From: Acidobacteriota bacterium
Lineage (GTDB): Bacteria > Acidobacteriota > Blastocatellia > Pyrinomonadales > Pyrinomonadaceae
Reading direction: 5' to 3'
DNA: 53,335 nucleotides
Assembly (NCBI GenBank): GCA_029557535.1
Contig: JAKQII010000103.1
Coordinates: 1-53,335, forward strand
Shown here: positions 1 through 53,335 of the stretch, piece after piece
Numbering within the stretch: the first letter of the stretch is position 1
Layout of the letters: each line of letters starts with the position of its first letter
Program-made: the position numbers and the translations under genes
Notes under the pieces: generated by a model
Databases searched by the model: none
Seen by the model: only the letters and a program-made list of their open reading frames with translations
Told to the model about the DNA's origin: nothing

Positions 1-447
1 CTATTCGGCAGGGCGGTCACCGAGAACGCACATGATCTCGGCTTCCGCCGTGATCTGACCGTCGACGCGCGTCTCGCCGCGCATCTTCTGGACCTTGGAT
101 CCGATCCTGAGCGCGACGACCTCGATCGTTAGCGTGTCGCCCGGCACGACCGGGCGCCGGAAACGAGCGTTCTCGATCCCGCTGAAAAACGGGATCTTGC
201 TGTCGCGGTCTTCAAACTCACGCAACGCCAGGATCGCGCCGACCTGCGCCATGGCCTCGATCTGAAGCACGCCGGGCATCACGGGCGCGCCGGGAAAATG
301 ACCCTGGAAGAATTGCTCGTTGATCGTGACCTGCTTAATCCCCACGATCCGGACGCGCGGTTCGAGTTCGACGATCTTGTCGACCAAAAGGAACGGGTAA
401 CGATGCGGCAGGATATCCTGGATTGCACGAGAGTCAAGAATGCTCAT
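1..447 (-). CDS. fabZ: 3-hydroxyacyl-[acyl-carrier-protein] dehydratase FabZ
   Basis: FabZ dehydrates beta-hydroxyacyl-ACP in cytoplasmic type II fatty-acid synthesis. The 148-aa product is normal length and has the hotdog-fold signature HFPGAPVMPG followed by LQIEAMAQ; His50 and Glu64 are the expected catalytic pair. The ATG at 447 (protein MSILDSRAIQDI) is preferred over an in-frame GTG at 471 because it matches the family's usual N-terminus. The stop codon is TAG at positions 1-3, so the gene is complete. It is the last gene of a minus-strand bamA-ompH-fabZ block, an order widely seen next to lipid A and outer-membrane assembly genes. A strong hairpin terminator separates it from ompH, so it may depend on read-through or on a weak promoter of its own. 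Confidence 0.96.
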   Translation of the reverse strand: MSILDSRAIQDILPHRYPFLLVDKIVELEPRVRIVGIKQVTINEQFFQGHFPGAPVMPGVLQIEAMAQVGAILALREFEDRDSKIPFFSGIENARFRRPVVPGDTLTIEVVALRIGSKVQKMRGETRVDGQITAEAEIMCVLGDRPAE

Positions 448-477
448 AACTTTCAGTAATTTAGCACACACGACATC

Positions 478-511
478 AAAAACGAGAAGCCGACAGTTTA
501 CGTCGGCTTCT
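478..511 (-). terminator. Rho-independent terminator after ompH
   Basis: A perfect 10-bp stem (485-494 with 502-511, arms AGAAGCCGAC and GTCGGCTTCT) encloses a 7-nt loop. On the minus strand it is followed by a run of five T at 478-482. It lies between ompH and fabZ, so most ompH transcripts should end here. Confidence 0.85.
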
Positions 512-549
512 GATCAATGTGCTTGAAATTTCTGACGTCTATCGACCAA

Positions 550-1149
550 CTACGGCTTCGTCACAGCGGCCGTCGCCGGGCGCGAATTGTAGAAAAGGAT
601 AAAGTCCTCTGTCACGTTTGCCTTCTGGTTGAAACCAAGAAGAATTTGCGCTTCCTGCAAGCGGGCACCGTCGAGAATGACGGCATATCCTTTCGCGGTC
701 GCATAATCGCTCAGTGCCTTTATGATGTCGTCCTGAATCGGACCGACGACCACGTTGAACCGGCTTTGATAAGTAGCTTTCGCGTCTTCTTGTTTTTTCT
801 TAATATCCCGTTCGAGCTGACCAAGCGTATCGATCTTCTTCTGAATCTCGGCATCTGAAACCGGAACAGGCTTGCCGCTGTCCTTCAACTCCCGCAATCC
901 CTGGATTTCCTTTCCGAGGGCTTCGTACTTCGCGGCCATCGTTTTCAGCTCATCGTTGACGGGCTTGAACTCCGTTTCGAGCGAATTGATCGCCGCGACA
1001 TACTTCTTAATGCCCTTCGTCGGATCCTCGAAGGCGCCCCAGGCGATCAGACCGATCTTGTCACCTGTCGTCGGCGTCTGCGCCTGCGCCGACACTGCCA
1101 GAAATGCCGCGAACAACAAAGCGACGGCAACCAAACTAACTCTCTTCAT
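550..1149 (-). CDS. OmpH/Skp family periplasmic chaperone
   Basis: Probable periplasmic holdase that escorts unfolded outer-membrane proteins to the BAM complex. The 199-aa product has a clear signal peptide (residues 1-23, hydrophobic core then AQA-Q). It is followed by a mostly helical, charged body with a coiled-coil-like stretch (about residues 50-130: EFKPVNDELKTMAAKYEAL, QLERDIKKKQEDA), as in OmpH/Skp. Direct linkage downstream of bamA supports the assignment. The ATG at 1149 has a good ribosome-binding site, AAGGAGT, at about 1161-1167. The C-terminal tail after residue 185 (ATAAVTKP) is low complexity. A sigma-70-like promoter lies just upstream. Confidence 0.9.
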   Translation of the reverse strand: MKRVSLVAVALLFAAFLAVSAQAQTPTTGDKIGLIAWGAFEDPTKGIKKYVAAINSLETEFKPVNDELKTMAAKYEALGKEIQGLRELKDSGKPVPVSDAEIQKKIDTLGQLERDIKKKQEDAKATYQSRFNVVVGPIQDDIIKALSDYATAKGYAVILDGARLQEAQILLGFNQKANVTEDFILFYNSRPATAAVTKP

Positions 1150-1253
1150 TCTATTTAAGTACTCCTTAACTTTGGAAAACGGTTTTTATTTCAACTTATC
1201 CTTTTGAAACCCATTTCACTGAATTTGTTGCCCGCCTCACTAAAAGAAAAGCC

Positions 1254-1282
1254 ATAGTAAGGTATCGGGCACCCCTTGTCAA
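1254..1282 (-). promoter_or_regulatory. Sigma-70-type promoter for ompH
   Basis: On the minus strand a perfect -35 TTGACA (1277-1282) is separated by exactly 17 bp from TACTAT (1254-1259, 4 of 6 matches to the -10 consensus). It sits just after the bamA stop codon and would give ompH a leader of about 100 nt. This suggests ompH is transcribed separately as well as from bamA. Confidence 0.65.
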
Positions 1283-1286
1283 CGCA

Positions 1287-4367
<3,081 letters not shown>

Positions 4368-4557
4368 AAAACCGAATTTCCTTATTATTGCAATTGCCCC
4401 ACCGACAGCACTCCACAGTTTCTGACAAAACTACCAACAAAAAACGCGAAAGTACTCATTGTCCGGATGGCTAAAGTCTGTTGGGTTGATACGCGCATTT
4501 TGATTCATTCAAACAAGACCGGGTTGCCTTTTCGCGATAACTCCAACAAATCTCAAA

Positions 4558-4586
4558 ATTATACAGACAAACCCCCGAAAACTAAA
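4558..4586 (-). promoter_or_regulatory. bamA: Possible bamA promoter
   Basis: Minus-strand TATAAT (4558-4563) is a perfect -10 box. The -35 region about 17 bp upstream (TTTAGT) is poor. The implied bamA leader is about 185 nt. Confidence 0.4.
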
Positions 4587-4795
4587 AAGCTCGGGCGTCT
4601 TTGTGGATGCAGCGAACCGTTCGAAGTCGAATCGGAATCGGCGGGCCAACGAAGTCGCCGCGTTAACGGTCGCCAAAAACAGCGCTTCGCCCCTTTCCGC
4701 AAGTATCCGCGGCCAAGTTGCACGCCGCCTCCAGGCTCCGATCCGATCGACCGGATCGGCCGGCGCAATCGCCGCAAAGTGCCCGGCTGTCAAAG

Positions 4796-4832
4796 AAAAA
4801 CATCGCCGATCTCCGAATGAGAGACCGGCGAT
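4796..4832 (-). terminator. Rho-independent terminator after clpC
   Basis: A 12-bp stem with one wobble pair (4802-4813 with 4821-4832) and a 7-nt loop is followed on the minus strand by five T (4796-4800). It lies about 20 bp past the clpC stop. Confidence 0.85.
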
Positions 4833-4853
4833 CGTCTGTCGATCAGAATTGCA

Positions 4854-7265
4854 TTACGTCTTCGGCAACTTGCGTCCGGCAGGAACCCCGACATTCTCGT
4901 TCAGTGTGTCCTCAAGCGGAATCGAACGGAATACCAGTCCGTCTTCCTCGCGCAGCACCTCGACGAGGCTTTCATCATCGAGCGTGCCCTGTATCAGTCT
5001 TTCCGAAAGCTCATCCTCAACATGACGCTGAATCGCCCGCTTCAACGGACGCGCGCCGTAACTTCTGTCTGCACATGTTTTATCGATCAGCCACTGCCTC
5101 GCTTCAGAACTCAAACGAATCTGCAGCGAGCGATGCGCGAGCATTTCATTCAGTTTCACGATCTGGAGTTCGACGATGTCATGCAGGTTGTCGTCCGTCA
5201 GCTCGTCGAAGGTGATGATCTCGTCGAGCCGGTTAATGAACTCCGGCGCGAATGTCTTTCGGACCTCGAACATCACCTGATCTTCCATCTTCTCGCGCGA
5301 CGCGTCGCCGCTCGACTGAAACCCGAGCGTCGTCCGTTTTTGAATAAACCGCGCACCGATGTTCGAGGTCATGATGAAGATCGCGTGCTTGCAATCGACG
5401 GTTTGGCCGGTCGAATCGGTCAGGACGCCGTCCTCGAAAACCTGGAGCAGAATGTTGAACAGATCCGGGTGCGCCTTTTCGATCTCGTCGAAGAGCACGA
5501 CGGCGTACGGCGTCCGCCGAATCTTTTCCGTCAGCTGCCCGCCTTCCTCGTGCCCGACATATCCCGGCGGCGAACCAATCAGCTTCGCGACGGCGTGCTT
5601 CTCCATGAACTCGCTCATGTCGAACCGGACGAGCGATCTCTCCGAACCGAACAGGAATTCGGCGAGCGATCTCGCGACCTCCGTCTTGCCGACTCCGGTT
5701 GGGCCGAGGAAAAGGAACGAGCCGACCGGCTTGTTCGGATTCTTCAGACCGGCCCGCGAGCGCCTGATCGCGCGCGCCAACGCGTGGATCGCCGGTCGTT
5801 GCGAGACTATCCGCTTGTGCAGTTCGCTCTCGATCTCGAGCAGCTTTTTCGCCTCTTCCTGCTTGATCGACATCAGCGGGATGCCGGTCCAGCGGGCGAT
5901 CACCTCCTCGACGTCCTCTTTCCTGACCTCAACCGCGAAGAACGAGTCCTCGAGATTCTTCAATTCGTACGAGATGAGCTGTTCCTCGTTCGCCGTCGCG
6001 CGCTTCCAGTTCTCGACCGCCTCCTTCCACGAAGGCTCACCTTCCTGCTCGTACCGCAGTTTCGCGCGCGCGCCGGCCTCGTCGAGCACGTCGATCGCCT
6101 TGTCCGGTAAGAAACGATCGGTGATATATCGATTGGACTGATGAACCGCGGCCGATAACGCTTCTTTCGAATAACGGATCTGATGGAACGACTCGTAGCG
6201 TTCGACGATCCCTTCGATGATCTTGAGGGCTTCCTCTTCGTCAGGCGGCGCAACCTTTACAGCCTGGAACCGACGCTCGAGCGCCTTGTCCTTCTCGATA
6301 GATTTCCTGTATTCGGACGGGGTGGTGGCGCCGATGCACTGGATCTCGCCGCGCGACAGCGACGGCTTGAGGATGTTCGCCGCGTCGAGCGTTCCTTCCG
6401 CCGACCCGGCTCCAACAAGAGTGTGAAGCTCGTCGACAAAGACAATGTACTGCCTGTTGTCGCGGAGCTCGCCCATGATTTTCTTGAGCCGTTCTTCGAA
6501 CTGGCCGCGATATTTCGTGCCCGCGACGATGAGCGACAGATCGAGCGACAGAATGCGCTTGTCTTCGAGGAAAGTCGGGACGCGGCGCTCGACTATCCGT
6601 TGCGCGAGCCCTTCGATGATCGCCGTCTTACCGACGCCGGCCTCGCCGATCAGCACCGGATTGTTCTTCGTCCGGCGGCAAAGGATCTCGATCAGCCGTT
6701 CGATCTCGTGTTCGCGTCCGATCAGCGGATCAAGCTTGCCCTGTGCCGCCTCATCGGTCAGGTCTCGGGTGAATTCCGCGAGGTGCGGCGTGTCCGACTT
6801 GTCGCGCGACTGCGCCCCGAAACCGGTGAGTCCGTTCTGGCGTCCGATCTCGTCGCGCGCGTCCTGAAGACGCAGTCCGTTCTGATAAAGGATCTCGGCG
6901 GCGATCGATTTTTCTTCCCGAAGGATTCCGAGCAGAAGATGCTCCGGACCGATGTGGCGGTTCTGAAGCTTGCGGCTTTCCTCGGACGCGAACGCCAGGA
7001 TCTTCTTGGTTTCCGGCGCGAGGTGAAGTTCGGCCGATTGCGGGATGCGCTCGCGCAGAACGATGCGCTCCTCGACTTCCCGACGGACCGACTCGACGGT
7101 CAGCGTGTTCCGGAACGGGAAGAACCGCGCGCTCAACGTCTTGTCCTCGCGCATCAGCCCGAGCAGGATGTGCTCCGGCGAGATTACTTGGGAACCATAT
7201 TGAAGCGCCTCGTAACGGGCGAAAAAGATGACCCGGCGGGCCTTCTCCGTGTAGCGTTCAAACAT
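4854..7265 (-). CDS. clpC: ATP-dependent Clp protease ATP-binding subunit ClpC
   Basis: AAA+ unfoldase that feeds proteins to the ClpP peptidase or acts in disaggregation. The 803-aa product has two Clp N repeats (about residues 1-145, starting [20 protein letters not shown]). The first AAA module has Walker A GEAGVGKT at 207-214 and Walker B VFVDE at 275-279. A short middle domain around 405-445 is far shorter than in ClpB, which argues for ClpC. The second AAA module has GPTGVGKT at 521-528, followed by a D2-small domain. The ATG at 7265 matches the family N-terminus; an in-frame TTG at 7298 would only add 11 residues. No ctsR, mcsA or mcsB lies next to it, so regulation probably differs from that in Firmicutes. 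Confidence 0.95.
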
Positions 7266-7401
7266 AAATCGTTGGCCTAGACTTTCGGTGTTTCCCAAGT
7301 CTGAACCTTTGGATTGAATATTTCAAGTAAGTTTTGTTTTCCGAGACTGCCTTAATATAGTCCCAACCCTTCCTAAAATCCACAATATTTTTTATTCGGA
7401 C

Positions 7402-8523
7402 TCAATGCGAGCGGAGATTTTCGACCGGGAGCATTCGATTAGCGCGGACGGCCGGATAAAGACTCGCCGCGACGACCGTTATCAACGCTGTAAGTGCAAT
7501 TAAAAGTAAACTTTCCGGACGAATTTGAAGCGGCACGCGGCTCAGACTGTAAACCTCTTCGGACAGTTTCACAAGTTGCCACTTCTCGGCGGCGACGCAG
7601 ACCAGGATCCCGGACAAAATGCCGGCGGCGATTCCCGTGAGTCCGAGGATCAAGCCTTCGATCAGGACGATCGAAATGATGCTTCGTGACCGCGCTCCGC
7701 AGGCTCGGAGAACGCCGAAATCGTATCGCCGCTCGATGACCAGAAGCGAAAGCGTCACCGTGATATTTATCGTGGCGATGAAAATGATCAACCCGATGAT
7801 GATCGTCACGACCCGGCGCTCAAGGCTGAGCGCTGCGAAGAGCTCCCGATTCTGACTTTGCCAATCAATCGCCTTGAAATCGGCGCCCAGAACCTCTCCG
7901 ATCCGGCGTGCCGTTTCCGGTGACCGGTAAATGTCCGCGACACGAACTTCAAGCGATCGCGGTGAAAACGATTCCTCACCGGCGACCCCGGCGAATTTTT
8001 GTTTGGGAAGCGCGATCCACGTCGCGTCATAGTCGTGGATGCCGGTATCGAGTATGCCGTCGACGGTTATCCGTTTCGGTTGCCGACTTCCGAGCGTCAC
8101 TACCTCAATCTTTTCGCCGGGAACAATTCGAAGCGCGTCCGCCAGAGACCGTCCGACGCGGACACCGTACTCGTCGTCCGCCTTCAACAGAGCGTAGCTC
8201 GTCGCATTTTCGGAACTGACCACGGCATGTTCCATCGCTCCGGGTTCGACCGATCGGACGTTCCCGATCGCCGCGATCTTCGCCCGGACCGATTCCGCGT
8301 CGGCAATCGGACCGCCTCCGGTTAATGTAACCCGAACATGCGCCGAATTTGCGAGGATCTTGTCGCGCATCTCGTCGGCGAATCCTCGTGCGAGTGTTTC
8401 CGCGAAAATCAAACTTGCAACGCCGGCAGCGATTCCGACGACCGCGACGGCCGCGGTGAAGCGTGTCAGGGACCGCTTCCGTGCGGTCAGGTAACGCCAT
8501 GCCAGCTTGAACTCGAAACGCAT
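7402..8523 (-). CDS. LolC/LolE-type ABC transporter permease
   Basis: Inner-membrane permease of the MacB/FtsX fold, probably part of a lipoprotein-releasing LolCDE-like transporter. The 373-aa product starts MRFEFKLAWRYLTARKRS, the typical LolC/E beginning. One N-terminal transmembrane helix (about 22-44) is followed by a periplasmic domain to about residue 240 and three C-terminal helices (about 243-270, 290-325, 337-360). An upstream in-frame extension to 8625 is rejected because it adds a non-family segment before the conserved start. No ATPase gene (lolD) lies next to it, so the exact substrate is unproved. Confidence 0.85.
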   Translation of the reverse strand: MRFEFKLAWRYLTARKRSLTRFTAAVAVVGIAAGVASLIFAETLARGFADEMRDKILANSAHVRVTLTGGGPIADAESVRAKIAAIGNVRSVEPGAMEHAVVSSENATSYALLKADDEYGVRVGRSLADALRIVPGEKIEVVTLGSRQPKRITVDGILDTGIHDYDATWIALPKQKFAGVAGEESFSPRSLEVRVADIYRSPETARRIGEVLGADFKAIDWQSQNRELFAALSLERRVVTIIIGLIIFIATINITVTLSLLVIERRYDFGVLRACGARSRSIISIVLIEGLILGLTGIAAGILSGILVCVAAEKWQLVKLSEEVYSLSRVPLQIRPESLLLIALTALITVVAASLYPAVRANRMLPVENLRSH

Positions 8524-8578
8524 GTCGCAATTGTAATTGCTGGGCGCCGCACCGCAAAGAACCCGGACGAAACGCCGA

Positions 8579-9028
8579 TCAAGTGGCCGAGCGCCGTTCT
8601 CGTCCGAGAATGAAACGCTTGACAAAATAGCCCCACGGAACGATCAAGGCGATAAATGGCGCCGCGATGTAAACATGGGCCATTTCGTCCGGCGGCGATC
8701 CGGCGAGCGTGCCCGCGCGCCATAGCGGAAGCGCGACGACGATCAGCCAAAGGGTCTTGTAAAAGATCATGAACACGACGATCGGCAGCCATCTCAGCGG
8801 ATTGAGAATCCCGAAGAACGAAAGCGTCGTATACGCCGCCCAAACACACCACGCGACCGCTTTCGTGTGATCCCAAGTGCCTTCGTGCCCGAAGATGGTG
8901 CTCCACGATTCGTAGCCGATCATCGTGAACATCAACAAGTAGAGCGTTCGGAGGAAGTAGATATTGATCGGACGAACGCCTTCGTACTTTTCGAAATTGC
9001 GGCTGAACACATAATTAAGCGGATTCAT
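8579..9028 (-). CDS. Small integral membrane protein of unknown function
   Basis: Family not recognised. The 149-aa product has about four hydrophobic segments (about residues 24-40, 56-75, 78-103 and 120-138) and a basic C-terminus (KRFILGRERRSAT). The ATG at 9028 (MNPLNYVFSRNFEKYEGVRP) is chosen over an upstream alternative start. It lies 55 bp upstream of the LolC/E-type gene on the same strand and could be cotranscribed with it. Confidence 0.75.
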   Translation of the reverse strand: MNPLNYVFSRNFEKYEGVRPINIYFLRTLYLLMFTMIGYESWSTIFGHEGTWDHTKAVAWCVWAAYTTLSFFGILNPLRWLPIVVFMIFYKTLWLIVVALPLWRAGTLAGSPPDEMAHVYIAAPFIALIVPWGYFVKRFILGRERRSAT

Positions 9029-9134
9029 AACGGCGCTTACGCTCGATTTCGGCAAGGTGTTCAGAATATTGCCGCCTGTTCGTCAATCACATCCGATTTG
9101 GTAGAATCAACGCAAGTTTCTCGAACTGTTTACG

Positions 9135-10262
9135 ATGCCGTTAGCAACCATCGATCAAGCAGTCGGCGACATTCGCGCCGGCAAAATGATCATTATCGTC
9201 GACGACGAGGATCGCGAGAACGAGGGTGATCTCGTTTGCGCGGCGGAACTCGTGACGCCGGAGATCATCAACTTCATGGCGGTCCACGGCCGCGGACTGA
9301 TCTGCATGCCGCTGACCGAGGAACGCTGCGATTTTCTGCAGCTCAATCCCCAAACTCCGGAAAACACGTCCGGGTTCGGAACGGCGTTCACGGTTTCGAT
9401 CGAGGCCAAAGAAGGCGTCACGACCGGGATCTCCGCCGCCGACCGGGCGCATACGATCCGTACCGCGGTCGACCCGAACTCAACCGCCGCCGATCTCGCC
9501 CGGCCAGGACACGTATTTCCGTTGCGGGCGCGGCGCGGCGGAGTTCTGGTCCGCGTCGGCCAGACGGAAGCGAGCGTCGATGTCGCGCGGATCGCCGGAC
9601 TCGATCCGTCGGCAGTCATTTGCGAGATCATGAACGACGACGGGACGATGGCGCGGATGCCGCAGCTCGAAGCGTTCGCTGTGCGTCACGATCTGAAGAT
9701 CATTTCCGTCGCCGACCTCGTTCGGTACCGGATCCAGAAAGAGACGCTCGTTCGGAAAGTCATCGAATCGGATCTGCCGACCGATCACGGCGTTTTCCGG
9801 GCATCGATCTACGAGAACGTCATCAACGGCGAAACGCACCTCGCGCTCGCGATGGGCGACATTTCGCGGACAACCGAGCCGGTTTTGGTCCGCGTCCAAA
9901 CCGAGAACATCACATTCGCGATGTTTGGATCGCGCCTCGGGGAAGCGACGGACGCGATCAACGCTGCACTCAGGATCATCGCCGAGTCGGGCACCGGCGT
10001 GATACTTTATCTTCGGCAACACGGACACAATCTCGACCTGATCCATCAGCTTCAAACGTACGCTCTGATGCAGCAGCGGTCGGTCGATTTTCAAACTGCG
10101 CGCCGCGAAACCGGATTCGGCCAGGCGCGCGACTACGGGATCGGAGCGCAGATCCTGAACGATCTTGGCGTTCGCCGGATCCGGCTTTTGACGAATCATC
10201 CCCCGAAGATCAACGCGATCGAAGGTTTCGACCTCGAGATCGTCGAAACCGTTTCCTTTTAG
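9135..10262 (+). CDS. ribB: 3,4-dihydroxy-2-butanone-4-phosphate synthase fused to a zinc-less GTP cyclohydrolase II-like domain
   Basis: Riboflavin synthesis protein with the RibBA layout (375 aa). The N-terminal RibB half (1-205) makes the four-carbon precursor from ribulose 5-phosphate. It keeps the [11 protein letters not shown] motif (23-33), TIR (107-109) and RPGHVFPL (123-130). The usual GHTEA motif reads GQTEA, with Gln143 in place of a His that binds metal in studied enzymes. The C-terminal half (206-375) aligns over its whole length with GTP cyclohydrolase II. The three zinc cysteines are replaced by Asn258, Gly269 and Ala271, and the EGRGIGL motif reads HGHNLDL (296-302). It therefore probably lacks cyclohydrolase activity, as described for the RibBX variant in Proteobacteria. 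tamB starts 6 bp downstream. No FMN riboswitch was recognised upstream. Confidence 0.9.
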
Positions 10263-10268
10263 CTTCTA

Positions 10269-13200
10269 ATGGCGGAAGAGCCGGAAAACTTGGAACCACA
10301 GGAAGTCCCCGAGCCACCGCAACGACGGCGACTGTTTTCGCGGCGGAATCTTCTTCGTGTCGCGCTTTTTGCCCTGATCGGCGTTGCCGCGATATTCGTC
10401 ATCCTCGCAATTCTTTACAAAACCGGTGGCACCGATTCGTACATCCGCGGCGAATTCTCGGCGAAAATGGACCGTATGGGAATCGGATTCGAGTCCGAAC
10501 AATTCCATGTCGGCGTTTCGCCTTTGCAACTGGAACTTAAGAACGCTGTTTTCAAGAACAAGGAAACCGGTGAGAAACTGTTCACGATCAGGGACGGGCG
10601 GATCGGTCTGACCGTTCGCGACCTTCTCACGTTGAAGCCCGCCCGCGACATCAATGTCGACTCGACACGTCTTTCAGGCGCCGAGGTTTGGCTGAACTTC
10701 GACGAAAACGGCCGTTCGAACTTTTCCGGCGTGCGCATCGTCGAAGAGCAGAGCAGGCTCAACTTCATTTACTCGTCGACGAACGTCTCGATCGAAGACT
10801 CGGTCATTCATTTCGGTGACATTTCGCGATCGATCTCCGGCGACGCGAAAGAACTGACCGTCTCCGTCGATCCGGAAAATCCCGGCGCACCCGACGATGA
10901 GATTCGATTCAAATTCGATCTTTCCGCGAAGGATTCCAACTTCGTTTACGATTCGCGAAAGCTCCAACCCATCGACCTGCGCGCACAGGGCGTCGCGACG
11001 ACGACCGGCGCCGAATTCACAGGTGTGAGGATCAAGACGCCCGTCGGCGAATCGATTCTGAAAGGCAGGGTTTCCGACTGGAGATCCCCGAAATACGAAT
11101 TCGAGATCGAGTCGACGCTCAACATGACCGAAACCTCGTCCCTGTTCGAATTGGCGAACCCCATCAAGGGAATCGGCAACTTCAAGGGAAAGGTGAGCGG
11201 CGAGGGCGAGAGCTACAGGATCGAGGGCGAGGTCTTCAGCGAATCGCTCTCGGCGTCGAACATCTATCTTAAAGCGCTGAGTGTCAATGCGAGCGTTTCC
11301 GGAAATGACTCGACCTACGAAGCGAACGGCAAGGCGATCGCGCAGATGCTCACCTTCGAGGATTTCAAGATCGACGCTCCCGCGCTTTCAGGGTTCATAC
11401 GCGGAACCGGAACTGATTTCAAATGGCTCGGCGAACTGCAGGCGGCCGCGGCAAAGACGCCGATCGGGACCATCGGCGGACTCTTCATCGCCGACGCCGT
11501 GGCGGAATATAAAGAGAAACAGTTCCGCGCGAATTTCGGGCGGATTCGGTTCGACGGATTCAAGGACGAGGACGTCGTCATCAGCAATATCCGCTCGGCC
11601 AACGTCGCCGTCGATTCAAAAGGCGGGATCACGAACGTCACGGTGCCGAACGCGACCGCCTCGAAGGTAACGACCGAAGACATCGAACTCAATGGTGTGA
11701 CGGCCAATCGCGTCGATGTTACGGATCGCCCGGAAGACGTGCAGATAAACGCCGAAAACGCCCGGGCGGCGAACGGAAACACGCGCGACACCAAGCTCAA
11801 GAACATCTCCGCCGATTCACTGAGGATCAAGCACCGCAAAGGCGTCACCGACATCGTCGTCGACAACGCAAAGGCCGAGCAAGTCGATGCCAAGGGCGCG
11901 AAGATCTCCGACGTCGTCGCGGACAGTCTCACCGTGCGGGACGAGGGGAATCTGATGACGATCTATTCAGACAAACTCCGCGTCGCCCGCATCGACACGA
12001 GCGCCGCCGTGCTCGGAAGTCTCAATATTGCCGGCGTCAGGCTGACGATCCGGGAAGGAGTCATCGAGGGTACCACCGGTGATATCGACGCGGGTGACGT
12101 CGCACTCAACAAATCGAAAGACCTTCCGGACGGCGGGAAACTCGAAAAAGTGAAGATCGTCAAACCGATTTTCGTTCTTGAGCCATCCGGCAGCTATCGG
12201 GCAACGGCCGACATGAGCCTCGGCGGAGGCGTGCTCGGCAGCATCAATCTCGGTGCCGCCCGAGCGTCGGTAACGGCGATGTCGGACCGGGTCGAACTCA
12301 GGAATCTTTCGGCCGAAGTGATGGACGGAAAACTCGACGGTGATGCGACGATCGCGCTTGACTCTAAGAACCGCTCGGTACTCAAGGGGACGTTCGCGGA
12401 ACTTGACCTCGCAAAACTCTTGGCGCTGCAAGGCGGACGCGTCGTTCCACTCGAAGGCAGCACGACGGGCACAATCGATTTCAGTTTCAACGGCACCGAT
12501 CTTAAAACCGCCGACGGCACGTTGAACGCGGACATCTCCGCGAGCGCGGGATCGACGAATGAGGGTTTCGTCCCAGTCAACGGCCGGGTAGAAACGAGCG
12601 CCGTGAACGGGCTTTTCCATCTTGATATTGCGCGTCTCGATACGGAGAAGAGCCGCTTCAACGCGCAGGGCGACCTTGATATGAGGGCCGACGGATCGAA
12701 TCTCAAGCTGGCGCTTGCGTCGAACGACGCACGAGAGATCGAACGTCTCCTGCGCGTTCTGGATCTTTCGCCGGAACTCGAAAAAACGATCGATGAATAC
12801 CAGGCCGTGGTTTCCGGCAAACTGACCTTCGACGGAACGCTGACCGGCAATTTTTCGGAACCCAGCGTCAACGGGCGCGCAGTGGTCGACATGATTGCGC
12901 TACGAAAACGCGAACTCGGATCGCTCGCAGTCACTGTCGCCACGACCCCTGAGGAAACAAAGCTGACCAACGGGCTGCTGCGCGAGCCGGACGGCGGGAA
13001 CATCGAATTCTCCGCCGAGATTCCGGCGTACGGGACCGACAATATTGCCGTTCGGGCAAAACTCGACAAGGTCAACACGGGGAATATCCTCGCCGCGTTC
13101 CCGATCGAACTCCCGGAAACCTTCCGCGATCTGAAGGCCGATGCGTCGGGCGCGCTCGATCTTCGCGGACTGCCGAATGCGATGACCGGCGAAGCCAATC

Positions 13201-15368
13201 TCTCCGCGGAAAGCGGTTCGCTTGGCGGTGAGACGTTTGACAACCTGAGTACGCGACTGACGTTCGCCGGAACATTGATCACGCTCGAACGGTTCGATGC
13301 GAGGTTCGGCGACGGAAGATTGATCGCGAATGGTAATTACAGGACGGATTCGACCGCGTTCGATTTCTCGGCGGATGCGAAGGGTATCGAATTCAAACGG
13401 ATCACCCCGTTCATTCCGGGCCATCAAAGCCTGCCTGAAATTTCCGGAATCGTGACTTTCGGCGGACGCGCTACCGGAATCGTGAACGATTCGACCTCGG
13501 ACGTCATCAATTTCTCCGGAAGCGGCGCGAACGTGACGATCAACGGCAATCCGCTCGGCGAGATCGCATTTTTCGGAAAAACGGAGAATCGCCTCCTCAC
13601 CGCTAGTCTGACGGCCAGTCTTGAAGGCCAGCAACAGAAGATCGACGCGACGCTCGACTTCTCGAACCCGGATCTTCCGCTTCGCGCCGAAACGAGTTTC
13701 GACAATTCGCAGCTCGCGCCGTTCATATCCCTGATTCTGCCGCCGAGCGACCGGCTGACCGTGACGGGACGCGCGACCGGCAAGGTCTCGGTTTCCGGCG
13801 ATCTTTCGCGGCAGACCCGCGACGGGCGCGAGCTTACGGCGGACAATCTTGGCGGCCATGCCGACTTCTCGCAATTCGATCTGATGATCAACCAAACGCC
13901 GCTGAACGCGGTTGGCGGTATATCGATCGGGTTCAATTCGCGGCAAGTCATTGTCAACAACGCGAAATTCTCGGGCGGTGGCTCAAATCTGGTTGTCAGC
14001 GGAACGAAAGCGCTGCGCGACGAGGGAATCAATGACTTCTCGGTCAATGGCCGAATCAATCTCGCGATCCTGAACATCGCTTCGAAGAACGCGTTCTTCG
14101 CTGGTCTTGCGGACGTGAGCATGAGGCTCACCGGACCCAATTCGACGGCTCGCCTGAACGGAACCGCGGATCTTCAGAACGCTTCCGCCGCGGCCTTCAT
14201 CGGCACCGAGCGGATCACGTTCGATCGTATCCGCGGCCGCGCGATCTTCACCTCGAACCAGGTGCAGATCAACGAGATCAACGGTTTTCTAGGCGGCGGA
14301 AAATTCACGGCATCGGGCGGCGTTTTTCTGGGCGACAAGCTCAACGTCGAGGCATTTCGCGTCGCGATCCGCGGTGCGGACGTGACACTGCCGTTGCCGA
14401 AGAACTTCATCACGACCGGCGACGCCGATATTGAAGTCAACGGACGCCGGATCGGCGAGCAATTGTCGAGCGTCGTCTCGGGCAGGATCAACGCCAGGCG
14501 TAGCGTCTATTCGCGCGACATCGATCTGGCGGACGTGATCGGCGGGCGCCGTGAAGGCGCGATCACCCAGGGTGACAGTGGCTCGTCGATCGGCAACGTC
14601 AGGCTCGATCTGCTCGTGGAGGGTCGGGATGCGCTCGTCGTCAGAAACAACCTTGCCGACGTTACCGCTTCGCTTTCGCTTCGCGTGTCGGGTGATCTCG
14701 ATTATCCGTTGGTCGCCGGACGCATCACCGCCGGCTCGGGAACGCTCTTTTACCGCAATGACCGTTATGAGGTTCAACGTGGCGAGCTCGTTTTTCCGCC
14801 GAACACCGAAGGCGTCGATCCGGTCATCGGACTTCAGGCGGAATCCGAGATCAACGGATATCAGATCTTTTTGAACCTCGACGGTCGGCTGTCGGATACA
14901 GAAAACCTGAAGGCGACGGTCCGTTCGAATCCGGCATTGCCGCAGGCGGACGTGATCTCGCTGATCACGACCGGGAGTCTTTCGAACACTGCCTCCGGGA
15001 TCCCGACGCTCGCACAATCGGGAATTAAGACCGCCGCCGAGATCCTGACCGACGAGATCATCAACAAGCCGATCACACGTGCGACCGACAAACTTTTCGG
15101 CCTGAACAAGTTCCAGCTCGATCCGATCCTTTCCGGACAACGCTTGAATCCGACAGCGCGGCTCACCGTCGGCCGGCAGATCAACCGCAACCTGCTCGTA
15201 ACTTATTCTACAAATCTCTCAGAAGACCAGAATCAGGTGCTTGCGCTCGAATACCGTGTTTCGAACCGGCTCTCGTTCGTCGCGCAATACGAACAGCGCT
15301 CGCTGACGAACGTCACCCGCAATAAGGACAGTTTCAGTTTTGAAATAAGGCTGAGGAAGCGGTTTTAG
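10269..15368 (+). CDS. tamB: TamB-like translocation and assembly module / AsmA-like bridge protein
   Basis: Large (1699 aa) inner-membrane-anchored periplasmic protein, likely an outer-membrane assembly factor or lipid bridge of the TamB/AsmA type. A cytoplasmic, Arg-rich N-terminus and one transmembrane helix (about 30-50) are followed by a very long region of beta-strand repeats with little internal sequence constancy. The C-terminal TamB (DUF490) domain occupies about 1370-1699, with landmarks RISAGSGTLFYRNDRYEVQR, QADVISLITTG and the terminal FSFEIRLRKRF. It is longer than E. coli TamB (about 1260 aa). The start is 6 bp after ribB, so the two are probably cotranscribed. No separate tamA is adjacent; the bamA in this window or another Omp85 protein could be the partner. 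Confidence 0.88.
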   Translation: MAEEPENLEPQEVPEPPQRRRLFSRRNLLRVALFALIGVAAIFVILAILYKTGGTDSYIRGEFSAKMDRMGIGFESEQFHVGVSPLQLELKNAVFKNKETGEKLFTIRDGRIGLTVRDLLTLKPARDINVDSTRLSGAEVWLNFDENGRSNFSGVRIVEEQSRLNFIYSSTNVSIEDSVIHFGDISRSISGDAKELTVSVDPENPGAPDDEIRFKFDLSAKDSNFVYDSRKLQPIDLRAQGVATTTGAEFTGVRIKTPVGESILKGRVSDWRSPKYEFEIESTLNMTETSSLFELANPIKGIGNFKGKVSGEGESYRIEGEVFSESLSASNIYLKALSVNASVSGNDSTYEANGKAIAQMLTFEDFKIDAPALSGFIRGTGTDFKWLGELQAAAAKTPIGTIGGLFIADAVAEYKEKQFRANFGRIRFDGFKDEDVVISNIRSANVAVDSKGGITNVTVPNATASKVTTEDIELNGVTANRVDVTDRPEDVQINAENARAANGNTRDTKLKNISADSLRIKHRKGVTDIVVDNAKAEQVDAKGAKISDVVADSLTVRDEGNLMTIYSDKLRVARIDTSAAVLGSLNIAGVRLTIREGVIEGTTGDIDAGDVALNKSKDLPDGGKLEKVKIVKPIFVLEPSGSYRATADMSLGGGVLGSINLGAARASVTAMSDRVELRNLSAEVMDGKLDGDATIALDSKNRSVLKGTFAELDLAKLLALQGGRVVPLEGSTTGTIDFSFNGTDLKTADGTLNADISASAGSTNEGFVPVNGRVETSAVNGLFHLDIARLDTEKSRFNAQGDLDMRADGSNLKLALASNDAREIERLLRVLDLSPELEKTIDEYQAVVSGKLTFDGTLTGNFSEPSVNGRAVVDMIALRKRELGSLAVTVATTPEETKLTNGLLREPDGGNIEFSAEIPAYGTDNIAVRAKLDKVNTGNILAAFPIELPETFRDLKADASGALDLRGLPNAMTGEANLSAESGSLGGETFDNLSTRLTFAGTLITLERFDARFGDGRLIANGNYRTDSTAFDFSADAKGIEFKRITPFIPGHQSLPEISGIVTFGGRATGIVNDSTSDVINFSGSGANVTINGNPLGEIAFFGKTENRLLTASLTASLEGQQQKIDATLDFSNPDLPLRAETSFDNSQLAPFISLILPPSDRLTVTGRATGKVSVSGDLSRQTRDGRELTADNLGGHADFSQFDLMINQTPLNAVGGISIGFNSRQVIVNNAKFSGGGSNLVVSGTKALRDEGINDFSVNGRINLAILNIASKNAFFAGLADVSMRLTGPNSTARLNGTADLQNASAAAFIGTERITFDRIRGRAIFTSNQVQINEINGFLGGGKFTASGGVFLGDKLNVEAFRVAIRGADVTLPLPKNFITTGDADIEVNGRRIGEQLSSVVSGRINARRSVYSRDIDLADVIGGRREGAITQGDSGSSIGNVRLDLLVEGRDALVVRNNLADVTASLSLRVSGDLDYPLVAGRITAGSGTLFYRNDRYEVQRGELVFPPNTEGVDPVIGLQAESEINGYQIFLNLDGRLSDTENLKATVRSNPALPQADVISLITTGSLSNTASGIPTLAQSGIKTAAEILTDEIINKPITRATDKLFGLNKFQLDPILSGQRLNPTARLTVGRQINRNLLVTYSTNLSEDQNQVLALEYRVSNRLSFVAQYEQRSLTNVTRNKDSFSFEIRLRKRF

Positions 15369-15377
15369 TCGTTGCGG

Positions 15378-15405
15378 TTCGCGATTTTCGATTCGCGATT
15401 GAACG
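15378..15405. repeat. Heptamer-period repeat between tamB and the GH97 gene
   Basis: Three clear 7-bp units (TTCGCGA, TTTTCGA, TTCGCGA) and a degenerate fourth start 9 bp after the tamB stop. They resemble the array at 48771-48805. Confidence 0.55.
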
Positions 15406-15421
15406 GATGATCCAAGTTATT

Positions 15422-17602
15422 ATGAAACCAAAGTTACTGATCGCGATTCTCATTCTTGCGTATTGCGTGATCCCCGCGACCGCACAGACGCTCCGATCGC
15501 CGGACGGAAAGTTCGAACTCAATTTCAAGCTGTCGGCCGCGGGTGAGCCTACCTACAACCTTTCGTACAAAAAACGGCCCGTTTTGAACGACAGCAAGAT
15601 GGCGTTCGCGATCAAGGATCAGCCGTCGTTCGCGTCGCATTTTACGCTCGTCGACTCAAAAACAGGTACGCACGACGAGACCTGGAAGCCCGCCTGGGGC
15701 GAGGTCAGTTCGATCCGCGATCATTACAACGAACTCGCGGTCACTTTGCAGCAAGTGTCTGACAAGCCCGGCTCTTCGGATTCCCGCAAAATGACGCGCC
15801 GATTGGTGATTCGGTTCCGGTTGTTCGACGACGGACTCGGATTCCGTTACGAATTTCCGGTTCAGGATGAGCTCAAGTATTTTCAATTGAACGAAGAACG
15901 CACCGAGTTCAGTCTCACGGGCGATCACAAAGCGTTCTGGATTCCCGGCTGCTACGATTCGCAGGAATTTGCGTACAACACCACGAAACTGAGCGAGATC
16001 CACGCGATGAAAGGGAAGTACGTTGATCTCGAGGCGGACAAAAAGGTCTTTGCCGACAACGCCGTCCAGACGCCGCTGATGCTCAAGTCGGACGACGGGC
16101 TCTACATCAACATCCACGAAGCGGCGCTGACGAATTATCCGGCGATCTACATGATGGTCGATCGCGATGACTTCGGGTTAACGACCCATCTCGCTCCGAA
16201 TGCGGTCGGGAGCGCGGCATTTCTCCAAACTCCGGCGAAGACTCCGTGGCGCACAGTGATCGTTTCGGACAACGCGGCGGACATCCTTGCGTCGAAGATG
16301 ATCCTCAACCTCAACGAGCCGACGAAGATCGCCAACACGAGCTGGATCAAACCGCAGAAGTTCGTCGGCGTCTGGTGGGAGATGCACATCGGAACCGGGT
16401 CGTGGAACTATTCCGACACCAACAACGTCAAGATCGACGAGGTCGACTGGAAGACCCTGAAACCGAATGGCAAGCACGCCGCAACGACCGCGAACGTCAA
16501 GCGGTACATCGATTTTGCGGCAGCGAACGGTATCGACGGCGTGCTCGTCGAGGGATGGAACGTCGGCTGGGAAGACTGGTACGGCAATTGGAAAGAGAAT
16601 GTCTTCGATTTTGTTACGCCGTATCCGGATTTCGACGTCCGGGAGCTTCAACGCTACGCCGCGGCGAAGAAGGTTAAACTGATCATGCACCACGAGACTT
16701 CGGCGTCGGCGGCGAACTACGAACGCCGAATCGACGAAGCATTTCGATTCATGAAGGCCAACGGATATGATTCGGTGAAAACGGGTTACGTCGGACGAAT
16801 CATCCCGCGCGGCGAGTCGCACGACGGGCAGACGATGGTGAATCACTACTCCTTTGTCGCCGAAACCGCGGCGAAATACCGCATCATGATCGACTCGCAT
16901 GAGTCTGTGCGACTGACCGGACTTTCGCGGACTTATCCGAACTGGCTAGCCGCCGAAGCGGCGCGCGGCAATGAGTACAACGCCTGGAGCGTCGGAAATC
17001 CGCCCGAGCACGAAACGATCCTGCCATTTACGCGTCTGATGGGCGGTCCGATGGACTACACGCCCGGGATTTTCGAGATCAAGCTGAACGTTTACGATCC
17101 GGCAAAGAAAGAGGTTGTCCACACGACGCTCGCAAAGCAACTCGCGCTCTACGTCACGCTTTACAGCCCGTTGCAGATGGCGGCCGATCTTCCGCAGAAC
17201 TATGAAAAACGGATGGATGCATTCCAGTTCATTCGGGATGTCGCGGTCGATTGGGACGATACATGGATCGCCGAGGCGGAACCGGGCGATTACCTCACGA
17301 TCGCGCGTAAAGCGAAAGGCCGTCTGAATTGGTTCATCGGCGCGATCACCGACGAGAATTCAAGGGTCTCGACGGTGCCTCTCGATTTTCTGCCGGCGGA
17401 CGAAAAGTACGCGGTGACGATCTACGCCGACGCTAAAGACGCCGACTGGGACAAGAATCCGATGGCTTATACGATCGAAAGCTACATCGCCGATTCGAAG
17501 ACGGTCCTGAAACTCGCGCTCGCGAAGGGCGGCGGGGCGGCGGTCAGCATTCGCCCGGCGACGCGTACCGATCTTTTCAGGTTGAAGCCATACGCGCCTT
17601 GA
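15422..17602 (+). CDS. Secreted glycoside hydrolase family 97 alpha-glucosidase (SusB-like)
   Basis: Probable periplasmic or secreted alpha-glucosidase acting on alpha-glucans or oligosaccharides. The 726-aa product has a signal peptide (1-22). It has the three GH97 regions: an N-terminal beta-sandwich (about 25-270), a (beta/alpha)8 catalytic barrel (about 290-600) and a C-terminal beta domain. Glutamates of the inverting GH97a subgroup are visible at residue 425 (HHETS), 494 (DSHESVR) and 518 (RGNEYNAW), by analogy with SusB. The barrel segment VKTGYVG also fits GH97a rather than the retaining alpha-galactosidases. Start ATG 15422 is preferred; an ATG at 15407 would add 5 residues. It is followed 13 bp later by a second secreted glycosidase and then a sugar-binding lipoprotein. 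Confidence 0.88.
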   Translation: MKPKLLIAILILAYCVIPATAQTLRSPDGKFELNFKLSAAGEPTYNLSYKKRPVLNDSKMAFAIKDQPSFASHFTLVDSKTGTHDETWKPAWGEVSSIRDHYNELAVTLQQVSDKPGSSDSRKMTRRLVIRFRLFDDGLGFRYEFPVQDELKYFQLNEERTEFSLTGDHKAFWIPGCYDSQEFAYNTTKLSEIHAMKGKYVDLEADKKVFADNAVQTPLMLKSDDGLYINIHEAALTNYPAIYMMVDRDDFGLTTHLAPNAVGSAAFLQTPAKTPWRTVIVSDNAADILASKMILNLNEPTKIANTSWIKPQKFVGVWWEMHIGTGSWNYSDTNNVKIDEVDWKTLKPNGKHAATTANVKRYIDFAAANGIDGVLVEGWNVGWEDWYGNWKENVFDFVTPYPDFDVRELQRYAAAKKVKLIMHHETSASAANYERRIDEAFRFMKANGYDSVKTGYVGRIIPRGESHDGQTMVNHYSFVAETAAKYRIMIDSHESVRLTGLSRTYPNWLAAEAARGNEYNAWSVGNPPEHETILPFTRLMGGPMDYTPGIFEIKLNVYDPAKKEVVHTTLAKQLALYVTLYSPLQMAADLPQNYEKRMDAFQFIRDVAVDWDDTWIAEAEPGDYLTIARKAKGRLNWFIGAITDENSRVSTVPLDFLPADEKYAVTIYADAKDADWDKNPMAYTIESYIADSKTVLKLALAKGGGAAVSIRPATRTDLFRLKPYAP

Positions 17603-17615
17603 TGCTTGAACAACT

Positions 17616-20300
17616 ATGCGAATTAGACCTTTGCTCCTGACGATCGCACTGACCGTCGTTTCGCACGCAATAATGGGTCAGACGCCAACTCCAACTCCAA
17701 CGCCACAGCCGATGATTCCGAAACGCGAGCTCATGGCCGGTCGGCTCGGACTCGCCCGGCGGACCCAGAACGGATCGTTCTTCGACGTGCTCGGACGGCG
17801 CTCGGCGGCGTTCGGTTACGAGCACCGCGGGATGGAGGCGTGGGTCTATCCGCTGAAGATCGTCGACACTTTCGAGCTTTCTTTCAGGATCGACGGTTAC
17901 AATCTTCCGTTCCGCGGACGCGATGTGTTGACGTCGATCGAGGCGCGTCCCGAAGCGACGATCTTCACCTACTCGCACGCCGCTTTCACCGTCCGTGAGA
18001 TCGTTTTCGCGCCTATCGACGAACAAGGTTTGATCGTTTTGCTTGACGTGAACACCGTCGTCCCGATGGCGGTCGAGGTCGAGTTCCGGCCAAAATTGCG
18101 GCTGATGTGGGCCGGGACTTCAATGACGCCGTTCTTTGGGCAGGACGAGAAAGAAAAGTACTACTACATCGGTGAGGAGACCAACAAATTCTACGGGATC
18201 GTCGGTACGCCGGGTGCAAAAGACGTTTCGCTCATGCCGTATCAGGAAGAGCCGCGCGACGTGCCGCTGAAATATCAGGTCAGGGTGACGCCGGAGGAGG
18301 CGCGTGCAAACTTCATCCCGATCGTGATCGCCGCAAGCACCGAAGGCCGCGACAAGGCGGTCGAGACGTACCGCCGGCTCCACGTCGACGCGCCCGCGCT
18401 CTACGAAAAAAACGTCAAATACTACGAGGATTTTTTGACGAACTCGACCTATGTGGTGACGCCCGATCCGCGTTTGAATCAGGCATTCTCATGGGCAAAG
18501 ATCGGGATCGAAAAAGGCGTCGTGACGAGTCCGTTTCTCGGGACCGGAATTGTTGCCGGTTTTCGGACATCGGGCGAATCGGAACGTCCCGGATTCGCCT
18601 GGTACTTCGGCCGCGACGCGCTTTGGACATCGTTCGCCATAAACTCTTACGGCGATCTCTCAACCACCAAAAAGTCGCTCGAGTTTCTGAAGAAGTTTCA
18701 GCGCCCGGACGGAAAGATCCCGCACGAGATCTCGCAGGCGGCGAACCAGACCGATTGGTGGAACGCCTACCCGTATGCGTGGAATTCAACCGACGCGACG
18801 CCGCTCTACGTAATCGCGCACGAAGACTATTTCAGAACATCGGGCGATCACGAATATCTCAAGGCCAGTTGGGAATCGATCCTCAAGGCCTATCTCTACG
18901 AGGAATCGACCGACACCGACAATAACGGCCTGATCGAGAACACGAAGTTCGGCCACGGCTGGGTCGAGGGCGATTCGCTCTACCCGCCGCACGAGGAGAT
19001 CTATCTTCAGGGGCTGTGGATTCAGGCTTCGCAAGCGATCGCATCGATGTCGGACGTCGTCGGCGACAAGACCCTTGCAAAACGCGCATTGGCCAACGCC
19101 GAAAGGACGCGTAACTCCATGGAGAAGACCTTTTGGCTCGAAGATCGCGGCTTTTATGCGTTCGGAACTCAGATGCCGCGGTCCGAACCGGTGAAGGCCG
19201 AGCCTGGACCGAATCTTGAGCGGCGCCAGAAGCGGCTCGACGAGCTCATGACGGCGAAGATCTATGACGAAAACACCGTGCTACCGGCCGTTCCGATGTG
19301 TTGGAACGTCATGCGCGACGACGTCCGGGCGCAAAAGGAGATCGATCATCTCGGCAGCGCGAAGATCGCGACCGACTGGGGCGCACGGATCCTCGCCGAC
19401 GATTCAAAACTCTACGATCCGCTTTCGTATCACTCGGGTTCCGTCTGGCCGCTGTTTACCGGCTGGCAGTCGGTCGCCGCATACAACTACGGACGCCCGA
19501 GCGTCGGCTACCAGGCGTTGATGGCCAATACGCTGCTCTCCTATACGAACGCTCTCGGTTATGTCACCGAGCTTCTTTCCGGCGATCTTAACGCGCCGTT
19601 CGGACGTTCGTCTCACCATCAGGTATGGTCCGAGGCGATGGTCGTAACGCCGGTCATGCGCGGGCTTTTTGGGATCGACGTCTCCGGCGGCGGCAAGCGC
19701 ATCAGGTTCGCGCCGCAAATTCCGGCGGACTGGAACGACGCCGGCGCATGGAACGTCAGGACGGGCGACGGCGCTTACGATTTCGTCGTTGCGCGGAAGG
19801 ACGGCGTGTATTCGGTCTTTGTCTCGCGGCGCGACGCGAAAGGTCCGGCGACGATCGAACTTGCGCCGGCGTTCGCGCTCGACGCCGTGATCAAACGCGT
19901 CACGGTTGAAGGCAAGAATCTGCAGTTCAGGTCGGTGAGGCGGGGCGACAGGCAATTCGTCGAGGTGACTTCGAATCTTGAACCCGGAATCCGCGAATTC
20001 AAGTTCGAGTACGATGAAGGGACGGACGTTTTTCAGACTCCGGCCAACCTCGTCGCGGGCGCGGAAAGCAGCGGACTTCGCATCATCAGATCGGAAGCCA
20101 GGAAGGACGGCCTTTTTCTGGTGCTCGAAGGACGTGCCGGATCGACCTACGATCTCGGGCTTGTTTCAACCCTGCAGTTTCCCGAAACTCAGGGCGTGAG
20201 AACATATCGCGGCGACGATCGGAACTGGCTTCTTCGCATCCCGTTCACGGGCGCGGACGGTAAATATGTCCGGCGTGAGCTGTTGCTGAAGAAACCGTGA
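17616..20300 (+). CDS. Secreted six-hairpin glycosidase, amylo-alpha-1,6-glucosidase / GH63-like
   Basis: Probable extracytoplasmic debranching-type glycosidase. The 894-aa product has a signal peptide (1-21) and a short TPTPTPTPQP linker. A beta-rich N-terminal domain (about 35-290) is followed by an (alpha/alpha)6 barrel (about 290-720) typical of glycogen-debranching C-domains and GH63/GH15 relatives. Family-like motifs include FAWYFGRDALWTSF, FQRPDGKIPHEIS, FGHGWVEGDS and YHSGSVWPLFTGW. A C-terminal beta domain follows. Exact bond specificity cannot be read from the sequence. The gene lies 13 bp after the GH97 gene and 49 bp before the binding-protein gene, consistent with one glucan-use operon. 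Confidence 0.8.
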   Translation: MRIRPLLLTIALTVVSHAIMGQTPTPTPTPQPMIPKRELMAGRLGLARRTQNGSFFDVLGRRSAAFGYEHRGMEAWVYPLKIVDTFELSFRIDGYNLPFRGRDVLTSIEARPEATIFTYSHAAFTVREIVFAPIDEQGLIVLLDVNTVVPMAVEVEFRPKLRLMWAGTSMTPFFGQDEKEKYYYIGEETNKFYGIVGTPGAKDVSLMPYQEEPRDVPLKYQVRVTPEEARANFIPIVIAASTEGRDKAVETYRRLHVDAPALYEKNVKYYEDFLTNSTYVVTPDPRLNQAFSWAKIGIEKGVVTSPFLGTGIVAGFRTSGESERPGFAWYFGRDALWTSFAINSYGDLSTTKKSLEFLKKFQRPDGKIPHEISQAANQTDWWNAYPYAWNSTDATPLYVIAHEDYFRTSGDHEYLKASWESILKAYLYEESTDTDNNGLIENTKFGHGWVEGDSLYPPHEEIYLQGLWIQASQAIASMSDVVGDKTLAKRALANAERTRNSMEKTFWLEDRGFYAFGTQMPRSEPVKAEPGPNLERRQKRLDELMTAKIYDENTVLPAVPMCWNVMRDDVRAQKEIDHLGSAKIATDWGARILADDSKLYDPLSYHSGSVWPLFTGWQSVAAYNYGRPSVGYQALMANTLLSYTNALGYVTELLSGDLNAPFGRSSHHQVWSEAMVVTPVMRGLFGIDVSGGGKRIRFAPQIPADWNDAGAWNVRTGDGAYDFVVARKDGVYSVFVSRRDAKGPATIELAPAFALDAVIKRVTVEGKNLQFRSVRRGDRQFVEVTSNLEPGIREFKFEYDEGTDVFQTPANLVAGAESSGLRIIRSEARKDGLFLVLEGRAGSTYDLGLVSTLQFPETQGVRTYRGDDRNWLLRIPFTGADGKYVRRELLLKKP

Positions 20301-20349
20301 TTCCCGCTCTAACATGCTAGTATTCAAAAAACCCCTGCGGAGTAAATTG

Positions 20350-21411
20350 ATGAAAACACTGCTCTTGGTTCTCGCGGCGTCGCTGCTGATGTCGCTCGCT
20401 TCTTGCGTCAGCGCACCGGTTGGTGACCAGAACGCGGCGACGAAAAAGAAGGACGGCCGGATCCGGATCGGATTCTCCATGGACACGCTCAAGGAACATT
20501 GGGTAAAGGACAAGGCGTTGGTCGAAAAGCGCGCCGGTGAGCTCGGGGCGGATGTCGTGGTTAACGTCGCCGAGAGCAATGATGAACGCCAGCTCAAGCA
20601 GATCGACGATTTCCTGACGCAGGGGGTCGATGTTTTGATCATTGCTCCTCACAACGGCCAGGTGATGGCGACGGCGGTCGAAAAGGCGAAAGCGAAGGGA
20701 GTTCCCGTCGTCAGTTACGATCGATTGATCCTGAGCGACCAGATCGATGTTCTCGTCTCGCATCTCCACTCGCTTGCGGGTCAGATGCAGGCGGAATACG
20801 CACTGAAGAACGCTCCGAAAGGCAACTACGTTATGATCTACGGCGCGCCGACCGACAATAATGCGCTGATCATGAAGGAAGCCCAGATGGCGATCCTCAA
20901 ACCGGCGGTCGATCGTGGCGACATCAAGATAGTGGCCGATCAGCACGCCCGCGACTGGTCGGCCGAGGAAGCTCTGAAGACCGCCGAGAACGCGCTGACA
21001 CAGAATCGCAACGAAATCGTCGCGTTCGTTTGTTCCAACGACGGCACCGCCGGCGGCGCGGTGCAGGCGCTGAAAAAGCAGGGATTGATCGGAAAAGTGG
21101 TCGTGACGGGAATGGACGCGCAGATCGACGCGCTGCAGCGGATCGCGCAGGGCGAGCAGTCGATGACCGTTTACAAGCCCATCCAGCCGATCGCGTACGC
21201 GGCGGTCGAGGCGGCGGTGAAGCTCGCGAAAGGCGAGAAACTTGAAACGACGAAGACGATGAAGGCCGTCAACAAAGAGGTGCCGTTCATTTTCATCGAG
21301 CCGAAGATCGTCGAGAAAGGCAATTTGATGGATGTCGTCCGCGACGGCTACGAGGAATACGACAAGATATTCGCTAACGTCCCCGAGGACCAACGGCCGA
21401 AGAAGAACTGA
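20350..21411 (+). CDS. Sugar ABC transporter substrate-binding lipoprotein (XylF-like)
   Basis: Periplasmic-binding-protein type 1 fold (353 aa), closest in style to the D-xylose binding protein XylF: GRIRIGFSMDTLKEHWVKDK, DVLIIAPHNGQ, PVVSYDRLI and NDGTAGGAVQAL. The N-terminus is a lipoprotein signal ending LASC, with Cys19 as the predicted lipidated residue. The ATG at 20350 is supported by GGAG about 8 bp upstream (20339-20342); an ATG at 20314 would place a charged extension before the signal. No ATPase or permease gene follows, so it is an orphan here. Placed after two secreted glycosidases, it could bind their sugar product. Confidence 0.85.
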   Translation: MKTLLLVLAASLLMSLASCVSAPVGDQNAATKKKDGRIRIGFSMDTLKEHWVKDKALVEKRAGELGADVVVNVAESNDERQLKQIDDFLTQGVDVLIIAPHNGQVMATAVEKAKAKGVPVVSYDRLILSDQIDVLVSHLHSLAGQMQAEYALKNAPKGNYVMIYGAPTDNNALIMKEAQMAILKPAVDRGDIKIVADQHARDWSAEEALKTAENALTQNRNEIVAFVCSNDGTAGGAVQALKKQGLIGKVVVTGMDAQIDALQRIAQGEQSMTVYKPIQPIAYAAVEAAVKLAKGEKLETTKTMKAVNKEVPFIFIEPKIVEKGNLMDVVRDGYEEYDKIFANVPEDQRPKKN

Positions 21412-21444
21412 TCACCTTCATCTCCTTGGATTTGCGACGACACA

Positions 21445-22386
21445 ATGACCACAGCTTTCGTACATCATCCGAGTTCGCTCAAACACGACACCGGTCCCGG
21501 GCATCCGGAGACGGCGCGGCGCTACGAGGCCGTCATGGCGACAATGACAGGCGACGCGGAACTGTGGCCGCAACTGCAAGAGATCGTTCCCGAAAAAGCC
21601 TCGCGCGGACTGATCCAGGCGGCGCATTCGAAGGAACATTTCAGGCGTGTAGAGGGTGCGTTCGAGAACGGACTTGACAGGCTCGATTCCGACACGGTGA
21701 TCTCGATGCTGTCGTTCGACGCCGCGCTTTTCGCCGCAGGAGGAGTCTGCCGCGCGGTCGATGCCGTGATGAGCGGCGAATCGGACAACGCGTTCGTCGC
21801 GGCCCGTCCGCCCGGACACCATGCGACGGCCGAGAGCGCGATGGGATTTTGTCTTTTCAACAACGTTGCAGTCGGCGCCCGCTATGCGCAAAACAGGTAC
21901 AAGGAGGTCGATCGTGTCGCGATCCTCGACTGGGACGTCCACCACGGCAACGGAACTCAGGGGATCTTTTACGACGATCCGTCCGTCTTCTTTTTCTCGA
22001 TGCACCAATATCCGTGGTATCCCGGAACCGGAAGCCGCGGCGAAACCGGGTTCGGACGCGGACGCGGGTACACGATGAACGTTCCGGTCAAGGCGCATAC
22101 GAAGGCGACGGAGCAGCGCCGGATGTTCGAATCGGCGCTGGAATCGATTGCCTCCGGGTTCAGGCCGGATCTCGTGATCGTATCATCGGGTTTCGACGCG
22201 CACCTGACAGATCCGCTCGGTCAGTTGAGACTCGAGGATCCGGATTTTGTGTCGATGACGAAGAGCGTGCTGAATTGGGCGCAGGAAACATGCGCGGGAC
22301 GCGTGGTTTCAGTTCTCGAGGGCGGTTACAATCTTCAAACTTTGGGGCCGACGGTAGCGGCACACGTCACGGCGCTTTTGAAATGA
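21445..22386 (+). CDS. Histone deacetylase family (class II / acetylpolyamine amidohydrolase-like) protein
   Basis: Zinc-dependent deacylase of 313 aa. Diagnostic motifs are RPPGHHA (catalytic His pair), the first metal motif DWDVHHGNGT near residue 161, SSGFDAH with the second metal Asp, and LEGGYN with the transition-state Tyr. Bacterial members act on acetylpolyamines or protein acetyl-lysine; the substrate is not deducible. It starts 33 bp after the binding-protein gene. Its 3' end overlaps by 20 bp the 3' end of the convergent gene at 22367-22771. Confidence 0.9.
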   Translation: MTTAFVHHPSSLKHDTGPGHPETARRYEAVMATMTGDAELWPQLQEIVPEKASRGLIQAAHSKEHFRRVEGAFENGLDRLDSDTVISMLSFDAALFAAGGVCRAVDAVMSGESDNAFVAARPPGHHATAESAMGFCLFNNVAVGARYAQNRYKEVDRVAILDWDVHHGNGTQGIFYDDPSVFFFSMHQYPWYPGTGSRGETGFGRGRGYTMNVPVKAHTKATEQRRMFESALESIASGFRPDLVIVSSGFDAHLTDPLGQLRLEDPDFVSMTKSVLNWAQETCAGRVVSVLEGGYNLQTLGPTVAAHVTALLK

Positions 22387-22771
22387 TGATGACCGGTTCG
22401 TCGATCGCCGCCACGGTCGCTATCGCTTGCGGCCGGTTCGCGATAAACAGAACTTCGCGCGAGATGAGATCGAGCCTCACGGTCTGGAACGGAAACGCAA
22501 AGTCGTAGCTTTTGCTCTTGGCGCCGATGAGGAAAGTGTTGCCGAACTGAAGGTCGCGGATCCGAAAGCAGCCGAAATCGTTCGTGATCACATTGCGCTG
22601 ATCGAGCGTCGTCAGGTCCAGGACGAGGATGCTGACGCGCCGCGCAGGCCTTTTATCGTCGGTCATTACCCTGCCGTTGATCTCACCTCGGATGTCGATC
22701 TGCGCATCGGCAGCAACGGCGAAGCAAAGTGAAATGACAACTATCCCGAAGCTGATCAGGTGTCTTCGCAT
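22367..22771 (-). CDS. Exported carboxypeptidase-regulatory-like domain protein
   Basis: The 134-aa product starts MRRHLISFGIVVISLC (ATG 22771) and has a signal peptide (1-24) ending ADAQ. The mature part resembles a carboxypeptidase regulatory-like / TonB-receptor plug-associated beta-sandwich (GEINGRVMTDDKRPARRVSI, then TNDFGCFRIRDLQFGN). Such domains are usually parts of larger surface proteins; here it stands alone. Function unknown. Its last 20 bp overlap the last 20 bp of the HDAC-family gene in convergent orientation. Confidence 0.7.
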   Translation of the reverse strand: MRRHLISFGIVVISLCFAVAADAQIDIRGEINGRVMTDDKRPARRVSILVLDLTTLDQRNVITNDFGCFRIRDLQFGNTFLIGAKSKSYDFAFPFQTVRLDLISREVLFIANRPQAIATVAAIDEPVIIISKAP

Positions 22772-22853
22772 AAAAAGGGTAATCAGTTTTGGCGTTCTCC
22801 AAAAGATACCCCGAAAGCCCTCCTGTTTCCAGAAGAGCACCGAACGGCGATTT

Positions 22854-22883
22854 TAGACACCTTATTCTCAACTGTGTTAGAAT
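22854..22883 (+). promoter_or_regulatory. Promoter for the zinc-ribbon protein gene
   Basis: -35 TAGACA (22854-22859, 5 of 6) and -10 TAGAAT (22878-22883, 5 of 6) with an 18-bp spacer. The predicted start lies about 28 nt before the ATG, and AAGGAG (about 22900-22905) is a good ribosome-binding site. Confidence 0.6.
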
Positions 22884-22916
22884 CCGGGCATAAACCAATA
22901 AGGAGATGACATCGCA

Positions 22917-23198
22917 ATGCCCGACATTGAGATCACGTGCGTGCAGTGTAAGGAGGTGTTTCTTTTCGGCGAAAAGGAGCAAGAGATCTTCTATCAACGC
23001 AATATGATGACGCCGCAACGTTGTCAGAAATGCCGGTCAAAGCGCGCCGGGTCGGGCAACAATGTGCCGGCAAGGTTCGAGATCGTGTGCGATCATTGCG
23101 GTAAACACGATCACGTCCCGTTCCAGCCGAAGGTCGGCCGTTCCGTGCTCTGCCGCGAATGCTACAACGCCAGCCGCTCAAAGGTCCGGATGGCATAG
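22917..23198 (+). CDS. Two-domain zinc-ribbon protein with a CxxC-x17-CxxC motif
   Basis: The 93-aa product carries two Cys4 knuckle sets. The first is CVQC ... CQKC with 24 residues between. The second is CDHC ... CREC with exactly 17 residues between, which is the CxxC-x17-CxxC motif of a known small-protein family. The first unit resembles the 'probable zinc ribbon' family. Likely a small zinc-binding protein that may contact nucleic acid or protein; no function is assigned. It has its own promoter and a strong AAGGAG site. Confidence 0.85.
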   Translation: MPDIEITCVQCKEVFLFGEKEQEIFYQRNMMTPQRCQKCRSKRAGSGNNVPARFEIVCDHCGKHDHVPFQPKVGRSVLCRECYNASRSKVRMA

Positions 23199-23275
23199 AT
23201 CCAATTTCTCGGAATCGGAACTCACTATTGACCGGACGGTATTGCGATCCTCCGGTGACCACGCGGAAAACCCGA

Positions 23276-24073
23276 ATGAGCCAGTTTGAGACCGTAATAT
23301 TCACGATGACGGACAACGTCGCCGTGATCGCCATGAACCGGCCGGAGGCACTGAATGCCCTTTCGCTCCAGTTGACGAAGGATCTGCGTTCGGCGATCGG
23401 ACAGGCGATCGCCGACGGCGCGCGTGCCGTCATTCTGACCGGCGAGGGGCGCGCCTTTTGTGCTGGTGGCGACTTGCGCGAGATGCAGATGATGTGGCAG
23501 ATGGAAGGCCGGATCGAGGCGTTCATGGAAGAACCGCTGAAGGCGCTTCACGACGTGATACTCTCGATTCGGGAAACACCGGTTCCGTTCATCGCGGCGG
23601 TTCAGGGACTCTGCGCCGGCGCAGGTACGAACTTCGCGCTCGCGTGCGACATCGTATTCGCCGCTCGCGGTGCAACGTTCAATGAGGCCTTTGTCAGGAT
23701 CGGGCTTTCGCCTGATTGCGGCGGAACGTTTTTCCTGCCGCGTGCGATCGGTGAGAAACTGGCGGCTGAAATTCTCATGACGGGTGAAACAATTCCGGCC
23801 GAACGCGCGTTAGACATCGGGATGATCAATCGTGTGGTTGAGCAGGAAGAACTGATGAACGAAGCGTTGGGCATGGCGGCACGGCTCGCGGCGGCTCCGA
23901 CTGCTTCGATCGGCCGGATCAAGCAATTGATGAACACGACGTTTTCGAACGACCTCGAGTCGCAACTCGATCTCGAGCATCGCCTTCAGATCGATTCCGG
24001 AAAAGGGAACGACTTTCGTGAGGGCGTCCAGGCGTTTTTCGAAAAGCGCGCGCCGGAGTTTACCGGCACTTGA
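23276..24073 (+). CDS. Enoyl-CoA hydratase/isomerase family protein, PaaG-like
   Basis: Crotonase-fold protein of 265 aa from the ATG at 23276 (MSQFETVIFTM); an upstream in-frame extension to 23159 overlaps the previous gene and lacks homology. The oxyanion-hole segments AFCAGGDLREM and GLCAGAGTNFAL are present. The two glutamates of true hydratases are absent: GAGTNFAL replaces GGGCELAM and NEAFVRIGL replaces QPEILLG. Instead Asp147 in LSPDCGGTFFLPR matches the catalytic Asp of PaaG/enoyl-CoA isomerases, and the C-terminus (DFREGVQAFFEKRAPEFTG) is PaaG-like. It is probably a 1,2-epoxyphenylacetyl-CoA or delta3-delta2-enoyl-CoA isomerase. No other paa gene is nearby, so general fatty-acid oxidation is equally possible. 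Confidence 0.85.
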   Translation: MSQFETVIFTMTDNVAVIAMNRPEALNALSLQLTKDLRSAIGQAIADGARAVILTGEGRAFCAGGDLREMQMMWQMEGRIEAFMEEPLKALHDVILSIRETPVPFIAAVQGLCAGAGTNFALACDIVFAARGATFNEAFVRIGLSPDCGGTFFLPRAIGEKLAAEILMTGETIPAERALDIGMINRVVEQEELMNEALGMAARLAAAPTASIGRIKQLMNTTFSNDLESQLDLEHRLQIDSGKGNDFREGVQAFFEKRAPEFTGT

Positions 24074-24097
24074 GTTTGGGACAGTTTGAGAGTTTGG

Positions 24098-24130
24098 GCC
24101 GTCGGGTTGAAACTCGGCGGCTTCTTATTT
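24098..24130 (+). terminator. Rho-independent terminator after the PaaG-like gene
   Basis: A 10-bp stem with two wobble pairs (starting GCCGTCGGGT at 24098, paired with ACTCGGCGGC ending at 24121) and a TGAA-type tetraloop. It is followed by TTCTTATTTT. Confidence 0.75.
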
Positions 24131-24175
24131 TGAGAGCTTTCTTATCAATGATCAGGGTTCACGATTTCGCGCTTC

Positions 24176-24196
24176 TTGAATCTTGAATTTTGAATC
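24176..24196. repeat. Heptamer repeat upstream of the MFS gene
   Basis: Three 7-bp units (TTGAATC, TTGAATT, TTGAATC) end 29 bp before the MFS start codon. Confidence 0.5.
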
Positions 24197-24225
24197 TCGA
24201 TCGGTTGTCGAATTTTCATCGAGCG

Positions 24226-25512
24226 ATGAACCTGACCTATTCACAACTTCTCAGGGGAAACAGGAATTTCCGCAATCTGTTTGCGGGCCAGCTGATCTCC
24301 GAACTCGGCAACTGGTTCAATTACATTGCCGGGCTCGGACTGATCCGTTTGGTCACCGATGCCGCTCCGGAAGCCGCCGGAATACTTCTGCTTTCAAGAA
24401 TGCTCCCGTGGTCGTTGCTTGCTCCGTTTGCGGGTACGCTCGCCGACCGGTTGTCACGGCGCCAGATAATGTTCTGGACCGACATCGCCCGAGCGTTCCT
24501 GGCGCTCGTCTTCCTGCTCGTCAAGACCCGTGACGACCTTTGGATCGCGTATTCCGGTGCCGTTGTACTCTCTGTCGCGACCGCGTTTTTCGACGGCGCG
24601 AAGAACGCGTCCGTGCCTAACATTGCCGGTCGCGAGGGCTTACTTGCGGGAACCGCGCTGATGTTCTCGTCCAGGTTTCTGCTGATGGCGATCGGATCCG
24701 CGCTCGGTGGCATCGCTTCGGCCTATTTCGGCTACGAGATCGCGTTCTTGATCAACGCCGCCTCTTTTCTGGTATCTGCGTATTCGGTCTGGCTGATCCC
24801 GGAGGACGCCACTCGCGCGAACGACACGGCGACACGCGAAAAGGAGCCGTTCATGAGCGAATTGCGTGAGGGAATGCGCTACACGCTGACCAACCATTTC
24901 GCCCTGACGATCCTGCTGATGAACATCGTTTGGGCGATCGGTGGCGGTGCGACGTTCTTGAGTTTCGAAGGGCTCGCAACGAAAGTCTTCGGTTCGTTCG
25001 ATCACGGACCTGATTTCATCATTGCCGCGCTGATGACCGCGAACGGAATCGGACTGTCGGTCGGGATGCTTGTCGCGCATCGCGTCAGCTCGTTCGTCGA
25101 GCGGATAGGTGTCGAGCGCGGGTTCATCGGCTGGTCGCTGTTGGTTCACGGTGCGCTCTTTGCGATCGGAGGCTGGATGCCGACCTTTTGGTTGACGGCG
25201 GTATTCGTGATCGCTTCGCGAATTGTCGTCGGAGCCGAGTACGCGGTTCAGGAGACGATCTTTCAGCGCGGCCTGCCGGATCACATCCGCGGGCGGATCA
25301 CGACGCTCGACCGCGGCGCGGAGATCACGGTTTTCAGTCTCTCCAATCTGGCGGCGGGATACTCTCTTACCGTGATATCGGCGCAGCTTCTGACGACACT
25401 TTCAGGACTGCTTGCCGGGAGCTCGGGATTGATCTGGTTCTTGCGTCAGAAGGGAGCAGTGACCGAGACGGTCGCCGGGGAGAAGCTTTCGGGCGCCGAG
25501 GGCCAGCCGTGA
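24226..25512 (+). CDS. MFS transporter, EntS/MFS_3-like exporter
   Basis: Inner-membrane major-facilitator protein of 428 aa with about 12 hydrophobic helices. Features include LISELGNWFNYIAGLGLI in TM1, the loop 2-3 motif AGTLADRLSRRQIM and the 7-8 region VAHRVSSFVERIGVERGF. The style matches the MFS_3 / enterobactin-exporter group of proton-driven exporters; the substrate is unknown. The ATG at 24226 begins MNLTYSQLLRGNRNFRNLF; an upstream TTG at 24190 lies inside the heptamer repeat and is rejected. It converges with the gene at 25513, sharing no spacer. Confidence 0.85.
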   Translation: MNLTYSQLLRGNRNFRNLFAGQLISELGNWFNYIAGLGLIRLVTDAAPEAAGILLLSRMLPWSLLAPFAGTLADRLSRRQIMFWTDIARAFLALVFLLVKTRDDLWIAYSGAVVLSVATAFFDGAKNASVPNIAGREGLLAGTALMFSSRFLLMAIGSALGGIASAYFGYEIAFLINAASFLVSAYSVWLIPEDATRANDTATREKEPFMSELREGMRYTLTNHFALTILLMNIVWAIGGGATFLSFEGLATKVFGSFDHGPDFIIAALMTANGIGLSVGMLVAHRVSSFVERIGVERGFIGWSLLVHGALFAIGGWMPTFWLTAVFVIASRIVVGAEYAVQETIFQRGLPDHIRGRITTLDRGAEITVFSLSNLAAGYSLTVISAQLLTTLSGLLAGSSGLIWFLRQKGAVTETVAGEKLSGAEGQP

Positions 25513-26448
25513 TCAGGCCGTTACGATCACGGCCTTTGCGCCCGTCAGTTCGCTGAAATCCTTGGTGTAGATCGTATCGACCTTCCTTACCTCACCGATC
25601 GTTTCGACGAGTTCCTGGGTGGTCATGAATCCGTCTTCGGTGTGGGCGATCGCCCAGTTCTTGATATGCGAGGCGGTTCGGAGCATTTCTTCGACGAGCC
25701 GTAAGTACTGCGACTTCGTCTCACAGAGAGTTCCGAGCCGGCCAGCCTGCCTATGCTCAACGTCGTCCCAGAACTCGTCGCTCCCCCGGAGCCATTCCTC
25801 ACGCCATGCAGTCCAGCCAAGATATTTCCGCTGGCTCAGATTGTGCGCCCGCGGTAGACGCAGAAACATCAGATCGGGGCCGAAGGTTTCGGCGATGAAA
25901 TCGTATCCGCTACGGTTGGCGGCCGTGTTCGCGCGCCCATTTTCAAATGGCGCGGGCATCGCGGTTCGCAGCCGTTTGAAGACGGTCGATAGCGGTTGAC
26001 GGAGTTCGCGCGTCGACTCGTCGAACGAAAGGACGTAATCACCGACACCGAACGCGATCGTCATCGCGATCGCCCTGAGCGTCGGGGTTGAAAGGCCATC
26101 GATTTTCCGTCGAACGTTGTCGAACCACCAGGAATCGGTCTCCGAAAACCAGTTGCGAAGGGCCTGATTTCCCAGTTTGTAACCCGGAACGTACGCGTCT
26201 TCGAGTACCGTTTCGACGTCCTCGTCGGTCATCGTCACGGCGCTGTTTTCGATCGCCGCGACAGCTTTGGCCCAACCGGTCATCGTCAGATCGTTCGCCC
26301 GAACGCCGATTCGCCAGCGCTTCAGATAGCTTCCAAGCGCGGCGTCGCTCGCAAATGGGATCGCGACCTCCGTAAACTTCATCCGCTTCAGAACGGTCAG
26401 TTCGAACGCGAGCCAGCCTCTCGGGATACTTGTCGGAATTGTCAGCAT
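25513..26448 (-). CDS. Degenerate D12-class DNA adenine methyltransferase-like protein
   Basis: The 311-aa product follows the layout of D12-type N6-adenine methyltransferases. There is a motif I-like segment (residues 32-54) with the pattern FxxxxxxxxYLKRWxxxVxANDL. A motif IV position (193-201) reads LMFLRLPRA where active enzymes have xVYLDPPYx. A C-terminal segment (266-292) resembles the conserved 'YNSEGLMSEEEL' region. The glycines of motif I are lost (FASDAALG) and DPPY is absent, so methylation is not expected. This identification is from pattern memory only; fold-level comparison would settle it. The ATG at 26448 overlaps the stop of the upstream HD-GYP gene (ATGCTGA), indicating translational coupling. 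It might act as a SAM- or DNA-binding pseudoenzyme. Confidence 0.6.
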   Translation of the reverse strand: MLTIPTSIPRGWLAFELTVLKRMKFTEVAIPFASDAALGSYLKRWRIGVRANDLTMTGWAKAVAAIENSAVTMTDEDVETVLEDAYVPGYKLGNQALRNWFSETDSWWFDNVRRKIDGLSTPTLRAIAMTIAFGVGDYVLSFDESTRELRQPLSTVFKRLRTAMPAPFENGRANTAANRSGYDFIAETFGPDLMFLRLPRAHNLSQRKYLGWTAWREEWLRGSDEFWDDVEHRQAGRLGTLCETKSQYLRLVEEMLRTASHIKNWAIAHTEDGFMTTQELVETIGEVRKVDTIYTKDFSELTGAKAVIVTA

Positions 26449-27083
26449 GACGTCAGTTCTGCGGGCTCCTCCGGGGCAAAGGAATTGAGTTCGGGAAGAT
26501 CGCCGATCGAGAGGAAAACGCTCACGATTTTCGGGTCGAATTCGATTCCGGACCATTCGATCAGATAGCGCATCGCTTCGCCGGCGGAGATCGCGACCGA
26601 ATAGGGGCGTGAGTCCGTCATTGCGCAGTACGTGTCGACTACACGCAAGATCCTTGCGGCAAGCGGAATATGATCACGTTCGAGCGCGTCCGGGTATCCC
26701 GAACCGTTCCACCATTCGTGATGCCAGCGAACAAGCAGCTGAACCGCGCGCGAATGGCCCCGCCGCGCCGCTTCCTGTTCGCCGATCACCGTGTGGCGCT
26801 GCATGTCGATCCGCTCCTCGTCCCGCAAGACGCGATCCGAACAGATGTAATCCCGTTCCATCATCAATTCGCCGAGGTCGTGCAGCAACGCGGCCTGACG
26901 GAGCGAAAACCGATCGTGCGACGCAAAGTTGAACCGTTCGGCAATTGCGTCGGCCAGCGTCGCCAGACGTTTTCCGTGCGGGTGCGTGTAGCCCTCGAAA
27001 CTGTCGATCTCAGCACTGATCAACGCCGTGACATCGTCATACGGTTCAACCGACGGCGCGTCGGGCGCAAAAATACTGTCCAT
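26442..27083 (-). CDS. HD-GYP domain protein
   Basis: The 213-aa product is almost only an HD-GYP domain, a family whose active members hydrolyse cyclic di-GMP. It has His68-Asp69 (HDLGE), a downstream His96, HHE at 121-123 and GSGYP at 127-131, then IPLAARILRVVDTYCAMT. The usual HDIGK lysine is a glutamate (Glu72), so activity should be tested rather than assumed. No receiver or sensor domain is attached. Translation is coupled to the degenerate methyltransferase gene by a 7-nt overlap. The gene lies 62 bp after the PATAN-J-TPR gene. Confidence 0.85.
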   Translation of the reverse strand: MDSIFAPDAPSVEPYDDVTALISAEIDSFEGYTHPHGKRLATLADAIAERFNFASHDRFSLRQAALLHDLGELMMERDYICSDRVLRDEERIDMQRHTVIGEQEAARRGHSRAVQLLVRWHHEWWNGSGYPDALERDHIPLAARILRVVDTYCAMTDSRPYSVAISAGEAMRYLIEWSGIEFDPKIVSVFLSIGDLPELNSFAPEEPAELTSC

Positions 27084-27145
27084 ACTCGCGGAGTTGGCCT
27101 GAAGAAAAGCGGGTGCAGCAACGAAACTTCAAACTCGGCTACAGT

Positions 27146-28711
27146 TTATGATTTCTGCAGTAAGCTGTCGAGCATCGCGCGGGCCTCGTAGTTGTCCGGC
27201 GCGATTTCCAGAAGACGGTTCAATTCACCCTCAGCCCGTTTGAAAAGATTGTAGTCGATGAAGAATTCGACGAGGAGCAACCGAAACGTCGGATTCTCGG
27301 GCTCAAGTTTGATCGCAGCTTGAAACTCGGTCTCCGCCTTGAATTTTTGCGTGCGGTCGACCGAGAGCACCTTTCCGTAGTACGCATGGTAGCGGGCGAC
27401 GTCTGGAGCCATGGCAACGGCCCGAGTGAGATACGGCAAAGCAGCTTCGTAATCTTCGTCGAGCAAAAGACTGAATCCGTGGTCGAAGATCTCCGAGGCG
27501 TCTCGAAGCTGCTTGTGACTCGTTTGCTGCTGGGCGCGTATGCCGCCTTTGCCCTGACGCTGCAGTTCGGCAAGTATCGACTTGAGCCTGTAATCGTAAC
27601 GCAAGCGCGACTCTTCGTTGCGCAGCGTTTCGTACGCGTGAGCGATCTGCGTAAATGCATTCTGGATTCGGCGAAGCTGTTCGGGCGGCGCTTGCCTGTG
27701 AAATAGATCCGGATGGAATCGTTTTGCGAGGTCGAAGTAGGCCTTCTTGACGCGCGCCGTATCGGATTCGATCGGGATGTTGAGCGTCTCATAGTGCGTT
27801 TCGGATCGCTCGACCTGATTCAGATATGATTCCAGCGGAATCTCGCGCCTCGGAATTGGCGTTGGTGCCGGTTCCGGCTTTGTCGCGACCGCCGGCTCCG
27901 GTCGAACTTCGGCAACGGCATCGGGAACCGTTTTTGCGTCGCGTTTGAGTTCGAGTTTCGCCGACTGCATATCGGCAAGCCGCCGAACACTGATCGCGGA
28001 GTTATACCCGGTCCGGGTCAAATATCCGCCAAGCCAAAGCGCATAAAGGCACTTTAGGTTATCGGCATCCGGCATTCCCGTCAGCCGGTTGATGTCCTCG
28101 ACCCGAAGCATCTCGTTTTCGAATCGCGAGAGAACAAATGCTTCCTGGGGCCAGAGATTGACCTGGGGTGACGACGATACATTGCGTCCGAAAAGTTCTT
28201 TGAAACTCTTGAACCTCCGGATAATGGCATCTTTGGGAAGCTCCCGGGCATGCTTCATCATGATCGTCCGGGTCCCGAGCTGAACGTGAAGATCGCCCTT
28301 CACACGCACCAGCGGGCTAAGGGTCCAACTCCCGTCCTTCCATTTCAAACCGTCGCAGAATATCGATTCGACCTGCCGAGCGATGATGGTTCCGATTGCG
28401 GATTCCGCCATCTTCCCGGACTCGCGCAATGCGGTTGCGAGATGGAGGTCGTTCGTGAATTCGGGGATCGCGATCAGTTCCTTCTTGGTGATCAAATTCG
28501 CATTGAGGAGCAATTCAAACAACCGGTGACGCCGTTGGTTCGATACTGCATAGCACACCTGGCCGTCGCGGAAATAAACGATCGCCTTTGAGTTGTGCGC
28601 GGAGAGCCGCACCGAGCCGTCGAGCCCGGCGTCGAGGACCACGACGAGCAGTTCGGCAAGCGGATAGTCGAAAAGACTTCCGGAGTATTCGAGATTGTCG
28701 AGAGAACTCAT
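27146..28711 (-). CDS. PATAN (DUF4388) - J domain - TPR protein
   Basis: The 521-aa cytoplasmic protein has three parts. The N-terminal PATAN/DUF4388-like domain (about 1-150: EYSGSLFDYPLAELLVVVLD ... GSVRL ... IVYFRDGQVCYAVSN) is typical of bacterial signalling proteins. A Pro/Glu-rich linker covers 265-292. A J domain (about 305-375) carries the HPD motif at 333-335. C-terminal TPR-like helices (about 405-520) complete it. J domains stimulate DnaK ATPase, so the protein probably recruits DnaK to a signalling or surface-motility target. It is the first gene of an apparent three-gene operon with the HD-GYP and D12-like genes and has its own promoter. Confidence 0.85.
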   Translation of the reverse strand: MSSLDNLEYSGSLFDYPLAELLVVVLDAGLDGSVRLSAHNSKAIVYFRDGQVCYAVSNQRRHRLFELLLNANLITKKELIAIPEFTNDLHLATALRESGKMAESAIGTIIARQVESIFCDGLKWKDGSWTLSPLVRVKGDLHVQLGTRTIMMKHARELPKDAIIRRFKSFKELFGRNVSSSPQVNLWPQEAFVLSRFENEMLRVEDINRLTGMPDADNLKCLYALWLGGYLTRTGYNSAISVRRLADMQSAKLELKRDAKTVPDAVAEVRPEPAVATKPEPAPTPIPRREIPLESYLNQVERSETHYETLNIPIESDTARVKKAYFDLAKRFHPDLFHRQAPPEQLRRIQNAFTQIAHAYETLRNEESRLRYDYRLKSILAELQRQGKGGIRAQQQTSHKQLRDASEIFDHGFSLLLDEDYEAALPYLTRAVAMAPDVARYHAYYGKVLSVDRTQKFKAETEFQAAIKLEPENPTFRLLLVEFFIDYNLFKRAEGELNRLLEIAPDNYEARAMLDSLLQKS

Positions 28712-28761
28712 GAAGAAAACGCGATGCGGGACAGCACAAACAATGTTGACCGCCGAAAAAC

Positions 28762-28791
28762 ATCATATCAAACGCGGTGGTCGAAAGTTAA
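28762..28791 (-). promoter_or_regulatory. Promoter for the PATAN-J-TPR operon
   Basis: Minus-strand -35 TTAACT (28786-28791, 4 of 6), 18-bp spacer, -10 TATGAT (28762-28767, 5 of 6). The leader is about 45 nt. Confidence 0.5.
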
Positions 28792-28812
28792 GGAAATATT
28801 TTCAGAACGTCG

Positions 28813-28842
28813 TTGAGTTAGCCGTCGGCGCTCTGCTAAATT
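28813..28842 (+). promoter_or_regulatory. Promoter for the GNAT-Rieske-MOSC-ligA operon
   Basis: -35 TTGAGT (28813-28818), 18-bp spacer, -10 TAAATT (28837-28842). The predicted start is only a few bases before the ATG at 28854, which would make a very short leader. Confidence 0.4.
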
Positions 28843-28853
28843 GTTGACAACAC

Positions 28854-29612
28854 ATGGCCGAGAATAATTCCGTGATTGAGATCCGTGAATGCGTCACGCT
28901 TGACGAACTCGCGGCGTGCGTTCAGCTTCAGCGTGATGTTTTCGCGCTGCCTGAGATCGAAATTTCGCCGGTCCGGCATTTCATCGTGACGAAAAATGCG
29001 GGCGGATTCGCGCTTGGCGCCTTCGCCGGCGGACGCCTCGTCGGGTTTGTCCTGAGTGTGCCGGCGTTTCTTCGCGGCCGGAAGGCGTTCTACTCCCACA
29101 TGACGGCGGTCGATCGTGAATTTCAAAGTCACGGTGTCGGCGCTCGACTGAAATGGGCGCAGCGTGAGCGGGCGCTGTCGGAAGGCGTGAAATTCATCAA
29201 GTGGACGTTTCAACCGGTGCAGGCGAGGAACGCTCATTTCAATCTTGAGAAACTTGGCGCAATCGTCCGCCATTATGAAGCGAACTTTTACGGGACCGAC
29301 TACTCGACTTCGCATCAGGTTGGCGGAGAACTGGGGCTCGACAGCGACCGTCTGTTCGCAGAATGGGCCCTCGAAAGTGAAAAAGTAGTCTGCCTCGCGG
29401 CGGGCGGAAAGTACGTCGAGGACCGGAATCCCGCGCTCGCGATCACGATCCCGGCGAATTGGGACGGTTTGGTCAGAACTGATCTCAAACGTGCGATTGC
29501 CGAGCAGAACCGCATCAGGAGCGAGTTTCAGATCGCATTCTCTCGCGGACTGATCGCGCGTTCGTTCGAGCGACGCCAAGGCGATCCGGCGTACGTTCTT
29601 TACTCAGACTAG
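28854..29612 (+). CDS. GNAT-family acetyltransferase
   Basis: The 252-aa product resembles the predicted GNAT family of COG3375 type. The acetyl-CoA-binding motif A region is about residues 75-105 (SHMTAVDREFQSHGVGARLK), with the family-typical WTFQPVQARNAHFNLEKLGA following. The substrate is unknown. It is the first gene of a plus-strand run, 24 bp before the Rieske gene. Confidence 0.82.
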   Translation: MAENNSVIEIRECVTLDELAACVQLQRDVFALPEIEISPVRHFIVTKNAGGFALGAFAGGRLVGFVLSVPAFLRGRKAFYSHMTAVDREFQSHGVGARLKWAQRERALSEGVKFIKWTFQPVQARNAHFNLEKLGAIVRHYEANFYGTDYSTSHQVGGELGLDSDRLFAEWALESEKVVCLAAGGKYVEDRNPALAITIPANWDGLVRTDLKRAIAEQNRIRSEFQIAFSRGLIARSFERRQGDPAYVLYSD

Positions 29613-29636
29613 TCAGCGGATCGACAATTTGTCCAA

Positions 29637-30673
29637 ATGCAGAAATTCGACATCGATCCTGATATCCGTGTCGCGGAAACGTTGCCCGCGCGTTTCTACA
29701 CCGACGACCTGCTCTTCGAACTCTCGAAAGAACGGATCTTTGCCCGCACTTGGCAGGCAACCGGAATCGCGTCGAAGATCGGATCCGTGCTTCCAACGAC
29801 TTTGCTTGCGGGTTTCTTGGACGAACCGGTTGTTTTCACACGCATGAACGGCCAGCTTCGCTGCCTTTCAAACGTCTGCACGCACCGCGCGAAGATCGTT
29901 GCCGAGGAAGAATGCGGAGCGACGGGTCTCCGTTGCCGTTATCACGGGCGACGGTTCGATCTCGAAGGCCGGTTCGTCTCGATGCCGGAATTCGACGAGG
30001 CGCTCAATTTTCCGTCGGAGCGGGACAATTTGCCGCGAATCGCCGTTGAAACATTTGAAGACCTTGTCCTGGTTTCACTGAATCCCTTGGCGCCGGTCTC
30101 GGAATTTGTCGGCGAGGTCGTCTCGGCGACCGAGGAGCTTTATCGTGAGCGACCGGAGTTCAGATGGGAGCGCGAATACGAGGTGAACGCGCACTGGGCG
30201 CTCTACTGCGAGAATTATCTCGAAGGATTTCATGTGCCGTTTGTTCATGAATCGCTGAACCGCTCGATCGACTACGGCACATATCGCACCGAGACGCACC
30301 GCTATTCGAGCGTCCAGATCGCCGAATCCAGAGATCCGTCGCTGACTTTCGACGGTCGCATTGCCGCGTATTATTACTTCGTGTTTCCGAACCTGATGCT
30401 CAATTATTATCCGTGGGGAATATCCGTGAACGTCGTCGAACCGATCCGGAAGGATCTCACGCAGGTAAGGTACCTGACTTTCGTCGCCGACGAGTCGAAA
30501 CTCGGCGCAGGCGCCGGCGCGGATCTGGACACCGTCGAACTTGAAGATCAGGCGGTCGTCGAGTCGGTGCAGCAAGGAATCCGTTCGCGGTATTATGACC
30601 GCGGCCGTTATTCGCCTTCCCGCGAACGGGGAACGCATCACTTTCACCGGCTGATCGCCGAATTTATGAACGA

Positions 30674-30677
<4 letters not shown>
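29637..30677 (+). CDS. Rieske non-heme iron oxygenase, alpha subunit
   Basis: The 346-aa oxygenase has a Rieske [2Fe-2S] domain with Cys81-x-His83 and Cys100-x2-His103 ligands. A catalytic domain follows in which NYLEGFHVPFVHESL supplies the conserved Asn-Glu and the two iron-binding histidines. It resembles choline/glycine-betaine/carnitine-type monooxygenases more than classical biphenyl dioxygenases; the substrate is not deducible. No reductase or beta subunit is adjacent. Its TGA overlaps the MOSC start (ATGA), indicating tight coupling with that gene. Confidence 0.88.
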
Positions 30678-34040
<3,363 letters not shown>

Positions 34041-34066
34041 GAGGCTATTCTAACCCAATTGCACGG

Positions 34067-35794
34067 CTACTTGGCGCCCAATTTTCGTCTGATCGCGTTG
34101 TAGATCTTCTCGACCTCTTCGATCTTCAGGATCTTCGCGGCGATGACGAACGTCAGCCCGCCGAGCCCGATCGGCACAAAACACTCGATCGCTTTCGCAA
34201 GAAATCCATGCCCTTCGAAACGGGCGTGCAGAAGCTTGAAACTGAACCAGCAAACGACCGACATGATCGCCGACGCCAGCCCGATCCGCAGAAACGCCGA
34301 GGCGATCACGCGTCCGTTCAGCCGCGATATCCGGCGCCGCATCATCAGTGCCAAGGCGAAGAAATTCACGAGCGCGACCGACGACGTCGCGAGCGCGACC
34401 CCGACGTGGCCGACGCCGTACGCGCCGAGCCATTCACGGAACAAGAAACTCGCGGCGGCGTTGACGACGATCGATCCGAGCGCGATGATCATCGGGGTTT
34501 TGGCGTCATCGAGTGCATAGAACGCCGGCGACAGGACCTTGATCGCGGCGTACCCGGTGAGTCCGATCGAATAGCCGGCGAGCGCGTATGCCGTCATCGC
34601 CGTGTCTGCTTCGTGAAAGCGCCCGCGCTCGTAGATCAGGCGAATGATCGGTTCACCGAGGACGATCAATCCGCAGGCGGACGGCACCGTCATCAGAAAC
34701 ACAAGGCTGATCGAGGACGAGAGCGTGTCGCGAAAGTCTTTCAGCCTGCCCTCGCTCGCCATCCGCGACAACACGGGGATCGAGGCGGTTCCAACCGCGA
34801 CGCCGAAAACTCCGATCGGAAACTGCATCAGCCGGAACGCGTAACTGAGCCAGGACCGGCCGCCGTCGATGCTCGAGACGACTGCGAGATTTACAAGAAC
34901 ATTGATCTGGACCGCCGAGGTGCCAATGATCGCGGGCGCCATCAGTTTCATGATCCGGCGCACGCCTTCGTCTGCAAAACTGAGGACCGGCGAGAAACGG
35001 AATCCGACCTTCCTCAACGACGGGACCTGCATGAGGAACTGCGCGCCGCCGCCGATCAGCGTTCCGATCGACATTCCGATGATCGCCCACTGCGCGCCTT
35101 CCGACGGGATCATCGATTTGTCGGACGAACCCTGCCAGGTTCCGCCGGCCAGCCAGTAGGCGAAACCGAGCCCGAAAATGATCGAGACTATGTTGAAGAC
35201 GGTTGAGGCCGACGCCGGAACGCCGAATACACCCTTCGTATTCAGAACGCCCATCGCGACCGCTGCGAGTGCGACCAGCAAGATGAACGGAAACATGATC
35301 TGCGTCATCGTGACGGTCAGCGCGGCTTTTTCGGGCGAGAATCCGGACGCGACGATCGAGACCAAATACGGCGTCAGCAACACGCCGAGTAGGACGAAGA
35401 CACTTAGCACGACGGCGAGCGCGTTCAAAACCATGCTCGCGAGCCGCCACGCTTCCTGCTCGCCTTTCTTGATCTGGTAGTCGGTGAAAACCTTGACGAA
35501 AGCAGCGGAGAGGGCACCTTCGGCAAAAAGGTCGCGGAGGACGTTGGGAATCGTGAACGCGGCCTGATAAGCGTCGTAAAGAAACCCGGCGCCGAAGTAG
35601 AAAGCGAAAACCTGCTCGCGCACCAGCCCAAGCACGCGCGAGAACATGACGGCGATCGAGACGATCCCGGCCGACTTGGCGACACTCGTCTGTTTCGTCG
35701 TGCTTTCAGCGACCGCTTCGGCCTCGACCAATGGTTCGGCAACGGTTTCGGGGTTTTGTCCTTCGGGAAGATCCAGCTCGTCGGTTTGGTTCAT
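34067..35794 (-). CDS. murJ: Lipid II flippase MurJ
   Basis: Polytopic inner-membrane MOP-superfamily protein of 575 aa that flips lipid II for peptidoglycan synthesis. About 14 hydrophobic helices follow residue 38. The family signature lies at 40-100 (FSRVLGLVREQVFAFYFGAG, then FTIPNVLRDLFAEGALSAAF). An acidic N-terminal extension of about 37 residues, rich in Glu, is not seen in E. coli MurJ. It lies between dacB upstream, from which it is separated by a terminator, and fic 26 bp downstream. Confidence 0.95.
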   Translation of the reverse strand: MNQTDELDLPEGQNPETVAEPLVEAEAVAESTTKQTSVAKSAGIVSIAVMFSRVLGLVREQVFAFYFGAGFLYDAYQAAFTIPNVLRDLFAEGALSAAFVKVFTDYQIKKGEQEAWRLASMVLNALAVVLSVFVLLGVLLTPYLVSIVASGFSPEKAALTVTMTQIMFPFILLVALAAVAMGVLNTKGVFGVPASASTVFNIVSIIFGLGFAYWLAGGTWQGSSDKSMIPSEGAQWAIIGMSIGTLIGGGAQFLMQVPSLRKVGFRFSPVLSFADEGVRRIMKLMAPAIIGTSAVQINVLVNLAVVSSIDGGRSWLSYAFRLMQFPIGVFGVAVGTASIPVLSRMASEGRLKDFRDTLSSSISLVFLMTVPSACGLIVLGEPIIRLIYERGRFHEADTAMTAYALAGYSIGLTGYAAIKVLSPAFYALDDAKTPMIIALGSIVVNAAASFLFREWLGAYGVGHVGVALATSSVALVNFFALALMMRRRISRLNGRVIASAFLRIGLASAIMSVVCWFSFKLLHARFEGHGFLAKAIECFVPIGLGGLTFVIAAKILKIEEVEKIYNAIRRKLGAK

Positions 35795-35854
35795 TTCGGT
35801 CGGCCGTTACAAGTCTTGAATTATGGATGGAATTCAGGAGCGTTGCAATAGCAT

Positions 35855-35884
35855 AAAAAAAGAAGCAGCACGATGGCTGCTTCT
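35855..35884 (-). terminator. Rho-independent terminator after dacB
   Basis: A perfect 9-bp stem (35861-35869 with 35876-35884) and a 6-nt loop are followed on the minus strand by six T (35855-35860). It lies between the dacB stop and murJ. Confidence 0.88.
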
Positions 35885-35905
35885 GATATTCGGCGTGAAG
35901 AAATG

Positions 35906-37276
35906 CTAGTTGATCCGGGCGCGGGTCGGATAGCTCACGCGCGTATTGGCGATCCTGATATCGAGTGCGACCGCATTATAGCTCATCGGAGCGGCTCCGC
36001 CGAACTGGCCCTGGATCGTCGACACATAGCTGTTCTGGAAGGCCCTGAACCTCGGAACGCTTCCGCGCTGATTGAAGATCACAAACAGCAAGGACCCGCT
36101 CCGGGTTCCGATCTCACCGGCGAGCGCGCTGACGCCGCCGTCGGTGTTTCCGAGTGTCCCGGTTTTCCCGACTACGCTGCCGCGGGCAAAATCGGAATCA
36201 AATCGTCCCTCGAGAGTCCCCTTGTCGATCCCCGCGACGGGCATGATGTCGGAGAATGCCATTCGGTAGCGGCCAAGATCATTTCGGAGCGCGCGAAGCA
36301 GTTTCATCATTGCACGGGGCGTGACGCGGTTGATGCCGAGTCCGCTCGATGTCTGAAGAAGAAACTCCTGAGGTGGGACGCCGGCACCCTGCTGGACGAT
36401 CTGCGAAACCTTGTAAGCGCCGCCGACCATGTCGCCGAGACGTTCCGCGAGGAAATTGTTCGAATAGCTCAGCGTTACCTTCAGGATCTCACGCATCGGT
36501 GCCGATTCGTGCGTGAAAAGCTGACGGAGATTGCTTGGCATCGGCTGGACGTAAACGCTTCCGGAAACCGAAACGGAAGGAAGCATCGTAATGCGGCCCA
36601 TTTGTCCCGAATTGGTCAGGTAGTTTTGCCAGGCACGGCTCGTCGCCGCGTTTCGCTTCATCGAGTCGAGCGAAGCCAGAAGATTGTTTCCCGAAGCGAC
36701 CGGCGACATCGAATAGTTCATCGCGAAGTTGTCGGTCACGATGAGATCGCCGTTGATAGTTGAGATTCCGAGATTGTTCAGCTCGAGAGCCAATCTCACG
36801 CCGTGCTCGAGGTTGAACATCGGATCGCGTCCCGAAACATAGATATTTCCGGTTAGCGTCCGCGTTGCCGGATCGATCTGACCGTCGGTCCAAACCGTTG
36901 TTTGAAAACGAAAATCGGGACCGAATGTCTTGAGCACCGCATACGCGGTTGCGATCTTGACGTTCGACGCCGGATTGAACGAGAAGTTCGACGAACTGTC
37001 AACGACGGTTTTCCCGTCGAGCGTTTCGACGAGCACCCCGGAATAGCCGGGGATCTGGACATCATTGAGCGTCGGATAAACGTCGGCGGTTTTGGTGACG
37101 GTCGGCGTTGACTGGCCGTTTCCGGTCGGCTGAGCGATCTGAATGTCCTGAAGGAGCGGTTTCGGTGTAGGCGACGGCGTCGTCGGTCTTGTATAAACCT
37201 GAGCGCGGACGGGCAAGAACGCGAAGGTCAGCATCAATGCAACGCCAAGGACAAATCTATCGTTCAAAATCTTCAT
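35906..37276 (-). CDS. dacB: D-alanyl-D-alanine carboxypeptidase / endopeptidase (PBP4, S13 family)
   Basis: Periplasmic peptidoglycan-trimming enzyme of 456 aa. It has a signal peptide (1-25), then a Pro/Thr-rich linker (30-62). The S13 motifs are Ser104-x2-Lys107 (PASNVK), the SxN motif in LSYSNNFLAERLG, and KTG in VVGKTGTLGN. It lacks the long domain II insertion of E. coli PBP4 only in part; total length is similar. The ATG at 37276 has a plausible promoter upstream. Confidence 0.92.
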   Translation of the reverse strand: MKILNDRFVLGVALMLTFAFLPVRAQVYTRPTTPSPTPKPLLQDIQIAQPTGNGQSTPTVTKTADVYPTLNDVQIPGYSGVLVETLDGKTVVDSSSNFSFNPASNVKIATAYAVLKTFGPDFRFQTTVWTDGQIDPATRTLTGNIYVSGRDPMFNLEHGVRLALELNNLGISTINGDLIVTDNFAMNYSMSPVASGNNLLASLDSMKRNAATSRAWQNYLTNSGQMGRITMLPSVSVSGSVYVQPMPSNLRQLFTHESAPMREILKVTLSYSNNFLAERLGDMVGGAYKVSQIVQQGAGVPPQEFLLQTSSGLGINRVTPRAMMKLLRALRNDLGRYRMAFSDIMPVAGIDKGTLEGRFDSDFARGSVVGKTGTLGNTDGGVSALAGEIGTRSGSLLFVIFNQRGSVPRFRAFQNSYVSTIQGQFGGAAPMSYNAVALDIRIANTRVSYPTRARIN

Positions 37277-37673
37277 CGCTAAAAATGTTGGTTAGTTGTG
37301 CTTGCGGCAGGCTCTCTTACAAGAAGGAACGCTGGCGAAAAGTATACCACAAAACACCATCCTCTTTTCAAGCTTGACCAAAAGGGCTGTCAGCCTTAGG
37401 TCCTTGATTTGAGATGATTTGAGGGGCTTTCGGGATGTCAAGTATTAAACGTCGCTTATACATCCGACACAATACACTTATACGTAACAAGTCCGGATTG
37501 TCAAGAATTTTTTTGCCGCCAAATCGAGTTTTGTTCCTTACTGCCTCCTTGGGCGTGTCTACGAAGATCCGGTCGTTACGGTTCGGTCCGGCTTCGCTTA
37601 ACCGTCCCCGCAGGCGCCATAATTTCATTGCAATTGGCGCCGAAAGTGCATAAGATTAATCCCCCGAACGTCC
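37277..37673. other. Divergent intergenic region dacB-ogg
   Basis: About 400 bp between divergently transcribed genes. A candidate dacB promoter lies on the minus strand (-10 TATACT at 37341-37346; TTGAAA at 37366-37371, spacer 19). A candidate promoter for the glycosylase lies on the plus strand at 37628-37656. The middle is AT-richer than the genes and includes a run of seven T at about 37508-37514. An 86-codon minus frame inside it has no recognisable family. Confidence 0.5.
37628..37656 (+). promoter_or_regulatory. Possible promoter for the Ogg2-type glycosylase
   Basis: TTGCAA (37628-37633) and TAAGAT (37651-37656) are spaced by 17 bp, each 4 of 6 to consensus. They lie 17 bp before the start codon, giving a very short leader. 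Confidence 0.4.
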
Positions 37674-38336
37674 GTGAAGACAGAGCGCATATTCCCTACT
37701 ATCGAAAGTATCAGGCAGGCGCATACCGAACGGGCTTCGGAAATCCGTGCTCGCCTCGCCGAGTTTGCTTCGATCCTTTCGTCAGCAGACGATTCGCGGC
37801 TTTGGGAAGAGATGGTCTATTGCTTTTTCACCGGCGGCTGTTCGGCACGGATGGGACTCAGGTCGCTCGAAGCGGTCCGTCATCTTCTTGAAACCGGGAC
37901 CCATGAAGAACTGACGAACGCGCTCGTCGGTCGTCACCGTTACCCGAGGGCCCGCTCCCGGTATATTGTCGCATCGCGGGATTTTCTTACGCAGCATTGC
38001 GGCATGAGGCTATTTGATAAGCTCGAAAGTCTTGAAGATCCGCTCGCGCGCCGCGACTGGTTGGTTGCAGAAAAGGGTATCATGGGGCTCGGTTACAAGG
38101 AAGCAAGTCACTATTTACGCAATATCGGATACCGCGGTTATGCGATCCTCGACAAGCATGTGCTTCGATGCATGGCAGAACTGGGAATTATTGATGAACC
38201 AAAGCCACCAAATACGCGTTTGAAGTATCTAAGTCTGGAAGACCTGCTAAAAAAGTTTGCACGCCGCGCTGGGATAGACTTTGATGAACTGGATCTCGTC
38301 CTTTGGTCGATGAAGACCGGCGAGATCCTGAAGTAG
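37674..38336 (+). CDS. ogg: N-glycosylase/DNA lyase, Ogg2 (archaeal 8-oxoguanine glycosylase) type
   Basis: Base-excision repair glycosylase/lyase of 220 aa that removes 8-oxoguanine. The helix-hairpin-helix and catalytic region is GLGYKEASHYLRNIGY with Lys142, followed by Asp160 in AILDKHVLR. These match the Lys/Asp pair of archaeal Ogg2 enzymes. The family is common in archaea and thermophiles and patchy in bacteria. Translation starts at a GTG (37674) without an evident ribosome-binding site. Confidence 0.9.
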   Translation: MKTERIFPTIESIRQAHTERASEIRARLAEFASILSSADDSRLWEEMVYCFFTGGCSARMGLRSLEAVRHLLETGTHEELTNALVGRHRYPRARSRYIVASRDFLTQHCGMRLFDKLESLEDPLARRDWLVAEKGIMGLGYKEASHYLRNIGYRGYAILDKHVLRCMAELGIIDEPKPPNTRLKYLSLEDLLKKFARRAGIDFDELDLVLWSMKTGEILK

Positions 38337-38376
38337 CCTGAAAACCTGTCGAAGTTGAGGAAAGGAGTTGTAAATT

Positions 38377-39951
38377 ATGAGATTTAGAATTCTTGAGGTA
38401 CTCGATCAACGAGATCCTTTCCGGATAATACGCTTTGTGTTTCTGATCGCGATTGTCGCGATCGGGACGTCCGTAAATGCTGCTGACGACGTTCAGCAAT
38501 CGGACGAGGATTCGAGGTTCCTCGTAAAGCAGTCGGGAAAGTTGGTCCGGAAGGGCCGACTCGACGAGGCCGAGAAGATCCTCCGGGCGTTGCTCGGGCG
38601 TGAGCCGGGTCATTCCGCGGCAAAAGTTCAGCTTGCGTACGTTTCTTTGAAAAAGAGGAAGTTGATTGAGGCGTACGAACTTTCGTTTGAGGTCGCAAGG
38701 GCCGAGCCGAAGAACTCGCGCGCGTTCGCCGTCCTCGGAATGACGTTGTTGACGGCGGGCAACTTCAAGGACGCGGAACAAATTCTCGTCAGTAGTTTGC
38801 GGATCAATAAGAAGGAGGCGCTCGCGTGGGCCGGCCTCGGAATGCTCGATTTTTACGAGAATCGGATCGATAAGGCGATTGAAAACCTCAGGGAAGCGGC
38901 GTTCTATGACGATAAGGATCCGGACTTCGTTTTCTCGCTCGCCCAAGTCTCCGCCCGCGCCGAGCGCTATAAAGAATCAGCTTTGGCCTATCAGAGATTT
39001 CTTGACGTTTCGTCGGATACCGACTCCGAACGGCGCGAGCGGATCAAGGGATTGATAAATTTCCTGACGTATCTTGGCCGCAAGCCGTCCATGTACGACA
39101 TCGCCGGAGCTGACCGGGTCTCGGTCAGAATCGAGCTGCTTCGCGACAGGCCCGTGCTTGAGGTTCGGATTAACAAGAGCGACGAGCCGCTGCGTTTTGT
39201 CCTCGATACGGGATCGGGAATCAGCGTGATCTCCCGCGAAACGGCCGAACGCCTGAAGATAAAGTCCATAACCCGCGGCGGTCTTGCACGCGCGATCGGC
39301 GGCGACGGAAAGTTTGAGATCGTTTACGGCTTTCTGAAGACCGTCAACATCGGCGACGTGCAAATCAGGAACGTTCCGGTTTACATTCGCAAGTTCCACC
39401 AGACCGATGAACGGATCGACGGGTATATCGGGCTTTCGCTGATCTCGAAATTCCTGACGACGCTCGATTACGGGAAGCAGAAGTTTTCGTTAATCAGGAA
39501 GGACGTTGCCGATGAGTTGAAGGTCGTTGAGAACAGCGACCTATTCCTGCCGTTGCGATTGACGCCGAGCGGCTTCCTGAGCGGTGAGGTGCAGCTCGAA
39601 GGGATCGAAAACCGGCTCAATTTCATTGTCGACACGGGAGCAAGCGTTTCGGTGATATCCGACGACCTTGCCGGAACGGAAGAGATCGGCCGGTTTTTGC
39701 GAGAAGAAAAGCTCCGGGTGATCGGTGCCGCCGGAATCACGGACAACGTTCGATCGTTCATGTTGCCAAGGGTCACGTTCGGAAATCATTCGCGTGAAAG
39801 CATCATGGCGGTGGCATTGGATCTCGATATTATCAACGAGGCTTCCGGCTTCACTCAGTCAGGAATCCTTGGCGGCAATTTCCTGAAAAACTACAAGTTG
39901 ACTTTTGATTTCAAGAATTCGAAAGTTATCTTCTCTCCGCTAAACAAGTAG
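38377..39951 (+). CDS. TPR protein with two retropepsin-like aspartic protease domains
   Basis: The 524-aa product begins with a hydrophobic N-terminal segment (about 17-36), probably a signal peptide or anchor. TPR-like helical repeats follow (about 45-215). Two retropepsin-like units follow: FVLDTGSGISVIS with Asp277, and FIVDTGASVSVIS with Asp419, each with a downstream hydrophobic flap-like segment (DGYIGLSLIS; SGILGGNFL). Retropepsins normally dimerise to give two catalytic Asp residues, so this layout could form a complete active site within one chain. The ATG at 38377 has an excellent AAGGAG site about 10 bp upstream. Confidence 0.85.
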   Translation: MRFRILEVLDQRDPFRIIRFVFLIAIVAIGTSVNAADDVQQSDEDSRFLVKQSGKLVRKGRLDEAEKILRALLGREPGHSAAKVQLAYVSLKKRKLIEAYELSFEVARAEPKNSRAFAVLGMTLLTAGNFKDAEQILVSSLRINKKEALAWAGLGMLDFYENRIDKAIENLREAAFYDDKDPDFVFSLAQVSARAERYKESALAYQRFLDVSSDTDSERRERIKGLINFLTYLGRKPSMYDIAGADRVSVRIELLRDRPVLEVRINKSDEPLRFVLDTGSGISVISRETAERLKIKSITRGGLARAIGGDGKFEIVYGFLKTVNIGDVQIRNVPVYIRKFHQTDERIDGYIGLSLISKFLTTLDYGKQKFSLIRKDVADELKVVENSDLFLPLRLTPSGFLSGEVQLEGIENRLNFIVDTGASVSVISDDLAGTEEIGRFLREEKLRVIGAAGITDNVRSFMLPRVTFGNHSRESIMAVALDLDIINEASGFTQSGILGGNFLKNYKLTFDFKNSKVIFSPLNK

Positions 39952-39976
39952 TATCGGAGTCAAGGCTGAGAATCGC

Positions 39977-40005
39977 GGCCGCGGAATACCGCGGCCATTG
40001 TTTTT
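39977..40005 (+). terminator. Rho-independent terminator after the retropepsin gene
   Basis: A perfect 8-bp GC stem (GGCCGCGG 39977-39984 with CCGCGGCC 39989-39996) and an AATA loop are followed by ATTG and five T (40001-40005). Confidence 0.85.
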
Positions 40006-40022
40006 ATCCGCGAAACGCAAAA

Positions 40023-40484
40023 ATGAAACACTCGCTCTATCTCGAAACGTCGGTCGTCGGAGCTTATCTCGACAACGGTGAACCGTTCAGACGGGACCTG
40101 ACGATCCGTTGGTGGGAACACGAATTGTCCGAGTACCGGGTTTTCAGTTCGATCCTTGTACGGCGAGAACTTGAGCACGTCGCCGAGCCGCATCGGACCG
40201 GATATCTTAAACTCGTCGCGCCGCTCGAAGAACTTGAGATCGTGGACGAAGTTGCGATTCTCGCCGAAGGCTACGTTTCGCGCGGAATTTTTCACCGACG
40301 TTTTCTCGCGGACGCCGTTCACGTCGCGCTCGCGTCCTTCCACAAGATCGATTATCTCGTCACGTGGAATTTCGGTCACCTGGCGAACGTTCGCAAACAG
40401 GCCCGTATCCGTTTGTTCAATACGGCTGCGGGGTTCTTCTCGCCCGTCGTGGTGACGCCGGAGTTTCTGGTTCACAGTCTTTGA
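40023..40484 (+). CDS. PIN domain protein, VapC-like toxin
   Basis: The 153-aa product is a PIN-fold ribonuclease of the type that begins YLETSV. Acidic positions visible are Glu8 (in place of the usual Asp), Glu49 (VRRELEH) and Asp97 (ADAVHVALA). The C-terminal motif LVTWNFGHLANV follows. Such proteins usually cut tRNA or mRNA and are paired with a small antitoxin. The next gene, a 67-codon frame 71 bp downstream, looks like the partner. A strong terminator isolates the pair from the gene upstream. Confidence 0.85.
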   Translation: MKHSLYLETSVVGAYLDNGEPFRRDLTIRWWEHELSEYRVFSSILVRRELEHVAEPHRTGYLKLVAPLEELEIVDEVAILAEGYVSRGIFHRRFLADAVHVALASFHKIDYLVTWNFGHLANVRKQARIRLFNTAAGFFSPVVVTPEFLVHSL

Positions 40485-40555
40485 TCATATTCCCGGAGTC
40501 GCTGACGCTCTTGACGATTGATTTGTAACAATCGACAATTACCACTGACTGACCA

Positions 40556-40759
40556 ATGTATCGCCGACCTAAATTCTTGGAAGTTTTGCTTGACATCAGA
40601 CAGGAAATGGCCCGTTGCGCCGACTACGATGTCGATCTATTCGCGGAGCTCGTGCGATCCGGGGACTTTCCCGAATCAAGCGGCGTCCGCTCCGTTTCCG
40701 ACCCGCCGTCGCGTGAGTCCGAAGCGCTTGCCCGGACTGCTCGAATTCGAACCAAATAA
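40556..40759 (+). CDS. Small protein, possible antitoxin partner of the PIN toxin
   Basis: The 67-aa product has an N-terminal stretch (FLEVLLDIRQEMARCADYDV) that resembles small proteins found beside YxETSV-type PIN genes. The C-terminal half is Ser/Arg-rich and unlike them. The next gene starts 4 bp after its stop, which supports translation of this frame. The toxin-before-antitoxin order is the less common one. Confidence 0.55.
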   Translation: MYRRPKFLEVLLDIRQEMARCADYDVDLFAELVRSGDFPESSGVRSVSDPPSRESEALARTARIRTK

Positions 40760-40763
40760 GCCG

Positions 40764-41552
40764 ATGGATCCGTCGTTTCAAGCAATCGGAATCAGTTTCC
40801 CGAACGAGCGCGCGTTCAATGAATTCGCGGCCGACGTTGAGCGGCGCGGCGAGCCGACCCATCTTCGCCGCGACGACGGCGTACTCCACGGGCGCTGTTT
40901 GAAGTTTGGAAAAGGACTCGAGGTTTGGACGGTTCACTATGAATCCAAGCCTGGTGAACTGATCTACACGGACTGCCGGCCCGCATTCAGGGCTCGTAAG
41001 ATGCAGTGCATCAGGCCCTGGATCCTTTGCGAATCGTCGATCGAGGGCGTCGCGATCGTACACGGTTTTATCGAAGACGCGGAAACGGAAGTTCTTTTCG
41101 AGGTCCAGAACCTGACCGAGATCGGAATGTCCGAGCTTCGGCGCAATTCGCTGCACGTGAGGCTATGCGGGCTCGCTCATGCCGCCGAGATCGGCGAATC
41201 TCCGGTCGAAGCGCTTTGGATATCGAAGGACGAGGCATCGCTCAATATCGGCGGCCAGCACGAGATCTGGACCCTTGCCGGAAACATCGTCGCATTCGAA
41301 GCGATCCGCAATCCTGTATCGGGCACCGAGTTGTTTTGGCTGATCGTTGCGATCGGCGATTTCCGGCTCGAACTGATCGTCAACAGCGAAACGCTTTCCG
41401 GCACGCGAATCGGCATTGGCAAGTCAATTCGCGCGGGGATCTGGCTACAGGGCCACATCGAGACCGCTGATGCCGGACGAAGAGGATATGAAGGCGTTGA
41501 CCGGTTTACGCCGGCCAAGGAGCACTGGCGCGGTTTACGCCGACCGAACTGA
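40764..41552 (+). CDS. Protein of unknown function (262 aa)
   Basis: Not recognised. The ATG at 40764 begins MDPSFQAIGISFPNERAFNE, a sensible soluble N-terminus. An in-frame extension to 40518 overlaps the small gene in another frame and is rejected. No signal peptide or transmembrane segment is seen. The protein alternates short hydrophobic strands and charged turns, suggesting a mostly beta fold (LHVRLCGLA, LWISKDEASLNI, LFWLIVAIGDFRLELIV). Two or three cysteines are scattered without a zinc motif. It is 4 bp after the putative antitoxin and 27 bp before the transglycosylase start, so it is probably cotranscribed with them. Confidence 0.7.
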   Translation: MDPSFQAIGISFPNERAFNEFAADVERRGEPTHLRRDDGVLHGRCLKFGKGLEVWTVHYESKPGELIYTDCRPAFRARKMQCIRPWILCESSIEGVAIVHGFIEDAETEVLFEVQNLTEIGMSELRRNSLHVRLCGLAHAAEIGESPVEALWISKDEASLNIGGQHEIWTLAGNIVAFEAIRNPVSGTELFWLIVAIGDFRLELIVNSETLSGTRIGIGKSIRAGIWLQGHIETADAGRRGYEGVDRFTPAKEHWRGLRRPN

Positions 41553-41579
41553 TTACGAATTGATCGAATGGGTCCAAGA

Positions 41580-42158
41580 ATGAATCGCCGGATTGTCACG
41601 TCGGGTGTTTTCCTGATCGTGATCGCGATTGCGGTCGCGGTCGGATCCTACTTTGCCAACGATTACTGGATTCACCGATACGACGAACTTATCAATCGCC
41701 AAGCTGCGGTTTACCGTTTGGACAATCGGCTCGTTTGGAGCGTTATTTACGAGGAGACCTACTTCCGGGCCTGGAAGGTCGGCAACGACGCCGAGGTCGG
41801 ATTGATGCAGGTAACGCCCGCCGTCGCGCGTGAATGGGGCCGTGAGACGGGACTCAAGGAGTTTGAAAAGCAGTCGAACGAAAACGTCGAGGCCCTGCTC
41901 CGCGACCCGGAACGCAACATTCAGATCGGTTGCTGGTACCTCGAACGCCTGGGTGAGAAATATCACGACTACGCTGCCGAGAGCGCGATGACGCTGGCCG
42001 CGTACAATGCGGGACCGAGTCGTGTCGACGAATGGACGCGACAGTCACCGGACCCATCGCGGATCAGCGAGGAAGACTTCGTGCGTTCCATCGCGATCGC
42101 TTCGACAAAGTCGTACGTGACGTCTATCCTTCAACGCTACCGCGATCAAAAACGATGA
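41580..42158 (+). CDS. Membrane-anchored lytic transglycosylase (SLT domain)
   Basis: Peptidoglycan-cleaving enzyme of 192 aa. One N-terminal transmembrane segment (about 7-25) anchors an SLT domain. Catalytic Glu59 lies in YEETYF. GLMQVTP and the substrate-groove motif LAAYNAGPSRV follow. Size and layout match SLT-family proteins found as cell-wall remodelling enzymes. An ATG at 41568 would add 4 residues. Its TGA overlaps the amidohydrolase start (ATGA). Confidence 0.9.
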   Translation: MNRRIVTSGVFLIVIAIAVAVGSYFANDYWIHRYDELINRQAAVYRLDNRLVWSVIYEETYFRAWKVGNDAEVGLMQVTPAVAREWGRETGLKEFEKQSNENVEALLRDPERNIQIGCWYLERLGEKYHDYAAESAMTLAAYNAGPSRVDEWTRQSPDPSRISEEDFVRSIAIASTKSYVTSILQRYRDQKR

Positions 42159-43495
42159 AGATCCTATCCGCCGATTGCGTCTTGCCGATCGCCGCGCCGC
42201 CGATAGTGGGCGGCGCTGTCGCGTTTGAAGGCGGAACGATCACCGCCGTCGGCACGAAAGCGGACCTGGTCTCGCGATATCCGGAGGCAGCCGCCGAGGA
42301 TTTTGGCGGATCGGCGATCATGCCAGGACTCGTCAATGTTCACTCGCATCTCGAACTTACTGCTCTCAGAGGATTTGCCGACGAACACGATCACGACTTC
42401 TCGAACTGGCTTCTCAAGATTACCGCTGCCCGGAGCGAACGCTTGGACGAGTCTGACGTTAGATTGTCGGCGCTTGCCGGAGCCGTTGAAGGAGCCATTG
42501 CGGGTGTGACTTGCTTCGGCGACATCGGGCGTCTCGGCGTCGCGGGCCTCGAGGCGTTGAGAGCTGTCGGTCTTCGCGGAGTCGTTTTTCAAGAATCCGA
42601 GTTTTGTCCGGACGACCGGACGGCGGAAGACGACTTCGCCAAACTCGCGGAAAAATTTACGTCGCTACGCGAGCACGAAACTGACCGTGTGCTTGTCGGC
42701 CTCTCACCGCACGCGCCGTACACCGTCAGCGCGAAGATGTTCGATAAGATCGCCCGCTACGCTATCGAAAACAACGTTAGAGTATCCGTCCATGCATCCG
42801 AATCGGTCATGGAAGAGGAACTGATGCGTTACGGAACCGGATTCTTCGCGGGCGTTTTCAAGAAGTTCGGCATTCAGTTCAAGAGCCCCGGCACCTCCAC
42901 GATCGAGTTTCTCGACAGATTGGGCGTTCTCGCGGCAAAACCGTTGCTCGCGCATTGCGTTCGGGTTTCCGACCGCGACATCGAACTGATCGCCGAATCG
43001 GATTCGCGAGTCGCTCATTGCCCGAAGTCAAACGCAAAGTTCGGCCATGGCACGGCACCGTTCGACAGATTTCTCGCCCGCGGCATCAAGGTCGGATTCG
43101 GGAGCGACTCGATGGCGTCCAACAATTCGTGCGACCTTTTTGAAGAAGCTCGGTTCGCGGCACTCTTGGCGCGCAATTCCGGATCGGGGGGGCCGTTCGT
43201 TCAGCCGCAGCGACTGATCGAAACCGCTACGCTCGGAGGTGCGCGCGCACTCGGATTGGAATCTGAGATCGGATCGCTGGAACCGGGCAAGCAAGCCGAC
43301 CTGATCGTTGTCGGTCTCGGGCGCGTCGCCCAACAACCGGTTCACGATGTTCATTCGACACTTGTTTTCGCGACGGGCGCCCGCGACGTCCGACTGACCG
43401 TCGTCGGCGGCGATGAGATCGCCCGCGACGGAGCGACCCTTTCGGTCGATGCCGGTGAGATCGGATCCCGGTTCGGTGCGTTGCGGCAAAAATGA
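42155..43495 (+). CDS. Amidohydrolase, COG0402 (SAH/5'-methylthioadenosine or guanine deaminase-like)
   Basis: Metal-dependent deaminase or hydrolase of 446 aa. Metal motifs are HSHLEL near residue 63, LSPHAPYTVS, VSVHASES, LAHCVRVSD and FGSDSMASNNS. The C-terminal small beta domain includes EPGKQADLIVVG. The family deaminates S-adenosylhomocysteine, methylthioadenosine, aminofutalosine or guanine; the substrate is open. Start ATG 42155 overlaps the transglycosylase stop; a longer frame from 42032 lies inside that gene. The stop codon is followed at once by a heptamer array. Confidence 0.87.
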   Translation: MKILSADCVLPIAAPPIVGGAVAFEGGTITAVGTKADLVSRYPEAAAEDFGGSAIMPGLVNVHSHLELTALRGFADEHDHDFSNWLLKITAARSERLDESDVRLSALAGAVEGAIAGVTCFGDIGRLGVAGLEALRAVGLRGVVFQESEFCPDDRTAEDDFAKLAEKFTSLREHETDRVLVGLSPHAPYTVSAKMFDKIARYAIENNVRVSVHASESVMEEELMRYGTGFFAGVFKKFGIQFKSPGTSTIEFLDRLGVLAAKPLLAHCVRVSDRDIELIAESDSRVAHCPKSNAKFGHGTAPFDRFLARGIKVGFGSDSMASNNSCDLFEEARFAALLARNSGSGGPFVQPQRLIETATLGGARALGLESEIGSLEPGKQADLIVVGLGRVAQQPVHDVHSTLVFATGARDVRLTVVGGDEIARDGATLSVDAGEIGSRFGALRQK

Positions 43496-43592
43496 GTAGA
43501 CGGTAGACGGTAGGCGGTAGGCAGTAGACGGTAGACGGTAGGCGGTAGACAGTAGAAATCCGAAATCCCAATTCCGAAATCCGAAATCCCAC
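43496..43592. repeat. Two adjoining heptamer arrays filling the spacer between amidohydrolase and nitroreductase genes
   Basis: Nine 7-bp units of the GTAGACG/GTAGGCG type run from 43496 to 43558. They begin at the base after the amidohydrolase stop. Five units of another family (ATCCGAA/ATCCCAA) follow from 43558 to 43592. The nitroreductase stop begins at 43594, so the arrays fill the whole spacer. Confidence 0.9.
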
Positions 43593-43593
43593 A

Positions 43594-44259
43594 TCAAACC
43601 ACATTCATGATCTCGTTGAGACTCTTGCGCTTGATGTCGGGGACCTTCGCGTCGGCCGCCGGGTAGCCGACCGGAATCAGGACGAACGGCACTTCCGTCT
43701 TTGGGCGCCCGAGGATCTCCTGCAGGAACTTCATCGGGCTCGGCGTATGCGTCAGAGTCGCCAGACCGGCCGTATGTAGCGCCGCGAGCAGCATTCCGAC
43801 GGCGATTCCGACCGACTCCTGCGAATAATAGGTCGGCTCGGGTTCACCCGATTCGTTCACTGACGTGATCCGGAAGACGACGATCAAGTAGGGAGCGATC
43901 TCAAGGAACGGCTTGTGTTCGTCGGTCCCGAGCGGTGCCAGCCGGCGCAGCCATTTCTTGCTCATCCTGCCGTGATAGCTCTCGTGTTCTTCGTGTTCAG
44001 CGGCTTCGCGTATCCGCGCCTTCGTCTCCGGATCGCGAACGACGACGAATCGCCAAGGCTGCATGTTCGCTCCTGAAGGAGCTGTTCCCGCCGTGCGGAT
44101 CGCGGTTTCGATGATCTCGATCGGAACCGGTTCGTTGGAGAATTCGCGCACCGTGCGGCGTCGATTCATCAGTTCGAAGAATTTAGTGACGCGCTCGATC
44201 TGCTCCGATTCGGACGTGGTGCGCTCGAAATCGAGCGCCTTGAGAACTGGGTTGGACAT
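43594..44259 (-). CDS. Nitroreductase-family flavoprotein, iodotyrosine deiodinase-like
   Basis: FMN-dependent nitroreductase-fold enzyme of 221 aa. The N-terminal signature RRRTVREFSNEPVP and GTAPSGANMQPWRFVVV binds FMN. The lid region EEHESYHGRMSKKWLRRLAP carries the Glu, Tyr and Lys arrangement known from iodotyrosine deiodinases. ATLTHTPSPMKFLQEILGRP and the C-terminal PVGYPA complete the match. Bacterial relatives reductively dehalogenate halotyrosines in vitro; the natural role is unclear. It is downstream of xth on the same strand, 35 bp away. Confidence 0.87.
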   Translation of the reverse strand: MSNPVLKALDFERTTSESEQIERVTKFFELMNRRRTVREFSNEPVPIEIIETAIRTAGTAPSGANMQPWRFVVVRDPETKARIREAAEHEEHESYHGRMSKKWLRRLAPLGTDEHKPFLEIAPYLIVVFRITSVNESGEPEPTYYSQESVGIAVGMLLAALHTAGLATLTHTPSPMKFLQEILGRPKTEVPFVLIPVGYPAADAKVPDIKRKSLNEIMNVV

Positions 44260-44294
44260 ATTTCCTTTCTAGCCGCGAAACGCGGAACTCCAAA

Positions 44295-45065
44295 CTACAC
44301 TTCAAAGTCGGCGACCACGGGCGTATGGTCCGAAGGCCGATCCCATGTTCGCGGATCGCGATCGATCCAGCAGTTCGTGCACTTGTCCGCAAGACTCTGA
44401 CTCGTCCAAATATGATCGATCCGCAGGCCCTGGTTCTTCGGAAACGCGCCTTCGCGATAATTCCACCACGAGAATTCCTGCAGGTCGCCGTTGATTTTTC
44501 GGTAGACGTCGGTGAACCCCCACTGCCTGACGTGATGGATCGCCGCGCGCTCCGGTTTCGAAAAATGGAGCTTACCTTCCCAATTCTTGACGCTCCAGAC
44601 GTCACGCTCATCGGGCGCGACGTTGAAGTCGCCGCATAAGAGTACGTCCGATTCCTTCGGGCATTCATCGTCGAACATCCGGCGCAGACGCTGCAGCCAA
44701 TCGAGTTTGAACGTGAATTTGTCGGTCCAAAGTTCAGTCCCGTTTGGAATGTACGTATTGACGATGCGAACTCCTTTGATCGTGACCGCGATCAGCCGCT
44801 TCGGTGCGTCCGGCGCATCGTCCGCGAAGTTGTACTGCGGATTTTCGATTGGGAAACGCGAGACGATCGCCACTCCGTTATAGCTCTTCTCGCCCATGAA
44901 GACGGCATTGTAACCAACGTTCAGAAAATCCAATTGCGGGAATTTCTCGTCAACGCACTTTGTCTCCTGCATGCAAAGTACGTCCGTCCCGGTTGCCTCA
45001 AGCCACTGCAGTACGGCTTCAAGTCGGATCGCGATCGAATTTACGTTCCAGGTTGCAAGTTTCAT
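44295..45065 (-). CDS. xth: Exodeoxyribonuclease III
   Basis: AP endonuclease / 3'-5' exonuclease of base-excision repair, 256 aa. It has the EEP-fold motifs ATWNVNSI, MQETK with catalytic Glu, GDFNVAPDERDVW and the terminal SDHTPVVADF. The ATG at 45065 is followed upstream by a heptamer array that separates it from the methyltransferase gene. Confidence 0.95.
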   Translation of the reverse strand: MKLATWNVNSIAIRLEAVLQWLEATGTDVLCMQETKCVDEKFPQLDFLNVGYNAVFMGEKSYNGVAIVSRFPIENPQYNFADDAPDAPKRLIAVTIKGVRIVNTYIPNGTELWTDKFTFKLDWLQRLRRMFDDECPKESDVLLCGDFNVAPDERDVWSVKNWEGKLHFSKPERAAIHHVRQWGFTDVYRKINGDLQEFSWWNYREGAFPKNQGLRIDHIWTSQSLADKCTNCWIDRDPRTWDRPSDHTPVVADFEV

Positions 45066-45069
45066 AAAA

Positions 45070-45214
45070 GTAGTCAGTAGTCGGTAGACAGTAGACAGTA
45101 GACAGTGGTCGGTGGTCGGTGGTCAGTGGTCAGCGGCCGGTTGCAACTAACCGACTCTCTCCAAGCTTTCAGACTGTCCACTATCCACTGTCCACTATCG
45201 ACTATCCACTCTCC
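45070..45214. repeat. Inverted pair of heptamer arrays between xth and the methyltransferase gene
   Basis: Left arm 45070-45139 has ten 7-bp units (GTAGTCA, GTAGACA, GTGGTCG, GTGGTCA variants). Right arm 45173-45214 has six units (ACTGTCC, ACTATCC variants) which are the reverse complement of the same family. A 33-bp unique core separates them. The methyltransferase stop lies 1 bp beyond. Confidence 0.9.
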
Positions 45215-45215
45215 C

Positions 45216-46142
45216 TCACTGTTTCTTCCAGTTCCTTTCGTGGAACACTCCGTTTTCGAACCCTTGGATCGAGTTGTCGAATTCTGCGAGTTCCAGCCGC
45301 TTTTGTGCGAGCAGGCAATAGCTTTCATCTTTTTCGATCGCACAGAAATCGCGTCCTAGCTTCTTCGCGACCACGGCAGTCGTGCCGCTACCGGCGAACG
45401 GGTCGAGGATCTGATCGCCCTCGTTCGTTGACGCCAGTATCACCTTCGCCAGCAACTTTTCAGGCTTCTGCGTTGGATGATCCGTGTTTTCGGGCATTGA
45501 CCAGAACGGCACCGTCAGATCGGTCCAGACGTTCGAAGGGTGTGTCAGCCGATGGTTTCCGTCGTCAGCGCGCTCCCAGTCTTTGGGCTCTCCGTCGATC
45601 GTGTACGGAGCGATCACGCGCCGTTTTATCTTCACGGCGTCGATGTTGAAGGTGTACGAATCCGAGGCCGTGAAGAACCAAATGTCTTCGGACGAATTCT
45701 TCCAGTTTCGCTTCGCGCCGCGGCCCTTTTCGCGTTCCCAGGTGATACGGTTCTGCAGCTTGAAATAACGCGATCCGGCCCGTTCGATCGCGGCCGACGA
45801 CCGCCAGTCGCCGCAAATATAAACCGACGCCGTCGATCGCAGGAGCCGGACGCACTTGCCGAGCCACGTGCCGAGCCAATTCTCGTAATCCTCGACCGAT
45901 GTTTGCCTGAAACTCTCCTCGCCGAACGACTTCGTCAAGTTGTACGGCGGATCGGCAAACAGCAGATCGAACGACGCCTCCGGGAACTGATCCAGAACGG
46001 TGAGCGCGTCGCCGCAGATGACCTGATTTCTGAACTTGATCGTGTCAGTCCGCAGGTTCGCTCGCAACCGCCCGACCTCGTCCGGTCCGATCTCGATCGT
46101 TCGGTTTCGCGGGGCGCGCGTCTTCGTTTGCGGCGCGGTCAT
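45216..46142 (-). CDS. Site-specific DNA methyltransferase (beta-class, N4-cytosine/N6-adenine type)
   Basis: The 308-aa enzyme has motif IV DPPYNL at residues 64-69 before motif I FAGSGTT at 249-255, the beta-class order. HPTQKPEKLL precedes motif I. ASVYICGDWRSS and ITWEREKGRG also fit. It probably methylates adenine-N6 or cytosine-N4 at a short site. No restriction endonuclease gene is adjacent, so it is an orphan methyltransferase. It follows the M20 peptidase gene by 8 bp on the same strand. Confidence 0.92.
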   Translation of the reverse strand: MTAPQTKTRAPRNRTIEIGPDEVGRLRANLRTDTIKFRNQVICGDALTVLDQFPEASFDLLFADPPYNLTKSFGEESFRQTSVEDYENWLGTWLGKCVRLLRSTASVYICGDWRSSAAIERAGSRYFKLQNRITWEREKGRGAKRNWKNSSEDIWFFTASDSYTFNIDAVKIKRRVIAPYTIDGEPKDWERADDGNHRLTHPSNVWTDLTVPFWSMPENTDHPTQKPEKLLAKVILASTNEGDQILDPFAGSGTTAVVAKKLGRDFCAIEKDESYCLLAQKRLELAEFDNSIQGFENGVFHERNWKKQ

Positions 46143-46150
46143 AGTCTTAC

Positions 46151-47284
46151 CTACTTTTCGAGGATCAGTCGGGCGAGCAACAATGCGCGCTTCGGGATGT
46201 CGTCCAATCGAACGTATTCGTCAAGCGTATGCGCACCGTTTCCCGTTATCCCGAGTCCGTCAAGCAACGGCACACCGAGCGCGGCAACGAAATTTCCGTC
46301 GGATGCGCCGCCGACGGTCGTCTCGCCCAATTCGTAACCGAATTTGAGCGCGGTCTTGCGCGCCCGCTCGTAAAGTTTGATGACCGCGCGGCTGCGTTCC
46401 ATCGGCGGGCGATTGATCTCGCCGATCACTTCGACCCGGACCTTCGGATCGAACGGTTTCAGTGTCGTTATCGCTTTTTCGATCCGCGCGGCTTCCTTCA
46501 TCGATGAGAACCGGACGTCGACCTCGCATTCGGCCTCGGACGGAATGACGTTCGAAGCGGTTCCGCCCGAGACGATGCAGACGTTGACCGTCGTTCCTTT
46601 TTCGAGGTCATTGAGGTCGTGAAGTCTCTGGATCTGCCGCGAAAGTTCGAGAACGGCCGAGGCGCCCTTCTCGGGTTCAAGTCCCGCATGAGCCGGTATC
46701 CCGTGGGCCTTGATCGTGAACATTCCGGTCCCTTTTCGGCCGGTTTTCGCGCGGCCGTCCGCCGACGGTTCGCAAACGAGTGCGTATTCGGCGTTCGCCG
46801 CTTCGCGTTCGACTATCGGCCGGCCCGAGTGGCTGCCGATCTCTTCGTCGCAGCTCAAAAGGATCGTGATCGGGCGCGGCGGAGTCAGTTCGAATTCCCT
46901 GAACGCCCGCAGCACTTCAAGAATGACGACGATGTTCGCCTTCATGTCGAACGTTCCGCAGCCATACAAACGACCGTCCTCAATGCGGGTCGGGTTGCGC
47001 TCTTTTGTGCCGCGCGGATGCACGGTGTCAGTGTGGCCGAGCAGGAGCACGGGCTTTTCTTTGCCCTCGTACGCTCGAACGACGAGGTGTTCGCCGAATC
47101 CCTCGACGGTGATCCGTTCGATGCGGAAGTCATCCGAGATCCGGCGCAGTTCGTCCTCGATCCAAACGACGGCCATTCGGCTACCGGCCTCGTCGCGCGA
47201 TGGCGACTCGATCTCGACGAGCTGTTGAATACGCCGGATCGTTCGGTCGAGGCGTTCCTCAAAAAATGCTTGCAGTTGATCCAT
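46151..47284 (-). CDS. M20 family metallopeptidase (carboxypeptidase G2-like)
   Basis: Zinc-dependent exopeptidase or deacylase of 377 aa without a signal peptide. Metal and catalytic motifs are LGHTDTVHPRG, GCGTFDMKAN, SCDEEIGSHSGR with the catalytic Glu pair, CEPSADG, and a terminal zinc His in GNGAHTLDEYV. A dimerisation domain sits in the middle (about 180-295). The gene lies 5 bp after the S1/P1 nuclease gene and 8 bp before the methyltransferase gene. Confidence 0.9.
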   Translation of the reverse strand: MDQLQAFFEERLDRTIRRIQQLVEIESPSRDEAGSRMAVVWIEDELRRISDDFRIERITVEGFGEHLVVRAYEGKEKPVLLLGHTDTVHPRGTKERNPTRIEDGRLYGCGTFDMKANIVVILEVLRAFREFELTPPRPITILLSCDEEIGSHSGRPIVEREAANAEYALVCEPSADGRAKTGRKGTGMFTIKAHGIPAHAGLEPEKGASAVLELSRQIQRLHDLNDLEKGTTVNVCIVSGGTASNVIPSEAECEVDVRFSSMKEAARIEKAITTLKPFDPKVRVEVIGEINRPPMERSRAVIKLYERARKTALKFGYELGETTVGGASDGNFVAALGVPLLDGLGITGNGAHTLDEYVRLDDIPKRALLLARLILEK

Positions 47285-47289
47285 CGGGA

Positions 47290-48234
47290 TTAATTCGAAC
47301 CGCCAAAGATCCCGTTGAGCGTTTCACCCATCCGGTAGCCGGCCTTTGCGAGTTGCTTCTCGGAGATCTTGAATGCTTGTTTTCGATATGCCGCGGACGG
47401 CATTCTTTCACGCGCGAGCGACTCGGGAAAGACATCGACTGACGCGATCGCGAAACTTTCCTTTTGCCATGCGGAATAATCGGAAAGTTCCAGTTTCGAT
47501 CCGAAGACGGCAAACGGAAATTTTTTCATGATCTTGTCCGCGATCGGGATCAGATAGACCGCGTCCGGCGCGTCGTTCTTGCGAACGATGGAGCGATTGA
47601 CGATCGAGTCCCAGTACCAATGGAGGTTCATCTGACTCTCGCGCGGCGTGTCCTTGGGCGTCAAAAGGAACAGGTTGCCGCCCTGATCGCCTTTCGGTTC
47701 GAGATCCGTCACGCGCGCTGACGTATGAAGCGGCTGATGGATGTCGCCCGAAAGATGCATGAACCACGCGATGGCAATCGCCTTTTCCGCGTCGGACGCG
47801 GCGGAGTTGCGCATCGTTTTTTCACTCTCGCCAAGCTGCTCGACCGCCTTTCCGCCGTCCTCGTTCGGATTCGGAATTATCGTCACCTTTCCGTTCTCGA
47901 GTTTCCAAAACGTGTCGGCGTAGTGCCAGTTGCTGCGATGGAACTTGTATCGTTGCGGGAAGTTGCGGTCGCGGATGATGTCCGACCAGTAGGCGGCCAT
48001 CATGAAGAACTCACGCTGTTTGGTCGCGGCGGAACGGGAATCCTGGGGATAAAGCTCGGCGAGTCCCGACTCTTCGGGTGCCTTTGAAAGGATGGCGATT
48101 ATCTTTTCGCGCGCCGCCGGCGACAGCCTCTGCCATGCGATATATGCGCTGATCTTATGACCGACGTCGTTCCAACCGAACGTCGTTACGCCGAACGACA
48201 GCAGCAGCGCGGATGCAATTACGAACTTTTTCAT
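47290..48234 (-). CDS. Secreted S1/P1-type nuclease
   Basis: Zinc-dependent single-strand nuclease/3'-nucleotidase fold, 314 aa. The signal peptide (1-19) ends so that the mature protein starts at or next to Trp in GWNDVGHKISAYIAW, the family's N-terminal zinc ligand. Further zinc motifs are YWSDIIRD, NWHYADTF, FMHLSGDIHQPLH and NLHWYWDS. Likely acts outside the cytoplasm in nucleic-acid scavenging. It is the first gene of a co-directional group with the M20, methyltransferase, xth and nitroreductase genes. Confidence 0.92.
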   Translation of the reverse strand: MKKFVIASALLLSFGVTTFGWNDVGHKISAYIAWQRLSPAAREKIIAILSKAPEESGLAELYPQDSRSAATKQREFFMMAAYWSDIIRDRNFPQRYKFHRSNWHYADTFWKLENGKVTIIPNPNEDGGKAVEQLGESEKTMRNSAASDAEKAIAIAWFMHLSGDIHQPLHTSARVTDLEPKGDQGGNLFLLTPKDTPRESQMNLHWYWDSIVNRSIVRKNDAPDAVYLIPIADKIMKKFPFAVFGSKLELSDYSAWQKESFAIASVDVFPESLARERMPSAAYRKQAFKISEKQLAKAGYRMGETLNGIFGGSN

Positions 48235-48441
48235 GATTATTTTTCGCGACGATTTTGTCCTTGAATGGAAGATTTTAACCAACTTGGGTGTTTATAAAAA
48301 GCGGATAAGCAAGTTTTGGGTCGGGCGCGCCAGGCAAAGGTTTTTCGCGAAATGACATCCCAGTAATTGCAAAAACGGATCGCAAGGGCGTTCTAAGGTA
48401 CGGAAGGTTGCTGGATAGTTCAGCGAAAAGAGGTAATACCG

Positions 48442-48702
48442 ATGGAATTGATTTTGGATCAGAATCTGATTACGAACGGCGAAGCTTCCCGCAACGAGCA
48501 GGTTTTCGGGGAGAAGATCGGAATCATGGGCAAACTATTCGGATGTTGGCACAAGGAATTGAGCCGTCCGTTCAGTAACAAGAGATCTTCGTATCGCTCA
48601 TGCCTTAATTGCGGCGCAATGAAGCGGTTCGATACCGAAAGCCTGAAAACTTTCGGACCGTTTTACCACCCACCGGTAATATCGCCGGATAACGTGCGAT
48701 AA
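48442..48702 (+). CDS. Small Cys/His-rich protein of unknown function
   Basis: The 86-aa product has a C-terminal half with CWHKELSRPF, CLNCG and FDTESLKTFGPFYHP. The CxH ... CxxC spacing suggests one zinc site. I have an impression of similar small proteins in Acidobacteria but no named family. The ATG has an AGAGGT ribosome-binding site, and a terminator follows. It is the only plus-strand gene of this region. Confidence 0.75.
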   Translation: MELILDQNLITNGEASRNEQVFGEKIGIMGKLFGCWHKELSRPFSNKRSSYRSCLNCGAMKRFDTESLKTFGPFYHPPVISPDNVR

Positions 48703-48742
48703 AACCCGTCCTGTCCGCCTGCCAAACAACAACCCCCCGAAA

Positions 48743-48773
48743 GCGCAGCCACCCATTGGCTGCGTTTTCATTT
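48743..48773 (+). terminator. Rho-independent terminator after the 86-aa gene
   Basis: Perfect 7-bp stem CGCAGCC (48744-48750) / GGCTGCG (48758-48764), 7-nt loop, then TTTTCATTT. It runs directly into the heptamer array. Confidence 0.75.
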
Positions 48774-48880
48774 GCGATTTTCAATTTTCGATTTGCGATT
48801 GATCGGCTGGTCCGATTCGTCACCGATTGGTTCTTGCGCGATTTCAATCGCAAATCGCAAATCGAAAATCGCAAATCAAA
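48771..48880. repeat. Inverted heptamer arrays overlapping the dapF 3' end
   Basis: Left arm 48771-48805 has four to five units (TTTGCGA, TTTTCAA, TTTTCGA, TTTGCGA). Right arm 48846-48880 has five units (AATCGCA, AATCGAA, AATCAAA), the reverse complement of the same family. The dapF stop codon (48876-48878) lies in the last unit. Confidence 0.9.
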
Positions 48881-49718
48881 AAGTTCCGCTGAAAATAAAG
48901 TCGGCGCGGCCGAGAATCATCATCTCGTCGTCGTCGCGCCAGGTGACGACCGTCGTCCCGCCTTCGGAATGGACGTTGACACGCCGGCCGCTTTCGCCGC
49001 GGAAGGCCGTGAGGACAGCGGCTCCGCTTGAACAGGTTCCGGACGCCGCGGTCTCGCCGGCACCGCGTTCCCAGATCCGAAGCTCGATGTTCTCGCGGTC
49101 GACGACTTTCACGAAGACGATGTTGGCGCGGTCCGGAAACGCAGAATGAGTTTCAAGTTCCCGACCGATGCTCCGCCAGTCGAAATCGAAGTTCTGGACA
49201 AAAACGCAGGCGACCGGATTTCCGACGTTGACGCATGAGACCTGAAGCGAATGGTTTGCCAACGCAACCGGCTGGTCGATCACCGAATGCAACCGATCTT
49301 CTGACGCGAACGGAATCTCTTCGGACGCGAGCTTCGGCTTTCCGATCTCGGCGTCAAAGAGATAATGCCCGGCGCCTTCGGAGCTGACGAGCCTGTAGTT
49401 TTTGATCCCGGTCCGCATCTTGAGACGCAGGTTCGGTTCAGACCACAAACCCTTGAAATAGGCGTAGGCGACCGCGCATCGCGTGCCGTTTCCGGAAAAC
49501 CCGGCCTCGCTGCCATCGGGATTGATGATCCGGCAGGAGAAGTCCGCCGCCGGGTCATCGATCTTCTCGAGGATCGCGATACCGTCCGATCCGACGCCCG
49601 TGTGGCGGTTGCAAAACGACTTCGTGAACTCGCCGACATCGCTGACATTCGCCAGTTGCGAAGCTTCAATGACGACGTAATCGTTCCCGAATCCGTGGAA
49701 TTTTGAAAAGTTGATCAT
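48876..49718 (-). CDS. dapF: Diaminopimelate epimerase
   Basis: Lysine and peptidoglycan precursor enzyme converting LL- to meso-diaminopimelate, 280 aa. Both catalytic cysteines are present: Cys81 in GNGTRCAVA and Cys229 in SGTCSSGA. The start is MINFSKFHGFGNDY (ATG 49718); the frame open upstream to 49898 runs through repeats and is rejected. No good ribosome-binding site is seen. Its stop codon lies inside a heptamer repeat unit, so the repeat may have moved into or eroded the original 3' end. Confidence 0.95.
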   Translation of the reverse strand: MINFSKFHGFGNDYVVIEASQLANVSDVGEFTKSFCNRHTGVGSDGIAILEKIDDPAADFSCRIINPDGSEAGFSGNGTRCAVAYAYFKGLWSEPNLRLKMRTGIKNYRLVSSEGAGHYLFDAEIGKPKLASEEIPFASEDRLHSVIDQPVALANHSLQVSCVNVGNPVACVFVQNFDFDWRSIGRELETHSAFPDRANIVFVKVVDRENIELRIWERGAGETAASGTCSSGAAVLTAFRGESGRRVNVHSEGGTTVVTWRDDDEMMILGRADFIFSGTF

Positions 49719-49726
49719 GACCGGAA

Positions 49727-49754
49727 GTAGACGGTAAACGGTATTCGGTAGACA
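49727..49754. repeat. Heptamer array just upstream of dapF
   Basis: Four 7-bp units (GTAGACG, GTAAACG, GTATTCG, GTAGACA) end 8 bp before the dapF start codon. The family is the same as at 43496 and 45070. It is inverted relative to the array at 49967-50064. Confidence 0.75.
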
Positions 49755-49966
49755 GCACCTTTCCGTGCAGGCGTCAGCAGAACTCAAGCGGCTCCGCCGC
49801 CCGACAGGTCGAAATCGCGGCACAGCCGCACGAGAATCTACGTAGCCGATCCCGGAAAAGCAAGCTTTTCCCCACATCCGGGTGGCAAGCCGCAACATGT
49901 TCGTTTCCGCGGACCGCCGTAATAGCTGATAACGGATAGTGTAAAGCTGATAACCCGACCACCGTT
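49755..49966. other. Core between two inverted heptamer arrays
   Basis: About 210 bp without a gene. It contains a perfect palindrome GGAAAAGC-AA-GCTTTTCC at about 49853-49870 and a 21-bp spaced repeat of AGCTGAT (49924 and 49945), again a multiple of 7. No coding frame with family similarity is visible. Confidence 0.6.
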
Positions 49967-50064
49967 CACTACTTACTGCTTACTGCTCACTGCTTACTTC
50001 TCACTGCTCACTTCTCACTGCCTACTGCTCACTTCTCACTGCTCACTGCTCACTATTTACTTCC
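49967..50064. repeat. Fourteen-unit heptamer array overlapping the M28 peptidase 3' end
   Basis: Fourteen consecutive 7-bp units of the CACTGCT/TACTGCT/CACTTCT type run without a phase break. The M28 peptidase stop codon (50057-50059) lies at the junction of the last two units. The reverse complement (GTGAGCA) fits the same GTRRRCR-like pattern as the other arrays. Confidence 0.92.
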
Positions 50065-51826
50065 TCGCCTGCGGTTTCACCTTGAACGTCAGCGTCTCGT
50101 CGCCGCGCTTGACGACGATCTCGTATTCGACGTCCGCCTTTAGGTCGCCGAGTACGTACACGTAGTCCTGAACGCTGCGGATCTCCTTTCCGGCGAATTT
50201 GATGATCTTGTCACCGCCCTTGATTCCGGCGATCGCCGCCGGGCCGCCATCGCGGACACCGTCGAGCAACATTCCGTCGTTCGATTCGCCGTAGCCCGGA
50301 ACGACGCCGATCGTCACCGCAAATCCGCGGCGGCCTTCGCCCTGGCCGGAACTCTGCGCGACCTTGAACGTCGGCCGTTTCGGGTTCCAATCGAGATAAT
50401 TGCCGATGTCGACGACATACTCGACCAGCGTCCTAAGTCCCGCGTAGTTGATCTTTTCGGCGGTGTCCGACGGTTTATGGTAATCCTCGTGGGTTCCGGT
50501 GAAGAAGAACAGCACCGGCATTTGCTTCGAATAGAAAGACGCGTGGTCCGACGGTCCATAACCGTCCTCGCTCAGCTGCAGCGAAAACCGCTGGTAACTT
50601 TCCGGCGCGGTCGTCGTGAAACTCGCTCCCTTTCCTTTTCCGTAAACCGGCGGGATGACGTCATTCTTCTTGGTCACGAGATCGCGCCATTCTTCCGCCG
50701 TTCCAATGCCGCCGACATTGAGTTTCTTATCCTTCAAACGCCCGACCATGTCCAGATTCAGCATCGCGATCGTCTTGTCGAGCGGGTAAAGCGGATTGTT
50801 GACGTAGTATTTCGATCCGAGCAGGCCTTCTTCTTCGCCGCTGAAGCCGATGAAGATCAGCGTGCGCTTGTTGTTGCGCTTCGCGGCGTATTGCCGCGCG
50901 ACCTCGATCAGCGCCGCCGTGCCGGAAGCGTTGTCGTCCGCGCCGTGATGGATCTCGGTCGAGTTGACCGCGAGGCTGCCCTGACCGCCGTGGCCGAGAT
51001 GGTCGTAATGCGCGCCGAAAACGATCGCCTCGTTCTTCAGTTTCGGATCGGTTCCCGGAAGATATCCGACGACGTTGTACGCGTCGGCGGTCTTCTTCAC
51101 GAGGTCGATCGAACCAGAAGCAGAGGCGGTGCTGAATGCGGACTTGATTTGGACAAATTTTGCTTCCGAAACGACCATCACCGGAATTCCCGCGTCTCCG
51201 AGATTGTCGTAGTTCAGCTTCTGGTATTTCGAAAGGTCACCGACGATAATCAGTCCTTTCGCGCCGGCGTCCCGCGCAATCGTCGCTTTGCGTCGATTAT
51301 CGTACGCCGAAAAATTGCGATCTGGAACTGAGTCCGAAGCGACGGCAATTCGGCCTTTGACATCAAGACCTCGATAGTCGTCATGCCCGAGAGTCGGCGC
51401 CGAGATTCCGTAACCGACGTCGATGAGCGTCGCGTTCTCAAACGACGAAGCGCTCGAGAACGCGAGCGGCATCCAGTCCTCGCCGACCTTGAGCGCGATC
51501 TTTTCCCCCTTTGCATTGCCGCGAAACGACAAAACGTTCGAATCACCGAGCGTCATCGCGGTCACGTGCGGAAACGTCTGCAAATAGCTCGCCTTGCCGA
51601 GCGCGTCCTTCGACAGCGGTTTCAGCTTGTACTGGCGGAACATCTTCTCAACATATTTCGCCGCGAGGTTTGCGCCGGGCTCACCCGTGCGGCGCCCCGC
51701 CAGCGCGTCCGACGCCAGATACGCGACGCTCGCGCGAAGATTGCGGTCGACCACGTCGACCTTTTGCGCCGGAATGCTGAGAACGAAGGAGAGAAGAAGA
51801 AGGAAAGAAAGAATATGCTTAATCAT
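50057..51826 (-). CDS. Secreted M28 family aminopeptidase with PA and PDZ domains
   Basis: Exported zinc peptidase of 589 aa. It has a signal peptide (about 1-21) and a PA-like insertion (about 115-225, RKATIARDAGAKGLIIVGD). The M28 catalytic domain follows, with zinc ligands in GAHYDHLG, HHGADDNASG, FSGEEEGLLG, LNLDMVG and SDHASF. A C-terminal PDZ domain occupies about 490-585 (PAAIAGIKGGDKIIKFAGK). The ATG at 51826 (MIKHILSFLLLLSF) is preferred over an upstream frame that runs through the repeat at 51841-51912. It follows the PD40 gene on the same strand. Confidence 0.92.
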   Translation of the reverse strand: MIKHILSFLLLLSFVLSIPAQKVDVVDRNLRASVAYLASDALAGRRTGEPGANLAAKYVEKMFRQYKLKPLSKDALGKASYLQTFPHVTAMTLGDSNVLSFRGNAKGEKIALKVGEDWMPLAFSSASSFENATLIDVGYGISAPTLGHDDYRGLDVKGRIAVASDSVPDRNFSAYDNRRKATIARDAGAKGLIIVGDLSKYQKLNYDNLGDAGIPVMVVSEAKFVQIKSAFSTASASGSIDLVKKTADAYNVVGYLPGTDPKLKNEAIVFGAHYDHLGHGGQGSLAVNSTEIHHGADDNASGTAALIEVARQYAAKRNNKRTLIFIGFSGEEEGLLGSKYYVNNPLYPLDKTIAMLNLDMVGRLKDKKLNVGGIGTAEEWRDLVTKKNDVIPPVYGKGKGASFTTTAPESYQRFSLQLSEDGYGPSDHASFYSKQMPVLFFFTGTHEDYHKPSDTAEKINYAGLRTLVEYVVDIGNYLDWNPKRPTFKVAQSSGQGEGRRGFAVTIGVVPGYGESNDGMLLDGVRDGGPAAIAGIKGGDKIIKFAGKEIRSVQDYVYVLGDLKADVEYEIVVKRGDETLTFKVKPQARK

Positions 51827-51840
51827 GACTCTAATGTCGC

Positions 51841-51912
51841 GATTCCAAGATTCCAAAATTCCAAATTCCAACAAGCAAATCTTGGAATCCTGGAATCTTG
51901 AAATCATGGAAT
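51841..51912. repeat. Inverted short-period repeat between the PD40 and M28 genes
   Basis: Left arm 51841-51871 has four ATTCCA-type units at 7-8 bp spacing. Right arm 51891-51912 has four TGGAATC-type units at 8 bp spacing. They are reverse complements around a 19-bp core. The arm lies only 15 bp upstream of the M28 start codon. Confidence 0.8.
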
Positions 51913-51934
51913 TACCTGTGATCGCGTACCGCGA

Positions 51935-52975
51935 TCAGTCAACCCAATCGGCGATGAAAACGTTCGTGTCGCCGGGTTTTGCAGCATTGCGGTTGGAAGC
52001 GAAAACAAACTTCTTGCCGTCGGGCGAGAACATCGGGAAACCGTCGAAGGTTTCGTTGTAAGTGATACGCTCGAGACCCGTTCCGTCGATATTGATCATC
52101 GCCAGATCAAAGTTGCGCTTGCGCGGATCGGTTGCGAAGTAGTTGGTGCAAAAGATGATCTTCTTGCCGTCGGGCGTAAAAAACGGAGCGAAACTCGCCG
52201 CGTTGAGCTTTGTTACCTGACGCTTGTTCGAACCGTCGGCGCTCATGACCCAAACCTCGAACGTCGACGGGACGATCAGGTGCTGCGCAAGTAGGCCCTT
52301 ATAACGCTTGATCTCAGCTTCCGTCTTCGGGTGCGAGCCGCGGTAAACGATCATCTTGCTGTCCGGCGAGTAGAACGCGCCGCCGTCGTAACCGACCTCG
52401 TTCGTCAAACGTTTGACGTTCTGGCCGTTGATGTCCATCGAATAAAGCTCAAGGTCGCCGTCGCGTTCGGATGTGAAGACGATCTTCTTCCCGTTCGGCG
52501 AAACCGTGGCTTCTGCGTCGTAGCCCGGTGTCGTGGTCAGCGGTTTGATCTTCGATCCGTCCGAATTCGCGACGTAAATGTCGTAATCCGGATAGACCGC
52601 CCATACGTAACCCTGCGTAAAGTCGGGATTCGGCGGGCATTCCTTTGCGCCACGGTAGGTCGATGCGTAGACGACCTTCTTTCCGCCTTTCAGGAAGTAC
52701 GAACAGGTCGTGCGTCCTTCGCCGTTCGAGATCATCTTGACGTTCGAACCGTCGATGTTCATCGAAAAGATCTGATCACATTGGAGGTCGTCCCGTTTCG
52801 ACTGAAAGATCAGCTTTTTGCCGTCAAATGAAAAATACGCTTCGGCGTTCTCACCGGAAAACGTCAATTGCTTGATGTTCCTGAAGTGCTTTTCGCCCTC
52901 GACCTTGAGCGGATCGGACTGGGCGGCGACAGAAATGACCGCGGACAGCGCGATCAGGAGTGAAAAAAATCTCAT
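51935..52975 (-). CDS. Exported TolB-like PD40 beta-propeller protein
   Basis: The 346-aa product has a signal peptide (MRFFSLLIALSAVISVAAQS, ATG 52975). Five to six PD40/WD40-like propeller blades follow, each with the FSPDGKKxxF pattern (AYFSFDGKKLIFQS, ATVSPNGKKIVFTS, AFYSPDSKMIVYRG, PFFTPDGKKIIFCT, PMFSPDGKKFVFAS). Probably a periplasmic binding or scaffold protein. Four cysteines (DLQCDQ, TTCSYF, AKECPP, IIFCTN) could form disulfides. It may be cotranscribed with the M28 peptidase downstream. Confidence 0.88.
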   Translation of the reverse strand: MRFFSLLIALSAVISVAAQSDPLKVEGEKHFRNIKQLTFSGENAEAYFSFDGKKLIFQSKRDDLQCDQIFSMNIDGSNVKMISNGEGRTTCSYFLKGGKKVVYASTYRGAKECPPNPDFTQGYVWAVYPDYDIYVANSDGSKIKPLTTTPGYDAEATVSPNGKKIVFTSERDGDLELYSMDINGQNVKRLTNEVGYDGGAFYSPDSKMIVYRGSHPKTEAEIKRYKGLLAQHLIVPSTFEVWVMSADGSNKRQVTKLNAASFAPFFTPDGKKIIFCTNYFATDPRKRNFDLAMINIDGTGLERITYNETFDGFPMFSPDGKKFVFASNRNAAKPGDTNVFIADWVD

Positions 52976-53103
52976 AAATATTGAATCGAATCCTTCCCGT
53001 TTATTTCTCTGAATCCAGAACTTCAGTTTAGCGAAATCGCGGCTGAAACAAAAACGGACCATTGGCGGAAACACGGATCATGTTGTTATTGAACGCGACT
53101 TTA

Positions 53104-53160
53104 TCAACTCTCAAGTCTCAAGTGCCGGATAGTTAAGAATTGAAAGTTGAGAGTTGAGAA
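53104..53160. repeat. Inverted heptamer repeat upstream of the PD40 gene
   Basis: Three units TCAACTC, TCAAGTC, TCAAGTG (53104-53124) face three units TTGAAAG, TTGAGAG, TTGAGAA (53140-53160), inverted around a 15-bp core. Confidence 0.75.
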
Positions 53161-53235
53161 ATTGTATTCAGATTGAACGAGCGAAGCAGTCCGCCACCAA
53201 TAGTCCGCCGAAATAATTGGTCTTACCAATTTTCC

Positions 53236-53335
53236 TCAGCGTTTGCGGTAGAATTCGACCCCGTTCTTTATCTCAACGGCGATCTTGCCTTCCTGCTCGG
53301 CGAAGTCGAGATGCGCGATCGCCTCCGAGATCGCG
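53236..53335 (-). CDS. C-terminal end of a probable metallo-beta-lactamase-fold hydrolase (partial)
   Basis: Only the last 32 codons are in the window; the gene continues past 53335. They read as a helical tail (ISEAIAHLDFAEQEGKIA, then VEFYRKR) typical of the C-terminus of glyoxalase II-like MBL hydrolases. A weak 7-bp AT hairpin (53215-53221 / 53225-53231) follows the stop. Confidence 0.55.
   Translation of the reverse strand, partial: AISEAIAHLDFAEQEGKIAVEIKNGVEFYRKR

What the first reader, a model, noticed from the sequence alone, without database searches (positions are those of the whole stretch)
49967..50064. Fourteen-unit array provides the M28 peptidase stop codon
The array runs through 14 units in constant phase, and the M28 stop TAA (50057-50059) lies at the junction of its last two units. 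This is the second independent case in this window of a gene terminating within a repeat unit, and elsewhere arrays begin 0-1 bp from stop codons (43496, 45214, 43592). Such precise abutment suggests insertion preferring stop codons, expansion limited by purifying selection at coding ends, or a role in 3' processing.
Basis: partly seen in the sequence, partly recalled or inferred. Interest (0 to 1): 0.6.

Follow-up and report, generated by a model that had tools for sequence, protein, structure and literature searches.

The report
Stop-codon-abutting heptamer repeat arrays
Short 7-base repeats in this acidobacterium sit right after the stop codons of genes far more often than chance and with a fixed strand bias; the peptidase's stop codon is older than the repeat beside it, and similar repeats are already known from Xanthomonas and Nostoc.

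Summary
The array is real. In the M28 sense (minus) strand it reads AGTAAAT(AGTGAGC/AGTAAGC)n, about 13 units, and the M28 stop TAA is in register with the TGA/TAA/TAG that every unit carries. But the array does not supply the stop: orthologues across Pyrinomonadaceae, most without an array, end at the same '...ARK*' position. The wider observation holds. In 0.95 Mb of the genome, 32 of 71 heptamer arrays lie within 7 bp of a stop (6.3 expected). Under a stricter null (whole elements slid, room kept for a ribosome site), 63 of 123 co-directional elements in three genomes touch a stop (38.2 expected, maximum 52 in 4,000). Arrays at stops are G>C in sense (32:5; 39:2 in a congener), even those without a complementary partner. 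About half have an inverted partner and form long hairpins; the focal array does not. Units turn over between species while the position persists. The closest known kind is the four-unit G-rich heptamer arrays of Xanthomonas and Nostoc; here nearly all arrays at stops lack a G3-quadruplex motif, so that fold cannot explain the placement. No U-tract follows the hairpins, so they are not canonical terminators. Function is inferred only.

The parts
49967..50064 (-). Focal heptamer array, unit AGTGAGC/AGTAAGC in the M28 sense strand (ACTGCTC family on +); stop-side arm
   Evidence: TRF; unit list and shuffles
50057..50059 (-). M28 stop codon TAA, in register with the stop triplet of each unit; ancestral position
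50057..51826 (-). M28 peptidase gene (PA, M28, PDZ); longest ORF runs to 51907 but its first 27 residues overlap an inverted 8-mer repeat
49727..49750 (-). Weak start-side arm (sense TACCGAATACCGTTTACCGTCTAC, GTCTACC family) 8 bp upstream of the dapF start
   Evidence: score 9.2, 0 of 1,000 shuffles reach it
48876..49718 (-). dapF (diaminopimelate epimerase), next gene downstream of M28; start at 49718 (MINFSKFHGFGNDY)
48844..48881 (-). 5' arm of a heptamer hairpin (GATTTGC family) overlapping the dapF stop
   Evidence: RNA fold z -7.9
48765..48802 (-). 3' arm of the same hairpin, 92% complementary
45173..45214 (-). 5' arm (AGTGGAT/AGTGGAC family) 1 bp after the methylase-gene stop at 45216
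   Evidence: RNA fold z -6.7
45069..45136 (-). 3' arm ending 3 bp before the endonuclease/phosphatase-gene start at 45065
43496..43556 (+). GTAGACG array starting at the amidohydrolase stop (0 bp)
43555..43595 (-). GGATTTC array (sense of the convergent nitroreductase gene) overlapping its stop at 43594; does not pair with the GTAGACG array
   Evidence: RNA fold z +2.6
51832..51914 (-). Inverted 8-mer pair (GATTCCAA/TTGGAATC) between the PD40 gene stop (51935) and the M28 start

Best explanation
The array is the stop-side arm of a repetitive extragenic element that occupies the gap between M28 and dapF. This class of element (arms of about 4.5 heptamers, G-rich strand in sense next to the stop, C-rich strand next to the following start, often inverted partners) recurs after gene stops throughout Pyrinomonadaceae. 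Shown: placement, polarity, unit turnover, and the age of the stop. Inferred: the element came to lie in the junction, the array lengthened by slippage, and growth into the gene was checked by selection. The AGTRRGC unit can merge with a '...AAG TAA' gene end because each unit carries a stop triplet, and a 7-bp period puts stops in all three frames. Inferred with less confidence: the class acts in RNA as a 3'-end structure or spacer after the stop, like stop-proximal REP elements. The focal copy has no pairing partner and is most likely a lengthened, non-hairpin derivative.
For: Placement: 32 of 71 at stops vs 6.3; 63 of 123 vs 38.2 under the strict null, and 41 of 90 vs 11.9 where more than 40 nt of free gap remains. 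Polarity 32:5 at stops and 12:2 reversed at starts; 39:2 in congener G002; holds for arrays without a partner, 15:3 and 13:1. Lower density between divergent genes, 0.25 vs 0.74-0.79 arrays per kb. Conserved C-terminus with or without array. 22 of 48 orthologue 3' ends carry an inverted repeat, 15 of them starting -7..+10 from the stop, none in shuffled or coding controls. Syntenic junctions with different repeats or none in G002, e.g. gap 27 vs 180 bp. M28-dapF almost touch in L142. In-register stop in 9 of 11 AGTGAGC-family cases listed (P 1e-6; in some the array itself may have supplied the stop).
Against: The focal array folds worse than shuffles (z +1.9), the whole gap folds like shuffles (z 0.0), and no complementary arm is found. 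No U-tract after the 3' arms. G012 shows weak polarity (10:9) and no significant excess under the strict null. No expression data. Start-side arm of the focal element is weak.
Confidence: 0.6

Rival explanations
1. Neutral repeats tolerated wherever they do not hit genes; because gaps are short, both edges touch gene ends.
For: Inverted elements in convergent gaps show no excess (33 vs 30.0) and G012 none; gaps are short.
Against: Excess persists where more than 40 nt of free gap remains (41 of 90 vs 11.9) and a neutral model does not predict strand polarity.
Confidence: 0.2
2. The inverted arrays are intrinsic transcription terminators.
For: Long stable hairpins after stops; one junction has a GC hairpin with a T-run in G000 and a heptamer hairpin in G002.
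Against: No T-rich tail (T 0.30 after the 3' arm vs 0.27 in the gap, 2 of 28 with TTTT); half of the arrays, the focal one included, have no partner.
Confidence: 0.12
3. G-quadruplex elements as proposed for Xanthomonas and Nostoc.
For: Same polarity and place (PMC4692102); 29 of 43 stop arrays in G002 match a two-G motif.
Against: G3 motif in 1 of 44, 0 of 43 and 0 of 20 stop arrays; focal array has neither a G3 nor a G2 motif.
Confidence: 0.04
4. Spread by a transposase of the RAYT type, with target choice at stops.
For: 11 Y1 transposase matches in the genome; dispersed copies; patchy families across genera.
Against: The three Y1 genes examined have no strong heptamer array within 350 bp; two have a different palindrome, CCACTAGC..GCTAGTGG, next to them.
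Confidence: 0.1

Closest known systems
GGGAATC / GGGGA(C/T)T heptamer repeats of Xanthomonas and Nostoc (Rehm et al. 2015, PMC4692102)
   Same: 7-bp unit, preference for four units, G-rich strand in sense near or overlapping the stop and C-rich sense before starts, inverted pairs, depletion between divergent genes
   Different: Here many unit families coexist and are replaced between congeners, and nearly all stop arrays lack a G3-quadruplex motif
TAACTGA repeats of marine Beggiatoaceae (MacGregor 2015, PMC4679880)
   Same: Intergenic 7-mers with stop triplets in all frames, so overlap with a gene end is short
   Different: There mostly just upstream of starts and a single unit; here at stops and many units
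REP elements near stops in Escherichia coli (as summarised in PMC12306157)
   Same: Repetitive hairpins within 15 nt of a stop, reported to stall ribosomes and lower expression
   Different: Arms here are tandem heptamers; half of the arrays form no hairpin

Membership tests
G-rich heptamer repeats (PMC4692102) | Period 7, mostly about four units | tested here: met
   Commonest length 4.5 units in G000, G002, G012; focal array is longer
G-rich heptamer repeats (PMC4692102) | G-rich strand in sense near the stop | tested here: met
   32:5 and 39:2
G-rich heptamer repeats (PMC4692102) | Runs of three or more G able to form a quadruplex | tested here: not met
   Focal none; 1 of 107 stop arrays in three genomes
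REP/REPIN | Palindromic or inverted structure | tested here: not met
   Focal array has no partner, though about half of the class has
REP/REPIN | Linked Y1 (RAYT) transposase flanked by the repeat | tested here: not met
   Three Y1 genes examined, flanks lack strong heptamer arrays; others not examined
Intrinsic terminator | GC hairpin followed by a U-tract | tested here: not met
TAACTGA repeats | Unit TAACTGA, next to starts | tested here: not met
   Unit AGTGAGC at a stop
Stop-proximal REP-like regulators | Change in translation or mRNA stability of the upstream gene | not testable with these tools
   Needs expression data

The most novel reading that the evidence does not exclude
A clade-wide 3'-end code: bacteria of this family place a strand-polar heptamer arm directly after many stop codons, with position and polarity conserved but the unit sequence free to change, implying a machinery that reads period and strand rather than sequence.
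Probability: 0.15. Interest if true: 0.8.

Novelty: new variant of a known kind. Interest (0 to 1): 0.5.

Why it matters
Heptamer arrays near stops were put down to G-quadruplex formation in Xanthomonas and Nostoc. The same place, strand bias and length preference appear here with units that lack a G3-quadruplex motif and that differ between congeners, so something other than that fold must explain the rule. It also cautions that a stop inside a repeat need not mean that the repeat made the stop.

Tried and rejected
Array-made stop for M28 (rejected by orthologue C-termini; minus-strand loci were misread, corrected). Hairpin at the focal array. General stop-in-register rule: the stop triplet is only slightly periodic overall; it holds for the AGTGAGC family. 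Reverse-transcriptase, telomerase-like addition: no RVT_1 match in the genome. RAYT linkage. Known RNA family: none in Rfam. Chance: no arrays in 50 kb of E. coli, none in 140 kb of G034. My first sliding null overstated the excess, since paired arms fill the gap; searches give the stricter figure.

Full report
What is there. The window is contig C305 of a 4.77-Mb, 404-contig assembly whose relatives are Pyrinomonadaceae, Acidobacteriota. At 49967-50064 lies a heptamer array. In the sense strand of the M28 peptidase gene it reads AGTAAAT, then AGTGAGC, AGTGAGA, AGTAGGC and AGTAAGC units. The gene stop TAA (50057-50059) takes the place of the stop triplet that each unit carries. In the M28 frame further stops follow every 21 nt. 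This follows from a 7-bp unit holding TGA, TAA or TAG: stops appear in all three frames, so such an array can overlap a gene end only briefly. The same argument was made for TAACTGA repeats by MacGregor (PMC4679880).

The array did not make the stop. In relatives of the same family the M28 protein ends at the same aligned position, usually ...PAARK*, with no array (for example congener G001 and L118), or with unrelated repeats. The terminal Lys codon plus stop (AAG TAA, AAG TAG) resembles the start of the unit AGTAA/AGTAG, which could have helped the array to join there; this is inference. The gap between M28 and dapF is 338 bp here if dapF starts at 49718 (MINFSKFHGFGNDY), but the two genes almost touch in relative L142.

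The rule is genome-wide. I wrote a simple gene caller and scanned 0.95 Mb of this genome. Period 7 dominates: 106 arrays, against 0-1 for periods 4-6 and 10-13, 19 for period 8 and 9 for period 9; period 14 is the harmonic. Of 71 arrays with both neighbours known, 32 lie within 7 bp of a stop, 6.3 expected, maximum 15 in 2,000 trials. The contigs not chosen for a repeat (17 against 3.1) and those chosen for it (15 against 3.3) agree. Because many arrays come in pairs that fill the gap, I also slid whole elements and kept 12 nt for a ribosome site: 63 of 123 co-directional elements in three genomes touch a stop, 38.2 expected, maximum 52 in 4,000; where more than 40 nt of free gap remains, 41 of 90 against 11.9. 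By genome, G000 and G002 are significant and G012 is not. The signal of periodicity rises from background on the stop triplet to 0.87 at the fifth base after it. Arrays are sparser between divergent genes (0.25 per kb) than in tandem (0.79) or convergent (0.74) gaps.

Polarity. Arrays at stops are richer in G than C in sense, 32:5; those at starts are the reverse, 12:2. In G002 it is 39:2. Arrays without a complementary partner keep the bias, 15:3 and 13:1, so pairing alone does not explain it. In G012 the bias is weak, 10:9.

Hairpins. About half of the stop arrays have an inverted partner. In the window the dapF and methylase 3' ends fold far better than shuffles (z -7.9 and -6.7). The focal array and the convergent 43496-43595 pair fold worse than shuffles (z +1.9 and +2.6), and the whole M28-dapF gap like shuffles (z 0.0). 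Inverted repeats that start within 7 nt of a stop number 27 of 48 in G000, 29 of 72 in G002 and 26 of 67 in G012. Some arms are not heptamers but short dispersed palindromes. No T-rich tail follows.

Turnover. Among 48 M28 orthologues, 22 have an inverted repeat in the first 170 nt, 15 of them starting at -7..+10, with mostly different arm sequences; shuffled and coding controls have none. At syntenic junctions between the window and G002 the same place carries different repeats, or a repeat in one species only (gap 27 vs 180 bp; methylase, dapF and PD40 3' ends). The ACTGCTC family has 89 pattern matches here, none in three congeners, 173 in G004; the GATTTNN family has 95 here and 982 in G002.

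Relation to known kinds. Rehm et al. (PMC4692102) describe G-rich heptamer arrays in Xanthomonas and Nostoc with a preference for four units, G-rich strand in sense near or over the stop, C-rich sense before starts, inverted pairs in Xanthomonas, and depletion between divergent genes. That is the same pattern; in their RNA data quadruplex-capable repeats lay more often at transcript ends. The difference is that a G3-quadruplex motif occurs in 1 of 44, 0 of 43 and 0 of 20 stop arrays here, and the focal array has neither a G3 nor a G2 motif. REP elements within 15 nt of a stop are reported to stall ribosomes in E. coli (PMC12306157), a plausible model for the paired members. No paper describing these arrays in Acidobacteriota was found in the library searched; subscription papers are not held.

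Limits. Gene calls are mine and starts are approximate. The genome is a fragmented assembly and several contig ends lie inside arrays. The sample covers a fifth of the genome. No expression data were available, so function is inferred.

Noticed in passing
window 51827-51907 (-): The first 27 residues of the longest M28 ORF are translated from an inverted 8-mer repeat; the true start is probably near 51826 (MIKHILSFLLL, a signal-peptide-like start).
   Followed up: partly
window 49719-49898 (-): The longest dapF ORF (340 aa) is over-extended by 60 residues into the repeat-bearing gap; orthologues indicate a start at 49718.
   Followed up: yes
L081 3114-3196, L086 16436-16656, L091 10769-10931, L095 19951-20000, L105 1-34: In these genes the array extends 14-21 nt upstream of the called stop, so here an array may really have supplied the stop; orthologues were not checked.
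   Followed up: no
G000 contigs C33, C103, C132, C141, C270, C320 (starts), C45, C118 (ends): Contig ends fall inside or close to ACTGCTC arrays, which therefore seem to break the assembly; true array lengths are probably underestimated.
   Followed up: no
L058 13006-13449 and L082 3249-3485: RAYT-like Y1 transposase genes with a palindrome CCACTAGCTTCAGCTAGTGG (or a close variant) near them, a likely REP family unrelated to the heptamers.
   Followed up: partly
L217, L222-L224, L228, L229 (G012): Dispersed palindromic arms such as GAGTGGCATAGACTTTAGTCTGTG and GTAAAGCAAACTGTTAGTTTGCG also start at stop codons, so stop-abutment is not limited to heptamers.
   Followed up: partly
G002, whole genome: About 980 matches to the GATTTNN array pattern in one congener, a very large expansion compared with 49-95 in the other three members of the genus.
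   Followed up: no
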